Positions 1-64,000 of a stretch of DNA of 64,000 nucleotides are shown here, in pieces. Position 1 is the first letter of the stretch. Each line of letters opens with the position of its first letter. Below the pieces are notes generated by a model, which was given only the letters and a program-made list of their open reading frames with translations, was not told the DNA's origin and ran no database searches. Both the position numbers and the translations under genes were made by a program. The stretch comes from an uncultured Ruminococcus sp. GTDB lineage: Bacteria; Bacillota; Clostridia; Oscillospirales; Ruminococcaceae. The DNA is taken from NCBI GenBank assembly GCA_947624295.1, contig CANQJV010000002.1, positions 1 through 64,000 on the forward strand, written 5' to 3'.

Positions 1-1392
1 TTGCCTATATTCTGCATTGCTTATATAATTATCGCTCTGCTCAACAAACCCGGTAAAAAATTCAAGAAACCTCTCGTATATACCGCTCGTGTGAAACGCA
101 TGATGACAACTTTTTTCATAATAATTGCAATATGCTTTATATCAGCGTTTCTTGCGGCTTATAAAGGCGAAACAGGTGCGGAAAAACATATTCCGTTTTT
201 CGTTCCGCAGGCGTATTTTATTATAAATACTTTCACATGGCTTACTCCGGTACTTGTGCCTTTGTCAAATCTTATAAACAAACCGCTTGAAACATATATT
301 CAGCATTGGTATATAAACGATGCCAAAAGAATTTTATCTGAAATGCCTGATTTGCATAAAGTCGGTATTACAGGCAGTTACGGTAAGACAAGTATGAAAT
401 TCTATCTGAGTGAATTACTCTCCTCGCAATACGAAACTCTGAAAACTCCCGAAAGTTTCAATACACCTATGGGCGTTACAATCACAGTAAGACGTGACCT
501 GAAACCGACTCATGAATATTTCATCTGTGAAATGGGTGCAAGACGTGTCCACGAAATAAAGGAACTTTGTGACATTGCTAATCCGCATGACGGTATTATA
601 ACATCGGTCGGCGAACAACATCTTGAAACATTCGGCTCAATAGATAACATACTTAACACAAAGTTTGAACTTGCGGACAGTGTGTCAGCAGTCGGCGGTA
701 AAATTTACCTGAACGGCGACAATGAACTCATCAGGAGTAAACTCGGCAAGTACCCTACAGCAATAACTTACGGGCTGAACAGCAATAACGACTGGAAAGC
801 AAGTGATATTACAGTGTCCGAAAACGGTACGGAATTTACAGTAACATCGCCCGAAAATAAATCGTGCAGATATACAACAAAACTTTTAGGGGAACATAGT
901 GTCCTTAACCTCGTCGGAGCAATCGCATATGCAGCCGGTACGGGTATCCCTATGGAAAAACTTGTTCTTCCCGTGAAACGTATCGCATCAGTACCGCATA
1001 GATTGCAGCTGCTTGACAAGGGCAACGGAATTACTTTCATAGATGACGCATATAATTCAAATCCGAACGGTTGCCGTGCTGCACTCAATGTTCTCGGACT
1101 ATTCAACGCTTGCCGTATACTTGTAACGCCCGGTATGGTTGAACTCGGTGCAAAACAAGAGGAACTCAATTACGAATTCGGGCAGGAGGCTACAAAAGCT
1201 TGCGATTATATAGTACTCGTCGGTAAAAATCAGACCGTACCTATTTACAACGGCATAAAGGATTCAGGCTATAATATGGAACAAGTCTATGTTGCTGACA
1301 GTCTGAATGAGGCTCTTGCAAAAGTACGGGCATATCAAACTGATAAGAAAAAAATAGTCCTGCTTGAAAATGATTTACCTGATAATTATTAA
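1..1392 (+). CDS. murF: UDP-N-acetylmuramoyl-tripeptide--D-alanyl-D-alanine ligase (Mur ligase family), probably 5'-truncated by the window edge
   Basis: ORF with Mur-ligase P-loop GITGSYGKTS, followed by FICEMGARRVHEIKELCDIANPHDGIITSVGEQHLETFGS and DDAYNSNPNG; adjacent to ddl. Confidence 0.75.
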   Translation: MPIFCIAYIIIALLNKPGKKFKKPLVYTARVKRMMTTFFIIIAICFISAFLAAYKGETGAEKHIPFFVPQAYFIINTFTWLTPVLVPLSNLINKPLETYIQHWYINDAKRILSEMPDLHKVGITGSYGKTSMKFYLSELLSSQYETLKTPESFNTPMGVTITVRRDLKPTHEYFICEMGARRVHEIKELCDIANPHDGIITSVGEQHLETFGSIDNILNTKFELADSVSAVGGKIYLNGDNELIRSKLGKYPTAITYGLNSNNDWKASDITVSENGTEFTVTSPENKSCRYTTKLLGEHSVLNLVGAIAYAAGTGIPMEKLVLPVKRIASVPHRLQLLDKGNGITFIDDAYNSNPNGCRAALNVLGLFNACRILVTPGMVELGAKQEELNYEFGQEATKACDYIVLVGKNQTVPIYNGIKDSGYNMEQVYVADSLNEALAKVRAYQTDKKKIVLLENDLPDNY

Positions 1393-1412
1393 ACAAATTA
1401 AATAAAAGGAGA

Positions 1413-2618
1413 ATGATTTTTATGAAAATAAATCTTGCTGTATTATTCGGCGGAAGAAGTGTTGAACACGAAGTTTCTGTTATTTCAGCTTGTCAGGCTA
1501 TGGCAAATATAAATGCAGAAAAATATAATATCATACCTGTATATATGACCAAAAAAAGCGAATTTTATACAGGTGAGAAACTTATGGACATCAATAATTA
1601 CAAGGATATTCCGTCACTCCTGAAAGAATGCACCGAATGCGTATTCGTGAGAAGTGAGGGCAAAGTACAGCTTATCCGCCAGAAAATGAAGAAATTCGGT
1701 TCAAATCTCATCTCTGATGTTGATATAGCTTTCCCCGTAGTACACGGCACTAACGTTGAGGATGGTGCTTTACAAGGCTATTTGCAGACACTTGATTTGC
1801 CGTATGTAGGCTGCGACGTACTTGCTTCAGCAGTGGGTATGGATAAATATGTTATGAAAATTCTGCTTAAAGAGGCAGGTTTCCCTGTACTTGACTGCTG
1901 TCGTTTTTCGTCGTATGACCTCGATAAAACTGATGAGTGTGCAGACGAAGTTGAAAATAAATTCGGCTATCCTGTAATTGTAAAGCCTATAAATCTCGGC
2001 TCAAGCGTTGGAATTTCGAAAGCAAATGACCACGATTCACTCGTGAAAGCTATTGAACTTGCCTTTGAATTTTCAGACAGGGTACTTGTTGAACCTGCTG
2101 TAGTACAGCTGAAAGAAATCAATTGCTCCGTAGTAGGCGACAGTGAATCGGCTGAAGCGTCTGTTTGCGAAGAACCTGTACAGGCAACAGGTGAGGATAT
2201 ACTCAGCTTTGAACAGAAATACGTCGGCGGAGGAAAATCGGGCGGAAGTAAGGGAATGGCATCGCTTAAAAGAAAAATCCCTGCTGAAATTTCGAAAGAA
2301 CAGGAAGAAACTATACGCCGTCTTGCAGTTGATGCGTTCAGATATCTGGGCTGTAACGGTGTCACACGTATTGATTTTATGATTGATATGGCAACAGATA
2401 AAATCTATATCAACGAAATCAATACAATACCCGGCTCACTTGCGTTTTATCTTTGGGAGGCTAAAGGCGTGAAATACCCTGAACTCATCGAGAAACTGAT
2501 ACAGCTTGCTCTGAAACGCCATAGACAAGGGCAGAAAATAAATTACACGTTTGACAATAATATTCTCTCTATGGGCGGAAGTTTCGGGGCAAAAGGCTCT
2601 AAAGGAAGTAAACTCTGA
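1413..2618 (+). CDS. ddl: D-alanine--D-alanine ligase
   Basis: ATP-grasp Ddl motifs: LFGGRSVEHEVSVISA, FPVVHGTNVEDGALQGYL, YINEINTIPGSLAFYLWE. Confidence 0.9.
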   Translation: MIFMKINLAVLFGGRSVEHEVSVISACQAMANINAEKYNIIPVYMTKKSEFYTGEKLMDINNYKDIPSLLKECTECVFVRSEGKVQLIRQKMKKFGSNLISDVDIAFPVVHGTNVEDGALQGYLQTLDLPYVGCDVLASAVGMDKYVMKILLKEAGFPVLDCCRFSSYDLDKTDECADEVENKFGYPVIVKPINLGSSVGISKANDHDSLVKAIELAFEFSDRVLVEPAVVQLKEINCSVVGDSESAEASVCEEPVQATGEDILSFEQKYVGGGKSGGSKGMASLKRKIPAEISKEQEETIRRLAVDAFRYLGCNGVTRIDFMIDMATDKIYINEINTIPGSLAFYLWEAKGVKYPELIEKLIQLALKRHRQGQKINYTFDNNILSMGGSFGAKGSKGSKL

Positions 2619-2654
2619 TAAAATATGATTTAACTAAACAAAGGAGAATTTGAA

Positions 2655-3242
2655 ATGACTGAAAAGGAAAAACAACAGGCGGGTGAACTCTATAACGGCA
2701 ATGACCCTGAACTTGTTGCGGAAAGAGTTACCGCAAAAAAATTGTGTGCGGAATATAATGCCGTTACTTATAACGACTATCAGAAAAAAAATCGCCTGCT
2801 TGACAGACTTCTCACGTTCAGAGGCGAAAATACGTGGATTGAGGCGAATTTTTTCTGCGATTACGGCTATAACATCATAATCGGTGACAATTTCTATGCG
2901 AATCACAATCTCGTGATTCTTGACTGCGCTGAAATCACATTCGGGGATAATATTTTCATAGGTCCGAATTGCGGATTTTATGCGGCAGGGCACCCTATTG
3001 ACGTTGAACAGAGAAATCAGGGGCTTGAGTACGCTAAGCCGATAAAAGTCGGAAATAATGTATGGTTCGGCGGTAATGTGTGCGTTATGCCGGGAGTTAC
3101 AATCGGCGATAATGTCGTTATAGGCGGTGGAAGTGTTGTTGTACACGATATTCCGTCCGACAGCGTTGCTGTTGGTAATCCCTGTAAAGTTATCCGCAAA
3201 ATAACTGCTGATGATAAAATGAAAGTTGAAGAAACTGAATAA
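2655..3242 (+). CDS. Maltose/galactoside-type O-acetyltransferase (left-handed beta-helix hexapeptide repeats)
   Basis: FFCDYGYNIIIGDNFYANHNLVILD, GHPIDVEQRNQGLEYAKPIKVGNNVWFGGNVCVMPGVTIGDNVVIGGGSVV. Confidence 0.85.
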   Translation: MTEKEKQQAGELYNGNDPELVAERVTAKKLCAEYNAVTYNDYQKKNRLLDRLLTFRGENTWIEANFFCDYGYNIIIGDNFYANHNLVILDCAEITFGDNIFIGPNCGFYAAGHPIDVEQRNQGLEYAKPIKVGNNVWFGGNVCVMPGVTIGDNVVIGGGSVVVHDIPSDSVAVGNPCKVIRKITADDKMKVEETE

Positions 3243-3251
3243 TACAGGGAC

Positions 3252-4208
3252 TTGACTATGAATACACTTCATTTCAGATATGCGGTTGAAATTGAAAAGA
3301 CACGTTCTATTACTCAGGCGGCTGAAAATCTGTATATGGCTCAGCCGAATCTCAGCAAGGCTATGAAAGAACTCGAAAATTCGTTGGGAATTACGATTTT
3401 CCGCCGTACTTCAAAGGGAGTTATTCCGACTGAACAAGGCGTGAAATTCCTCGAATGTGCAAAGAAAATCCTCATACAGATTGATAATATGGAATCAATT
3501 TCAACGCCTGCACGACAGGAAAAACGCCGTATGCGTGTATCAGTACCACGGACGGCTTATATATCAAAGGCTTTTTCGGACTATATTTCAAGTTCCGAAT
3601 ATCCAGAAGATATGGAAATATACTTCTGCGAAACAAGCTCAATGCGTACTATTGAAAATGTACGTGAAAATAATTATAATTTCGGTATAGTGAGGCTGAA
3701 CGCTGTACACGAAAAGTATTTTGCGGATTTCTTTGCTGAGAAAAATCTTGAGAGCCGTCTTTTATGGGAATATGAAATCCTTGCGGTTATGTCGGCTGAA
3801 CACCCTGCTGCTGAAAAGGAAAATCTTACATACGGAGAACTTTCAGCGAATTATACCGAAATTACACAAGGCGATGATGCTGTACCGTATATAGCAGGCG
3901 CAATTGAAAGGCTGTACTCCGCTAACCGCCCCGAAAATACCAAAACACGCAGAATTTATATGTACGACCGTGGCAGTACACTCGATTTTCTGCTGACAGT
4001 CCCGCAGTCGTTTATGCTTGATTCGCCTGTACCGGAAAATCTTTGCGGAAAATATAATATCGTACAGAGAAAATGCAGTTTTCAGGATAATTGTTTCAGG
4101 GATTACATAATTTATACGGCAGGACATAAGTTATCAGACAGTGAACTTGCTCTCGTCAATAAATTATATGAAGTACGTAATGAACTTGCTTTTAATAAAT
4201 ATATTTAG
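3252..4208 (+). CDS. LysR-family transcriptional regulator
   Basis: N-terminal HTH: RYAVEIEKTRSITQAAENLYMAQPNLSKAMKELENSLGITIFRRTSKGVIPTEQG. Confidence 0.85.
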   Translation: MTMNTLHFRYAVEIEKTRSITQAAENLYMAQPNLSKAMKELENSLGITIFRRTSKGVIPTEQGVKFLECAKKILIQIDNMESISTPARQEKRRMRVSVPRTAYISKAFSDYISSSEYPEDMEIYFCETSSMRTIENVRENNYNFGIVRLNAVHEKYFADFFAEKNLESRLLWEYEILAVMSAEHPAAEKENLTYGELSANYTEITQGDDAVPYIAGAIERLYSANRPENTKTRRIYMYDRGSTLDFLLTVPQSFMLDSPVPENLCGKYNIVQRKCSFQDNCFRDYIIYTAGHKLSDSELALVNKLYEVRNELAFNKYI

Positions 4209-4263
4209 TTTTATCTGCATCAATGGTGATGCTGAAATAAATTTTTAAGGAAGGTAAAGAGAA

Positions 4264-5112
4264 ATGTTTGAAATTCTCGAAAAGAAAAGTCTGAACCCGA
4301 CTGTAACTCTCATGAAAATAAATGCACCGAGAGTTGCAAAAAAAGCAGAGCCGGGACAATTCATTATCTTGCGGACAGATGACAATGGTGAACGTATTCC
4401 GCTTACTATTGCCGATTATGACCGCATTGCAGGCACAATTACAATTATTTTCCAGATTGTAGGTGCTACTACTGAAAAACTCAACCATATGAACGAGGGC
4501 GACTGCCTGCACGATTTTGTAGGACCGCTCGGACGTGCTACGGAAACTGACGGTCTTAAAAAAGTTGCTGTAGTAGGCGGAGGTGTAGGCTGTGCAATTG
4601 CTTACCCTGTTGCTAAAAAACTCCATGAGCTTGGTGTTGAAGTGCATTCAGTCGTCGGATTCAGAAACAAGGATTTAGTTATTCTTGAGGACGAATTCAG
4701 AAACGCTTCTGCAAAGTTTGTACTTATGTCGGACGACGGTACAGCAGGCGAAAAAGGTCTTGTTACAGACGCTCTCAGGAAACTCATTGAAAGCGGTGAA
4801 AAATATGACAGAGTTATAACAATCGGTCCGCTTATTATGATGAAATTTGTTTGTGCGTTGACTAAAGAATACAATATTCCTACTGTTGCATCAATGAACC
4901 CCATTATGATTGACGGTACGGGAATGTGCGGAGGCTGTCGTCTTACTGTTGGCGGTGAAACAAAATTCGCTTGCGTTGACGGTCCCGAATTTGACGGTCA
5001 TCTTATCGATTTCGACGAGGCTATGGCAAGAAGCGCAAGTTACCGTGAATTTGAACGAAAAGCCCATGAAGATACTTGTAATCTTTTCAAGGAGGTAGGA
5101 AAAAATGCCTAA
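4264..5112 (+). CDS. Sulfide/dihydroorotate dehydrogenase-like FAD/NAD-binding protein; ferredoxin:NADP oxidoreductase alpha subunit (NfnA-like)
   Basis: C-terminal MIDGTGMCGGCRLTVGGETKFACVDGPEFDGHLIDFDEAMAR; overlaps the start of the downstream beta subunit. Confidence 0.85.
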   Translation: MFEILEKKSLNPTVTLMKINAPRVAKKAEPGQFIILRTDDNGERIPLTIADYDRIAGTITIIFQIVGATTEKLNHMNEGDCLHDFVGPLGRATETDGLKKVAVVGGGVGCAIAYPVAKKLHELGVEVHSVVGFRNKDLVILEDEFRNASAKFVLMSDDGTAGEKGLVTDALRKLIESGEKYDRVITIGPLIMMKFVCALTKEYNIPTVASMNPIMIDGTGMCGGCRLTVGGETKFACVDGPEFDGHLIDFDEAMARSASYREFERKAHEDTCNLFKEVGKNA

Positions 5113-6493
5113 GAATATGTCACTGACTAAAAACGAAATGCCTGTACAAGCTCCCGATGTGAGAAATAAAAATTTCAGCGAAGTTGCATTGGGTTACACT
5201 GAAGAACAGGCGATAGATGAGGCAAACCGCTGTCTGAACTGCAATAATAAGCCGTGTGTTACAGGCTGCCCTGTTCAGATTGATATACCGGCTTTTATTG
5301 CGGAAGTCGCACAAGGTAATTTTGAGGAGGCTTATAAAATTATCACTAAATCAAGCTCACTCCCTGCTGTATGCGGACGTGTATGCCCTCAGGAAACGCA
5401 GTGCGAAAGCAAATGCGTGCGTGGTATAAAAGGCGAACCTGTTGCAATAGGTCGCCTTGAAAGATACGTTGCGGACAGACATAATGCACTTGCTGAAACA
5501 ACTTCCGAAAAACCTGCATCAAACGGTCACAAAGCGGCTGTAATCGGTTCAGGACCGTCAGGTCTTGCGTGCGCAGGCGATTTAGCTAAAAAAGGTTATG
5601 ATGTCACTGTATTTGAGGCACTTCACGTTGCAGGCGGTGTGTTGTCCTACGGTATCCCGGAATTTAGACTGCCGAAATCAATTGTTCAGAAAGAAATTGA
5701 GGGACTTAAAGCTCTCGGCGTAAAAGTTGAAACAAATACTGTTATCGGCAAATCGGTTTCAATTGACGAACTCATGAAAGAAGAAGGCTTTGAAACTGTA
5801 TTTATCGGTTCGGGAGCAGGTCTGCCCCGCTTTATGAAAATACCCGGCGAAAATCTTAACGGAGTTTATTCAGCTAACGAATTTCTTACGAGAATTAACC
5901 TCATGAAAGCATACAAACCTGATTCCACAACGCCTATAAATGCCGGAACTAAGGCTGTTGTAGTAGGCGGAGGCAATGTTGCTATGGACGCTGCAAGATG
6001 TGCAAAAAGACTTGGTGCTGATGTGACGATAGTTTACCGCCGTACTGAAAACGAACTCCCTGCACGTGCTGAAGAAGTCGAACACGCTAAGGAAGAAGGT
6101 ATAAATTTCAGATTTTTAACAAATCCCGTTGAGATTACCGCAACAGAAAAAGGTTGGGTGAAAGGTATCGTCTGCCAGCAAATGGAATTATCTGAACCTG
6201 ATGCAAGCGGACGTGCAAAACCTGTCCCGATTGAAGGCGCATTTTCTGAAATTGAGGCGGATTGTGTTATTATGTCAATCGGTACTTCGCCGAATCCGCT
6301 CATCAAATCAACTACATCGGGGCTTGATACGCAGAAATGGGGCGGTATTATTGCCGATGAAAACGGTCTTACTTCCCGTGAGGGCGTTTATGCAGGCGGT
6401 GATGCTGTAACAGGTGCGGCTACTGTTATTCTTGCGATGGGCGCAGGTAAAAAAGCAGCTGCTGCTATGGACGAATATATGCAGAATAAGTAA
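5105..6493 (+). CDS. NADPH-dependent glutamate synthase small-subunit-like / NfnB-like oxidoreductase
   Basis: EANRCLNCNNKPCVTGCPVQIDIPAFI, two dinucleotide-binding motifs (IGSGPSGLACAGDLAKKGYDVTVFEA; VVGGGNVAMDAARCAKRLGA); no large GltB subunit next to it. Confidence 0.85.
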   Translation: MPKNMSLTKNEMPVQAPDVRNKNFSEVALGYTEEQAIDEANRCLNCNNKPCVTGCPVQIDIPAFIAEVAQGNFEEAYKIITKSSSLPAVCGRVCPQETQCESKCVRGIKGEPVAIGRLERYVADRHNALAETTSEKPASNGHKAAVIGSGPSGLACAGDLAKKGYDVTVFEALHVAGGVLSYGIPEFRLPKSIVQKEIEGLKALGVKVETNTVIGKSVSIDELMKEEGFETVFIGSGAGLPRFMKIPGENLNGVYSANEFLTRINLMKAYKPDSTTPINAGTKAVVVGGGNVAMDAARCAKRLGADVTIVYRRTENELPARAEEVEHAKEEGINFRFLTNPVEITATEKGWVKGIVCQQMELSEPDASGRAKPVPIEGAFSEIEADCVIMSIGTSPNPLIKSTTSGLDTQKWGGIIADENGLTSREGVYAGGDAVTGAATVILAMGAGKKAAAAMDEYMQNK

Positions 6494-6590
6494 TATTCGG
6501 GTAACTTGTAAGTTACAGAATATAAACATATTGCTGTAATGAAAAAATATTGACAATATTGCTGTATATTTTGCTGATTTGTTAAATATG

Positions 6591-6629
6591 AAAGCCCTGT
6601 ACTGATTTAATTGCAGTACAGGGCTTTTG
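6591..6629. terminator. Rho-independent terminator hairpin between convergent genes
   Basis: aaaGCCCTGTACTgatttaattgcAGTACAGGGCttttgtt. Confidence 0.75.
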
Positions 6630-7559
6630 TTATTTCTTTTTCCATTTAAGTAAAATAAACGCTGATACTGATGTGATTACAACGGCAAGCACTATTGGAA
6701 ACCATGTGTACGGTAAGGGCAAATCTACCGTATTTATGCCGTAAAATGCAAATATAATATTGGGTATCTGCATTATGATTGTGACAATTGTAAGCCTCCA
6801 CATGACTATATTAAGATTGTTCGAAATGACAGAGGAAAAACCTTCAGTCATACTTGACAGGATACCTGAATATATACTCGCCATTTCAATTGCCTGCTTC
6901 ATTTCGATAAGAACATCTTCCAGTAAATCTTGGTCCTCGTCGTATAATTTGATTACACGTCCACGGAATATTTTTTCTATTGTTGCCTCGTTTGCTTTCA
7001 GGGAAGTGGAAAAGTATACAAGTGATTTTTCAAGCGCAAGTAATTGCATAAGAAGTTCATTTTTCATTGCATCATGTAACTTTTGTTCTGCTGCTGACGA
7101 TAATTTGTCAATTTGTTTAAGATAATACAAAAACAATGCCGCAATTCTCAGAAGTAACTGCAATACAAATCTTGTCTTGAATGCAGGTCTTAAGTTGCGT
7201 ATTGAACCCCGTACAGCTTCATCAATAAGTTGTGATTCGTGCAGTGATATTGTAATGACGTTCTCGTCAGTGATTATTATTCCTATAGGCATTGTAAAGA
7301 AAATTTTCGAATCGGAATCATCTGTTGATGATACAGGCGTGTCAATTATTATCAGAGTTTGTTCGTCCTCACGTTCAATACGTGAAGATTCTTCTTCGTC
7401 AAGAGCTGATTTTACAAATCCGCTGTCAAGCCCTAAATCATCAATCAGGTATTTTACTTCCTGCTGGCTTGGGTCTATTACGGAAATCCAACAGCCTGAT
7501 GATGCTTTTTCAGTATCGCAGATTCTTCCGCTTTCGGACGTTGTGTAGTATTTTATCAT
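6630..7559 (-). CDS. corA: CorA-family divalent cation transporter
   Basis: C-terminal TM region with FYGINTVDLPLP (YGMN-like motif) and the CorA fold signature upstream. Confidence 0.85.
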   Translation of the reverse strand: MIKYYTTSESGRICDTEKASSGCWISVIDPSQQEVKYLIDDLGLDSGFVKSALDEEESSRIEREDEQTLIIIDTPVSSTDDSDSKIFFTMPIGIIITDENVITISLHESQLIDEAVRGSIRNLRPAFKTRFVLQLLLRIAALFLYYLKQIDKLSSAAEQKLHDAMKNELLMQLLALEKSLVYFSTSLKANEATIEKIFRGRVIKLYDEDQDLLEDVLIEMKQAIEMASIYSGILSSMTEGFSSVISNNLNIVMWRLTIVTIIMQIPNIIFAFYGINTVDLPLPYTWFPIVLAVVITSVSAFILLKWKKK

Positions 7560-7775
7560 TTTATATAATCTCCTTTCACCGTTTCAGCATACCAGAGCGC
7601 ACACGGTGAAAAGGCAGATTTTCTGCCCGAAATCGTGCTTATACCAAACTCTCTTATAATTATAAATATTTAATTACAACAGAGTTTAGTATAGTACTTT
7701 GCTATGCTGTTAAATTTGTTCTCCCATACGGGTCGGAACTCATATATATGCACCTCCGGAAAATTTTTTCAACAG
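7560..7775 (-). promoter_or_regulatory. Structured 5' leader of corA-like gene (several hairpins, one abutting the RBS); family not identified
   Basis: Reverse strand contains AAACTCT...AGAGTTT, GGCAGA-AAA-TCTGCC and TTTCACCG-N22-CGGTGAAA immediately before GGAG...ATG. Confidence 0.45.
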
Positions 7776-7882
7776 ACTTATTATTTTTCAGATAAGTCCA
7801 ATTATTATTATATCACATAACCGCTGTAATTTCAAGAGTTTTGTAAAAATTAACTCATTGCAAATATTTTTTGTTTATTTAC

Positions 7883-7911
7883 TTGACAACTGCACGAATA
7901 AATGATAAAAT
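7883..7911 (+). promoter_or_regulatory. Sigma-A-type promoter of GH5 gene
   Basis: TTGACA-17 bp-TAAAAT. Confidence 0.65.
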
Positions 7912-7958
7912 ATATAAAAAAGCAGATTTTTACTGCAAATTGAGAGGGGTAATATATA

Positions 7959-9842
7959 ATGAAAAAATTAACAAAGACTTTGCTTTCGTTTGTATCAGCA
8001 TCAGCATTGTCCGTTACTATGGGCTCATCTATACCTGCTGTAATCGGTCAGACTGAAACTGTATCGGCTGTTGATACTAATAACGATGACTGGCTCCACG
8101 CTGAAGGCAGCCGTCTTTACGATATGAACGGCAACGAAGTATGGATTACAGGCGCAAACTGGTTCGGTCTGAACTGTATCGAATATTCTCCGCATTATCT
8201 CTATGCAGGTGATATTGACGATATGCTTCAGGAAGTCGCTGACAGAGGTATCAATGTTATCCGTTTCCCTATTTCGACTGAACTCATTCTCTCGTGGATG
8301 AACGGTACGCCTTATCAGATAAGCTCGGGCGGTATGCAGGCTGTATATAATCCTCCTGTAGACCAAGATGACGGAAACGGCGGTGTCATTAAAGCAGGAA
8401 CTTATGGTAATCTTAACAAGGATTTCGTTGAGGCTGACGGTAAAACTCTCATCACAAGTGACCGTGGTTTTGATATTATCCTCGATAAGTGCAAAAAATA
8501 CGGTATTAAGGCTTTCATCGATATTCATAGCCCTCACGCTGATAATTCGGGTCATAACTACAATTTGTGGTACGGCAAGGAAACAGCTGACGGTACTATG
8601 ATTACAACGGAAATATGGCAGGATACACTTGTGTGGATTGCTGATAAATACAAAAATAATGATACACTTATCGGCTACGACCTCAAAAATGAACCGCACG
8701 GCAAAGGTCCTGAAGGCGATAAGGCTGCTAAATGGGACGGCTCTACTGATGAGAACAACTGGGCTTATGCCGCTACAAAATGCGCTGAGGCTATACTCGA
8801 TGTCAACCCTAATGCTCTTATTTTCATTGAGGGCGTTGAACAGTCCCTTAGCGGTGCAATGCCCGGCGATTACTGGGGTATCGCTGACAGACGTGATAAT
8901 TCCCCTTATATCGGAGCTTGGTGGGGCGGTAACTTCCGTGGCGCAAGAGAATACCCCATTCAGCCTAAACAGGGTACAAGTCAGATTGTCTACTCTCCGC
9001 ACGATTACGGTCCGTCAGTTTACGCTCAAACATGGTTCGATAAGGATTTCACAACACAAACTCTCCTCGATGATTACTGGTATGATACTTGGGCATATAT
9101 CAACGCTGAAGATATTGCTCCCGAACTCATCGGCGAATGGGGAGGTCATATGGACGGTGCTGAAAATCAGAAGTGGATGGAACTCCTCCGTGACTATATG
9201 ATTAGCCACCATATCAATCATACTTTCTGGTGCCTTAATACAAACTCCGGCGATACAGGCGGATTATGGGCAAATATTTCGTGCGGTCAACAGGCAGGCT
9301 CTACTCAGATTACATGGGAAGAAGAAAAATACGCCCTTCTGGAAAAAGCTCTCTGGCAGACGCAGGAAACAGGTAAATATATCGGTCTCGACCACCAAAT
9401 CGCTCTCGGACAGAACGGTCTTTCACTGAATCAGTTCTATGCTGATTACGCAGGAACTGAGGGAAGTAACCTCGACGGCGGTACTGTCGTAAAGGACGGC
9501 AAACCTGTTGTGACAAATCCCGATGAAAAGCCGACAACTGCACTATCAACTGAAAATCCGACTACCGCAAAACCGTCTGATACTACTACTTCAGCAACCA
9601 CTGACGGCGGACAAAGTGATACAAATCTCCTCGGTGATGCAAATTGCGACGGCGAAGTCAATATGGCTGATGTTGCATCGATAATCCAGCATATAGGTAA
9701 TCACGATGCATATGCGTTGTCGGAACAGGGCGTTGCAAATGTTGATATGTGCGACGGCACTGCCGGTATCACGGGCAATGATGCTTTAGCAGTGCAGTTG
9801 CTTGTGGCAAAACAGATTACTAAGCTCCCGTATGTTGAATGA
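7959..9842 (+). CDS. Secreted GH5-family endoglucanase with C-terminal dockerin
   Basis: Signal peptide; GH5 motifs VIRFPIS, GYDLKNEPHG and ELIGEWGG; Thr-rich linker; dockerin LLGDANCDGEVNMADVASIIQHIGN... Confidence 0.9.
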   Translation: MKKLTKTLLSFVSASALSVTMGSSIPAVIGQTETVSAVDTNNDDWLHAEGSRLYDMNGNEVWITGANWFGLNCIEYSPHYLYAGDIDDMLQEVADRGINVIRFPISTELILSWMNGTPYQISSGGMQAVYNPPVDQDDGNGGVIKAGTYGNLNKDFVEADGKTLITSDRGFDIILDKCKKYGIKAFIDIHSPHADNSGHNYNLWYGKETADGTMITTEIWQDTLVWIADKYKNNDTLIGYDLKNEPHGKGPEGDKAAKWDGSTDENNWAYAATKCAEAILDVNPNALIFIEGVEQSLSGAMPGDYWGIADRRDNSPYIGAWWGGNFRGAREYPIQPKQGTSQIVYSPHDYGPSVYAQTWFDKDFTTQTLLDDYWYDTWAYINAEDIAPELIGEWGGHMDGAENQKWMELLRDYMISHHINHTFWCLNTNSGDTGGLWANISCGQQAGSTQITWEEEKYALLEKALWQTQETGKYIGLDHQIALGQNGLSLNQFYADYAGTEGSNLDGGTVVKDGKPVVTNPDEKPTTALSTENPTTAKPSDTTTSATTDGGQSDTNLLGDANCDGEVNMADVASIIQHIGNHDAYALSEQGVANVDMCDGTAGITGNDALAVQLLVAKQITKLPYVE

Positions 9843-9849
9843 TATAACC

Positions 9850-9882
9850 AAAAGCGAATCCTAAGGGGTTCGCTTTTTTTGA
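9850..9882 (+). terminator. Rho-independent terminator
   Basis: AAAAGCGAAtcctaaggggTTCGCTTTTTTTG. Confidence 0.75.
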
Positions 9883-10004
9883 TATTTTTTTCCGTAAAAT
9901 TCCTTGATTTTTGTATATAACATAGATTTTCTTATGCAATTTTCATATAAAAAAAAAAAAAAAAAAACTATTATAATTATATAAAAATTTCATGGAGGTA
10001 TTAT

Positions 10005-10997
10005 ATGAATATCAAAAAATTTGTTGCAGGTGTTCTTTCTTTTTGTGTGGTTGCAGGTGCAGTGCCTGTCAGTGCTGTAAAATTTGTTGACAATTCAATT
10101 GTCGCAAGCGCAGCTGATTACACTGAGGGTACTTATGAATCACTCACTTATCAAAAATATGATGACTATGTTGTTATTTCAGGTTGTGACGAATCCGCCG
10201 AAAGTGTTGACATTCCTGCTGAAATAGAGGGATTGCCCGTTACAGAAATAGGTTTTGGGGCTTTTAGAAATTGTTCAAGCCTTACTAATGTAACAATTCC
10301 TGATAGTGTTACAAAAATAGGCGACTATGCTTTTTCTGGAACTCCATGGTTTGAAAACAAACGAGAAGAAAATCCATTAGTAATTGTAAATAATATTCTT
10401 ATTGATGGATCAACTTGTGAAGGAGATATAATTATCCCTGATTCTGTGACAACAGTTGGTGGACGGGCATTCTATGAGTCTAAAATTACATCAATTGTAC
10501 TTCCAGAAAGTGTAACAAAAATAGAGGCTTTAGCATTCGGATACTGTGAATCTCTTAAGGATGTCACTATCTTAAATGCTAATTGTGATATTCATGATTG
10601 GCATGATATTGGAATGTATGATTCACATATATTTTATGATGGTTACTACAATGAGAGCTTAAAACCTATTCTTCATGGATATGATGATTCAACCGCACAA
10701 GCATATGCTGAAAAATTTAGCTTAGAATTTGTAATCATAGGAACAGATATTGTACTCGGTGATGTCAACGGCGATAATCTGATTGACGCAAGTGACGCTT
10801 CGCAGATACTCGCTATCTACTCAGTGCAGTCAACAGGCGGTACTCCCGTAGAATCAGCAGAACAGCTTTTGTCGGCTGATGTCAACGGCGACGGTCTGAC
10901 TGACGCAAGCGACGCATCAACAATTCTCGCATATTACGCTTATGTTTCAACAGGCGGAACAGATAACATAGAAACATTTATGGCAAATAATGTCTGA
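10005..10997 (+). CDS. Secreted BspA-type leucine-rich-repeat (LRR_5) protein with C-terminal dockerin
   Basis: Signal peptide; LRR_5-like repeats GFGAFRNCSSLTNVTIPDSVTKIGDYAFSG and RAFYESKITSIVLPESVTKIEALAFGYCESLKDVTI; dockerin LGDVNGDNLIDASDASQILAIY...SADVNGDGLTDASDASTILAYY. Confidence 0.88.
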   Translation: MNIKKFVAGVLSFCVVAGAVPVSAVKFVDNSIVASAADYTEGTYESLTYQKYDDYVVISGCDESAESVDIPAEIEGLPVTEIGFGAFRNCSSLTNVTIPDSVTKIGDYAFSGTPWFENKREENPLVIVNNILIDGSTCEGDIIIPDSVTTVGGRAFYESKITSIVLPESVTKIEALAFGYCESLKDVTILNANCDIHDWHDIGMYDSHIFYDGYYNESLKPILHGYDDSTAQAYAEKFSLEFVIIGTDIVLGDVNGDNLIDASDASQILAIYSVQSTGGTPVESAEQLLSADVNGDGLTDASDASTILAYYAYVSTGGTDNIETFMANNV

Positions 10998-11005
10998 AAA
11001 CAGTA

Positions 11006-11037
11006 CAAAAGCGAATCCTACGGGGTTCGCTTTTGTT
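11006..11037 (+). terminator. Rho-independent terminator, nearly identical to the one at 9850
   Basis: aaaaGCGAAtcctacggggTTCGCttttg. Confidence 0.7.
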
Positions 11038-11414
11038 CAGAATATACTGTTTATTTTCGGGATTTCGCCGTTACGGAGCAAATCAAGCATATTTTCAAGT
11101 TCCGTGAGTTCGGACAGAAGTTCATCGCTGTCATTTTCGGCAAGATGTTTTACTCTTGCACATATTCTGTCGATTTCAGCAAGTTTGTTGTTTTGTATGA
11201 GGACTGCCGCACCTGCACGGAAATTCTCCCATTCCGTTTCGATTTCTTTTGTTAATTCAATTGCTTTTTCTTTTTCGTCCGAAGAAAAAAGTTCTTCTGC
11301 CTGCATGGAAAGCGATATAATATATTTACATTTGCCGTTTATCCATGTACCCGAAAATATGCTTGTCAATATAAGCAGGCATATTATAAATACACTTATC
11401 TTAATTCTTGTCAT
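11037..11414 (-). CDS. DUF4363-like small membrane-anchored protein
   Basis: MTRIKISVFIICLLILTSIFSG...; start taken at internal ATG 11414, overlapping the DUF421 stop; pairing with a DUF421 protein. Confidence 0.6.
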   Translation of the reverse strand: MTRIKISVFIICLLILTSIFSGTWINGKCKYIISLSMQAEELFSSDEKEKAIELTKEIETEWENFRAGAAVLIQNNKLAEIDRICARVKHLAENDSDELLSELTELENMLDLLRNGEIPKINSIF

Positions 11415-12126
11415 TTTCTTTTCCCCCTTTAATTTCAGTGGGCGATTGGTCTTTTTTTGGTGCAATAAAGCAATTACCAGTGCCGTCAGCGGTCATTATG
11501 AAAATGTCTGAAGTTTTTATTCCTGATTTTTTGGAAACATTTTTAACAAATTGCTCATTGAATCCGAGTGATTTCAATGCTGCCCGCATAACAACACCGT
11601 CCGAAACAATAACTTGCGGAGGGTCAATATTATCAGCAGGTATATTCAAATCCTCTCTTGTTGGAATGTCCTTTTCAGGTTTTTTCATGATTGAAATACT
11701 GCCTGTTGTTTCAACAATAGCAAACTGTACTTCAGATATATCAAAAATATCTCTTCCTCTAAGTGCGGTCATGAGGTCATCAACTGAAAAACGCAGTTCA
11801 CGCATAACATTTCTGTTGATTTTGCCGTTGCTGATGATGATTTTCGGGCTTCCTGAAATTATTTTGCGCAGTTTAGGCATACGCAGTATAAGCCATGAGA
11901 CAATTACTTCAAAACAGACAAGCGAAAGAATAGGCGTTACTCCTACTATTACAGGTATATCTGTATCTTCCAGAGGCAAGGTTGCTATGTTTGATACAAG
12001 TATCGTTATTACAAGTTCAGACGGCTGTAATTCACCCAGTTGACGTTTCCCCATAAGCCGTACAGAGAAAACAACAAGTATATATAGTATAAGTGAACGT
12101 ATAATAATTATTGACAATAAAAACAA
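11401..12126 (-). CDS. DUF421 / YetF-family membrane protein
   Basis: RLMGKRQLGELQPSELVITILVSNIATLPLEDTDIP. Confidence 0.85.
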   Translation of the reverse strand: MFLLSIIIIRSLILYILVVFSVRLMGKRQLGELQPSELVITILVSNIATLPLEDTDIPVIVGVTPILSLVCFEVIVSWLILRMPKLRKIISGSPKIIISNGKINRNVMRELRFSVDDLMTALRGRDIFDISEVQFAIVETTGSISIMKKPEKDIPTREDLNIPADNIDPPQVIVSDGVVMRAALKSLGFNEQFVKNVSKKSGIKTSDIFIMTADGTGNCFIAPKKDQSPTEIKGGKENDKN

Positions 12127-12244
12127 CTCCTTTTTTGAATATTATTTCTCAGGAAAATTTTTTTATTCATGAATATTATTTTTGATATGTGCAATAATAT
12201 AATCAGGCTTACGAAAGCTGAAAAATAAAAAGGAGTGTTTAGTT

Positions 12245-12427
12245 ATGGATAACAAGCACAAAAATGACAGCATCAAATGTACCGTTTCACAGTGTCAGCA
12301 CAACATGGTGACAGAGAATTACTGTTCACTTGGCTGTATCTCAGTCGGCACACACGAAAGCAACCCCACTGTACCTGAATGTACAGACTGCAATAGCTTT
12401 GTAAAACGTACAGGCTGTTGCCAGTAA
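12245..12427 (+). CDS. DUF1540-type small Cys-rich protein
   Basis: 60 aa with CTVSQCQHNMVTENYCSLGCISVGTHE and further cysteines. Confidence 0.65.
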   Translation: MDNKHKNDSIKCTVSQCQHNMVTENYCSLGCISVGTHESNPTVPECTDCNSFVKRTGCCQ

Positions 12428-12429
12428 AC

Positions 12430-12451
12430 AAAGGCGGATTTTTTCCGCCTT
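12430..12451 (+). terminator. Rho-independent terminator
   Basis: AAGGCGGAttttTTCCGCCTT. Confidence 0.7.
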
Positions 12452-12461
12452 ACATATATAC

Positions 12462-12720
12462 TAAAGGCAACATCGCATAAAGTTAATTTAACAAGCACAT
12501 TTGTTTGTACTTTTCGTCACTTTGCACAAGAACTTCTTGCCAAATCTCAATTAAAATGTGTTGTTTTTATAAAATTTGCCGAAAATATGATTGCATATCT
12601 GCATTGCCGTTCTGTACAGCGTTATTTTTAGCATACTTGCAATTTATATGTTGAACAGCAACAGCTTTTCAACAGAACATTTGTGCATATCAGCCAAAAT
12701 TTATATGTAAATACAGTCAA
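12462..12720. repeat. Possible degenerate copy of a MITE-like repeat (compare 50911-51056)
   Basis: Begins AAAGGCAACATCGCATAAA and contains ...TTTTTCGTCA-like core; 3' boundary unclear. Confidence 0.35.
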
Positions 12721-12822
12721 ATCGGGAAAATTTTTTTAAGTGCTTGCATTTTCTATGATTTTTTGTTATAATATATATATTAAGCTGTTAATAAATAAAT
12801 TTTCCTTAAGGAGGCTTTAATA

Positions 12823-13068
12823 ATGGTTGACCAGACAATGACGTTCAAAGTCGGTGATGACGGACAGGAAGATATAAGAAAAAATCTTCGTATTATTTAT
12901 GATGCCCTCGTCGAAAAAGGTTATAATCCCATAAATCAGATTGTAGGCTATATTCTTTCAGAGGACCCGACCTACATAACTACTCACAATAACGCAAGAA
13001 ATCTCATACGCCATATTGACCGTGATGAACTTCTTCAGGTGCTTGTGAAATCATATCTTCAGGTGTGA
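12823..13068 (+). CDS. IreB-family regulatory phosphoprotein (UPF0297)
   Basis: [68 protein letters not shown]. Confidence 0.9.
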
Positions 13069-13072
13069 GACT

Positions 13073-13618
13073 ATGCCTGTATCTAAAGAAAAATATACAG
13101 CAGAGGAATATTTTTCACATACGTCTGAAAATAATCTGCATTGTGAACTTGTTGAGGGCGAAATAGTTTGTTTTGCCTCTCCAAACCGCATTCATCAGGA
13201 AATAACAGGCGAAATCTATGCCGAAATACGTAATTTTATAAAAAACAAAAAAGGCTTATGTAAAGTATTTGTATCGCCTTTTGATGTTAAATTAGATGAC
13301 TGTAACGTTGTACAGCCCGATGTTTTTGTTGTATGCGATTCTTCCAAAATTAACGACAAATATTGTGACGGAGTCCCTGATTTTATTGTTGAGGTGATTT
13401 CAACAAACAGGAGCGATGATATTGTGCGGAAACTTGCCCTTTACAGCCGTCACGGCGTGCGTGAATACTGGATTGTTGACCCGAAAAACAAAAGAACTAT
13501 TGTTTATTTTTTTGAGAAAAATAATTTCCCTGATATATATACTTTCGATACGGATATTCCCGTAAGCATATATGACAGCAAAATTTCAATAAACATAGCT
13601 GAATTGTTAAATTACTAA
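13073..13618 (+). CDS. Uma2-family (DUF820) putative endonuclease
   Basis: YTAEEYF...HCELVEGEIV...VQPDVFVVCDSSKINDKYCDGVPDFIVEVISTNR..DIVRKLALYSRHGVREYWIVDPKNK. Confidence 0.85.
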   Translation: MPVSKEKYTAEEYFSHTSENNLHCELVEGEIVCFASPNRIHQEITGEIYAEIRNFIKNKKGLCKVFVSPFDVKLDDCNVVQPDVFVVCDSSKINDKYCDGVPDFIVEVISTNRSDDIVRKLALYSRHGVREYWIVDPKNKRTIVYFFEKNNFPDIYTFDTDIPVSIYDSKISINIAELLNY

Positions 13619-13622
13619 AATA

Positions 13623-13652
13623 AAAAGCAGACGGACAAGTCTGCTTTTTTAT
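13623..13652 (+). terminator. Rho-independent terminator
   Basis: AAAAGCAGACggacaaGTCTGCTTTTTT. Confidence 0.75.
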
Positions 13653-13759
13653 TGTCAGTAACTTTATGTTAATATTATTATCCGTTTAGTGTATGTAATT
13701 ATTCGAAAGAAATAAGTTATACTAATAGTATGTTATAATAACTGTTAGTAGGTGACTTT

Positions 13760-14083
13760 ATGAATTTTGAATCAGTCGGTAAAAATATAAGAAAGTACAG
13801 AACAGATAAGAAAATGAGTCAGGAAAAACTTGCTGAACTTTCATATCTTTCACCAACTTATATAGGTATGATTGAACGTGCGGATAAAACTCCGTCCCTC
13901 ACAACATTGGTAAATATCGCAAATGCTCTTGATGTTACTGCTGATATGCTTCTTTGTGATGTCCTTAACAGGCACAATGAAATTAAAAGCTCAATTCTTA
14001 TTGACAAGATAAACAGTCTTTCAGAAAAAGACAGAAAATGTATTTATGCTGTTATTGAAACATTTCTTGAAAATTCTGAGTAA
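13760..14083 (+). CDS. XRE-family HTH transcriptional regulator
   Basis: VGKNIRKYRTDKKMSQEKLAELSYLSPTYIGMIERADKTPSLTTLVNIANALDVTADMLL. Confidence 0.88.
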   Translation: MNFESVGKNIRKYRTDKKMSQEKLAELSYLSPTYIGMIERADKTPSLTTLVNIANALDVTADMLLCDVLNRHNEIKSSILIDKINSLSEKDRKCIYAVIETFLENSE

Positions 14084-14100
14084 TTTTAGACATCTTAGTA

Positions 14101-14133
14101 TAAAAAGTCTGTATTTATTGCAGACTTTTTTTA
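14101..14133 (+). terminator. Rho-independent terminator
   Basis: aaaAAGTCTGtatttattgCAGACTTtttttattt. Confidence 0.7.
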
Positions 14134-14222
14134 TTTTTAACTTGATTTCTCAGGAAATATATATTATAATAACTATAAGTAGTTTAAGTATTACTAATAG
14201 TTACAAAAAGGAGAAATCAGAA

Positions 14223-14435
14223 ATGAATGATATTTTTAAGAAAATTGCAGAATCACAAAGTGTTTCAGAAGATGAGGTGAAAAACGAAATCTCAAAAGCT
14301 GTCAGAATTGCAATGAAGTCTGATGACCCGATAGCAAGAGAATTTTGGGATAAAATTGCTCCAAACAGTGAAGAACTATCTACAGAAGAAGTTATTGAAA
14401 AAATAGCCTTTTTTATTAGAAAATTTTACATATAA
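14223..14435 (+). CDS. Small acidic helical protein, unknown function
   Basis: Downstream part of ORF 14046-14435; ATG at 14223 preceded by aaaaaGGAGaaat; MNDIFKKIAESQSVSEDEVKNEISKAVRIAMKSDDPIAREFWDKIAPNSEELSTEEVIEKIAFFIRKFYI. Confidence 0.6.
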   Translation: MNDIFKKIAESQSVSEDEVKNEISKAVRIAMKSDDPIAREFWDKIAPNSEELSTEEVIEKIAFFIRKFYI

Positions 14436-14500
14436 TAAAATCCTTCATATGTGATATAATACTTTTGCGGAAGAAATTCCGCACTCCACTCAGGGAGTGA

Positions 14501-15238
14501 TTGCAAATGAAGTATATTATTCCTGCCGTCCTTACTGCAATAGCTATGCCTGTATCGTCAGTGTACGCACTTGACAATACTGTAATAGGCTACGGACAAG
14601 GCGTGTCGAAAGATAACCTTAACCGTCCGCTTGACGCTTTGCAGTTCAACGAAAAATACAGCGACTATGATGCCTTCGCTGTATCTCAGGACGAAAAAAG
14701 AATCATCATAACTTTTGACCAAGGTTATGAAAACGGCTATACTGCTGATATACTCGATACCCTGAAAGAAAAAAATGTAAAAGCAATTTTCTTTTTAACA
14801 GGCGATTACGCTAAAAAAGAAGAATCACTTGTAAAGCGAATGATTCAAGAGGGGCATACTCTCGGGAATCATGGTATGACACACGCAAGTATTCCTAAAC
14901 TTTCGCAGACAGAGGCGGAAGAAGAAATAATGTCACTGCACAACTTCGTACTAAACAATTACGGCTATGAAATGCAGTATTTCCGATGTCCGTGCGGTGA
15001 ATATTCGGAGCAGGCACTTGAAACTGTTCAGAAATGCGGTTACAAGACTGTTTTCTGGAGTTTCGCCTATGTTGACTGGATAACAGATAAACAGCCGTCT
15101 ACAGCAGAGGGTTTGCAGAAACTTACTGAATCGGCTCACGGCGGAGAAATTCTGTTACTGCATTCAGTTTCAGCGACAAATGCACAAATTTTAGGAGAAG
15201 TAATAGACAATTTCAGGGAACAGGGGTTCACGGTATAA
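14501..15238 (+). CDS. Secreted polysaccharide deacetylase (PdaA-like)
   Basis: NodB-like motifs: ITFDQGYENGYTADIL, FFLTGDYAKKEESLVKRMIQEGHTLGNHGMTHASIPKLS, FRCPCGEYSE, LLLHSVS. Confidence 0.88.
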   Translation: MQMKYIIPAVLTAIAMPVSSVYALDNTVIGYGQGVSKDNLNRPLDALQFNEKYSDYDAFAVSQDEKRIIITFDQGYENGYTADILDTLKEKNVKAIFFLTGDYAKKEESLVKRMIQEGHTLGNHGMTHASIPKLSQTEAEEEIMSLHNFVLNNYGYEMQYFRCPCGEYSEQALETVQKCGYKTVFWSFAYVDWITDKQPSTAEGLQKLTESAHGGEILLLHSVSATNAQILGEVIDNFREQGFTV

Positions 15239-15242
15239 AAAA

Positions 15243-15272
15243 TACACCGCTCGTTAAAAAAACGGGCGGTGT
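15243..15272 (+). terminator. Rho-independent terminator
   Basis: acaCCGCtCGTTaaaaaaACGgGCGGtgtt. Confidence 0.65.
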
Positions 15273-15580
15273 TGTTTGTGCGGACAGTTCCCCAACTGTT
15301 TCCTCCGCACTATTCCCTAAATATGGCAGATGGCTTAGTCAAATATATCAAATATAAGGTCAAATGCACCCATAATAATGTCTATTATTATATCGATTGT
15401 ATCGGACAAAAACCTTTTTTTACGTTTCCTCATATTAACGCTCCTTTTACGGCATATGTTTTAATTAAACATAAAGTCAAATATTACATTAAATGTAAAA
15501 CCGCATATATTCGCAAATATGCCTGCAATAATTTCAATTGCCAATGCAATAATTATACTCACCAAAAGCCTTTTTTATTA

Positions 15581-16516
15581 TTATTCATCGCTGTTATCAG
15601 CAGGAGTTGTTGCGGGCGGAGTATATGTTGACGACGAACCAAGGTCGTCAGGGTCAATATTCACGAGCATACCATTGCTGTCACCGCTTACGACTTTCGG
15701 CATAACACCGTCCCACTTATCAATTTGTTCGTATGCGATTACCTTATCAGACAGAGATGCTTCAAGCAGGCGGTTAGCTTCAGCCTGCGCCTCAGCCTCA
15801 GCAAGTATAGCATCTGCGTTAGCCTCAGCAGCAATTACTTTTTGTTTAGCTTGCGCCTCAGCAACTGTAATTGCCTGCTTTTGTTCAGTCTCTGTTTTAA
15901 GGAGGTTTTGTTCTGCAACCTGTTTAGCCTCGATTGCATTATTAAATTCTTCCGAAAAATCGAAGTTTACGATGTTGAATTTCTCAATATAGATACCGTA
16001 TGTGTTGAGTTTCTCGTCAAGTGATAATTTTACTTCATCGCCTACAGCCTGACGGTCTGTAATAAGCTGTTCAGCGGTATACTTAGCAGTTGCCGCTTTC
16101 ATACACTCCTGAACTACAGGGGCAATGAGTACAGTCTGATATTCAGTACCGACATTTTTATACATATCGTCTGACTTGTCCGAAACAAGTCTATAGTTTA
16201 CGGCAACATTTGAGTTTACACTCTGCAAGTCCTTTGAAACAGCTGTTGCAGGAGTTTCATATACCTGAATTTTATTTGACATATTTTCAACAGTCTGTAT
16301 GAATGGTATTTTCAGGTGAAAACCCTCGCTGAAAGACGTATTTGAGACTTTGCCCAAAGTGAGGATAACGCCTGTATTACCGGCAGGGACAATTGTAAAA
16401 GCACCTAACAAAAGGAATATTACAATTGCAAATACGATAAATATTGTAACAATTTTCCCTAATGAATTTTTAGGCGGTTTGAGGTTACCTGTTCTTATAT
16501 CGTCAAAATTATTCAT
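15581..16516 (-). CDS. SPFH/prohibitin-family membrane protein
   Basis: N-terminal TM, IVPAGNTGVILTLGKVSNTSFSEGFHLKIPFIQTVENMSNKIQVYE, Ala/Glu-rich coiled coil. Confidence 0.85.
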   Translation of the reverse strand: MNNFDDIRTGNLKPPKNSLGKIVTIFIVFAIVIFLLLGAFTIVPAGNTGVILTLGKVSNTSFSEGFHLKIPFIQTVENMSNKIQVYETPATAVSKDLQSVNSNVAVNYRLVSDKSDDMYKNVGTEYQTVLIAPVVQECMKAATAKYTAEQLITDRQAVGDEVKLSLDEKLNTYGIYIEKFNIVNFDFSEEFNNAIEAKQVAEQNLLKTETEQKQAITVAEAQAKQKVIAAEANADAILAEAEAQAEANRLLEASLSDKVIAYEQIDKWDGVMPKVVSGDSNGMLVNIDPDDLGSSSTYTPPATTPADNSDE

Positions 16517-16518
16517 AA

Positions 16519-17139
16519 TTAACTCTCCATTTCTTTTATTATTTCGTTCATACCGCTTTCAGCTTCGTCTTTGAGGCAGGCACTTCTGTAAGCCATAACC
16601 ATTACGTACATAGCCTTGCGGAGTTTTACAGGGTCAGTGATTTCGCTTGAATTTGCTGATATTTCACGGGAAATAAGCTCCTGAACTGATTCGGTTGTGA
16701 ATGCGCCCTCGTCCTCAGCCGTGAAAATAATCCTGCAAAGTATGTTATAAAGCGTAATATCGGCGATTATATCATCTGAAGTATCTTCAACATCACCGTT
16801 TATGTATGTCATAAGCTGTGCTATTTTCTCGAATGTCATTGAACCTCTCAGCATATTGAAAAGAAGTATTCGTATCACCTGTTTTTCGGAATATTTCTTA
16901 CCTTTTGTGGAGGCAATCCAGCCACGTTTTATCCAGTTCTGTATTGTTGAGCCCTCCAGCCCCGTGAGTTTTGAAAGCTGTGATAATGTAAGTCCGCCTG
17001 TAGCCTCAAGTATAGGCGATATGACTGAAAATGCCGAATTTCTTGCCTCTTCTGAAAATTTCATTGTAGTAGCAGGGATAAATCTTTGCACGGTCATCAG
17101 CTCCTTTGATATGATAATATGATTATAACATAAGTTCAT
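16519..17139 (-). CDS. DUF1836-family protein with MerR-like HTH
   Basis: LTLSQLSKLTGLEGSTIQNWIKRGWIASTKGKKYSEKQVIRILLFNMLRGSMTFEKIAQLMTYING. Confidence 0.75.
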   Translation of the reverse strand: MNLCYNHIIISKELMTVQRFIPATTMKFSEEARNSAFSVISPILEATGGLTLSQLSKLTGLEGSTIQNWIKRGWIASTKGKKYSEKQVIRILLFNMLRGSMTFEKIAQLMTYINGDVEDTSDDIIADITLYNILCRIIFTAEDEGAFTTESVQELISREISANSSEITDPVKLRKAMYVMVMAYRSACLKDEAESGMNEIIKEMES

Positions 17140-17418
17140 ATGAACTTCAAATGCCGTCTGTTGACAATTTAGACCAAAAAACAGTATTTTTTTGAATATA
17201 TCACACTTATTCTTGATTTTTCATAGATTTTCAATAAATTTCTATAAAATTTAATATTTTGCACAATATCTGATAACAGTAATATAAAAAATATTTACAA
17301 ATCGGAAAAAATATGGAAAATCAGTTGACTTTATGAGAAATTTGTGATATATTAAATTTATACTGAACTCTGATAGAGTTTATATAAATAATTTACAGAT
17401 ATATCCGGAGGGGATTTT

Positions 17419-19296
17419 ATGGCAGAATTTAATAATCAGCCGAATGACGTTGTAACAGGCGTTGAACGTGTCAAAAAAGGTAAGGGCAAAGTTATAGCAG
17501 GTATTACTGCCGGTGCAATTGCTGTTGTAGCAGGAGGCGGTGCTATCGCCTATGCTGCATCTGATTACGTCAAAAATCAGGTTAAGCTCACTGTAAGCAG
17601 TCCTGAAAATTACTATGCGTGGGTAAATGAAAAAAATAGTGATGATTTCGCAAAGCAGGTAAGCGAAAAATACCGCCTTGCGCTTGACGAAATGAAAAGC
17701 GGACAAAAATCATCTGTTTCACTCAAATATGAGGCAAATGACGAATTGCGGAATCTTTTTTTAGATGAGGTTTCGGCAACAGATGCTCCTGAACTCGTTG
17801 ATATAATCGAGAATTTCAACAGTATTGCAATTGTCGCAAATTCCGAAGCTAAAGACAGTACTGTAACAGGTAACACGTCAATTGAATGGAACGGCGAAAA
17901 ACTGGTATCTTTTGATTCAGCTTATGATACTTCGGCAATGGATTTCCTTGTCCGTATCCCTGAACTTGCTGAACAATGGATTGATGTTGATATTGCGGAT
18001 ACGCTCTATATCGATGAGGAAACTGAAAATTATCAGAAGTACATGAAAGACCCTGAATCGCTTATTACTCCCGATGAACTCGAAACCGAAATAGCAAAAT
18101 ATACAAATCTCTGGAATGAATGCACTTCAGACGTTGAACTTGAAAAGAAAGCAGATGTCAATATAGCTGATATTACTGTTAATTACACTGTTGCATCTGT
18201 TACACTTGACGAGACAAAAGCAAAAGAAATTGCAGAAAAATTCCTGACCGCATTTAAGGACGACGAAATTATCAAGGGTATTGCTGTTGATAAGTTAGCT
18301 GTTATGACCGCTGACGAATATGTTTCAGGACTTGATGATGAACTTGGCAGTCTTGACGAGAAATACAGCGGAAATCCCGATAAATCTGTAACGCTTAATA
18401 CTTATATTGACGCAACAGGCTGTATCAGAGGAGTTTCGTTTGAGAATACCGAAAATGATTTAATGAAATTCGTTGTCGGTAAGGACGGCAGTGAAGTCCG
18501 TGGCGAATTTGTTATGTCGGAGGACGGTACGGAAGAATTTAACGGTACTCTCACGGCTCAGGAAAATAACGGCAAATACAGCGGTGCAGTTGATATGACT
18601 GCTGACGGCACATCGTTTTCAATAGAATTCAGTGACCTTGAAACTGTCAACGAGGAAAAAGGCTATATGAATGGTGTTGTTACTTTTGTGATTCCGCCCG
18701 AAATAACCGATTCCGAAGCAAATACAATAGTTGCATTGTCATTGAGTTCAGACGGCAATTCTCAGCAGATTTCAATGCCGATTGACGTTGAAAGCACAAA
18801 TTACGGAACAATCGTTCTTGATATTTCTTCTGAAAAAGGCGCAGAACCTGCAATGCCTGATAAATCGGGAGCTTTCACAATCAACGATGAAACAGGCTTT
18901 GTAATTTCAGACTATGTTGAACAGGACAAAACAGAGGAATTTATTAAAAATATTTTCCTGACAATCGGCTTGAATGAGGAAATGGCAGATGAATATGCAA
19001 AAGATTTAGGCGATGAACTGTATTACGACTATTCCTCTGATATTGACCCCGATTTCAGTTATGACGGCAATGACGATTACGGTTGGGACGACGATGATTT
19101 TGAAGATTTTGAATGGGACGTTGCTGAGGATTCAGACGTTAATGATGACTGGGACATTGATGAGGATTCAGATGTTAGTGAAGATTTAGACCTTGATGAC
19201 TTAGAGTTGGATTTTGATGAGGATTTTAGTTTCAGCGAGGAAGATTCATCATCAATTGAAACAACAATAACTGCTGAAGATACTACAAGAGAATAA
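17419..19296 (+). CDS. Membrane-anchored protein of unknown function with highly acidic C-terminal tail
   Basis: Single N-terminal hydrophobic segment VIAGITAGAIAVVAGGGAIAYAA; terminal Asp/Glu-rich region DDYGWDDDDFEDFEWDVAEDSDV... Confidence 0.6.
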   Translation: MAEFNNQPNDVVTGVERVKKGKGKVIAGITAGAIAVVAGGGAIAYAASDYVKNQVKLTVSSPENYYAWVNEKNSDDFAKQVSEKYRLALDEMKSGQKSSVSLKYEANDELRNLFLDEVSATDAPELVDIIENFNSIAIVANSEAKDSTVTGNTSIEWNGEKLVSFDSAYDTSAMDFLVRIPELAEQWIDVDIADTLYIDEETENYQKYMKDPESLITPDELETEIAKYTNLWNECTSDVELEKKADVNIADITVNYTVASVTLDETKAKEIAEKFLTAFKDDEIIKGIAVDKLAVMTADEYVSGLDDELGSLDEKYSGNPDKSVTLNTYIDATGCIRGVSFENTENDLMKFVVGKDGSEVRGEFVMSEDGTEEFNGTLTAQENNGKYSGAVDMTADGTSFSIEFSDLETVNEEKGYMNGVVTFVIPPEITDSEANTIVALSLSSDGNSQQISMPIDVESTNYGTIVLDISSEKGAEPAMPDKSGAFTINDETGFVISDYVEQDKTEEFIKNIFLTIGLNEEMADEYAKDLGDELYYDYSSDIDPDFSYDGNDDYGWDDDDFEDFEWDVAEDSDVNDDWDIDEDSDVSEDLDLDDLELDFDEDFSFSEEDSSSIETTITAEDTTRE

Positions 19297-19314
19297 TTAA
19301 CAAATCAAATAACT

Positions 19315-19346
19315 GAAAAAAGACTGCTTCGGCGGTCTTTTTTTGT
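19315..19346 (+). terminator. Rho-independent terminator
   Basis: aaaaAAGACtgCTTCGgcGGTCTTtttttg. Confidence 0.65.
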
Positions 19347-19391
19347 TATAATTTTAATTTTAAGCGGCATAATAACTTCTGAGGTGAGATT

Positions 19392-20843
19392 ATGCAGGAT
19401 AACAGAATAATATCTGAACTTAACCGTAATATAGCCGAAATAAAACGTATTTCGGGCGATTCATCGGACGTACTTGTCAGCGAATTTACAACAGGCGGAA
19501 TAAAATGTGCCTTGATTTGTTGCGAAGGTATGATGTCATCGCAGACCGTCACTGAAATGGTGCTTGAGCCTATAACTGATATTCCGCAACAGGAAAATCC
19601 CGCAAAACTATTCAGTTATATTACGAAATACAGGCTTTTATCAACAGACCGCCCTGAAGCAAATGATTATGATACACTTTTCCGCCTGCTCCATTCGGGA
19701 TTTGCTGTACTGATTGCCGACGGAATAAATAAAGCTATTGCATTTGGGGTGCAGGGGTATGCATCAAGAAGTATACAAGAGCCGTCAGGAGAAGGGAATA
19801 TTTTAGGAAGTCACGAGGGATTTGTTGAAACAGTCCGCACAAATATGTCAATGGTACGCCGGCGGTTGAAAACACCTGAACTTGTAATGAAACTTATGAT
19901 AAAAGGGAGTAAAAGCCGGACGGATATATGTTTGTGTTATATGAAAGACCGTGTTCCGTCTGAATTACTTGACCGCATACAGAAATCGCTTGATGATATG
20001 GAACTTGAGTCGATACTTTCAACAGGCTATATACGCCCGTTTGTTGAGAAAAAGAGCTTTGAACTTTTCAGCTCAACGGGCTTGACAGAACGCCCTGACG
20101 TACTTTGTTCTAAACTGATAGAGGGCAGAATTGCTATACTTGTTGACGGAGTACCGTACGGGATAATAATACCACGTCTTTTTTGCGAAAGTTTCCAGAC
20201 ACTTGACGACTACGCATATAAGCCGTATTATGCTGTATTTATCCGTTGGTTAAAATACGGTGCGTTTATTCTTGCAATATTATTGCCTGCTGTATATACT
20301 GCAATAGTTATGTATCACCCTGAACTGCTTAACAGTACGCTTTTACTTTTGCTTGTTGAGGAAGAAAAAAATGCACCGCTTTCTATAATAACAGAATCGT
20401 TTCTTGTGCTGATAATGTACGAAGTCATACGTGAAGCAGGAGTGCGTTTACCCAAACCTGTAGGCGGTGCTGTAAGTATAATAAGCGGTCTTATAATTGG
20501 AGATGCAGCTGTAAAATCGGGGCTTGTGAGTACTCCTCTGCTTACAATGACCGCACTTTCAGTACTTGCAGGTCTTGTGTTGCCTGACTTGAATCCTCAG
20601 ATAACTGTATTAAGGTTTGCGTTTTTGTTATCAGGAGGATTATTGGGGTTGTTTGGGGTGAGTATACTTGCATGTGCTGTACTCACGAATATATGCGGTA
20701 CGGAAGATTATGGTTTCCCGTTTACTGCACCGCTTTCGCCGTTTTCGAAAAAAGGTATGGGCGATACAGTTATTCGGCAGGGATTCCGTAAAATGCAGAG
20801 CAGAGGTTTTACAGTGGAGGATTACCATGAATCAGATAAATAA
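19392..20843 (+). CDS. Spore germination protein, GerA/GerKA family
   Basis: VLISDGINKAIAFGVQGYASRSIQEPSGEGNILGSHEGFVETVRTNMSMVRRRLKTPEL; VLVDGVPYGIIIPRLF. Confidence 0.9.
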   Translation: MQDNRIISELNRNIAEIKRISGDSSDVLVSEFTTGGIKCALICCEGMMSSQTVTEMVLEPITDIPQQENPAKLFSYITKYRLLSTDRPEANDYDTLFRLLHSGFAVLIADGINKAIAFGVQGYASRSIQEPSGEGNILGSHEGFVETVRTNMSMVRRRLKTPELVMKLMIKGSKSRTDICLCYMKDRVPSELLDRIQKSLDDMELESILSTGYIRPFVEKKSFELFSSTGLTERPDVLCSKLIEGRIAILVDGVPYGIIIPRLFCESFQTLDDYAYKPYYAVFIRWLKYGAFILAILLPAVYTAIVMYHPELLNSTLLLLLVEEEKNAPLSIITESFLVLIMYEVIREAGVRLPKPVGGAVSIISGLIIGDAAVKSGLVSTPLLTMTALSVLAGLVLPDLNPQITVLRFAFLLSGGLLGLFGVSILACAVLTNICGTEDYGFPFTAPLSPFSKKGMGDTVIRQGFRKMQSRGFTVEDYHESDK

Positions 20844-21822
20844 GGCACAATTTATATCACTTTTGCTTATAGAGGACTTATTTGTGATGTTCTGCCTTAC
20901 GGAAACTATAACTGTAATAACTGCTATTGGTTTTGTTTGCGGAATTATATTGCAATTTATTTTATCTTTACCCGTAATAAGATTGTACAGTAAAGGGAAA
21001 TCGCTTAAAGACTGCGGAAAAACAGCTGAAATTGTAATACTTGCGTATATAGTGATGTGGGGCGGAATGCTTTTTTCGATGTTGTGGAATGCCGGCGATA
21101 TAATATATATTCCCTATGATTCGGGCTTTTCAGGGAAATTTATGGTATCTGCAATTATAGGTATTCTTTGCGTATATATTTCGTCGTCGGGAATAAAAGC
21201 ACTCGGACGGTCAGCGTTCATAGCGTCAATATTAGGGGTGATATGCCTGCTTATTGTCATTGTCAGTGCGCTGATACAGTCTGATATGAGAAATCTCACT
21301 GAAACAAAGGGAAAAAGTTTCCTGATTGAACTTAACAGAGGTTTTGCGTTAAGCGGAGGTCTTGGGAGTTTTATACTGATACTCGGATTCACAAAAGGTA
21401 ATCCCCTAAGAAATGCAGTCGGATATTTTGCCGGTAAAATCATATTGACAACTGTCGTAATATTGACAGGAGTGCTTGTAAGCGGAGGAATTATGGATAT
21501 AACTGATTTCCCGATTGCAACAGCCGCACAACTTTCTCAGCCGTTCCCTGTACAAAGAATAGACTCGCTTTTCCTGATAGTATTTTCAGTATCTGCCGTA
21601 TATTCCATAGCAATACAAGCTACATCAGCCGACTATCTTCTTGACGAAGTATCGCCTATGAAAAAATACAGGAGTACTCTTATGCTTATTGCAATGGTGA
21701 TAACAGGGTTTATTTTCGGCGGTAAAATTCACTATGGGATAGGGTTCAGTATTGCAGTTGCAGGTGTATTGCTTTTTGCACCTGTATCATATTTTATTAA
21801 AAGGAAATTGAAAAATGGTTAA
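20827..21822 (+). CDS. Spore germination permease, GerB/GerKB family
   Basis: Multi-TM protein starting MNQINKAQFISLLLIEDLFVMFCL at ATG 20827, overlapping the GerA stop; operon context. Confidence 0.8.
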   Translation: MNQINKAQFISLLLIEDLFVMFCLTETITVITAIGFVCGIILQFILSLPVIRLYSKGKSLKDCGKTAEIVILAYIVMWGGMLFSMLWNAGDIIYIPYDSGFSGKFMVSAIIGILCVYISSSGIKALGRSAFIASILGVICLLIVIVSALIQSDMRNLTETKGKSFLIELNRGFALSGGLGSFILILGFTKGNPLRNAVGYFAGKIILTTVVILTGVLVSGGIMDITDFPIATAAQLSQPFPVQRIDSLFLIVFSVSAVYSIAIQATSADYLLDEVSPMKKYRSTLMLIAMVITGFIFGGKIHYGIGFSIAVAGVLLFAPVSYFIKRKLKNG

Positions 21823-22348
21823 AAGATTTTTGTTGATATTGCTAACCGCTGTAACTTTTACGAGTTGCTCCTCTCATGGGAATGTAAGTACAAAGGCGTA
21901 TCTTAAAGCAGCAGCACTTGACGGGAATAAACTCACGCTTGCATTTTATTCAGAGGAGCAGGAAGCGATTACAGTGACAGCGGATAATCCTGCTGAAGCT
22001 AAAAAAATAGCTGAACTTTCAATCGGCAAGGAAATTTTCACGGGACACACAGAACTCGTCTTGCTTGCGGACTGCAATAACCTTGAAACGCTTGATTTTA
22101 TGTTACATGAGTGGAAATTATCACCGTCCTGTATAATTGCAGAGCCTGAATACAGCGGGAGAATGATACTTGCGCAGGCGAACCCAGAAAATTTAACAGG
22201 TTCAATAAAAATAGCGCAGGAACAGGAACTTGCTCCGGAATGCGATATTATCACGGTATTAAGCGGATTATTAGGGGAAAATGAATCAGCGGAAGTAGCT
22301 GAATTATCAGAGAAAGGGTTCAGCGGTACTGTATTGATAAAAAAATAA
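21815..22348 (+). CDS. Short Ger(x)C-like lipoprotein
   Basis: Lipobox LLTAVTFTSCSS, overlaps gerKB stop, 177 aa. Confidence 0.6.
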   Translation: MVKRFLLILLTAVTFTSCSSHGNVSTKAYLKAAALDGNKLTLAFYSEEQEAITVTADNPAEAKKIAELSIGKEIFTGHTELVLLADCNNLETLDFMLHEWKLSPSCIIAEPEYSGRMILAQANPENLTGSIKIAQEQELAPECDIITVLSGLLGENESAEVAELSEKGFSGTVLIKK

Positions 22349-22465
22349 CAGGATAGCCGGGAAAATTCCGGTATCCGTACATATAAATTATATTATACAC
22401 TCATTATTTCTGAAAAATCCGCATATATATTATTGTCCGCAGAACAGGATAAGGGAGTGATATAA

Positions 22466-22738
22466 TTGAAAACACAACCTGCTCAGAGGGCAGTAACATT
22501 GGGGCAGTACATAATTGAAAACAAGGCTACTGTCCGGAGTACAGCGAAAAAATTCGGAATTTCGAAAAGTACCGTGCATAAGGACGTAAGCGAACGGCTG
22601 AAAAACGAAAATCCTGCACTTTATGAGCAAGTGAGGGGGATACTTGAAATAAACAAACAGGAGCGTCATATAAGAGGCGGACTTGCAACAAAACGCAAGT
22701 ATATTGAATTATCGGAGAGGAAAAAAAGGGGACGGTGA
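22466..22738 (+). CDS. spoIIID: Sporulation transcriptional regulator SpoIIID
   Basis: RAVTLGQYIIENKATVRSTAKKFGISKSTVHKDVSERLKNENPALYEQVRGILEINKQERHIRGGLATKRKY; TTG start. Confidence 0.9.
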   Translation: MKTQPAQRAVTLGQYIIENKATVRSTAKKFGISKSTVHKDVSERLKNENPALYEQVRGILEINKQERHIRGGLATKRKYIELSERKKRGR

Positions 22739-22752
22739 AAAGCCGTCCCATA
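22727..22752 (+). terminator. Rho-independent terminator overlapping spoIIID stop
   Basis: GGGGACGGtgaaaAGCCGTCCC. Confidence 0.55.
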
Positions 22753-22995
22753 TCTATATAAAACAGTTGTCTGATATAAGCGGTCTTATTAAAGCTGTTC
22801 ATGGGCAGTGCCGGCACATTCACTGAATCCAGCCACTTTATATAATATAAGACTTATATCGGATTTCTGTATAATATTATTCTATGCAGAAAAACCAAAA
22901 AAGCGACAATGAAAATTTTAGTAATTTTATATACTGCCTTTAATTTTTTGTTACGATTGTAGGAAATTTGTAATAATACTGAAATAATACTGTTA

Positions 22996-23110
22996 TTGAA
23001 ATATTCAGAAACGTGGTGTATAATATATTCATGGAAAAAGAAATAAGCAAGAAAACACACACTTCAGATAAGAAACTGCTGTAAATTAAAACAGCAGTTT
23101 TCTTTTTTAT
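22996..23110 (+). ncRNA. Candidate small transcript (consensus promoter to intrinsic terminator), possible 17-codon peptide
   Basis: TTGAAA-17 bp-TATAAT at 22996-23024, then terminator AAACTGCTGTaaattaaAACAGCAGTTTtcttttttat at 23073-23110. Confidence 0.4.
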
Positions 23111-23215
23111 CGTCATATTTAACAATTTTGCAAAAAACACTTGAAATATCTGAAAAATATTGTTATAATAAAATCATCTGATTTTGATTTTTGAAAACTG
23201 AAAGGATTTGAAAAA

Positions 23216-23689
23216 ATGGAAAAGCTGATAAAAGCCTGCGTGGGAATATTACCGCAGAAATTACAGGATATATACTATAAATATGAGGAAAAATGGCTGT
23301 ATGTGCTTTTCGGAGGTCTGACAACCATTGTATCGATAGTAACTAAACTGCTGACATTTGCGTTGATAAAAGGCGAGCCTAAGTGGGAAAGTACAGCAGG
23401 AGTAATTGTTTCGTGGATTTGCGCAGTTACTTTTGCATTTTTCACAAATAAAAAGTATGTTTTCAAGAATGAAACCAAAACTGCCGGTGAATTTTGGAAA
23501 GTTTTTGTTTCTTTTTACGGAGCAAGGCTTGCGACTTTGGCAATGGAGGAACTTATATTCGTTGTATGTTGTGATTTACTCGGCTGGAACAAGACAATAA
23601 TCACGTTTGCAAGTCAGGTTATTATTTTTGTTGCGAATTACGTACTCAGCAAAGTTTTTGTGTTCAGGAAAAGTAAATCCGATGATTAA
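23216..23689 (+). CDS. GtrA-family membrane protein
   Basis: YVLFGGLTTIVSIVTKLLTFAL...ISWICAVTFAFFTNKKYVFKNE...NYVLSKVFVFRKS. Confidence 0.85.
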   Translation: MEKLIKACVGILPQKLQDIYYKYEEKWLYVLFGGLTTIVSIVTKLLTFALIKGEPKWESTAGVIVSWICAVTFAFFTNKKYVFKNETKTAGEFWKVFVSFYGARLATLAMEELIFVVCCDLLGWNKTIITFASQVIIFVANYVLSKVFVFRKSKSDD

Positions 23690-24680
23690 GATAGGCAATG
23701 TTGAAATAAAAAAGACCGCTTGTCTTGCGCCTATGGCGAGTGTTGCGGACAGGGCTTACCGCCTTATGTGTAAAAAATACGGTTGTGCGTATTGCGTGAG
23801 CGAAATGGTATCGGCGAAAGGCATATGTTACAATAACAATAAAACTGCTGAACTTTGTACGGTTACGGACAGCGAAAGACCTATGGCAATACAGCTTTTC
23901 GGGAATGAACCCGATTTTATGGCGGAAGCTGTCAGGATAGTGCTTGAATACAAGCCTGATATAATTGATATAAATATGGGCTGTCCCGTGCCTAAAGTTG
24001 TAAATACGGGAGCAGGTTCAGCACTTATGAGGAATATCCCTCTTGCCGTTGAAATTGCGGAATCTGCTGTAAAATCAGCGGGCGATGTCCCTGTAACTGT
24101 CAAAATCCGCAGCGGTTGGGACAGTGATAACATAAATGCACCTGAAATGGCGAAAGCTCTCGAATCAGCCGGAATATCGGCGATAGCGGTTCACGGCAGA
24201 ACACGGGAACAATTTTACGGCGGTTCAGCTGACCGTGCTGTAATAAAAGCCGTCAAAGAAGCTGTCAATATACCTGTTATTGCTAACGGTGACGTTATTG
24301 ATGCTGATTCGTGCATTGATATGTATAATCAGACGAATTGTGACCTTGTGATGATTGGTAGGGGAAGTTACGGTAATCCGTTTATTTTCAGGGAAACAGA
24401 GGCACGCCTGAACAATATGCCGTATAATCCGCCGACTGTTGAGGAAAAAATGCGTGTGATGCTTGAACATATCCGCCTTATTATCGAGTTAAGCCCGAAA
24501 ACAGAGGAACTTGCAATTCACGAAGCCCGCAAACACGCTGCATGGTATATGAACGGCTACTATGGTTCAGCGAAATACAGGGCAAAATGCTATCAGCTGA
24601 CTTCATACGCAGAGGCTGAATTTTTAGCGGAGGAGTTCGTTAAATTGCAATATGGCAGATTGCACAATAATGCGATGTAA
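23682..24680 (+). CDS. dusB: tRNA-dihydrouridine synthase (DusB-like)
   Basis: MIKIGNVEIKKTACLAPMASVADRAYR, QLFGNEPDFMAEA, DINMGCPVPKVVNTGAGSALMRN, VHGRTREQFYGGSADRAVI, MIGRGSYGNPFIF; ATG at 23682. Confidence 0.92.
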   Translation: MIKIGNVEIKKTACLAPMASVADRAYRLMCKKYGCAYCVSEMVSAKGICYNNNKTAELCTVTDSERPMAIQLFGNEPDFMAEAVRIVLEYKPDIIDINMGCPVPKVVNTGAGSALMRNIPLAVEIAESAVKSAGDVPVTVKIRSGWDSDNINAPEMAKALESAGISAIAVHGRTREQFYGGSADRAVIKAVKEAVNIPVIANGDVIDADSCIDMYNQTNCDLVMIGRGSYGNPFIFRETEARLNNMPYNPPTVEEKMRVMLEHIRLIIELSPKTEELAIHEARKHAAWYMNGYYGSAKYRAKCYQLTSYAEAEFLAEEFVKLQYGRLHNNAM

Positions 24681-24848
24681 AATTTGTGAATATTGCCATA
24701 TACTGCAAAACGACGTAATATAGCCGTTTTCAAAAAATGACGAAATTTTTGATTCAAAAACAATTGCAAAATTAAAAAATATGTGATATAATATAATTGA
24801 ACCGTAAACAGAATTGAAAAAACGGTTTTACTTCAAAGGAGATTTCAG

Positions 24849-26138
24849 ATGAAATTAAGAAAAGGACGTGCAATAGGTGCATTGGTTGTTTTTACTGCTC
24901 TCGTTGTGTCGGGAGTAAGTTGTGCTGTAAATGCAGTAAGCAGTGTAGGGAAAAAAGCCGGTAATGATTCCTCGGATATTGGGGAAAATAGTTTGTCGGT
25001 GGAAGTCACGACTGAGCCCGAAACGGCTGAACCAACAACCGAGCCTGTTCCGGAGGACAAAAGAGTACACGTTATAGCGGCAGGCGATAATCTTATCCAC
25101 TATTCTGTATATAAAAATGCGGAAAGGCTTGCAGGCGAAGGCGAAAACTATAATTTCAAACCGCTTTATGAAAATGTCAAGTACCTTATTGAGGACGCTG
25201 ACGTTGCTATACTCAATCAGGAAACTATAATAAGCCGGAGTAATGAAGTCCGTGGCGCAAACGGCGGAGCATTGCTTTTCAATTCACCGCCTGAAGTCGC
25301 TGATGCGGTTATTGATTTGGGATTTGACGTGTTCACTATGGCTAACAATCACCTGCTTGATTTTGGTGCGAGTGCCCTTGAGGAATCAATAAATTTCTGG
25401 AATGACAAGGCGCAGACATATGACCTTACGGTACTTGGCGCTTACCTTAACGAACAGGATGCAAACAATATCCGTGTCCGTGAAGTAAACGGCGTGAAAA
25501 TTGCATTTCTTGCGTATGCAGAACATATAAACGGCTTTTCGATTCCTGCGGATTCTCCGCTGAGAGTTGTGATGACCTATGAGGAAGATGTAATTGAACG
25601 TCAGATAAAAGAAGCAAAGGAAATCGCCGATGCAGTTATTGTTTCAGCGCATTGGGGCGTGGAAGATACACATATTGTTTCGGAGGACAGAATAGAACTC
25701 GCAAATAAAATGGTTGACTGGGGTGCAGATGTAATTTTAGGCTGTCATACCCACACCGCCGAAACTATGGAGTGGATTGAGCGTGACGACGGTACAAAAG
25801 GTTTTGTGTACTATTCAATGGGCAACTTTATCTGCTGTCAGACTGATAATTTCAACCTCGTCGGCGAAATGCCTGATTTTGATATTGTCGTTGACGGCGC
25901 AACAGGTGAGGTAAGGCTTGAAGATGTCGGCTGTATCCCGAATATAATCCACTATGAGGCGGGCGATTTTACAAATCTCCGTGTCTACCCGTACAGCAAA
26001 TATTCCCCTGAACTCGCTGCAATTCACGGTATACCGTATGCAGTGCCGGCAGGAACCTATACAACTTTCAGCTGGGATATTATAAATCAGATAATTGATG
26101 AAAATATTCCGAAAGAATTTCAAAAACTTGATAAATAA
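24849..26138 (+). CDS. CapA/PgsA-family (poly-gamma-glutamate synthesis type) metallophosphatase
   Basis: VIAAGDNLIHYSVYKNA, NQETIISR, FTMANNHLLDFGASAL, VSAHWGVEDTHIVSEDRIELANKMVDWGADVILGCHTHTAETME. Confidence 0.88.
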   Translation: MKLRKGRAIGALVVFTALVVSGVSCAVNAVSSVGKKAGNDSSDIGENSLSVEVTTEPETAEPTTEPVPEDKRVHVIAAGDNLIHYSVYKNAERLAGEGENYNFKPLYENVKYLIEDADVAILNQETIISRSNEVRGANGGALLFNSPPEVADAVIDLGFDVFTMANNHLLDFGASALEESINFWNDKAQTYDLTVLGAYLNEQDANNIRVREVNGVKIAFLAYAEHINGFSIPADSPLRVVMTYEEDVIERQIKEAKEIADAVIVSAHWGVEDTHIVSEDRIELANKMVDWGADVILGCHTHTAETMEWIERDDGTKGFVYYSMGNFICCQTDNFNLVGEMPDFDIVVDGATGEVRLEDVGCIPNIIHYEAGDFTNLRVYPYSKYSPELAAIHGIPYAVPAGTYTTFSWDIINQIIDENIPKEFQKLDK

Positions 26139-26289
26139 CGAACAAATTCATAATTTGTTCATAAATAACAGCGTTTAGAAGTTTTTAATCGATTTTCTGT
26201 TGTGCAAAATATCTAAAATATAGGTGCTGTGTTTATATAAAACACCAAAAAAACTATAAAACTATTTACTTTTTTAATATCCTGTTATA

Positions 26290-26469
26290 TAATATAATCA
26301 TGAATAAATGTAAAGTTTGGGATTGTAAATCTCATCACGGCAGTGTGATGCATCTTAATACCTGCTTCACTGCACCATAATCCTGAAATTTGTTCATGAT
26401 GCAGTTTAAGGTATAACTAAAGGGCATGTTCCTTTATTTATATAATCAATCAAAGAAGGAGGAAAAAAC
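26290..26469 (+). promoter_or_regulatory. Leader region of scaC-like gene with small hairpins
   Basis: CATCACggcagtGTGATG stem-loop and AAGGgcatgttCCTTT ahead of aaGGAGGaaaaaacATG; TATAAT-like box near 26290. Confidence 0.3.
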
Positions 26470-27279
26470 ATGAAGACAAAAAAGATAGTCATCGGAGCTA
26501 TGGCAGCAGCTATGCTCTCACTCTCAGTTTGCTCTCTCGCACCTGCTCTCGCAGCTGACGAAACAGTGCAGATATCCGTTGGAAATGCAACAGCAGAAGC
26601 AGGAGGTACATTTACGGTTGACGTGTCAATCGCAGATATTCCGGCTGAGGGTATCCAGTGTGCACAATTCTCACTCGATTTCGACAGCAGTGTCATCACA
26701 ATCGATTCTGTTGAGGAAGGCGCACTGATTAAGAGCGTTACAAGTGACCCTACAGCATCAGTTCTCCCCAGCTTTAACAGCTTCAAAGATAACAAAAACG
26801 GAAACCTGACATTTATGTGGGCAACTTCTATGGAAGAATCCGGTTACCTGCTGAAAGGTGAGGGCGTGTTCTGTACAATCACAGGCACTGTCGCAAAAGA
26901 TGCAAAGCCCGGAAAGTCCGAAATAAAAATAACTGCTACAAACCGTGAAACATTCACAGATTCAGGTGTTGTAAACGAGGATATTGACGTCGGCTACAAT
27001 AAAGGCGGCGAAAAAGTCAGATACAACGTTGAAGCTGTAAACGGTTCTGTAACTGTCAAGGGCGAAGATACTACAACCGGCAAAAAAGGCGATGCAAATT
27101 TCGACGGTGAAGTAAATATGGCTGATGTGGCTTCTATCATTCAGTATATCGGCAATAAGGATGCTTACAGTCTTACAGACCAAGGTATTGCAAATGCTGA
27201 TACTAATGATGACGGTCAAGTTACAGGTGAGGACGCTTATATTATCCAGCGTGTTCTTGCCGGTGAAATGGAACTCTGA
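26470..27279 (+). CDS. scaC: ScaC-like adaptor scaffoldin: single cohesin plus C-terminal dockerin
   Basis: Signal peptide; cohesin VQISVGNATAEAGGTFTVDVSIADIPAEGIQCAQFSLDFDSSVITIDSVEEGALI; dockerin KGDANFDGEVNMADVASIIQYIGN...NDDGQVTGEDAYIIQRVLAGE; first gene of a sca-type cluster. Confidence 0.8.
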   Translation: MKTKKIVIGAMAAAMLSLSVCSLAPALAADETVQISVGNATAEAGGTFTVDVSIADIPAEGIQCAQFSLDFDSSVITIDSVEEGALIKSVTSDPTASVLPSFNSFKDNKNGNLTFMWATSMEESGYLLKGEGVFCTITGTVAKDAKPGKSEIKITATNRETFTDSGVVNEDIDVGYNKGGEKVRYNVEAVNGSVTVKGEDTTTGKKGDANFDGEVNMADVASIIQYIGNKDAYSLTDQGIANADTNDDGQVTGEDAYIIQRVLAGEMEL

Positions 27280-27391
27280 TTTCTGAAAAATTCAGAGTTA
27301 TGATTATCTGATTTGTCCCCCTTACAGGAATACAAACCCAAGTTATTTTAAGTTATTAAAGGTGAAAACCTAAAGAAAGGAATTATTACAA

Positions 27392-29185
27392 ATGAAGAAA
27401 CTTATTTCTGCAGCTTCCGCACTCGCTATGGCTGCATCAATGGCAGGAGCAGTTATTCCTTTTACAACAGGAGCTGCTGACGCAACAAAAGGCTTTGAAC
27501 TCAGAGCTTTCACAAACAAGGCTGGCGAAGTTGTAAGCACAAACATCTCAACAGAAGAAATCAATGCCGGCGACGTTACTATCCCGATTGCTGTATACGT
27601 AAACGAAAAGACAAACGACTCTAAGTCTATCGTTGCACAGTGGACAGTTGACTCAAAAGACGGCGACGCTTCAAATGCAAATGTAACTTTCGCACCTATC
27701 ATCAGCGGTACACAGTATTTCGATTCACCTCGTACAGTAACTCTTGCTGATGGCTCAACTGTTGAAACAGATTTAACTATTGGTTTCAGCGGAACAATTA
27801 CAGCAGGTAAAAAAGGTACTACATTCGATGAATCATCTTCGAATTATGGATATAATACTGCTGACAAGCAGGTTTCATGGAATTGTCCTAATGCATGGGG
27901 TTCAGTTGTATGGGTAACACCTAACGGTGGCTATACATGGACAGGTGAAACTTCTGATGCTTTCCCGATTTTCGTATTTGAGGCTACATTCAAAAAGGGT
28001 ACACCGGCAGGTACATACTCAATTAACTTCCTTGAGGCAGTTGACGACTCAGGTGTTCCTGCAACATATTTCGAGGCTGGTACTCCTACAGTAAAGCACA
28101 CTGTTGAAAAGAAAAACATTGACCTTAAGGGCATTGACATCGTAATCGGCGATGCTGCAACTCCCGGAACAACAACAGCTACTCCTAAACCAATAACAAC
28201 TGCTCAGAATCCTCCTACAACAACAGCTGCAACAACAGCTGCTCCAAATCCTTCTACAACAACAATTTGGGCAGGCGAAGGCGAATTACAGCCTTCACCA
28301 ATCGTTACTGATGAACATGGTGTAGAGGAAGTAAATGACAAGTTTATCGTAAGAGGTAAAAAGTACACAGCTAAGCCCGGCGAAGACATAGAGGTTGCAT
28401 TTGAAGTTGATACAGGCGACAGCTATGTTTCAACAATGCGTACAGAATTTGCTGACCTTCCTGCTGGAATTACCGTTGAAATGAAAGACTTTACTTGCTA
28501 CGCTGATGCTGATTTGCATAAATGGGAATTTATGAATGGTTTCTCATATCAGATTAAAACTTTAACTAAGGCAGGAAACGACCCTGCAAAACTCCTTGAT
28601 AAAGATACAAGCGATGACCTTAACAACGATGTTATGCAGGTAATAGCACATATTCCTGATGACATTGCTCCCGGAACCTACAATATCGCAATGAAATTCT
28701 TCGAGGTATGTGAATATGGTCAGGTAACTGCTGACCACGAAATAAGCATGTTCAATGCTATCACATATCCGGCACAGATTGTTATTGAGGGCGATGCTCC
28801 GGGTACTACAACTGCTAAGAATCCTCCTGCAACAACAGCAGCTCCTACAACAGCAAAGGGCGATAATCCTACAACAGCTGCTCCAACAACAGCAAAGGGT
28901 GATACTCCTACAACAGCTGCTCCTAAGCCAACAGATAACGTTACAGGCACACCTCTCTATGGTGATACAAACTGCGACAAAGATGTAAATATTGCAGACG
29001 TTGTAGTTCTCAACAAGTGGCTCAACGATGCTAAATCCTACAACATTTCAGCACAGGGTAAACTCAATGCTGACTGCTGCGACGAAAAGGGTGGCGAAGG
29101 TCTCGACAAGAACGACTCTGATGCTATCATCAGAAGCATTGTTCACCTTGTTGAACTTCCGTGCACATCTGCTGACCTTAAGTAA
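27392..29185 (+). CDS. scaA: ScaA-like scaffoldin: two cohesin-like modules, Thr/Pro linkers, C-terminal dockerin
   Basis: Signal peptide; module 1 FELRAFTNKAGEVVSTNIS...; module 2 YTAKPGEDIEVAFEVDTGDSYVSTMRTEFADLPAGITVEMKD...; dockerin LYGDTNCDKDVNIADVVVLNKWLND... Confidence 0.78.
   Translation: MKKLISAASALAMAASMAGAVIPFTTGAADATKGFELRAFTNKAGEVVSTNISTEEINAGDVTIPIAVYVNEKTNDSKSIVAQWTVDSKDGDASNANVTFAPIISGTQYFDSPRTVTLADGSTVETDLTIGFSGTITAGKKGTTFDESSSNYGYNTADKQVSWNCPNAWGSVVWVTPNGGYTWTGETSDAFPIFVFEATFKKGTPAGTYSINFLEAVDDSGVPATYFEAGTPTVKHTVEKKNIDLKGIDIVIGDAATPGTTTATPKPITTAQNPPTTTAATTAAPNPSTTTIWAGEGELQPSPIVTDEHGVEEVNDKFIVRGKKYTAKPGEDIEVAFEVDTGDSYVSTMRTEFADLPAGITVEMKDFTCYADADLHKWEFMNGFSYQIKTLTKAGNDPAKLLDKDTSDDLNNDVMQVIAHIPDDIAPGTYNIAMKFFEVCEYGQVTADHEISMFNAITYPAQIVIEGDAPGTTTAKNPPATTAAPTTAKGDNPTTAAPTTAKGDTPTTAAPKPTDNVTGTPLYGDTNCDKDVNIADVVVLNKWLNDAKSYNISAQGKLNADCCDEKGGEGLDKNDSDAIIRSIVHLVELPCTSADLK
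28282..28800 (+). repeat. Cohesin cassette copy A, nearly identical to 29454-29972
   Basis: 519-bp segment starting gaattacagccttcacc; about 290 bp at its 3' end appears identical by eye to copy B. Confidence 0.9.
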
Positions 29186-29231
29186 TCAGCTTCAAAGTCC
29201 GAAATAAATAGAGCGAAAGCTCGGAAAGGAA

Positions 29232-32200
29232 ATGCACAACATGAAGAAACTGCTTGCGGCAGTTACGTCCATCGCTATGAGTTCTTCACTTGTAACGAGT
29301 GCATTTGCTACGTCTGTTACTGTTAGTGCTGCCGGCGGGTCGACCGCTGTGCAGCCTAACGTTAGTATGGGCGAGGTAATGGACGGAGCTGTCAATAAAA
29401 TTGCAGGACAATCTGATGATTTTCTTGTATTAAATAACAATAAAAAAGATGATGAATTACAGCCTTCACCAATTACTCCTGATGAACATGGTGTAGATGA
29501 AGTAAATGAAAACGTTGTCGTAAGAGGTGGAAAGTACACAGCTAAGCCCGGTGACGATTTAGAGGTTGCATTTGAAATTGATACAGGCGACAGCTATGTT
29601 TCAACAATGCGTACAGAATTTGCTGACCTTCCTGCTGGAATTACTGTTGAAATGAAAGATACGACCTGCTATGCTGATGCTGATTTGCATAAATGGGAAT
29701 TTATGAATGGTTTCTCATATCAGATTAAAACTTTAACTAAGGCAGGAAACGACCCTGCAAAACTCCTTGATAAAGATACAAGCGATGACCTTAACAACGA
29801 TGTTATGCAGGTAATAGCACATATTCCTGATGACATTGCTCCCGGAACCTACAATATCGCAATGAAATTCTTCGAGGTATGTGAATATGGTCAGGTAACT
29901 GCTGACCACGAAATAAGCATGTTCAATGCTATCACATATCCGGCACAGATTGTTATTGAGGGCGATGCTCCGGCTACTACTACGGCTCCTGCTCCAACAA
30001 CAGCTAAGACAGATACACCTACAACAACAAAGGCAGCATCACCTACAACAGTTACTACAGCTGCTCCTACAACTGCTGCACCACAACCATCAGCAACAAC
30101 TGCTCAGGTTACAAATTCGGTTAATCCTGCTGAAGGCAAGGCTGAATGGGTTATCCCTGAAGTAAATGCAAAGCCCGGCGATACTGTAGAAATGCAGGTT
30201 ATTGTAAACGGTGCGAGCGACCTTGCAGTTGCAGGTGCTTCATATAAAGTAACTGCTGATTCTCCTATTGAATTTTCAGGCGTAAGCGGTCAGTCGGCTG
30301 CATATGCTTCTGCTATCGTAAACAATGCGAAAACAAATGAATTTGCATTCGGAGAGGGCAAGGGTGCAGGTGTTACAGCTTCAGACAAGGCTGTTGTAAT
30401 GACTCTTACTTATAAGGTACCGGAAGGCACTCCCGGCGGAAAATATCCTGTAAAATGGTCCGATGCATTCATCAGCGACACAAACGGTCTTGAAATTACT
30501 TCAAAAGTAAAGCTCACAGATGGTGCTATTGTTGTTGAAGATGAAAAATTTGACGGTTCTATTGAATGGGATATTCCAGACAAGGTAAAGGCTAAACCCG
30601 GTGATACTGTAAAAATGGAAGTCGTTGTAAATGACCCAGACGGCGCAGGTCTCCCTGTAGCAGGTGCGCAGTTTGCAGTTGAGGCTGAATCTCCGATTGT
30701 ATTCACTTCAGTTGACGAAACATCTGCCGCTTATAAATCTGCAGTCGTAAACAATTCCAAAACAAATGAATTTGCATTCGGCGAAGGCAAGGGTGCAGGT
30801 GTTGCAGCTAAAAATGGCGACAATGTTCTTGTACTCACATATACAGTTCCCGAAGGAACACCCGGCGGTGAATATGCTGTAAATTGGGGTGGAGATATTT
30901 ATATTTCTGATACAAATGGCAATTCGCTTACAGACCAGATTAAACTCAGCAACGGTTCAATCCTTGTTGAAGATGAAAAGTTTGACGGCGAAATTGCATG
31001 GCAAATCCCTGAAGTTCACGCTAAACCCGGCGAAACTGTATCAATGGAAGTCAAAGTAAAAGACCCTGACGGCGCAGGACTTCCCGTAGCAGGTGCGCAG
31101 TTTGCAATCAATGCTAAGACTCCTATTGAATTTTCTAAGGTAAGTGACTCATCAGCAGGCTATACTGCTTCAATCGTAAACAACGCAAAGACAAATGAAT
31201 TTGCATTCGGCGAAGGCAAGGGTGCAGGCGTTGCAGCAAAAGACGGCGACGATGTTCTTGTGCTTACATATACAGTTCCTAACGGCACACCGGCAGGAAG
31301 ATACGATGTAACATGGGGCGGAGATGTCTATATTTCTGATACAAACGGAAATGCACTCACAGACCAGATTTCACTTATTGACGGTGCTATTATAGTTGAT
31401 GATACAACCGCAGAGGGCGACCTTACATGGACAATTCCAGAGGTTGAGGCTCAGCCGGGCGATACTGTTACAATGGACGTTCTCGTTACAGTAGGCGAGA
31501 AGAATCTCCCCGTAGCAGGTGCGCAGTTCGGTATTTCTGCTGAATCTCCTATCGGTTTCGGCGGTGTAAGCGGTACTTCTGAAGGCTATTCCGCATCAAT
31601 CGTAAACAATCCTGATACAAATGAATTTGCATTCGGTCATGCTAAGGGCGAGGGTATTGAGGCTGCTGACAAATCAAAAGTCCTCACACTCACATACAAA
31701 GTGCCTGATGACATTGAACCGGGCAGATATGATGTAAAGTGGTTCGCTGATAAGTTCGTAAGCGATACAAACGGCAATGACGTTACATCTTCTATAAAAT
31801 TTGTTGATGGTGCTATCATTATTCCTGAAAAGAAAACAACAGCAGCCACTACAGCTGCAACAACCACAGCTACTACAACATCAGCTACAGCTGCTCCTAC
31901 AACATCAGCTACAGCTGCTCCTACAACATCAGCTACAGCTGCTCCCACAACTCAGGCTACAACGGCAGCTCCTACAACAGCGGCTCCGGCTCCTACTACA
32001 ACAGCAGTTCCCGTAACTGCTCCTGAAGGCAAAATCCTTTGGGTTATCGATGAAGTAGATGCAGCTCCCGGAGATGAAGTTACTCTTAATGTGGTTGTAA
32101 ATGATTCAAATGGCGCAAATCTTCCTATCGGCGGTGCACAGTACATAATCAATGAAACAACACCTATTGAATTTGTAAGTGCTTCCGAAAAATCAGAAGG

Positions 32201-34439
32201 ATACGGTGCTGACATCATCTATAACCCTGAAACAGAAGAATTTGCATTTGCTAACGAAAAAGGCGCAGGTGTTTCTGCAAAAGACGGCGCAGTTGTTATG
32301 ACACTTACTTATAAAGTGCCTGAAGACTGCGAAGAAGGCAAATACCCTGTAACATTCGGCGACAGTGCATTCTTTAATATCTCATCAGCTGACGGTATTG
32401 ATATGTCCAACCAGATTCTTACAGTGGACGGCGCAATCAATGTCAAGAAACCTGTTACAACAGCTCCTCCGACAACAGCTGCAACAACAACAGCTGCTCC
32501 TACAACTCAGGCTACAACTCCTACCACAACACTTCCTCCTATTGCAGAAGGTTCAGTAATATGGCAGGGCGAAACTGTAAAGGCTGCTCCGGGCGAACAG
32601 GTTGAACTCAGCTTCCTCGTAATCGACCAGAAAGATTCAAAACTTCCTGTAGGCGGTGCAAACTTCGTTATTACTCCTGACGGCGGTATCAAACTCACAG
32701 GCGGTACAGGTTCAGAGGGATACGATGCAGATATCATTTACAATGAAGAAACAAGAGAATTTGCTTTTGCTCACGAAAAAGGCGTAGGCGTTGCTGCTCC
32801 TGACGGAAGCAAGGTAGTTACACTTACATTTGATGTTCCGGCTGACATCGCTCCCGGCAAATATCCTGTAACACTCAGCGACTTGTTCGCATCAGATACA
32901 AACGGATATGATATAACAAAGAATATTCTTGTTATGAACGGCGCAATCGAAGTTGAACTTCCTGTAACAACTACAGCATCTCCGAAACCTGTTACTACTA
33001 CAGCTTCACCAACTACAGCAGCTCCGAAACCTGTTACTACTACAATTGCAGACGGCGCAGTTATCTGGCAACTCGATGAGGCAGAAGGCAAACCCGGCGA
33101 AACAGTTACACTTACAATGACTGTTCTCGACCCGAACGACACTAAACTCGAAATCGGCGGCGGTCAGTTTGTAATCGTTACAGACCCTGACCTTGTTGCA
33201 GCAGCAGGTACACCTTACGGTGCATCTCTCGTATACAACCCTGAAACAAATGAGTTTGCTTTTGCTGATGCTAAAGGTAACGGCGTTCCTTCCGCTGACG
33301 GCACAAAGATGCTCACAATTGACTTTACAATTCCAGAGGACGCAGTTCCGGGTACAGAATATCCTGTTGATATTACACAAATCACTGCTATTAACGGCAA
33401 TGGTGACGACGTTACAAACAGCGTATTCGGTATGAGCGGTAAAATCAAGGTAATTGCTCCTGATGTTACAACTGCTGCGACAACACAAGCTACAACAGCT
33501 TCAGCTACAGCAACTCCGACAACATCAGCTACAGCAGCTCCAACAACAGCTTCAGCTACAGCAGCTCCAACAACATCAGCTACAGCAACTCCGACAACAT
33601 CAGCTACAGCTGCTCCGACTACTGCATCTACAGCAAAATCAACAACAAAATATGTAGCACCGGGCTCAGATACAAATACAACTGCAACTTCAAGCACACG
33701 TCCTACACTCATTACTCCTAATCCGGAGGTATCAGTAACTGTTATTGACGGTTTCTACTTCAACCACGATCCTAAGCCGTTCAAGACAGGTCATATCACA
33801 AGCATTGAAATGACAGATACAGAAGGTAAACCGATGACTCCTGATGAATCACTCTTCAGATTTGAGGAAGTTAATTCAAAGGCAGATAATCCTCAGGATG
33901 CTTATGACAAGGAAAATACTTCATTTGCTTATAAAGTAAATGTATATTACGGTGATGTACAGCTTGTTGATTCTACAACTGGCGAACCTGTACAGTTTAC
34001 AGCATACATCGGTGTAAAGGGCGATGCAGACCTTGATAATAAGGCAGATGCAACTGATGCTTCTAAGGTACTTGCATACTACTCAGCTATCTCAACAGGC
34101 GGTACAGGCGATGATACATGGCTTAATGACCCTGAAGTTAGTCCGAAATTTGCAGAAAATCCGATGCTTGACCAGCTCGGCGCATTCCTCGCTGACGTTG
34201 ACAAGGACGTATACAATGAGGACAACTGGAAGACAACTAAGACAGGCAGACAGATTATGGCTGACGACGCATCATTCATACTTGCTTATTATTCAATAGT
34301 ATCAACAGGTGAAGATGACCTCCAGAAAGCTTGGAACTCTGTTTTCGCTAACCCAGTTGAGGAAAAGAGCAGAGAGTATCTCTTTGACCAGTACGTAACC
34401 CTCGACAAATTTATTGAAGAACAACAAACTACAGAATAA
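29232..34439 (+). CDS. scaB: ScaB-like multi-cohesin scaffoldin with C-terminal X-dockerin (8 cohesin-like modules by eye)
   Basis: 1735 aa; one ScaA-type cohesin plus seven modules with NN(A/S)KTNEFAFGEGKGAGV-like motif; TTSATAAP linkers; X module + dockerin [35 protein letters not shown]. Confidence 0.85.
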   Translation: MHNMKKLLAAVTSIAMSSSLVTSAFATSVTVSAAGGSTAVQPNVSMGEVMDGAVNKIAGQSDDFLVLNNNKKDDELQPSPITPDEHGVDEVNENVVVRGGKYTAKPGDDLEVAFEIDTGDSYVSTMRTEFADLPAGITVEMKDTTCYADADLHKWEFMNGFSYQIKTLTKAGNDPAKLLDKDTSDDLNNDVMQVIAHIPDDIAPGTYNIAMKFFEVCEYGQVTADHEISMFNAITYPAQIVIEGDAPATTTAPAPTTAKTDTPTTTKAASPTTVTTAAPTTAAPQPSATTAQVTNSVNPAEGKAEWVIPEVNAKPGDTVEMQVIVNGASDLAVAGASYKVTADSPIEFSGVSGQSAAYASAIVNNAKTNEFAFGEGKGAGVTASDKAVVMTLTYKVPEGTPGGKYPVKWSDAFISDTNGLEITSKVKLTDGAIVVEDEKFDGSIEWDIPDKVKAKPGDTVKMEVVVNDPDGAGLPVAGAQFAVEAESPIVFTSVDETSAAYKSAVVNNSKTNEFAFGEGKGAGVAAKNGDNVLVLTYTVPEGTPGGEYAVNWGGDIYISDTNGNSLTDQIKLSNGSILVEDEKFDGEIAWQIPEVHAKPGETVSMEVKVKDPDGAGLPVAGAQFAINAKTPIEFSKVSDSSAGYTASIVNNAKTNEFAFGEGKGAGVAAKDGDDVLVLTYTVPNGTPAGRYDVTWGGDVYISDTNGNALTDQISLIDGAIIVDDTTAEGDLTWTIPEVEAQPGDTVTMDVLVTVGEKNLPVAGAQFGISAESPIGFGGVSGTSEGYSASIVNNPDTNEFAFGHAKGEGIEAADKSKVLTLTYKVPDDIEPGRYDVKWFADKFVSDTNGNDVTSSIKFVDGAIIIPEKKTTAATTAATTTATTTSATAAPTTSATAAPTTSATAAPTTQATTAAPTTAAPAPTTTAVPVTAPEGKILWVIDEVDAAPGDEVTLNVVVNDSNGANLPIGGAQYIINETTPIEFVSASEKSEGYGADIIYNPETEEFAFANEKGAGVSAKDGAVVMTLTYKVPEDCEEGKYPVTFGDSAFFNISSADGIDMSNQILTVDGAINVKKPVTTAPPTTAATTTAAPTTQATTPTTTLPPIAEGSVIWQGETVKAAPGEQVELSFLVIDQKDSKLPVGGANFVITPDGGIKLTGGTGSEGYDADIIYNEETREFAFAHEKGVGVAAPDGSKVVTLTFDVPADIAPGKYPVTLSDLFASDTNGYDITKNILVMNGAIEVELPVTTTASPKPVTTTASPTTAAPKPVTTTIADGAVIWQLDEAEGKPGETVTLTMTVLDPNDTKLEIGGGQFVIVTDPDLVAAAGTPYGASLVYNPETNEFAFADAKGNGVPSADGTKMLTIDFTIPEDAVPGTEYPVDITQITAINGNGDDVTNSVFGMSGKIKVIAPDVTTAATTQATTASATATPTTSATAAPTTASATAAPTTSATATPTTSATAAPTTASTAKSTTKYVAPGSDTNTTATSSTRPTLITPNPEVSVTVIDGFYFNHDPKPFKTGHITSIEMTDTEGKPMTPDESLFRFEEVNSKADNPQDAYDKENTSFAYKVNVYYGDVQLVDSTTGEPVQFTAYIGVKGDADLDNKADATDASKVLAYYSAISTGGTGDDTWLNDPEVSPKFAENPMLDQLGAFLADVDKDVYNEDNWKTTKTGRQIMADDASFILAYYSIVSTGEDDLQKAWNSVFANPVEEKSREYLFDQYVTLDKFIEEQQTTE
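29454..29972 (+). repeat. Cohesin cassette copy B, nearly identical to 28282-28800
   Basis: Same length (519 bp), same start and end sequence as copy A. Confidence 0.9.
30141..31830 (+). repeat. Four tandem cohesin modules (starts near 30141, 30561, 30987, 31416; about 420-429 bp period)
   Basis: Repeated (W)xIPEVxAKPGDTV...PVAGAQF...IVNNAKTNEFAFGEGKGAGV...ISDTNGNxLT. Confidence 0.85.
32031..33460 (+). repeat. Three further cohesin modules separated by Thr/Ala/Pro linkers (starts near 32031, 32551, 33051)
   Basis: ILWVIDEVDAAPGDEVTL / VIWQGETVKAAPGEQVEL / VIWQLDEAEGKPGETVTL with conserved YNPETxEFAFA. Confidence 0.85.
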
Positions 34440-34451
34440 ATCTTCAGGCGG

Positions 34452-34480
34452 AACAGAACCTTCGGGTTCTGTTTTGCTTT
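34452..34480 (+). terminator. Rho-independent terminator after scaB-like gene
   Basis: AACAGAACCttcgGGTTCTGTTttgcttt. Confidence 0.75.
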
Positions 34481-34520
34481 AGATTTATTAAAAAAATTTC
34501 AAATTGGTACAATATTACTG

Positions 34521-34549
34521 TTGACAAATTCAAAAAACAGTGATATAAT
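34521..34549 (+). promoter_or_regulatory. Distal promoter of cttA-like gene
   Basis: TTGACA-17 bp-TATAAT (perfect consensus). Confidence 0.7.
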
Positions 34550-34562
34550 ATATTTGTAAAGG

Positions 34563-34612
34563 TTCTCTTATGGTTTGTTTTACATAAAAATACATGATAA
34601 ACCAGAGAAAAT
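34563..34612 (+). promoter_or_regulatory. Hairpin between the two cttA promoters
   Basis: TTCTCttaTGGTTT...AAACCAGAGAA. Confidence 0.4.
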
Positions 34613-34701
34613 TTGTAGTATACAAGATTTTATTGTGAGATATATACAAAAAAATGCAAAAATTATCATCAATAATTTTTTATAAAAATATGATGTTTTT
34701 C

Positions 34702-34730
34702 TTGACTTATTGCAATTTGTATGCTAAAAT
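34702..34730 (+). promoter_or_regulatory. Proximal promoter of cttA-like gene
   Basis: TTGACT-17 bp-TAAAAT. Confidence 0.6.
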
Positions 34731-34860
34731 GTAATTATGAATTTTTGGGCATGAGTATAGAAACTCTATATTCCATGTACAAAAAGATGTCTCATTGGTG
34801 TCTGAATCACAGGGATTTAGATAGATAATGAGAAAAAATATGTTAGAGAGGTATAGAACA

Positions 34861-37800
34861 ATGAAGAACTCATCATTATTCAAGAGAGCTTTTGCCACAG
34901 TTGCTACTGTTCCGCTTGCTCTCACACAATGCTTAGCTGTTGCTAACGCTGTAGATGTCGATAATGTCGCAGTTGTGTCATCAACAAAAGCAGCAGCACC
35001 GGCTGAAGACGTGATTTCTGTAGATACTATAATGTATATTGAACCTACAGAATCAGACAATGCAATGTACTACCTGGAAGATGGTAAGTATATTAAGGAT
35101 TCCTACTGGAATACTACAATAAGCAAATTCATTCAGCAGCTTAATGCAAAAGCACCAAATGGAACACTTGACCCGAAACCAATCTTTGAAAAGGTTATAA
35201 ACCGTGCCGGCGCATATGCTGACCTTGCACAGAAAGCCGCTGATAAAGTCAACGAAGCTACATATTCTGTTGATACAAACAACAATATTGTAGTAAATGC
35301 AACAATGGATGATATTGTCCCTGTATTTGAGGACTTTGCAAAAGAAAAAGTAGGTTCGGATCTTGACAAAATTGCTGATGAATACAATATGCCGGAACTT
35401 AAGACTGTTAAATTCTTTGACGGCGTTGAAATTGCAGGCAGTATCGAAATCGTAATTGATGCTTCTGAACTTAGCAATATCGAGGGAAAAACAATAAACG
35501 GTAAAATTTCTTTCACCGATAAGGCTACAGGTACTGTTTACAACGATGATGCAATCGCTGATTACTTCAAAAATAAGCTGAACGAGCTTAAAGATGCTGC
35601 AAGTTCAACTATCGAAAGCCTTAAGACAGATTACGATTTCACAGACGAGGAAATCGCAAAGCGTGTTGAGGAGTCTCAGGAATATAAGGACCTTTTCGCT
35701 AAAGTTAAAGACGGTTATCAGCCTGAAGACGGCGAAATTGAAAGCATGATTCTTGAGTCTGTTGAATTTAAGAACCTCGTAAATGATTACATGGCTGACC
35801 ACGGTGTTGATTACGCTGAGGCTGAATCAAAAATCAAGGAGTCTGAAGACTACCAGAACATGGTTGAAAGATTCACAAACGGTGTAAACCTTACAGACGC
35901 TGAAATCAAGGAGATTCTTAACGAATCAAGCGACTACAAAGACCTCGTTAATCAGTATATGGCTGATAATGCTGTTGACTATGATACTGCTGTTGATGAA
36001 GTCCTCAAGTCTGACGATTATCAGGCACTCCTCGACAAGTACACTGATATGTATACTTATACAGACGATGAAATCCACGAAATGATAAAAGGCTCTGCTG
36101 ATTATCAGGTAAAAATGGCTGAAATCAAGGCTGAATATGAGGATACATATTCTAAGATGGAAGCTAAGGCTGACGATGCACAGAAACAGCTTAATGACAT
36201 TGTAGGCAAAGCTCTCAGCTATATCGACAAAGGTCTTGAAAAATATACTGATATTAAGACTTATACCGGCAGCTATCAGTTCGATTCTTACTCTGATATG
36301 GCTGAAGCAATCAATAATAATGTTCTCTTTAAGAGAGCTGTTGATACCGCAAAGGACAAACTTCCGGATAAGTATGCTTCAAAAGTTCCGGAGAAAGTTC
36401 CGACAGACCTCAGCAAAGTTTCAGGCAATAATAAGGTTCAGGAGATTTTCGCTGAAATCATCAATCAGCTTGGTGCAAAACTTCCGGGCTATGAAGTAAA
36501 CGTTACTCCTGAAGAACTTACTGATATTGTTGAATCATGCACTGATATTGAAATTACAGCAAATGCAGGTCTTGTAACATTCACAGGAATACTTCCTGAT
36601 GAGGATGTAAACAATGATAATATAGATGCTGCAACTTATATTGAGAATACATATGGTGTTGAAGTATCTGATATTGACGGAGATGGCAAAGCTGTTTATA
36701 AAGAGGCTGATATTACTCTTGATTTCACTAACCTTGATACAGATGGCAATGCATCTGTTGAATTCCAGCTTAAGAGAGTAGTTGAGGCTAAAAAACCAGA
36801 TGAAACAACAACTGCAATAACTGCTACAAGTACAGAAACTGAAACAGGTACAGGTACTGAAACAGTTACAACTGCTACAGGCAGCGAAACAGAAACAGGC
36901 ACAGGCACTGAAACAGAAACAGGTACAGGCACTGAAACAGTTACAACTGCTACAGGCAGCGAAACAGAAACAGGCACAGGTACAGGCACTGAAACAGTTA
37001 CAACTGCTACAGGCAGCGAAACAGAAACAGGCACAGGCACTGAAACAGAAACAGGTACAGGTACAGGCTCTGAAACAGAAACAGTAACAACTGCTACAGG
37101 CAGCGAAACAGAAACAGGTACAGGCACAGGCACCGGCACTGAAACAGGTACAGGTACAGGCTCTGAAACAGAAACAGTAACAACTGCTACAGGCAGCGAA
37201 ACAGGTACAGGCACAGGTACAGAAACTGGCACAGGCACAACATCAAGCATTGAAATCGTAGGTACTACAACAGTAACCGTAGAATACACTGTAAGAGATG
37301 TTGAAGTTGAATCTGTTGACGCATTCTACCTCACAATCGATAAGACATTCAACAAGAATCAGGTTCTCTCGGTTAAATATGACGTAGTTATCAGCGAAAT
37401 AACTGTTGACGAGGCAGACCAGATTATATCCAAGATTGACAATACAGTTGCAGGCACACTCACTGCTGACCAGTTCGACTTTGACGGCACACCTGCTGAA
37501 GTTTACAACGGCAATGCAGAAGGTATCGATAAGTTCATTTATGATGTTGCACTCGTTGCAGCAGAAGATATCACTGTTGACGATGTAGTTATCTTCAACG
37601 CTGGCGATGTTATCAAGTCTGATAACACAATCGCTCCTACAGTTACAGCTTACATCGGCGTAAAGGGCGATGCAGACCTTGACGGTAAAGCTGATTCATC
37701 AGACGCATCTGTAATCCTTGCATGGTATTCAAAGGCATCAACAGGTCAGACAGACGCTGCATTCTCAATCAGTGAACTCGTAGTTAACGCAGAAACAGGC

Positions 37801-38043
37801 GAAATTATCAACGCAACACTTGACAGATTCGCAGCATTCCTCTCAGACGTTGACAATGAAAACGACCCTGATAACTGGAAAGAATCAAAGGCTAAGACAG
37901 ACAGAAAAGTTGGTGCTGATGATGCCTCATTCGTTCTTGCTTGCTATTCAACAATGTCAACAACTGCTACTGATGAAAAATATGCATCAAGAGAAGTATG
38001 GAATGAAATCCTTGGCGAAGCATATGCTAAAATAGAAGACTAA
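34861..38043 (+). CDS. cttA: CttA-like non-catalytic cell-surface protein: N-terminal modules, helical repeat insert, Thr/Gly/Glu minisatellite linker, C-terminal X-dockerin
   Basis: ATG at 34861 preferred over 34828 (RBS gagagg); position between scaB-like and scaE-like genes; XDoc [37 protein letters not shown]... Confidence 0.7.
35630..36215 (+). repeat. Protein-level helical repeat of about 26-31 aa, roughly 6 units
   Basis: [16 protein letters not shown] / [30 protein letters not shown] / [17 protein letters not shown] / [30 protein letters not shown] / [17 protein letters not shown] / [13 protein letters not shown]. Confidence 0.75.
36831..37240 (+). repeat. Minisatellite encoding a (TETGTGTE)/(TVTTATGSE) linker
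   Basis: Repeated acaggcacaggcactgaaacagaaaca / gttacaactgctacaggcagcgaa. Confidence 0.9.
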
Positions 38044-38072
38044 TTGATTAGTTTTCTGCAAACAAAAAATGT

Positions 38073-38104
38073 TTACTCTGCCGTCGGAAACGGCGGTAGA
38101 GTAA
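38073..38104 (+). other. Intergenic stem-loop between cttA-like and scaE-like genes
   Basis: TTACTCTgCCGTcggaaACGGcggtAGAGTAA, no strong T-tract. Confidence 0.5.
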
Positions 38105-38142
38105 TACAATAAATATTATTAATCTGAAAGGAAAATATTGAA

Positions 38143-39270
38143 ATGAAAAAGATTTACTTAAAGAAAGTATGTTCTGCAGTTGCTCTCTCAGCAGTTGCTG
38201 CATCAATGGCTTCAATGACATCTTTTGCTGCTGTAAGCAACGTTAATAATCTTAATGCACAGGATTATATGGACGGTGCTATGAACGGTTTCACACAGGA
38301 AGAAATCGATGCATCTACAGTAAAACCAGTTGTTACTGTTACAAGAGCAATCCTTACTCCTGATGCAGCTGGCACTACACAGACAGTTGAAATTTCTGTT
38401 TCAGGCGCACAGCAGAAGTATGCTTCATCCGGTCTCCATGTTTACTTTGATTCACGTCTCACACTTAACTCAACTCCTATCGGTACTCCTGATATTGAAC
38501 AGGGCGACGGAACTAAATATCTTACAGTTGACTCTCCTACACTTGACCCTACAGCTTCAGAACAGGGAATGAGCGGTGTATTTATGTGTTCAGCTGCTAA
38601 GCAGGATTTTGGTGTAGACGGTGTTATGTGGAAAATCAACTTTACAGTTCCTTCTGATGCTGCTGCTGGTGATGTATATCCTATCGACATTTTCTATAAG
38701 TCAAAGCCAGCTGCTGAAGACCTTTTCAACAACGCTGCAAAGACAGAGGAAGGTCAGTTAATGCAGGCTTACTTCTTCACAAGAAGTATCAACAACGGCG
38801 TAACAAGTAGCTTCGAATATACTGACGAAGAAACTGCAAAGTGTGCTGCTATCGCTGAACTTGATGCAAGTACAGACGGTTACATTGCTATCGAGGACGG
38901 CGCACCTGTAACAACAACAGCTACAACAGCTACTCCTACAACAACTGCTACATCTACAACAACTACAAAAGCACCAACAACAGCTACAGCTGCTCCGACA
39001 ACAGCAACAGCTGCTCCGACAACAGCTACAGGTACAGGTACAAATGCTACAGGCTCAGTTTCAACATCTACAGAGAGTGGTACAAATAACGATACAGGTA
39101 CAACAAGCAAGACTACAGTATCAACTACTGCAAAACCGTCTTCAACAACTAAGCCAAGCGGTGATGGTAAGGATTCACCTAAGACCGGTGTTGCTGGCGT
39201 TGGCATTGCAGTTGCAGGTCTCGCTGTAGCTATCGGTACTGCTTTCGTTCTCAGAAAGAAAGAGGACTAA
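38143..39270 (+). CDS. scaE: ScaE-like cell-wall-anchored scaffoldin: single cohesin, Thr-rich linker, sortase-type sorting signal
   Basis: Signal peptide; cohesin-like VVTVTRAILTPDAAGTTQTVEISVSGAQQKYASSGLHVYFDSRLTLN; C-terminal DSPKTGVAGVGIAVAGLAVAIGTAFVLRKKED. Confidence 0.82.
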   Translation: MKKIYLKKVCSAVALSAVAASMASMTSFAAVSNVNNLNAQDYMDGAMNGFTQEEIDASTVKPVVTVTRAILTPDAAGTTQTVEISVSGAQQKYASSGLHVYFDSRLTLNSTPIGTPDIEQGDGTKYLTVDSPTLDPTASEQGMSGVFMCSAAKQDFGVDGVMWKINFTVPSDAAAGDVYPIDIFYKSKPAAEDLFNNAAKTEEGQLMQAYFFTRSINNGVTSSFEYTDEETAKCAAIAELDASTDGYIAIEDGAPVTTTATTATPTTTATSTTTTKAPTTATAAPTTATAAPTTATGTGTNATGSVSTSTESGTNNDTGTTSKTTVSTTAKPSSTTKPSGDGKDSPKTGVAGVGIAVAGLAVAIGTAFVLRKKED

Positions 39271-39308
39271 TTAAGTAGTCGAAATTTATAAATTTGTGCA
39301 CAAACGAT

Positions 39309-39340
39309 AAAAAGGCTCTCCTTAGGGAGAGCTTTTTGTT
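39309..39340. terminator. Rho-independent terminator
   Basis: aaaaaGGCTCTCCttaGGGAGAGCtttttgtt. Confidence 0.75.
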
Positions 39341-39344
39341 TGAT

Positions 39345-40064
39345 TCACCAGCCGTCTACGCCTGAACGCTGTAACGCTCCGAAAATTCTGTTTTTGAATC
39401 CGTGGCTTTTACGCTCCATTTCCGCAATGAAAACTTTTGTTCGCTGACGGTTTGTTTTGCCGTCTGCCGGACAAGCTGATTCCACAACGGGTATGTTGTT
39501 CCTCGTCACTGCCCGTTTGATTTCCTTTTCCGGAGCAAGAACAAGCGGTCTGATTACAGTGAGATTTCTGTTTTCAAGCGACGTAACAGGCGAATAACAG
39601 CCGATTCGACCCTCCGTGAACAAGTTCATTATGAAAGTTTCCACGGTATCGTCAAAATTATGACCGAGCGCAATTTTGTTGCAAGCGAGTTCCGTTGCGG
39701 AGTTGTATAACGCTCCACGACGCATTCTCGCACAAAGACTGCACGGACTTTTCTCGTTCCGCACATCGAACACAATTTCGCCGATTTGCGTATCGATTAC
39801 GTGGTAATCAATGTTAATTGATTTACAAAAATCAGAAATTGACGAGTAGTCACCTGCGATACCGTTGAAATGCGGGTCAATTGTCAAGCCGGTAATTTCG
39901 TAGTCAATGCTGATAAATCGCCTTAGGAGGTGCAGACCGTTCAGCAAAATCATACTGTCTTTTCCGCCCGAAATCCCTACAGCTATTTTGTCGCCGTCCT
40001 GAATCATATTGTACTCCTGCACGGCTTTCCGCAAATATCCGAGAATTTTCTGCATAAATTTCAC
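39345..40064 (-). CDS. TtcA-family tRNA thiolation / ATP-PPi-loop protein
   Basis: KIAVGISGGKDSMILLNGLHLL, CSLCARMRRGALYNSATELACNKIALGHNFDDTVETFIMNLF. Confidence 0.88.
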   Translation of the reverse strand: MKFMQKILGYLRKAVQEYNMIQDGDKIAVGISGGKDSMILLNGLHLLRRFISIDYEITGLTIDPHFNGIAGDYSSISDFCKSINIDYHVIDTQIGEIVFDVRNEKSPCSLCARMRRGALYNSATELACNKIALGHNFDDTVETFIMNLFTEGRIGCYSPVTSLENRNLTVIRPLVLAPEKEIKRAVTRNNIPVVESACPADGKTNRQRTKVFIAEMERKSHGFKNRIFGALQRSGVDGW

Positions 40065-40191
40065 CTGCTTTTTTATTTAATTATATCACATATTCACAAG
40101 AATTTCAAGAAATAAATTTGCAATTATACTTGCAAAAAAATGAAAAATATTATATAATATATTATGGATATTTATACAAGGAGGAATTTTT

Positions 40192-40863
40192 ATGGTTAAT
40201 TTTGGAAATGATTGGGACGAAATCCTTAAGGGCGAATTTCAAAAAGATTACTACATTGAATTGCGGAAAAAACTGATAAATGAGTACAAAACTCAGCAGA
40301 TTTTCCCTGATATGTACGATATTTTCAACGCAATGAAACTGACTGCATACAATGATGTGAAGTGCGTGATAATCGGGCAGGACCCTTACCACAATATCGG
40401 GCAGGCTCACGGGTTGAGTTTTTCAGTCCGCAAGGGTACTGTTCCGCCACCGTCGCTTGTTAATATTTTTAAGGAAATCAAGGACGATGTTGGTGTTGAT
40501 AACCTCGGTAAACATGGTGAACTTACAAAATGGGCTGAAAATGGCGTATTACTGCTTAATTCAGTGCTTACAGTCCGTGCAAATCAGGCAAGAAGTCATC
40601 ACGGTCTTGGTTGGGAAACGTTTACAACTGATGTAATCAAAATCCTCAACGAACGTGAAAAACCTATGGTTTTCATGCTATGGGGCGGTGACGCTAAGGC
40701 GAAACAGAAATTCATTACGAATCCGAATCATCTCGTGCTGAAATCAGCTCACCCAAGTCCGCTTTCAGCTTATAACGGTTTTTTCGGCTGTAAACATTTT
40801 TCGCAGGCAAATGAGTTTCTGAAAGCTCACGGTATAGGCGAAATTGACTGGTCAATCGACTAA
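40192..40863 (+). CDS. ung: Uracil-DNA glycosylase
   Basis: VKCVIIGQDPYHNIGQAHGLSFSV, WAENGVLLLNSVLTVRANQARSHHGLGWETFTTDVI, LKSAHPSPLSAYNGFFGCKHFSQAN. Confidence 0.95.
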   Translation: MVNFGNDWDEILKGEFQKDYYIELRKKLINEYKTQQIFPDMYDIFNAMKLTAYNDVKCVIIGQDPYHNIGQAHGLSFSVRKGTVPPPSLVNIFKEIKDDVGVDNLGKHGELTKWAENGVLLLNSVLTVRANQARSHHGLGWETFTTDVIKILNEREKPMVFMLWGGDAKAKQKFITNPNHLVLKSAHPSPLSAYNGFFGCKHFSQANEFLKAHGIGEIDWSID

Positions 40864-40873
40864 TGGAGGACTT

Positions 40874-41734
40874 ATGAAAATTAAGGATATTTTTGCACAA
40901 AAAACAGTCTTTTCTTTTGAAGTTTTCCCACCAAAAAGCACAAGTTCAGTTGATGTCATTTACCGTACTCTTGACGAACTCGGCGATTTGAACCCCGATT
41001 TTATAAGCGTGACATACAGCGCAGGCGGCAGCGGAAACAGCAGTCTTTCGCTTGATATAGCCGAAAAAATAAAGTCTATGGGGATAACCCCTGTACTTCA
41101 TCTGCCGTGTATCAATTACACAAGAGAACAGATTGACAAAACTTTAACAGAGGCGAAATCAAGAGGAATTGAAAATATTCTTGCTTTGAGAGGCGACATA
41201 AATCCCGATATTCCGCCGGCGAAAGATTTCAGATACGCAAGTGACCTGATAACTTACATCAAGTCAAAGGGCGATTTTGATATTGCGGGAGCGTGCTACC
41301 CTGAGGGACACCTTGAGGCTAAAAATCTCGATAAGGATATTGAAAATCTCAAAATAAAGGTTGATTCGGGAGCTGACCATCTCATTACGCAACTTTTCTT
41401 TGATAACGAGTACTTCTATAATTTCCGTGACAAAGCCGCAAAAGTCGGAATAAATGTTCCCATTGAAGCCGGAATTATGCCTGTTGTCAAAAAGCAACAA
41501 ATTGAACGTATGGTGACAACGTGCGGCGCAAGTCTTCCGCATAAATTCGTGAAGATTATGCAGAAATATGAACATAATCCCGATGCTTTGCGTGATGCGG
41601 GTATTGCTTACGCCATAAATCAGATTGTTGACCTGCTTGCAAGCAACGTTGACGGAATACACCTCTACACTATGAATAACGCCTATGTTGCGAGGAAAAT
41701 CAGTGAGGCGGTTGCGGGTATCATCAGCGTATGA
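40874..41734 (+). CDS. metF: Methylenetetrahydrofolate reductase
   Basis: TVFSFEVFPPKSTSSVDVIYRTLDELGDLNPDFISVTYSAGGS, HLPCINYTREQI, LALRGDINPD, ACYPEGHLEA, DHLITQLFFDNEYFYNFRD; ATG at 40874. Confidence 0.93.
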   Translation: MKIKDIFAQKTVFSFEVFPPKSTSSVDVIYRTLDELGDLNPDFISVTYSAGGSGNSSLSLDIAEKIKSMGITPVLHLPCINYTREQIDKTLTEAKSRGIENILALRGDINPDIPPAKDFRYASDLITYIKSKGDFDIAGACYPEGHLEAKNLDKDIENLKIKVDSGADHLITQLFFDNEYFYNFRDKAAKVGINVPIEAGIMPVVKKQQIERMVTTCGASLPHKFVKIMQKYEHNPDALRDAGIAYAINQIVDLLASNVDGIHLYTMNNAYVARKISEAVAGIISV

Positions 41735-42408
41735 TAAAACTTGAAACTATTTCAAAAGCGGAATCTGCCCGATATATGGGCGTACGTGGAGTGCCTGACG
41801 AAAAAACGGCTGAACTCCTCGATAAATATGAACCGATAGTCCGTCGACGTTTGCGCCCTGCTTACGTGTACCGTGAAACTCCCCTGTATATTGAGGCGGA
41901 CGGCGTGCATTTTGAGGGAATTGATGCTGTTTTCACGGGGAACGATATAAAAAAACATCTCAACGGTTGCGAACGTGCTGTACTTTTAGCGGCAACAGTT
42001 TCAGCGGAGGCTGATAAGCTGATACGGCAGACTTCTGTTGTAGGTATGGCGGAAGCCCTTGCGGTGGACTGCCTTTGCAGTTCAGCTATCGAACAAGTGT
42101 GCGATAAGGCTGAACAGGAGATTTTCTCCGTGAATCCTGCTAAATTCAGAACATGGCGGTTCAGTGCAGGGTACGGTGATTTGCCGATAAATTTGCAAAA
42201 AGATTTAATTATTGCTCTGAACGCTCAACGGCGTATAGGGCTGACTGTTACTGATAATTTCCTGCTTATACCGTCAAAATCGGTCACGGCTATAATAGGT
42301 ATTTCCGATAATCCCGTTGAAAAAGGCGAAAAAGGCTGTACTGCCTGCAATATGCGTGATAACTGCGGTTTCAGGCTGAATGGCGGTTGTGGTAAAAATA
42401 GATATTGA
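41731..42408 (+). CDS. Vitamin B12-dependent methionine synthase activation-domain protein
   Basis: LLAATVSAEADKLIRQTSVVGMAEALAVDCLCSSAIEQVCDKAE...RFSAGYGDLPINLQKDLIIALNAQRRIGLTVTDNFLLIPSKSVTAIIGI; overlaps metF stop. Confidence 0.85.
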   Translation: MIKLETISKAESARYMGVRGVPDEKTAELLDKYEPIVRRRLRPAYVYRETPLYIEADGVHFEGIDAVFTGNDIKKHLNGCERAVLLAATVSAEADKLIRQTSVVGMAEALAVDCLCSSAIEQVCDKAEQEIFSVNPAKFRTWRFSAGYGDLPINLQKDLIIALNAQRRIGLTVTDNFLLIPSKSVTAIIGISDNPVEKGEKGCTACNMRDNCGFRLNGGCGKNRY

Positions 42409-42490
42409 CTATTGTGCTTAAAAATGATATAATAGTAATAAGAAATAAATTATATTCCGAAAATGTTCGGTTGATGAAAGGAGTTTTTAT

Positions 42491-43864
42491 ATGAAAAAAT
42501 CGGCGGTCTTTATTTTGGCGATTCTCTTTTTGTCTGCCTGCGGAAACTCATCATCAACTTCTGATATTGAAAATGATGTCAGTGCAGAAATCAGAAATGA
42601 AATAAGTAAAAGAGTAAACGAAACTGATTTGCTTGAAAATACTGAACTCGAAAATAAAACTATAAAATGGCTTTCGGACTGGAATATAAACCCTGATTCT
42701 TCGGGGAAAACTAAACCGCCTGAAGTCGTTGCTTTTGAGGAAAAATACGGCGGTAAAATTGAGTGGATTCAGTGTACTTACGAGGAACGCTACGACCAGC
42801 TTGCAACCCTGATTAACAGCGGTGAGGGAGTTGACTTCTTCTATGCAGGCAATATGGACGCTTTCCCACGAGGTGCAGTAAGTGGTATGTTTGTGCCTGT
42901 TGACGACTATATTGACTTCGATTCTCCGATATGGGCAAGTGTCAAGGAAGTCAATGACAGCCTTATGTGGAACGGTCAGCATTATTGTACTGTTTTGCAG
43001 ACTACGGGCGACAAAACTGCCTGCGTTTACAACAGGAAAACTATTCAAGAAGCCGGACTTGATGACCCTGCTGATTTGTACACAAAAGGCGAATGGAATT
43101 GGGATACTTTTCAGGAAATGCTCCGGAAATTTGTTGATGTTGATAATCAGCATTACGGGCTTGACGGCTGGTGGTTTGAATTCGGGCTTATGTCAACTAC
43201 CGGGACTGTACCTGTTACAGTGCAGAACGGTGAACTCGTGAATAATATAGGCACTCCTGCTATGGAACGGGCACAAAATCTGCTGTATAACCTCAATCAG
43301 TCGGGGTATATCGCAATAGGTACAGGCGATTACGGTTGGGAGGCACACCCTGAATACATTGGCGAAGGTAAAATGCTTTTCTATCCCGTGGGAACGTATG
43401 TTTTCTATAAGACGGCTGACCAGTGGAAAGCAACATTCGGTGAAGATGCATTTTTCGTGCCTATGCCGAAAGACCCTGATGCTGATGAGTACTATATTCC
43501 CGTTGGTATGGACGCATATATGTTCGTGAAAGGCGGTCAGAATCCTGAGGGTGTTGCGAAATTCCTCGAATGCAAGCGGTTCACAAAAACTGACGAAACT
43601 GTCAAGAAAATCGGCGATGAACAGTTTCAGAGCGATTACGGCTGGACTGACGAAATGATGACAATGCATATAGGTATGCAGGAACTCGCTGACAAAAATC
43701 CGTCGCTTGATTTGTCAACAGGTGTATCGTCTGAATGCGGTGAACTCCTTGACAGCAATCTGCGCCTTACAGCAAGAGGTGTGCCGTGGAATGAAACTTT
43801 TGATTCTATAAATTCCGTTGTTGATACTTATATTGATGAATTGAATGAACAAAATAAACAATAA
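42491..43864 (+). CDS. ABC-type extracellular solute-binding lipoprotein
   Basis: Lipobox LFLSACGN; WNWDTFQEMLRKFVD and periplasmic-binding layout; paralog at 52437. Confidence 0.82.
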   Translation: MKKSAVFILAILFLSACGNSSSTSDIENDVSAEIRNEISKRVNETDLLENTELENKTIKWLSDWNINPDSSGKTKPPEVVAFEEKYGGKIEWIQCTYEERYDQLATLINSGEGVDFFYAGNMDAFPRGAVSGMFVPVDDYIDFDSPIWASVKEVNDSLMWNGQHYCTVLQTTGDKTACVYNRKTIQEAGLDDPADLYTKGEWNWDTFQEMLRKFVDVDNQHYGLDGWWFEFGLMSTTGTVPVTVQNGELVNNIGTPAMERAQNLLYNLNQSGYIAIGTGDYGWEAHPEYIGEGKMLFYPVGTYVFYKTADQWKATFGEDAFFVPMPKDPDADEYYIPVGMDAYMFVKGGQNPEGVAKFLECKRFTKTDETVKKIGDEQFQSDYGWTDEMMTMHIGMQELADKNPSLDLSTGVSSECGELLDSNLRLTARGVPWNETFDSINSVVDTYIDELNEQNKQ

Positions 43865-43892
43865 AATTTAACTAAAGGAGATGTGAATTAAA

Positions 43893-44849
43893 ATGCAGAC
43901 AGTTCTTGTTACAGGCGGTTGTGGCTTTATCGGGCAATATATTTGCTCCGGTCTTATCAAAAAAGGCTATGAAGTAATTTCGGCTGATAAAGAAGAAGGC
44001 GTGTATAATATAGGCAAACTTCACTATACTTATGTAAAATGGACTCCTGACGATAAAGAGGGATTTGAGAAAATTTTGTCGGATTATAAGGTAAATGTTT
44101 TAATTCATACTGCCTGCACTGTTGATAACGATTTCCCCGCAATTGTCACTGAAAAAGAAATGGAATTGTCAAAACAGTGCGATGAATATATTTACAAATC
44201 CGCTATGTCGTCCGAACATATGAAACAGGTAATCAGCATAAGCACTGAAAAAGTCTATGCATTCCCGAAAACAAGAGAGCCTATTCGGGAAGATGCCGAT
44301 ATAAAGACGACTTCTAATTACGCTGTAATGAAATATGATTCCGAAAAAGCTCTTGTCAATGAATTAAGGAATCACAAAAATATCATATGTTGTGTTGCAA
44401 GAGTTGCACCGGTATATTCAAAAAAATATACTGAAAATCTTATGGCAAAAATAACTGACCCTAAAGATAAGACAAAATTTGTTCTCGGTACAGGGCAATA
44501 CGGTTTTCAGATGTGTTGTGTGCATAATCTTGTTGATTTCATACTATGTTTTGTGAAAATCGCTGAAGATACTACTTTTTCAGGGAATTACAACGTAGCT
44601 GACAAAACACTCACTACTGCCGCTGATATTATTGCTTTTATGCGGAAATACTACACTCTCGGGACGGTCGTACAGAAATCCGGTGGAAGTCCTATTTCCA
44701 AAATCAAGAAGATTTTCAAGCCCGATAAGGAATACAAAACGAATTACCGATATCTTGATATGACGAAACTCGAAAATAACAATATGCTTGATACTACAAA
44801 AGCATCAAAAATTGTTACGTTCCGTTGGGACATCAATAATACAAAATAA
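43893..44849 (+). CDS. NAD-dependent epimerase/dehydratase (extended SDR)
   Basis: TVLVTGGCGFIGQYICSGLIKKGYEVISADKEEG; SISTEKVYAFPKTREPIREDADIKTTSNYAVMKYDSEK. Confidence 0.88.
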   Translation: MQTVLVTGGCGFIGQYICSGLIKKGYEVISADKEEGVYNIGKLHYTYVKWTPDDKEGFEKILSDYKVNVLIHTACTVDNDFPAIVTEKEMELSKQCDEYIYKSAMSSEHMKQVISISTEKVYAFPKTREPIREDADIKTTSNYAVMKYDSEKALVNELRNHKNIICCVARVAPVYSKKYTENLMAKITDPKDKTKFVLGTGQYGFQMCCVHNLVDFILCFVKIAEDTTFSGNYNVADKTLTTAADIIAFMRKYYTLGTVVQKSGGSPISKIKKIFKPDKEYKTNYRYLDMTKLENNNMLDTTKASKIVTFRWDINNTK

Positions 44850-44851
44850 AC

Positions 44852-44882
44852 GAAATCCCCGATAAAAACGGGGATTTTTTGT
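44852..44882. terminator. Rho-independent terminator between convergent genes
   Basis: AAATCCCCGataaaaaCGGGGATTTTTT. Confidence 0.75.
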
Positions 44883-45124
44883 TACTCTATAACAGTGTAG
44901 TTATCAGCAGCATTTTCTTTTGTTGCGTATTCAGTCACGTTCAGAACTTTTACTTTAAGCGGACGTGTTCCCATATTGATTTCAATAATATCGCCGACTT
45001 TTACATCATAAGATGCACGGGCAACTTTACCGTTGACGACTATTTTTTCGGCATCGCAAGCCTCATTCGCAACAGTACGGCGTTTTATAAGCCTCGTAAC
45101 TTTGAGATATTTGTCTAATCGCAT
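44882..45124 (-). CDS. S4-domain RNA-binding protein (RqcP/HslR-like)
   Basis: MRLDKYLKVTRLIKRRTVANEACDAEKIVVNGKVARASYDVKVGDIIEINMGTRPLKVKVL. Confidence 0.88.
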   Translation of the reverse strand: MRLDKYLKVTRLIKRRTVANEACDAEKIVVNGKVARASYDVKVGDIIEINMGTRPLKVKVLNVTEYATKENAADNYTVIE

Positions 45125-45184
45125 ATAAACTCCTTTGAAAATCGAAAAAAGAAAGTCGGAGCAGGATAGCCTGCCCCGAAATGA

Positions 45185-45460
45185 TTACTTGTTTACAGCG
45201 TCCTTGAGAGTCTTGCCTGCCTTGAATCCGGCAGTTTTGCTTGGCGGACATACCATTTTTTCCTTGGTTCTGGGGTTCACACAAGTTTTCTCGCTTCTCT
45301 CACGAACTTCAAATGTACCAAAGCCCATAATTGAAACTTTTTCGCCGTTTACAAGACCTTCCTCAATTGCAGAAAGTACAGAATCAAGGATTGATGTGGC
45401 ATCTTTTTTTGAGCAGTTTGCCTTATCTGCAATAGCGGTAATGAGTTCAGATTTAGTCAT
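45185..45460 (-). CDS. hup: HU-family DNA-binding protein
   Basis: MTKSELITAIADKANCSKKDATSILDSVLSAIEEGLVNGEKVSIMGFGTFEVRERSEKTCVNPRTKEKM. Confidence 0.95.
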   Translation of the reverse strand: MTKSELITAIADKANCSKKDATSILDSVLSAIEEGLVNGEKVSIMGFGTFEVRERSEKTCVNPRTKEKMVCPPSKTAGFKAGKTLKDAVNK

Positions 45461-45461
45461 T

Positions 45462-46313
45462 TTAATTTTCCTCCATACTTATAATATTTTTAGCTTTTTC
45501 CCAGTAAATGTCAAGTTCCTCAATTGTCATAGATTTCATATCAAGATTTTCTGCCCGTGTGAGTTTTTCGGTAATTGCAAAACGCTTTATGAATTTTTCG
45601 GTTGAAGATTTAAGTGCCATTTCCGCATCAACACCAAGATGACGTGCGGCATTGACACATGAAAAAAGCAAATCGCCTATTTCTTCTTCTATATTCTGTT
45701 TGTCACCGTTCACAATAGCCTTGTCAAGTTCAGCTTTTTCGTTTTCGATACAGGCAACAGCGTCCTCAGCACTACTGAAGTCCATACCGGCACGCATTGC
45801 ACGTTTGCCGATTTTCTGCGCCCTCATAAGTGCAGGCAACGGTTTTGCGACGCTTGTGAGCGTATCAGTGTAAGTTTCCTGTCCTTTTGTTTCCATTTTG
45901 ATTTTATGCCAGTTTTCAAGCACCTGTTCAGTATCGTCAGCTTTTACGTCACCAAAAACGTGCGGATGACGGATAATAAGTTTTTTGCACACTTCGTCGC
46001 ACACGTCATCAAAATTAAACGCTGAATTTTCTTCTTCAATTCTTGTATGGAAAACGACTTGTAACAGCACATCGCCCAGTTCCTCACGGAGCATTTCAGG
46101 GCTTTTGCAGTCGATAGCCTCAATAACCTCATAAGTTTCTTCAAGAAAGTCATTCCTGATTGATTCGTGAGTCTGCTCTCTGTCCCACGGACAACCGCCT
46201 TCACCACGCAGTAACTTGACAATTTCAAGCAGGTCATAGATAGAATACCTATCTTTTTTCTGATATTCAACCATAAGAGAAAAGCACTCCTTTATATAAT
46301 ACTCCAAATTCAC
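45462..46313 (-). CDS. mazG: Nucleoside triphosphate pyrophosphohydrolase MazG
   Basis: LLRGEGGCPWDREQTHESIRNDFLEETYEVIEAIDCKSPEMLREELGDVLLQVVFHTRI; second EEIGDLLFSCVNAARHL motif. Confidence 0.92.
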   Translation of the reverse strand: MNLEYYIKECFSLMVEYQKKDRYSIYDLLEIVKLLRGEGGCPWDREQTHESIRNDFLEETYEVIEAIDCKSPEMLREELGDVLLQVVFHTRIEEENSAFNFDDVCDEVCKKLIIRHPHVFGDVKADDTEQVLENWHKIKMETKGQETYTDTLTSVAKPLPALMRAQKIGKRAMRAGMDFSSAEDAVACIENEKAELDKAIVNGDKQNIEEEIGDLLFSCVNAARHLGVDAEMALKSSTEKFIKRFAITEKLTRAENLDMKSMTIEELDIYWEKAKNIISMEEN

Positions 46314-46398
46314 GCAAAAAGCAATATATTTTTGAAAATTTCGTTACTTTTTGCGGAAACATTGTGAAATTTGTGAATGTATTTGTATATTTTTACAA

Positions 46399-47397
46399 TC
46401 AGCCTTTGTCAACAAAACCAACTTTCCGGTAAACTTTTGACAGCGTTCTCTGCGAGTAGCGGAGAGCCTTTTCAGCACCTGCCGTATAGCAATCTTTAAG
46501 ATATGCTTTATCCTGAATAAGACGGGCAAATTCAGTACGAACGGGTTCTAAGTGGTCAGCTACAGCTTCACCTACAGCAATTTTGAAGTCGCCGTAGCCT
46601 TTGCCTGCAAATTCAGACTCAATATCAGCGTAACTTTTCCCCGTAACAGTGGAATATATCGTCATCAGGTTATTTATGCCGTCCTTGCCCTCACGGTAAA
46701 CGATTTCCGCCTCACTGTCAGTAACAGCACGTTTGCATTTGCGGATAATCGTATCCTTGTCGTCGAGGATAAGTATTACAGAGTTCGGATTATCGTCTGA
46801 TTTGGACATTTTCTTTGAAGGGTCCTGCAATGACATGATTTTCGCACCGACTTCCGCAATATACGGTTCAGGTACAGTGAAAAATTCACCGTAACGCTGA
46901 TTGAAACGCTGTGCAATATTCCTTGCAAGTTCAAGATGTTGTTTCTGGTCAACGCCTACAGGCACTAAATCCGCATTATATGCGAGAATATCAGCTGCCA
47001 TAAGTGACGGGTAAGTAAACAGACCTGCATTTACGTCATCAGGGTGACGCTGGCTTTTGTCTTTGAATTGTGTCATTCTTGACAATTCGCCGAATTGCGT
47101 ATTACAGCACAAAATCCAGTTGAGTTCAGCATGAGTTTTTACGTGGCTCTGAATGAACAGTATGGACTTTTCCACATCAATTCCGCACGCCATAAGAAGT
47201 GCATATGAATTGAGGGTATTTTGTCTTAATTTTACGGGTTCCTGACGGACGGTAATAGCGTGCATATCGGCAATGCAGTAAATGCAGTTATATTTGTCCT
47301 GAAGTGTTTTCCAGTTCTGTACAGCACCGAGGTAGTTACCGAGAGTAAATGTACCTGTTGGCTGTATTGCGCTGAAAATTAGCTTTTTATCTTCCAT
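46399..47397 (-). CDS. trpS: Tryptophanyl-tRNA synthetase
   Basis: IFSAIQPTGTFTLGNYLGAVQNW, SLMAADILAYNADLVPVGVDQKQHLELARNIAQRFN, KKMSKS. Confidence 0.95.
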   Translation of the reverse strand: MEDKKLIFSAIQPTGTFTLGNYLGAVQNWKTLQDKYNCIYCIADMHAITVRQEPVKLRQNTLNSYALLMACGIDVEKSILFIQSHVKTHAELNWILCCNTQFGELSRMTQFKDKSQRHPDDVNAGLFTYPSLMAADILAYNADLVPVGVDQKQHLELARNIAQRFNQRYGEFFTVPEPYIAEVGAKIMSLQDPSKKMSKSDDNPNSVILILDDKDTIIRKCKRAVTDSEAEIVYREGKDGINNLMTIYSTVTGKSYADIESEFAGKGYGDFKIAVGEAVADHLEPVRTEFARLIQDKAYLKDCYTAGAEKALRYSQRTLSKVYRKVGFVDKG

Positions 47398-47420
47398 TTG
47401 AAATAATGCTCCTTGTGAAA

Positions 47421-47933
47421 TTATCCGTTTCTGCGTGCTTCAGCTGCATCTTTAAGCTGACAGTTTCTGAGTTCGTTGAGTACACGCTGGTAAAGTATAT
47501 AAACAGTACGCTTTTCAGGTTCAGTTTCGGGGATTACGCCCGGACGAAATTCTGTTTTATATGTTCCGCCTTTCGTGAGCAGGAAAACATTGTGGACTTT
47601 TCCTCTCGGAATATCAAAGTGAGTTGTCTTTTCGCATTTTGGCAAAAGCATACCGGCATTTGCGACAAGATTATGTGCAGCTTGCACAAGATTCCTGTAT
47701 TTTTGAGATGCGCCTGTATATTCTCCGCCGTTGTTGAAGTAGAGGTTAGCTGCACCGTTGATGAAGCAAACCATTGAAGTGAGTACGTTATTAGGCATCG
47801 GTATATCGATTACAACGCCGTAAACATCGTTTTTCTTGAAATCGCCCTGAAAGAAGTTTATAGGGAAATTGAGTGCCTGACTTCTTGTCATAAGGTATTT
47901 TTGTGTAACGGGGTATCTGTCTGTATTAGCCAT
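47421..47933 (-). CDS. Conserved hypothetical protein
   Basis: 170-aa ORF with upstream RBS (aaaggaac). Confidence 0.6.
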   Translation of the reverse strand: MANTDRYPVTQKYLMTRSQALNFPINFFQGDFKKNDVYGVVIDIPMPNNVLTSMVCFINGAANLYFNNGGEYTGASQKYRNLVQAAHNLVANAGMLLPKCEKTTHFDIPRGKVHNVFLLTKGGTYKTEFRPGVIPETEPEKRTVYILYQRVLNELRNCQLKDAAEARRNG

Positions 47934-47970
47934 AGTTAAAAGTTCCTTTCAAATTAAGTTATAAATTTTA

Positions 47971-49164
47971 TCAGTCAAGAAGTTCTCTTGTCATACGTGA
48001 GAGAATTTCCATACCTTTTTTGATTTGTTCGTTTGTGGGAGTTGAATAGTTCAGGCGGAAAGAGTGACTTATTTCGTTTTCGTCAATGCTGAAAGAGTTA
48101 CCCGGAACAACAGCGACTTTGTATTCCTCGACAGCTTTTTGACAGAATGCGTTCATATCGCAGTCATCGGGGAGGGTACACCATACGAATAATCCGCCCT
48201 GAGGTCTGATATAGGTGATTTTCTTTGAAAACTCATTGTCGATATATCCGCACATCAGGTCACTTTTTTGCCTGTAAATTTCACGCAGTTTCCTGAAATG
48301 TTCCTCACGGTTGACAGTTGTCATAAAACGGTAGGAAACAACTTGCGCCCATATATTCGAGTGAACGTCTGAAACTTGTTTGCAGACGACTATTTTCTGT
48401 ATAATCGGGGCAGGAGCAGATACAAAACCTGTTCTGAAGCCCGAAGAAATCAGTTTTGAGAATGTGCTTGAGTAGATAACACGTCCCTCTGTATCGAGGC
48501 TTTTGATTGACGGGACATTTTCGCCGGCGAATCTTAATTCACCATAGGGGTCGTCCTCAAGTATAATGAAATCATAACGGCAGGCGAGTTCATAGACAGC
48601 CTTACGTTTTTCGAATGACATTGTACGTCCTGTAGGATTCTGGAAATTCGGGATAAGATACAGGATTTTCACGTTCGGCTGAGTTTTCAGCGCATTTTCG
48701 AGTTTGTCAATATTTATGCCGTCATCGTCCATATCAACGCCGACAAGATTGACATTATACGAACGGAAAGCGTTAAGAGAGCCTATAAAACTCGGTGATT
48801 CGCAAAGAAGTGTATCGCCCTCATTGAGCAGGACTTTGCAGGAGAGTTCATTAGCCTGTTGACCGCCTGATGTAACAATTAAGTCATCAAATTCTGAATG
48901 GAAACAGTTTTTGCTTGCAAGCCAGTCTTTCAGGAAGTCACGGAGCGGAGTATATCCTTCAGTGATACTGTATTGCAGTGCAAGAACAGGGTCATTTTCA
49001 AGCAGTTCTGCGGAAATTTCAGCGATTTTTTCAGTCGGGAATGCTTCAGGAGCAGGATTTCCGGCAGCAAATGAAATGACATTCGGGTCGGAGGTAAATT
49101 TAAGAATTTCCCTTATGGCGGAAGCCTTAAGACCGCTGACCTTATTGGAAAATTTATATTCCAT
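47971..49164 (-). CDS. PLP-dependent aminotransferase, class I/II (2-aminoadipate/LysN type)
   Basis: VISFAAGNPAPEAFPTEKI, LQYSITEGYTPLRDFL, LYLIPNFQNPTGRTMS, ILEDDPYGELRF, YSSTFSKLISSGFRTGFVSAP. Confidence 0.92.
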   Translation of the reverse strand: MEYKFSNKVSGLKASAIREILKFTSDPNVISFAAGNPAPEAFPTEKIAEISAELLENDPVLALQYSITEGYTPLRDFLKDWLASKNCFHSEFDDLIVTSGGQQANELSCKVLLNEGDTLLCESPSFIGSLNAFRSYNVNLVGVDMDDDGINIDKLENALKTQPNVKILYLIPNFQNPTGRTMSFEKRKAVYELACRYDFIILEDDPYGELRFAGENVPSIKSLDTEGRVIYSSTFSKLISSGFRTGFVSAPAPIIQKIVVCKQVSDVHSNIWAQVVSYRFMTTVNREEHFRKLREIYRQKSDLMCGYIDNEFSKKITYIRPQGGLFVWCTLPDDCDMNAFCQKAVEEYKVAVVPGNSFSIDENEISHSFRLNYSTPTNEQIKKGMEILSRMTRELLD

Positions 49165-49305
49165 TATATACCAGCCTTTCTGTTATATTTTTTAATCAGT
49201 ATAAGTTAATCAGTATAAGCATTACTTATTACTTCTATTATAACACATATTTTCAGATTCTGCAACATATTTATTAAAAAAAATAGAAAGTAAGGTTATG
49301 ATTTA

Positions 49306-50913
49306 TTGAAAAAGCAAAATTTTATAAAAAGTTCAGTTATTTTAATGTTCTCGGCAATCGTCGCAAAAGGTCTGGGAGCATTGTTTAAGATACCGCTCAC
49401 AAATATGCTTGGCGGTGTGGGAATGAGTTACTTCAGTTGTGCGTACAGCTTGTTTATGCCTGTATACGCTCTCACTGTAACGGGATTATCGTCTGCTGTC
49501 GCAAGAATGACAGCGAAAAGTATGGCTCTCGGAATGTATAATAATATAACAAAAATACGCCGTACTGCTATGTTGATTTTCTCAATATTTGGTCTTGTCG
49601 GGAGTATTGCAGTATTTTTTCTTGCGAAACCGTTCAGTCTTTTTTCGTCGGGCGGAACTGAATCGGCTCTTGCAGTCGCAATGATAGCACCGTCAGTATT
49701 TTTCGGCTGTATTACGGCAGTAGAACGGGGATACTATGAGGGTATGAGTAATATGTATCCTACCGCAATTTCACAAGCTGTTGAGGGTATTGTCAAAGTC
49801 GGAGCAGGTTTGTGGTTATGTGGTTATGTGAATGCCCATAGCAGTGAAATTATGGCGCATTTCCCCGAAATCACGGATATAAGAGCTGTTTCGGCAGCTG
49901 CGGGTATACTTGGCGTAACTCTTTCTTCTGTCGGAGCAACGCTGTTTTTTGCAGTTATGAGTGTGTTCAGGAAAAAATATAAAGGCGGTGAAAATGCGGT
50001 TATGAGTTACAGGGATATTTCCCATGAACTCATTTCGACAGCATTGCCTACAGGTATAAGTGCGGTTGTTACGAATCTCACGGCAATTATTGATATGTGG
50101 ACGATTATAGGCTGTATTTCATATTTCGGGTGCAGGCAGAAAATGCCGTTGGGTATTGCGGAGGAAGATATACCTGATTTTATTTACGGTTCTTTTGCAG
50201 GTATCGCCCTTACAGTGTTCAATCTCGTGCCGTCTGTTACAAATATGCTCGGTAAAGGCATTTTGCCGTGTATTACTGAATCATGGGCTGAAAATGACAA
50301 AACAGCGTTACAGCATCATACATTGCAGGCACTCCTTACCGCCTCTGTAATTGCAGTACCGTGTGCGTTCGGGCTTGGAGTGCTTTCCCACGAAATACTG
50401 CTGTTTTTGTTTGCAAGGCAAAGTGAAGAGGCTGAAATATGTGTGAATGCTCTCCGCTTACTTATGCCGGGAATGGTTTGCTTGTGTTTATCGTTTCCGC
50501 TGTTCAGTATGTTACAGGCAATTGGTAAACCGTCTGCACCGCTGAAAATAATGCTGATTGGCACTGCAATAAAATTTGTCGGGAATCTGATACTTATACC
50601 GTTTATGAGTGCGGACGGCGCATCAGTTTCAACTTCCGTCTGCTATATCGTCATACTTGCTGTATCGCTTGCGGTGTACGTGAAATCAACAGGCATTTCA
50701 ATCAACATAGCACCGTTCATATCAGTTGCATATGCCGGACTTCTATGCGGTGTAACAGCTTATCTTGCATCGGATTTATGCGGAAAATATGGTATATCGG
50801 GATTTTCTGCAATAGTTTGTGCTGTAATTTCAGGCGGATTTGTATATATATTGTCGTTATGGCTTTTGTCCGTGAAAAAATACAGGAAATCAGTCAAAAA
50901 GCAAACAATTTAA
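49306..50913 (+). CDS. SpoVB/MATE-type polysaccharide biosynthesis flippase
   Basis: FIKSSVILMFSAIVAKGLGALFKIPLTNMLGGVGMSYFSCAYSLFMPVYALTVTGLSSAVARM; TTG start; multi-TM. Confidence 0.85.
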   Translation: MKKQNFIKSSVILMFSAIVAKGLGALFKIPLTNMLGGVGMSYFSCAYSLFMPVYALTVTGLSSAVARMTAKSMALGMYNNITKIRRTAMLIFSIFGLVGSIAVFFLAKPFSLFSSGGTESALAVAMIAPSVFFGCITAVERGYYEGMSNMYPTAISQAVEGIVKVGAGLWLCGYVNAHSSEIMAHFPEITDIRAVSAAAGILGVTLSSVGATLFFAVMSVFRKKYKGGENAVMSYRDISHELISTALPTGISAVVTNLTAIIDMWTIIGCISYFGCRQKMPLGIAEEDIPDFIYGSFAGIALTVFNLVPSVTNMLGKGILPCITESWAENDKTALQHHTLQALLTASVIAVPCAFGLGVLSHEILLFLFARQSEEAEICVNALRLLMPGMVCLCLSFPLFSMLQAIGKPSAPLKIMLIGTAIKFVGNLILIPFMSADGASVSTSVCYIVILAVSLAVYVKSTGISINIAPFISVAYAGLLCGVTAYLASDLCGKYGISGFSAIVCAVISGGFVYILSLWLLSVKKYRKSVKKQTI

Positions 50914-51056
50914 GGCAACACCGCATAAAACTGAAAATGCAGATATTTTTCGTCAAATTGTACAAAAGCAGTACATCTTAATTGACATTCAGCAAGTAAT
51001 TTTAATGCAAAATAACGAAAATGCTGTCAAGCGGTTTTGTGCGGTTGTTGCTTTAA
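50911..51056. repeat. MITE-like element, copy 1
   Basis: Imperfect terminal inverted repeats TAAGGCAACACCGCATAAAAC ... GTTTTGTGCGGTTGTTGCTTTA. Confidence 0.6.
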
Positions 51057-51101
51057 CAAAAAATCCGCATACAATTTGCATACGGATTCAGATAACACTT
51101 T

Positions 51102-51141
51102 TAAGGCGATACTGCACAAAGATTGTGCGGTGTTGCCTTAA
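51102..51141. repeat. Solo hairpin derived from the same terminal inverted repeat (possible terminator)
   Basis: TAAGGCGATACTGCACAAagatTGTGCGGTGTTGCCTTA. Confidence 0.6.
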
Positions 51142-51737
51142 CTTAATTTGTCAAGATTTTGTGCGGAAACATTAACTTTTACAACATTTGATTTGTCGCT
51201 TTTGTTGTCCTGAGTCGGGAAAAAACATACAGTGAAATCCTGCGCATCTTTCGGGAGAATGAAACCGCCGATAATTCCGGAAAAGTCACTGTTTGCCGGA
51301 ATTGTGAACGGGCTTGCGGAATAGTTATCGATGTTTTTTGTTGCGTAAATCTGCGTTTTTATGTCAAAGTGGATTTCGTTTTCACCGGCAAGAAGATAGA
51401 AATTATTCAGCACACTGAGGTCATACTCCTTGTCAGTAGCGTTTGAAATTGTCACATCAAGGTAAATATACGGATTACCATTATCGTCAGTTGTTCCCGA
51501 ATCAATGACCCTGTTCAGACGGAATGTTGTATCGTTCATATTTGCGTCTTCAGTGATATTAACATCAACTTCATTTTCGGCAATGTCGTTGAGAGAAACA
51601 TTGTTGCCGTCACCTGTTGAGACAGGTGTTCCGGGTGTAACTGTTGATGTATTGCTTGAGGCGGGACTATTTGAACAGCCTACGGAAAGAGCCGTTACAG
51701 CTAAAAGGGCGAATGCAATAAATTTATTTTTTTTCAT
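51138..51737 (-). CDS. DUF4352-like secreted lipoprotein
   Basis: MKKNKFIAFALLAVTALSVGCSN lipobox; VIDSGTTDDNGNPYIYLDVTISNATDKEYDLS; start at internal ATG 51737. Confidence 0.7.
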   Translation of the reverse strand: MKKNKFIAFALLAVTALSVGCSNSPASSNTSTVTPGTPVSTGDGNNVSLNDIAENEVDVNITEDANMNDTTFRLNRVIDSGTTDDNGNPYIYLDVTISNATDKEYDLSVLNNFYLLAGENEIHFDIKTQIYATKNIDNYSASPFTIPANSDFSGIIGGFILPKDAQDFTVCFFPTQDNKSDKSNVVKVNVSAQNLDKLS

Positions 51738-51758
51738 TTTAGTTATCCTCCGAATATA

Positions 51759-51899
51759 AGGGCAATACCACACTGAACTAATGCAGAGCGCAGTCAGATT
51801 TTCGTCAAGTGTACAGAACTACAAAACAGCTGAGGGTTTACAAGATTTTTTGTGTAAAATGACGAAAATACTGTTGACTTATTTTGTGCGGTTTTGCCT
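51759..51899. repeat. MITE-like element, copy 2 (degenerate)
   Basis: AGGGCAATACCACACTGAACTAATGCAGAG...ATTTTCGTCAAGTGTACAGAAC...GACGAAAATACTGTTGACTTATTTTGTGCGGTTTTGCCT, collinear with copy 1. Confidence 0.5.
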
Positions 51900-52003
51900 G
51901 AGATATATATTATATATATTATAACATAAAAATATATTTTTGTCAAGAAAAAATGACTGCCGTCCGAAAACAGCAGTCATAAGGGATTCAGTGTGTGTAT
52001 TGA

Positions 52004-52174
52004 TTATTCAGCGGAAGGTGCGCCTACAGGGCATACACCAGCACAAGCACCGCATTCAACACAAGCGTCAGCATCAATCTGGTATTTTCCGTCGCCCTCT
52101 GAAATTGCACTTACAGGGCATTCGCCTGCACAAGCACCGCAGCTAACGCATTCGTCAGAAATAATATAAGCCAT
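52004..52174 (-). CDS. 2x[4Fe-4S] ferredoxin (56 aa; below the ORF-track length cut-off)
   Basis: MAYIISDECVSCGACAGECPVSAISEGDGKYQIDADACVECGACAGVCPVGAPSAE. Confidence 0.95.
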   Translation of the reverse strand: MAYIISDECVSCGACAGECPVSAISEGDGKYQIDADACVECGACAGVCPVGAPSAE

Positions 52175-52436
52175 AATTATGTACCTCCATAGAGAAATTT
52201 TTTTAGGAATAATTCCTGTTGCTATTATTGTATCACAAATAAATTAAAAAATCAAGAGTTTTTTGTTAGTATTAGCTTATTCGATATACAGAAATCAATT
52301 TTCAAAAAATTTTACAGTATTCTGACGAGTAATTTTATCAGCAAAATTGATTTTCGTGTATTTGAAAAATTTATACTTGACTTTAATATTTCTGTTATAG
52401 TATAATATATAGAGATACATAGAAAGGAGCAGTAAA

Positions 52437-53834
52437 ATGAAAAATTTAACAAGAATTTCTGCTTTGTTAGCCGTTTTATCATTATCAGCCTGTTCGTTTT
52501 TTGAAAAAATACCCGAACATTCTGAAGTATCCGAAATCAGCCGGCAGGAAGAAATACCTACTACAACGGAGTATATTGAGGAAGAAGACCTTTCTGACAT
52601 AAGCGGGCAGACTATAACGTGGCTTGCTGACTACGACCTGAATCCACAGGAAAATCAGGAACGTTCTGTAGCTGTTGCACTTTTCGAGGACGTTTATGGT
52701 GCGAAAATCAATTTTGTACGTACTACAGCCGAAAACAAATACACAAAACTTTCTGAAATGATTGCAGGCGGTGAGGAAGTCGATATGTTCCCATATGATG
52801 AAACTGTTTTCCCGAACGGCGTTATAAAAAACTGGTTTCAGCCTCTTGACGATTATTTTGATATAATGGGCGTAAATGAGGGTTTGTGGGACGATATGAC
52901 AGGCATTATTGATGAATTTCAATATGACGGACAGCATTACGTTATGCCGTATGATATTTCAGACCCTGTTGTTGTCACGTACAGCAGGAAACTCATAGAA
53001 CAGGAAAAACTTGATGACCCGTATGAACTTTATAAAAAAGGCGAATGGAATTGGGATACAATGATGACGCTTATGCGTAAATTTGTTGACAATCACACGG
53101 GCATAACGAAATACGGTATAAATGGCGATTTCGGACAGGCTTTACTTGCGACTTCGGGGAGTACCGTTGTGAATTACAGCAACGGGGAATTTTCGAATAA
53201 TATCAATGACAAGGAACTTGAAAAAGCCGGGAAATTTATGCAGGATATAGCTAAGATGAATCTTGCTGACAACAGGTATATAGGTCATTTCCCTATGGAT
53301 AATTCAACACTTTTCTTTGTTATGGGGTCATGGGCGTTAGGTGAATCAAACGCACTTAATCCTGAAAGTGACTTGATGATAGTACCGTTCCCGACATCGC
53401 CCGATGTTGGTGAAAACTATATTTCTTGCGATTTCAACGCAAGAATGCTGGTAAAAAATTCAACAAAAGGCAATGCAGTAGCGACTTATATAAAATGCGA
53501 GAGAATCGCCTCAACGCAGGAAGAATACAAATCAGCTGAAAAAGAACAGGCTTTAGTTAAAATAAAAACTGCTACAGGTAAAGATAAATACTTTGTAACA
53601 GAAGAACAATATGATGCATTGCAGTCGTATCTTGATACGGGTAAACCTGTATTTGATTTTGCTTACGGTATGGGCGAAAAAATGAACAGCGGCGGTGATT
53701 ATACATATCAGACAAGAGGCGTTATGAATAATATGACGACTGCAATTATTGACGGTACTGTTGAATCGTGGGATAAATTCCGCAAAGAATGGTCAAAAGT
53801 TATTGACAGCACTGTAAAAGAATTTAACAAATGA
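52437..53834 (+). CDS. ABC-type extracellular solute-binding lipoprotein
   Basis: Lipobox LSLSACSF; WNWDTMMTLMRKFVDNHTG; paralogous to 42491-43864. Confidence 0.8.
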   Translation: MKNLTRISALLAVLSLSACSFFEKIPEHSEVSEISRQEEIPTTTEYIEEEDLSDISGQTITWLADYDLNPQENQERSVAVALFEDVYGAKINFVRTTAENKYTKLSEMIAGGEEVDMFPYDETVFPNGVIKNWFQPLDDYFDIMGVNEGLWDDMTGIIDEFQYDGQHYVMPYDISDPVVVTYSRKLIEQEKLDDPYELYKKGEWNWDTMMTLMRKFVDNHTGITKYGINGDFGQALLATSGSTVVNYSNGEFSNNINDKELEKAGKFMQDIAKMNLADNRYIGHFPMDNSTLFFVMGSWALGESNALNPESDLMIVPFPTSPDVGENYISCDFNARMLVKNSTKGNAVATYIKCERIASTQEEYKSAEKEQALVKIKTATGKDKYFVTEEQYDALQSYLDTGKPVFDFAYGMGEKMNSGGDYTYQTRGVMNNMTTAIIDGTVESWDKFRKEWSKVIDSTVKEFNK

Positions 53835-55921
53835 TACTGCTGATTATATTTTTTGCAGTGATTGAAACGGCTGTATATTTTGTTGTAAAAAACTCCTATA
53901 TACTGCGATTTTTTGCAAAATTATTTGCTGTAGCCGTTTTACTGGAAATTACTCTGTTTCAGTACCCTTCATACAGGCTTGTTTTCGGGGATTACCCTCA
54001 TAAAATATTGCCTGTTTCTGAAGCGGAATGTGTCAACTGCAAATACAGCGAATCGGCAGGCGGTATTGAATTGCACGGTACTGACGAAATAAGCCTTGTT
54101 TACAGGAATATAGGCGTAAAAATAGGGACAGTCCGTGTTAATGTGAAATATCCTGACGATGATAAAAATCAATGTTTTAACTTTTTCGCTGATATGACCG
54201 ATGAAACAGGTTACTATTACCGCATGAAAATTATTGACTCGCAATTCATAAGCGGAAATGAAAATTCGTGCTATGCTATGGTACATCTTTCGGGCGAAAC
54301 GGATACAGCAAGATTCAGATTTTCGGGGATTGACGAGGAAAATACCTGCATAATTGAAAGCATAGAACTGAATAAAAAAATCCCGTTTGATATTATATAT
54401 TTAAGAGTTTTAATTATTACTCTCGCCGGTACTTTCATATATATCTGCCTGAAATCACGGAAAATACATTCATCGGTGTGCAGTAACAGGAAAATCTGCA
54501 ATATTGCGCTGACAGCAGTAACTTCTCTTGCTGTATGCTGTATTATCTGTATGGTGCTTTCGAAAATACCACGGGGAGAATTTGCGGAACGTTTCAGACT
54601 CACGCAGGGCGACCAGTTGACACAAGAACTCGTGCTGGCTTTTGAAAACGGACAAGTGAATTTGCTTGATACGCCTGACGAAAAACTCCTTGAAATGGCG
54701 AATCCCTATGATACAGCATCACGCTATTACAACAATATCCCCATATTATGGGACCATTCGCTTTATGACGGGAAATATTACTCATATTACGGGATAGCAC
54801 CGCTTATTATTTTTCTGCCGTATCACCTGATTACAGGCTATTTTTTCCCGACTGACATAGCAGTTATGATTTTTTCGTGCGTGGGAATAATTTTCCTTGC
54901 GCTTTTCTATGATAAACTTGTAAAGCGTTGGTTTGGCGGAATTTCAATAGCAGTCTATATTTCGGCACTTGTGGTACTTCTTTCGTCGTGCGGGATATGG
55001 TTTTCAGCAGGCAGACCTAAATTTTACGAATGCGCAATTGCATCAGGTTTTATGTGCGTTACAGCAGGAGCATATCTTTTAATTAAATCGGATAAGATTA
55101 AATTGCCTGACATAGCAGTTTCGTCACTGATGTTCGGGCTTGCGGTGATGTGCAGACCTACTCTTGCTATGTACGCAATATGTGCCTGCATTTATTATGT
55201 AAATCTGTTGACAAAATCAAAGAACAAACTGCTGTATTCGGTCAGTGCTTTTGTGCCTATAGCGGTTCTTGCTGTAATACAGATGTGGTATAATTACGCA
55301 AGATTTGGTTCAGTGTTTGACTTCGGGATAAAGTACTCGCTTACGGTAAATGATTTTACTCATACGGAATTTCATATTCATCAAATGTTAATCGGAGTTT
55401 ACAACTTTATTTTTTCGTCACCTGTTTTTATTCCCGAATATCCGTTTGTTAAAACGCCGTTCTCATTGCTTAACATAAACGGCTATTATTACAGTGATAC
55501 GGGTAACTCATCAGGCGTACTGTTTTCTTCAATCGTTGCTTTCGCTTATATTTTCAGCGGAATGACCTTGAAAAAGTTGCCCGATATGAAATCAAAAGCA
55601 AAAAGTGCAGTGCTTATAGGTTTACCGTGCATTGTAATGCCGTTGATTATAGTCTGCGCTTCATGGGAAAGCGGTTATTCAGTGCGGTATATGGCTGATT
55701 TTTCGTGGCAGATTGTTTGCGGAAGCCTTATCATAATATTTTTTAACTATATCAGGAGCAAGAAATTTACAGTTAAAAAAATTTACGGAATAGCTATGGG
55801 ATTTATCGCTGTTTACACTGTAGTCACAAACGGCATTCAGGTCTATAATTTCGCTTTTTCACAAGAGGAATACCCATTTTTGGCGGACTGCTTAAGACGA
55901 TTTGTTGAAATATTTTACTGA
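53831..55921 (+). CDS. Large multi-TM membrane protein (possible GT-C-type glycosyltransferase fold), function unknown
   Basis: Many hydrophobic segments; 4-bp overlap with the upstream gene. Confidence 0.55.
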   Translation: MILLIIFFAVIETAVYFVVKNSYILRFFAKLFAVAVLLEITLFQYPSYRLVFGDYPHKILPVSEAECVNCKYSESAGGIELHGTDEISLVYRNIGVKIGTVRVNVKYPDDDKNQCFNFFADMTDETGYYYRMKIIDSQFISGNENSCYAMVHLSGETDTARFRFSGIDEENTCIIESIELNKKIPFDIIYLRVLIITLAGTFIYICLKSRKIHSSVCSNRKICNIALTAVTSLAVCCIICMVLSKIPRGEFAERFRLTQGDQLTQELVLAFENGQVNLLDTPDEKLLEMANPYDTASRYYNNIPILWDHSLYDGKYYSYYGIAPLIIFLPYHLITGYFFPTDIAVMIFSCVGIIFLALFYDKLVKRWFGGISIAVYISALVVLLSSCGIWFSAGRPKFYECAIASGFMCVTAGAYLLIKSDKIKLPDIAVSSLMFGLAVMCRPTLAMYAICACIYYVNLLTKSKNKLLYSVSAFVPIAVLAVIQMWYNYARFGSVFDFGIKYSLTVNDFTHTEFHIHQMLIGVYNFIFSSPVFIPEYPFVKTPFSLLNINGYYYSDTGNSSGVLFSSIVAFAYIFSGMTLKKLPDMKSKAKSAVLIGLPCIVMPLIIVCASWESGYSVRYMADFSWQIVCGSLIIIFFNYIRSKKFTVKKIYGIAMGFIAVYTVVTNGIQVYNFAFSQEEYPFLADCLRRFVEIFY

Positions 55922-56109
55922 CAATTTTTTGTATAAAATCTACAAAAATATTCCTGCATATACAGCAAAATGTAAAATTTTCTGAAATTGCGTGACATTT
56001 TCTCTCTGATATGCTATAATATTATAAGGTACATATTGAGGGGAAACGGACAAGTTTTCATCAGAATGTAACACTGCATAATTATGAAATTCAAGGAAGG
56101 TAAAACGCT

Positions 56110-56790
56110 ATGGATAACAACAAGGAAAATAATTCACAAAAAAAACCTGCACCTAAACGTAAAAAAAAGGTGAGCAAAAAAGTAATCAGACAGCGGCAGC
56201 TTGGTGCATTGGCTATAATCGCATTGCTTGTCCTGATAATTATTATTGTTATAGCTAAAGGCTGTTCAAACAGCGGAACAGGCGGCAGCGGAACCAGTGA
56301 ACCGGAAACTACAACTACTACCGGAACTATCGCTACAACTCTCCCGACCGAAACTACTACAACTACAGTCACAACTACAATGAGTCCGCTTGAGGCAAAC
56401 GTACAGCTTGATAAAAGAGAACTTTTTGTTACTGTAGGTGATACAAGTCAGAGCATCTACGCACGTATTTTAAGCTACCCTGACGCAAATACAGGCGAAA
56501 TAAATGAAGTATGGAAGTCTATGGACGAATCAATTGCTACTGTAAATTCATGGGGTGCTGTTACAGGCGTTGCTGAAGGCGAAACGTTTATCATACTTAG
56601 TTTCGATAATCACCCCGAAATAGAAATCGAAATCAAAGTTCACGTTGCATCAGGCGGAGCTGTTACAACGACAGAATCATTCTCCGAAGCACCTATGCCG
56701 GGCGGTATTGTGACTGAACCTATCCCCGATACAGCTACAACTCCTGTTTACGGCTATACAGATGAAACAGTCGGCGGTATGACTGAATAA
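56110..56790 (+). CDS. Single-TM protein with Thr-rich linker and bacterial Ig-like (Big_2) domain
   Basis: KKVSKKVIRQRQLGALAIIALLVLIIIIVIA; KSMDESIATVNSWGAVTGVAEGETFIILSFDNHPEIEIEIKVHV. Confidence 0.75.
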   Translation: MDNNKENNSQKKPAPKRKKKVSKKVIRQRQLGALAIIALLVLIIIIVIAKGCSNSGTGGSGTSEPETTTTTGTIATTLPTETTTTTVTTTMSPLEANVQLDKRELFVTVGDTSQSIYARILSYPDANTGEINEVWKSMDESIATVNSWGAVTGVAEGETFIILSFDNHPEIEIEIKVHVASGGAVTTTESFSEAPMPGGIVTEPIPDTATTPVYGYTDETVGGMTE

Positions 56791-56931
56791 TAAAATCTTT
56801 TAACAGCCGTCACACGTCTATTTTGAGTAAGTCTGTAAAAAAATTTTGAAAATTTTTGAAAAATATTCAAAAAAGACTTGATTTTTTAATCTGAATGTGT
56901 TATAATATAATATGACGATAGTTGACTTAAA

Positions 56932-56957
56932 GACCGGAACCCTCCGGTCTTTACGTT
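56932..56957 (+). promoter_or_regulatory. Leader stem-loop upstream of rimP-nusA operon
   Basis: AAAGACCGGAaccCTCCGGTCTTT. Confidence 0.5.
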
Positions 56958-56978
56958 TGTAACAGAAAGGAGATTTGT

Positions 56979-57455
56979 ATGAAACTTAAAAAATTCGGCG
57001 GAACTGAACAGAAAATATATGACCTTGTGAAACCGATTACAGATGAACTCGGCTATTATCTCTGGGACGTGAGTTACGTAAAAGAGGGCGCATCGTGGTA
57101 TCTCAGAATCTTTATAGACTGCGATGAGGGTATTACTATCGAGGATTGTGAGAGAGTTACCGAACCTGTAAACAAAATTCTCGATGAAACTGACCCTATT
57201 CCGCAAAGCTATACTCTTGAAGTAGGCTCGGCAGGTCTTGAACGTGAACTCCTGAAAGAAGACCACTTTGAAGTCTGCAAGGGCGATAAAGTGCGAATCC
57301 GCTTTATCAGGAGCATTGACGGCGAAAAGGAAATATCTGCTTTCCTTAAAAATGCTGACAAAAATCAGGTGACTGTTGAAGATGACAGCGGTAATGAGAA
57401 AGTATTTCAGCTTGCAGACATAGCTTTTATCAAACTATGGTTTGAATTTGAATAA
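56979..57455 (+). CDS. rimP: Ribosome maturation factor RimP
   Basis: LGYYLWDVSYVKEGASWYLRIFIDCDEGITIEDCERVTEPVNKILDETDPIPQSYTLEVGSAGLERELLKEDHFE. Confidence 0.95.
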   Translation: MKLKKFGGTEQKIYDLVKPITDELGYYLWDVSYVKEGASWYLRIFIDCDEGITIEDCERVTEPVNKILDETDPIPQSYTLEVGSAGLERELLKEDHFEVCKGDKVRIRFIRSIDGEKEISAFLKNADKNQVTVEDDSGNEKVFQLADIAFIKLWFEFE

Positions 57456-57494
57456 ATTGTTAAAAAATAATATTATTTCTGGAGGAAAATTGAA

Positions 57495-58793
57495 ATGGAT
57501 AACTTTTTCGATGCACTGAAAGCACTTGGTGAGGAGAATAGTGTTGAAACTGAACAGCTTATTGAGAAGGTAAAATCGGCAATGCTTAAAGCGGCTAAAC
57601 GTGCTTATCCGCATAGCGAGGACAGAATAAGAGTTGAAATTGACCCTGCTGAAAAGAAATTTTCTATGTATATTGTGCAGGAAATTATTGACGATGAACC
57701 TATTGACGAAAATGAAATCAATATTGAACAGGCGAAACTTGTTGACCCTGATGCAGTTGTCGGCGGTACTATTCTCAAAGAAATTGATATTTCAAAACTC
57801 GGCAGAATGGCTGCACTCTCCGCAAAACAGTCCATAAAAGGCGATTTGAGGGAAATAAACCGTAATCAGATGCTGAGTAAATTCGAGAGCAAAGAACACG
57901 ACTGCATTACTGTAAAAGTTTCACAAATTGAGGAGGGCAGAGGGACTGTTACTGTTGATTATGACGGTACTGAACTCTATCTTTTCAGGAACGAACAAAT
58001 CCCGAATGATTCCAAAATGCAGGTTGGTGCGACTGTAAAAGTCTATATTACGGGGATTGTCGGCAAAACGAAAAAGCCTATTGTTAAAATTTCACGTACA
58101 CATAAAGATTTGGTTAAAAGATTGTTCGAACTCGAAGTACCTGAAATATATGACGGTACTATTGAAATCAAGGCTGTTTCACGTGAGGCAGGCTCAAGAA
58201 CTAAAATGGCTGTATGGTCAAAAGACCCGAATGTTGACGCAATAGGAGCTTGTATAGGCACGAAAATGTCAAGAATTACAGCAGTTGTGAACGAACTCAG
58301 CGGAGAAAAAATTGACATTATCCCGTGGAGCGAAAAACCTGAAGAATTTATTGCCCGTGCGCTTGCACCTGCTGAAGTGCTTAAAACGGTCATAACATCA
58401 GCTGAAGAAAAAGCGTGTACTGTTATAGTGCCGAATAATCAGCTTTCGCTTGCTATCGGCAACAAGGGACAGAACGCAAAACTCGCCGCAAAACTCACGG
58501 GATTCAAGATTGACATAAAGCCTAAGACAGACCCGCTTACAGGCGAAACAGCACCTGAACTCAGTGCAGATTTTGTTGTACCTGTTCCCGAAAAAACAGA
58601 GGAAACTGTTGAAAATGCGGTTGATACTGTTGAAAACACAGTTGATACTGTTGAAAATGCGGTTGATACTGTTGAAAACACGGTTGAAACTGCTGAAAGC
58701 ACGGTTGATACTGTTGAAAACATGGTTGAAACTGTTGAAAACATGGTTGAAACTGTTGAAAATACTGAAAATACAGCGGAATCAGAGGAATAA
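57495..58793 (+). CDS. nusA: Transcription termination/antitermination factor NusA with repetitive C-terminal tail
   Basis: SRTHKDLVKRLFELEVPEIYDGTIEIKAVSREAGSRTKMAVWSKDPNVDAIGACIGTKMSRI; IGNKGQNAKLAAKLTGFKIDIK. Confidence 0.95.
   Translation: MDNFFDALKALGEENSVETEQLIEKVKSAMLKAAKRAYPHSEDRIRVEIDPAEKKFSMYIVQEIIDDEPIDENEINIEQAKLVDPDAVVGGTILKEIDISKLGRMAALSAKQSIKGDLREINRNQMLSKFESKEHDCITVKVSQIEEGRGTVTVDYDGTELYLFRNEQIPNDSKMQVGATVKVYITGIVGKTKKPIVKISRTHKDLVKRLFELEVPEIYDGTIEIKAVSREAGSRTKMAVWSKDPNVDAIGACIGTKMSRITAVVNELSGEKIDIIPWSEKPEEFIARALAPAEVLKTVITSAEEKACTVIVPNNQLSLAIGNKGQNAKLAAKLTGFKIDIKPKTDPLTGETAPELSADFVVPVPEKTEETVENAVDTVENTVDTVENAVDTVENTVETAESTVDTVENMVETVENMVETVENTENTAESEE
58608..58754 (+). repeat. 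Seven tandem 21-bp units in the 3' end of nusA
   Basis: GTTGAAAAyryGGTTGAwACT repeated 7 times, encoding VEN(A/T/M)V(D/E)T. Confidence 0.9.
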
Positions 58794-58796
58794 TTT

Positions 58797-59075
58797 ATGA
58801 AATCCGTCAAAATACCTATGAGAATGTGCCTCGGTTGCAGCGAAATGAAACCTAAAAAAGAACTTATGCGTGTAGTCAAATCCCCGGCAGGCGAAATAAG
58901 CCTTGATTTTACCGGCAAAAAAAACGGCAGAGGTGCATATATATGCCGTAATGCGGATTGTTTCGATAAAGCAAGAAAGTCACGCAGGTTTGAAAGAACG
59001 TTCTCATGCAAAATAGATGACAGCGTTTATGAGGTGATGAACGATGAACTCAGGAAAGAAACAGAAAACAGCTGA
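58797..59075 (+). CDS. ylxR: YlxR-family RNA-binding protein (RnpM)
   Basis: PMRMCLGCSEMKPKKELMRVVKSPAGEISLDFTGKKNGRGAYICRNADCF. Confidence 0.93.
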   Translation: MKSVKIPMRMCLGCSEMKPKKELMRVVKSPAGEISLDFTGKKNGRGAYICRNADCFDKARKSRRFERTFSCKIDDSVYEVMNDELRKETENS

Positions 59076-59370
59076 TTTGCTCACAATATGCATAAAAGCA
59101 GGGAAAACAGTCAAAGGATTTGACAGCGCAGCGGAATCGGTCAGAGGCGGTAAGGCGTGCAGTGTATTGACAGCCTGCGATATTTCGCCGAAAACGTTAA
59201 AAGAAGTACGTTTTGTGTGCGGGAAAAATAATATCCCTGTACTTGTGACGGAACTCGGAAAAACTGAACTCGGTATTCTTTGCGGTAAGGAAATTGCTGT
59301 TATTGCGATATGTGACAAGGGATTTTCAGAGGGATTCACTAAGATAATCGTTGATAAAGATAACACTTGA
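59044..59370 (+). CDS. ylxQ: L7Ae-family ribosomal protein (YlxQ)
   Basis: TADLLTICIKAGKTVKGFDSAAESVRGGKACSVLTACDISPKTLKEVRF; overlaps ylxR. Confidence 0.85.
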   Translation: MNSGKKQKTADLLTICIKAGKTVKGFDSAAESVRGGKACSVLTACDISPKTLKEVRFVCGKNNIPVLVTELGKTELGILCGKEIAVIAICDKGFSEGFTKIIVDKDNT

Positions 59371-59396
59371 TTCGTTGATAAAAATGACACTTAATT
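59349..59396 (+). repeat. Tandem 24-bp duplication at the ylxQ stop codon
   Basis: cgttgataaagataacacttgatt / cgttgataaaaatgacacttaatt. Confidence 0.8.
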
Positions 59397-59452
59397 AAAA
59401 GTGTTGACATAAATTCATATAGCCGTGATTAGATTAAGGAGGTTTTCAGCCT

Positions 59453-62005
59453 ATGGCAAAAAAAATAAAACTTAGCGATGCTGCAAAAGATTTAGATGTT
59501 TCTTCAAAAGAAATAATAGACTTTTTTGCAGGAAAAGGTGACAATAAAAAAAAGCCGGCATCAATTCTTACTGAAAAAGAAATGAATCTTCTTCTTGAGT
59601 ACGTTACAAGAAAAAATGAGGTTGATTCTTTTGATGAGTATTTCGCATCAAAAAATGAGTCCGATTCAAAACATGATAAGAAATCAGATTCAAAACACGA
59701 CAAGAAAAACGGTAAGGATAATAAAGACAATAAGGACAGCAAAGACAACAAGGATAACAAAGATAACAAAGACGGCAAAAAAGATAAAAAACAGGACAAA
59801 AAACAGTCCCGTAATGAAAACGATGTGAAAGATTCCCCGAAGATTCAGGAAAAATCTGAGAAATCTGAAAAATCTGAAAAACCTGATGTACAGGAGTCAA
59901 AACCCACTGAATCTAAAAAATCAGGTGACAACAGAAAAAAGAAAAAAGAACAGGCAAAAGCTCGTGACAGAGGCGAAAGTACTAAACTTAATGCGAATTT
60001 CTCGTCCGAAACAGCGTCAACTGCTACACAAAGACGTACTGTTGATACAAGAGGCAGTTATGTTGACCTTGACAAATACAACGAACGCTATGACCAGATG
60101 GCATCGTCAAATAACAGGCATAACGATAACTATTCGTCCAAAAAACAGAAGATTAACCAGAAATCCGCACAAAGAAACCGCCAGCAATTCTCAAAAAAAG
60201 AGTCTGAAGCTGAAAAGCTAAAAAGGCTTGAACTTGAGCGTGCGAGAAAACAACAGCTGAAAGTTATGATTCCTGATGTGATTACTGTAGGCGAACTTGC
60301 TGCACGTCTGAAAGCTACTGCGACTGAAGTCATCAAGAAACTTATGGGCTTAGGAGTTATGGCGTCTATCAATCAGGAGATTGATTTTGATACAGCATCA
60401 CTTGTTGCTGATGAAATGGGCGCAAAAGTAGAAAAAGAAGTTATTGTCACAATTGAAGAACGCCTTATTGACGACAGTGACGACGATGACACAAACCTTG
60501 AGCCACGATGCCCTGTAGTTGTTGTTATGGGACACGTTGACCACGGTAAAACGTCAATTCTCGATAAAATCAGGAACGCTCACGTAGCAGACGGTGAAGC
60601 AGGCGGTATTACACAACATATCGGTGCTTATCAGGTGAAAGTAAACGGGCAGAAGATAACATTTCTTGATACTCCCGGACACGAGGCTTTTACTTCAATG
60701 CGTGCAAGAGGTGCTAATATTACCGATATTGCGATACTTGTTGTAGCAGCAGACGACGGTATAATGCCTCAGACTGTTGAATCAATCAATCACGCAAAAT
60801 CGGCAGGAGTACAGATTATTGTTGCAATCAACAAAATGGATAAAGAGGGCGCAAATCCCGACAGAATCAAGGAAGAACTTACAAAATATGACCTTGTGTG
60901 CGAAGAATGGGGCGGTAACGTAATATGCGTACCCGTATCAGCTAAAACAGGCGAGGGCATAGACGAGTTGCTTGAATCAGTCCTTCTTGTTGCGGAAGTA
61001 CAGGAACTTAAAGCAAATCCCGACAGGCTTGCAAAAGGTACTGTTATAGAGGCACGCCTTGATAAAGGCAGAGGACCTATAGCAACACTTCTTGTGCAGA
61101 ATGGTACACTTAAACAGGGCGATGTGCTTATTGCAGGTACAGCAGTAGGACGTGTGCGAGTTATGACGAATGACAAGGGTAAAACTGTAAAATCAGCAGG
61201 ACCGTCTGTACCTGTTGAAATTACAGGTCTTGCGGAAGTCCCGAGTGCAGGCGATACTTTCAATGCGGTTGAGGACGAAAGACTTGCAAGGGAACTTGTT
61301 GAACAGCGTAAACACGAGGCAAAACAAGAGCAATTTAATGCGTACAGGAAAGTTACACTTGATAATCTGTTCAGCCAGATTGCGGAGGGCGAAATAAAAG
61401 AGTTGCCTGTTATCGTCAAGGCTGACGTGCAAGGTTCAGTGGAGGCTGTAAAGCAGTCGCTTGAAAAGCTCTCAAATGATGAAGTAAGAGTGCGTGTAAT
61501 TCACGGTGCAGTAGGTGCAGTCAAGGAAAGTGACGTTATGCTTGCGAACGCTTCAAATGCTATCATAGTAGGCTTCAACGTGCGCCCTGACCCTGTTGCT
61601 GCTGAAAATGCAGCCCGTGACGGTGTTGACATACGTCTTTACCGTATTATCTACGATGCAATTGAGGAAATTTCAACTGCTATGAAAGGTATGCTTGCAC
61701 CGAAATTCCGTGATGTTGAACTCGGACGCATTGAAGTCCGTCAGGTTTATAAGATTTCAAATGTCGGAATGGTTGCGGGTTGTTACGTGCTGAACGGCAA
61801 AGTTACACGAGGCTGTCAGGTGAGAGTAGTCCGTGACGGTATTATTATAGCTGACGACAAAATTGCAGGGCTTAAGCGATTCAAGGACGATGCAAAAGAA
61901 GTAGCTGAAGGTTACGAATGCGGAATAAGTCTTGAGAAATTCAATGATGTCAAAGAGGGCGATATTTTCGAAACGTATATGGTTGAGGAATACAGAGAAG
62001 ATTAA
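59453..62005 (+). CDS. infB: Translation initiation factor IF-2
   Basis: [72 protein letters not shown]. Confidence 0.97.
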
Positions 62006-62019
62006 GGCGGTTTACTACA

Positions 62020-62042
62020 GTCCGGATTTGATTCCGGACTTG
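62020..62042 (+). other. Intergenic stem-loop downstream of infB
   Basis: AGTCCGGAtttgaTTCCGGACT. Confidence 0.5.
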
Positions 62043-62080
62043 TATACAGTCTGTAAACGGCATTATGAGGGGTATTTTTT

Positions 62081-62485
62081 ATGAACGATGAAAGAATGAG
62101 CAATGCGGATATGATTCAGTACTGCAATGAGGCTCTTGCGTGGGAGGATTTCGGACCTGTAGATATTTATTTTTTCGAGTCCGTTAAAAAAATCCTGCTG
62201 GGCGAATCAAGTCAATTTGAGAATACGGATAATTTTCCTAACGAACTTATGGGAGTAGAAAGACCCGTAAGCGATATTGAACTTGAACCTGAATATCATA
62301 AATTCGCTGATATATATTACGAGGAGGGCGACGAAAATCTTCCTGATTACAGTAAAACAGAAGATGAATATGATGACGACGAGGAGGGATTTTTTGCGAA
62401 ACCTGATTCGGATTCATTGCAGAAACATTCTGAAAGGAAATCAGGCGGATTCAAAGTCAAGCTCCGTGCAGTAAAGAAAGGATAA
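62081..62485 (+). CDS. Acidic hypothetical protein between infB and rbfA
   Basis: 134-aa ORF, good operon spacing; MNDERMSNADMIQYCNEALAWEDFGPVDIYFFESVKKILLGES. Confidence 0.65.
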   Translation: MNDERMSNADMIQYCNEALAWEDFGPVDIYFFESVKKILLGESSQFENTDNFPNELMGVERPVSDIELEPEYHKFADIYYEEGDENLPDYSKTEDEYDDDEEGFFAKPDSDSLQKHSERKSGGFKVKLRAVKKG

Positions 62486-62487
62486 AT

Positions 62488-62826
62488 ATGGCAAATTATA
62501 AAACAAACCGTATGGCAGAAGATATAAAAAGAGAAATGACTGCTGTTCTGCGAGAACTGAAAGACCCACGTATTGACAAGATGCTTACTGTTGTAAGAGT
62601 TGATTTATCGGGGGATATGTCTGTCTGTAAAGTATACGTTTCAAGTCTTGGCGGAATGGAAAAGACTGCTGAGTCAGTACAGGGGCTGAAAAGTGCAGCA
62701 GGCTTTATCCGCCGTGAACTTTTTCACCGCCTGCAAATGAGGAAATCTCCCGAACTTACGTTCATAGCTGATAATTCAATCGAAAGAGGTGCGGAGATAA
62801 GCAGGAAACTTAATGAAATTCTGTAG
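62488..62826 (+). CDS. rbfA: Ribosome-binding factor A
   Basis: NRMAEDIKREMTAVLRELKDPRIDKMLTVVRVDLSGDMSVCKVYVSSLG. Confidence 0.93.
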   Translation: MANYKTNRMAEDIKREMTAVLRELKDPRIDKMLTVVRVDLSGDMSVCKVYVSSLGGMEKTAESVQGLKSAAGFIRRELFHRLQMRKSPELTFIADNSIERGAEISRKLNEIL

Positions 62827-62846
62827 GAACAGCAGGAGGAATTACT

Positions 62847-63800
62847 ATGTTTATTAGTATGAATGAAGCCGTTGAGTTTCTGAAAAATTGCGATAATGTG
62901 TATATTCTCACTCACCAGAGCCCTGACGGTGACTGTACCGGAGCAGGATTTGCACTTCACGATATTTTGCGGAATATGGACAAAAAAAGTGCTGTTCTAT
63001 GTTGTGACGAATTTCCCGATAAATTCAACTTTATGACTGATACTGAAAATAATGCCGATTTTACGCCGGAAACTTTTATTACTGTTGATGTTGCCGACAA
63101 AAGACTTCTCGGGAAATATGAGGAAATTTACGGCGATAAGATAAATCTCTGCATAGACCATCATATTTCGAACAAGGACTATGCTGAACGCACTTTACTT
63201 GAGGCAGATTCCGCAGCAGCTTGTCAGGTACTTTACAGATTATCGTGTGCTATGGGCGTGGAACTCTCTGACTATGCGGCTTGTTGTATATATACGGGCA
63301 TAGCTACAGATACGGGCTGTTTCAAATTTGAGAATGCAGGAGCGGAAACTCATAGGATAATTGCGGAAATCATGTATCGCCATAAACTGAAATATGCTGA
63401 TATTAACCGTAAAATGTTTGATATAAAATCAAAGGCGAGAATGATACTTGAATCGAGATTTATCAATCTTATGGAGGAATACCTTGATAACAGGCTTATT
63501 ATTGCCCCTGTAACTATCGATATAATAAATGAAATAGGTATAGATTACGATGAATTTGAAGGGCTTGCACCTATGACTATTGAACTTGACGGCACTGAAG
63601 TAGGTGTACTTATGAAAGAACGTGAACCTAATATATACAGATGTTCATTCCGTTCTGCAAACGACGTGAATGTTTCCGAAATATGTAAAATTCTTGACGG
63701 AGGAGGTCATGCAAAAGCAGCAGGCTGTACAATAGAGGGCTGTACTCTTGAGGAGGCTAAAAGACGTATTATAGAGGCTGTAAGAAAGGTGATGCCATGA
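62847..63800 (+). CDS. nrnA: DHH/DHHA1 phosphoesterase (NrnA-type oligoribonuclease)
   Basis: [60 protein letters not shown]. Confidence 0.92.
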
Positions 63801-64000
63801 ACGGTATATTGTGCGTGAACAAACCGCAGGGATTCACATCTTTTGACGTTGTCGCAAAATTGCGTGGTATACTGAAAATAAAGCGTATTGGTCACGGCGG
63901 TACTCTTGACCCTATGGCGACAGGTGTTCTGCCTGTATTCATAGGGACAGCTACAAAAGCGTGTGATATTGTGCCTGATACGTCTAAATCATATCGTGCA
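63797..64000 (+). CDS. truB: tRNA pseudouridine(55) synthase, truncated by the window edge
   Basis: [55 protein letters not shown]. Confidence 0.95.

Follow-up and report, generated by a model that had tools for sequence, protein, structure and literature searches.

The window analysed here, a stretch of 64,000 nucleotides from an uncultured Ruminococcus sp., contains an adhesin-like gene whose product carries an array of helical repeats between its two N-terminal modules, and it raises the question of where such an array comes from and what it might do for the protein. On sequence grounds the protein is identified as CttA, a putative cellulose binder, because its last 250 residues match the X-dockerin structure of Ruminococcus flavefaciens CttA (PDB 4iu2, 4wkz) and its first 250 match the CttAs of strains FD-1 (locus L052, 1e-23) and 007C (locus L051, 2e-29). 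The gene lies between scaB and scaE; the C-terminal X-dockerin is of the CttA/ScaB type; and the two homologous N-terminal modules are both alignable across 59 orthologs. X-dockerin, modules and gene order thus agree with the initial annotation, which had named the protein CttA-like; the extent that it gave, ending at 37250, takes in the array and leaves out the X-dockerin at approximately 37264–38022. CttA, described as CBM-CBM-X-Doc (PMC5301203), links the cell to the fibre in cellulosome systems of the R. flavefaciens type.

The cttA gene sits in a complete sca cluster (Table 1), and CttA probably docks on ScaE in the window species, the gene for this partner being both adjacent and homologous. 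In the protein at the scaA position the C-terminal dockerin is the sole recognisable part, and Pfam detects no cohesin in it. The N-terminal modules of CttA matched no Pfam family and, by sequence, no solved structure; for a possible origin of module 2 by internal duplication of module 1, a profile comparison of the two gave a probability of 14%, although they share a similar order of elements. The Pfam family “CttA_N” (PF18244) matches the X module of ScaB (residues 1507–1575) and not the CttA N-terminus here, so its name is misleading. A leader (window 34828–34900; 21 residues) precedes the signal peptide and is approximately 80% identical among CttAs of the array clade; this conservation indicates a probable translation start ahead of the usual signal-peptide methionine, and the leader is a possible export signature of CttA. 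The Thr/Gly/Glu-rich linker is encoded at window 36806–37241 by nested tandem repeats of 6, 57 and 93 nt, and stretches of N interrupt it in two related genome assemblies (G094 and G006).

Table 1. Features of the cttA locus in the window, with two CttA loci of related genomes.
Feature	Position	Strand	Remarks
Cohesin-dockerin protein	26470–27279		in the sca cluster
Protein at scaA position	27392–29185		ends in ScaA-type dockerin (PDB 5n5p_B, E = 7e-20)
scaB-like scaffoldin	29232–34439	+	seven Pfam cohesin stretches and X-dockerin
cttA CDS	34828–38043	+	ORF, 1071 aa; X-dockerin matches PDB 4iu2/4wkz; N-terminal region matches CttA of G002 (FD-1) and G011 (007C)
N-terminal leader and signal-peptide region	34828–34959	+	residues 1–44; 80% identical among array carriers
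Module 1, putative cellulose-binding module, alpha/beta	34999–35562	+	residues 58–245; AlphaFold2; homologous region in all orthologs
Connector helix A	35548–35631	+	residues 241–268; AlphaFold2 model residues 197–224
Array unit 1	35632–35715	+	residues 269–296
Array unit 2	35716–35805	+	residues 297–326; most conserved unit
Array unit 3	35806–35883	+	residues 327–352; units 2 and 3 form superunit 1
Array unit 4	35884–35973	+	residues 353–382
Array unit 5	35974–36051	+	residues 383–408; units 4 and 5 form superunit 2
Array unit 6	36052–36135	+	residues 409–436; second helix continues into helix B
Long return helix B, 54 residues	36097–36258	+	residues 424–477; AlphaFold2 model residues 380–433
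Module 2, putative cellulose-binding module, alpha/beta	36262–36792	+	residues 479–655; AlphaFold2; homologous region in all orthologs
Thr/Gly/Glu-rich repetitive linker	36793–37263	+	residues 656–812; tandem repeats
X module and dockerin	37264–38022	+	residues 813–1065; PDB 4iu2_B, E = 6e-13
scaE, wall-anchored cohesin	38143–39270	+	PDB 8ajy_A, E = 2e-38; NPXTG signal; expected docking partner of CttA
CttA locus L066, apparent mosaic			G073:C61
CttA locus L070			G123:C9; X-dockerin 80% identical to that of G073

The array occupies residues 269–436 (nt 35632–36135) and consists of six helical-hairpin units of 28, 30, 26, 30, 26 and 28 aa, with an exact period of 28 aa and a superperiod of 56 aa. 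In a BLOSUM autocorrelation of the region, lags 56, 28 and 84 stand out (z = 11.6, 7.9 and 6.4 against 2000 shuffles; observed values 1.64, 0.73 and 0.73 vs. shuffle maxima of 0.17, −0.01 and 0.24), with nothing comparable at the neighbouring lags tested; at the DNA level, one 16-mer recurs at spacings of 168, 168 and 84 nt. The pattern of a unit is a short helix, a helix-breaking serine (23 of 24 units), a tyrosine or phenylalanine three residues on, and a second helix. Units 2+3 and units 4+5 are two copies of a 56-aa superunit, approximately 39% identical in the window, and units 1 and 6 are the diverged ends of the array. The array is strongly acidic (47 acidic vs. 16 basic residues) and contains no tryptophan.

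Structure prediction suggests that this array is ordered and folds as a unit of its own. An AlphaFold2 model of the N-terminal half (residues 45–656, 59 sequences) has a mean pLDDT of 88 and a pTM of 0.73, and runs from an alpha/beta module through helix A, six hairpins and helix B to a second alpha/beta module; predicted alone from four sequences, the array gives twelve helices with a pLDDT of 92 and a pTM of 0.81. Helix B is approximately 26 residues longer than helix A, which would fit a return helix running alongside the array. The roughly six helical repeat units of the initial annotation are thus borne out, at 26–30 aa each and with their 28-aa period established by autocorrelation and shuffling; the disordered stretch without periodicity that would have refuted it is contradicted by the predicted order and clear periodicity; and the flanking segments that it called beta-rich are present, although the model makes them alpha/beta rather than simply beta-rich.

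The array was first described as an insertion between the N-terminal modules, and here the comparison with other CttAs leads to a different view. We measured the length of the connector in the orthologs of the genus, taking fixed points in modules 1 and 2 as anchors (one further row was cut by unknown bases). In 53 orthologs the connector is 96–140 residues long and mostly helix-forming; the connector of the four array carriers has 297–303 (299 aa with six hairpin units in the window CttA), and two further CttAs, of G006 and G040, have 162 and 230. Because all other measured CttAs already have a helical connector at this place, the array is not an insertion between adjacent modules but an outgrowth of the turn of the connector helix pair. 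As judged from sequence, the short-form connector would be an antiparallel hairpin of two helices of approximately 28 residues joined by a short turn; in that case, the array would project outward and the modules would not be moved apart.

Searches for known families and folds indicate that the array is apparently an undescribed helical-repeat domain in a variant of CttA. It has no significant match in Pfam, NCBIfam or PDB sequences, and the Foldseek searches that the initial annotation had proposed returned nothing significant in PDB or BFVD (best E = 0.64 for the N-terminal half against PDB, 1.3 for the array against PDB and 1.4 for the array against BFVD). The alpha-solenoid families TPR, Sel1, HEAT and ARM were set aside on the same fold search and for want of any curated profile match. 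PDB 9k9w, the top row of the profile search (whole-sequence E = 0.0015), was discounted, since no single stretch of it fell below an i-E of 45. The YKDL(V/I) motif of the array, which we take to resemble the albumin-binding GA module, led no further: the Pfam profile of GA is absent among the 18 families reported up to E = 1 for the window array. The core of GerD (PDB 4o8w) gave a non-significant profile match (E = 0.022 over approximately 60 residues), and Foldseek, run with the single-chain array against PDB, did not return it. A literature search, with thin coverage of subscription journals, found no paper that joins cellulosomes, Ruminococcus and the phrase “helical repeat”.

The array is rare, and its history can be partly read from its units. 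Among 125 genomes of the genus, four carry it (G000, G073, G094 and G096; E = 1e-103 to 3e-44); in each case it lies in CttA and has six units. The next match (E = 0.006) is an unrelated short ORF. As many of the genomes are incomplete, 4 of 125 is a lower bound, and G123, whose contig ends inside the linker, may carry the array too. When 398 genomes from the family and 396 from the order were searched by profile, only the window's own copy reached a meaningful score, and the array was not found in plasmid and phage collections. A superunit match in G054 (E = 2e-4, 27 residues) was rejected, the protein not being CttA-like and the stretch too short to mean anything. Each unit is closest to the unit at the same position in the other species (0.40–0.71 on the diagonal vs. 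0.24–0.37 off it), so the four CttAs diverged after the six-unit array had formed. A close relative, G006, has a single hybrid unit and lacks exactly 140 = 5 × 28 residues; as a tree of modules 1+2 without the connector places it inside the array carriers and rejects a grouping of the carriers apart from it (AU p = 0.0007), loss of five units in phase is likelier than an ancestral state in G006.

The CttA of a second carrier, G073, looks like a mosaic, with the N-terminal half of the array clade and the X-dockerin of its own species lineage. Its modules 1+2 group with the array clade, and a tree that holds it with G045/G046, its kin by IF-2, is rejected (AU p = 0.001); module 1 by itself gives p = 0.006, and module 2 by itself p = 0.15, which is not decisive. 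Its X-dockerin groups instead with G123 (80% identical) and G045/G046, placement in the array clade being rejected (p = 0.0001), and the IF-2 marker agrees with the position of the X-dockerin. These trees are to be read with the caveats that the groupings were chosen after earlier trees had been seen, that branches are long and the assemblies draft, that IF-2 is a single marker, and that the base composition is uneven. The simplest reading is that recombination, perhaps in the Thr-rich linker, moved the substrate-facing half together with the array between lineages while the local X-dockerin was kept.

Among the four carriers the array is the best-conserved part of mature CttA, with a mean pairwise identity of 56%, compared with 41% for module 1, 42% for module 2, 27–31% for the connector helices and 47% for the X-dockerin. 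Core positions, assigned from the hydrophobic pattern of the repeat and not from coordinates, are more conserved than surface positions in every unit, and conservation peaks in the core and at the helix caps. At the surface, units 2, 3 and 5 have identities of 0.61, 0.56 and 0.48, vs. 0.30 and 0.24 for units 1 and 4.

We propose, with confidence that is evenly balanced, that the array is mainly structural and forms a rigid arm projecting beyond the putative cellulose-binding modules. It would have arisen by tandem duplication of a 28-aa hairpin, in 56-aa superunits, at the turn of the connector; the chain would pass from module 1 through helix A, six hairpins and the 54-residue helix B to module 2; and the arm would be displayed on a protein that ScaE tethers to the wall, its main job being to brace and lengthen the arm and thereby to set the stance of the modules towards the fibre. 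The proposal draws support from an array that is periodic, is ordered alone, extends the connector, is better conserved than the modules and most so at core and caps, and changes in length by whole units (G006), and from the different lengthening of this connector in G040. Since both of its ends lie on the connector, it is probably a stiff, acidic arm beyond the modules that does not lengthen the path between them; of the rigid spacer suggested at the outset, the rigidity is favoured, whereas simple separation of the modules is unlikely if the connector is an antiparallel hairpin. The periodicity, the distribution, the placement against the orthologs, the conservation and the predicted helices are observations; we infer the antiparallel geometry, the projection, the docking on ScaE in the window species and the function. 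Against such an arm stand the surface conservation of units 2 and 3, which is above the protein average and more than a plain strut needs; the constancy of six units in all four carriers, where a length-setting element might vary more; the fact that G006 manages with one unit; and the failure of Foldseek to return any similar strut.

The main rival, which we regard as a real though lesser possibility, is a ligand-binding module. CttA would then have a second target, with the conserved faces of units 2 and 3 attaching to lignin, a polysaccharide, another protein or the surface of a host or bacterium. In its favour, no other part of the mature protein is as conserved as the array, the conserved surface lies mainly in units 2, 3 and 5, and the N-terminal half that bears the array was apparently exchanged between lineages when the X-dockerin was not. 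However, the array has no tryptophan and no significant similarity to any binding family, its strongest conservation lies in core and caps, it is present in only 4 of 125 genomes, and helix B could equally well be what the conserved faces pack against. For the more specific suggestion of a carbohydrate-binding module we found no pointer, given the lack of tryptophan, the strong acidity and the conservation at core and caps, and a role in binding stands as the rival in its general form. A particular version of it, which we consider slightly less likely still, would make the array a new helical-repeat binding domain with its face on units 2–3, held beyond the modules of a wall-docked adhesin and exchanged with the substrate-facing half of CttA while a local X-dockerin fitting the local ScaE was kept; if so, this small group of ruminococci would gain an extra adhesion target. 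Chance duplication of a hairpin in a tolerant connector, without a job of its own, is improbable: the connector is indeed variable in length, with five units lost in G006 and an unrelated extension of it in G040, but an array that is ordered and conserved disfavours neutral expansion, its identity exceeding that of the modules and the X-dockerin, its six units standing in register in four diverged CttAs, and its fold being predicted with confidence. Least probable of all, to the point of being a long shot, is an oligomerisation element that bundles copies of CttA at the surface for multivalent adhesion, in the manner of the superhelical rope that GerD forms; the GerD profile match, with its shared rhythm of short helices broken before a tyrosine, is what recommends it, but that match is not significant, GerD is missing from the Foldseek results, and a confident prediction folds the array as a monomer.

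Whether arm or binding face, the domain that tops the CttA connector is specific to its lineage, strongly conserved and well ordered, and it is a helical repeat without a match in PDB. The one-unit variant of G006 and the many zero-unit variants are natural controls, so that the role of adhesin architecture is directly testable. Moreover, the mosaic of G073 suggests that the half of CttA that faces the substrate and the half that faces the cell are each exchanged without the other.

Among known systems, the closest are the CttAs of R. flavefaciens FD-1, 17 and 007C, which share with the window protein the scaB-cttA-scaE order, the N-terminal modules, the helical connector, the repetitive linker and the X-dockerin (PMC5301203, PMC3672088). 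Two of them could be identified in our genome set: the X-dockerin of G002 shows 100% identity to that of R. flavefaciens CttA in structure 4iu2, and the cttA of G011 lies where PMC3672088 places the gene of strain 007C, the 007C protein being 98% identical to the CttA of strain 17. They differ from the window CttA in a connector of approximately 103–105 aa without repeats, measured as 103 residues in FD-1 and 105 in 007C and, for strain 17, deduced from its identity to 007C; as the initial annotation had it, characterised CttAs lack the array. The CttA of G040 (L053) shares with the window protein the lengthening of the same connector, achieved there by a heptad-like coiled-coil sequence without 28-aa units and thus as an independent solution, so length or projection at this site recurs. 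TPR, Sel1, HEAT and ARM proteins resemble the array in being built of tandem two-helix units, from which the array differs by its 28-aa period and its lack of a Pfam match; and the GerD core resembles it in rhythm over some 60 residues, while giving no fold match and belonging to a different biology.
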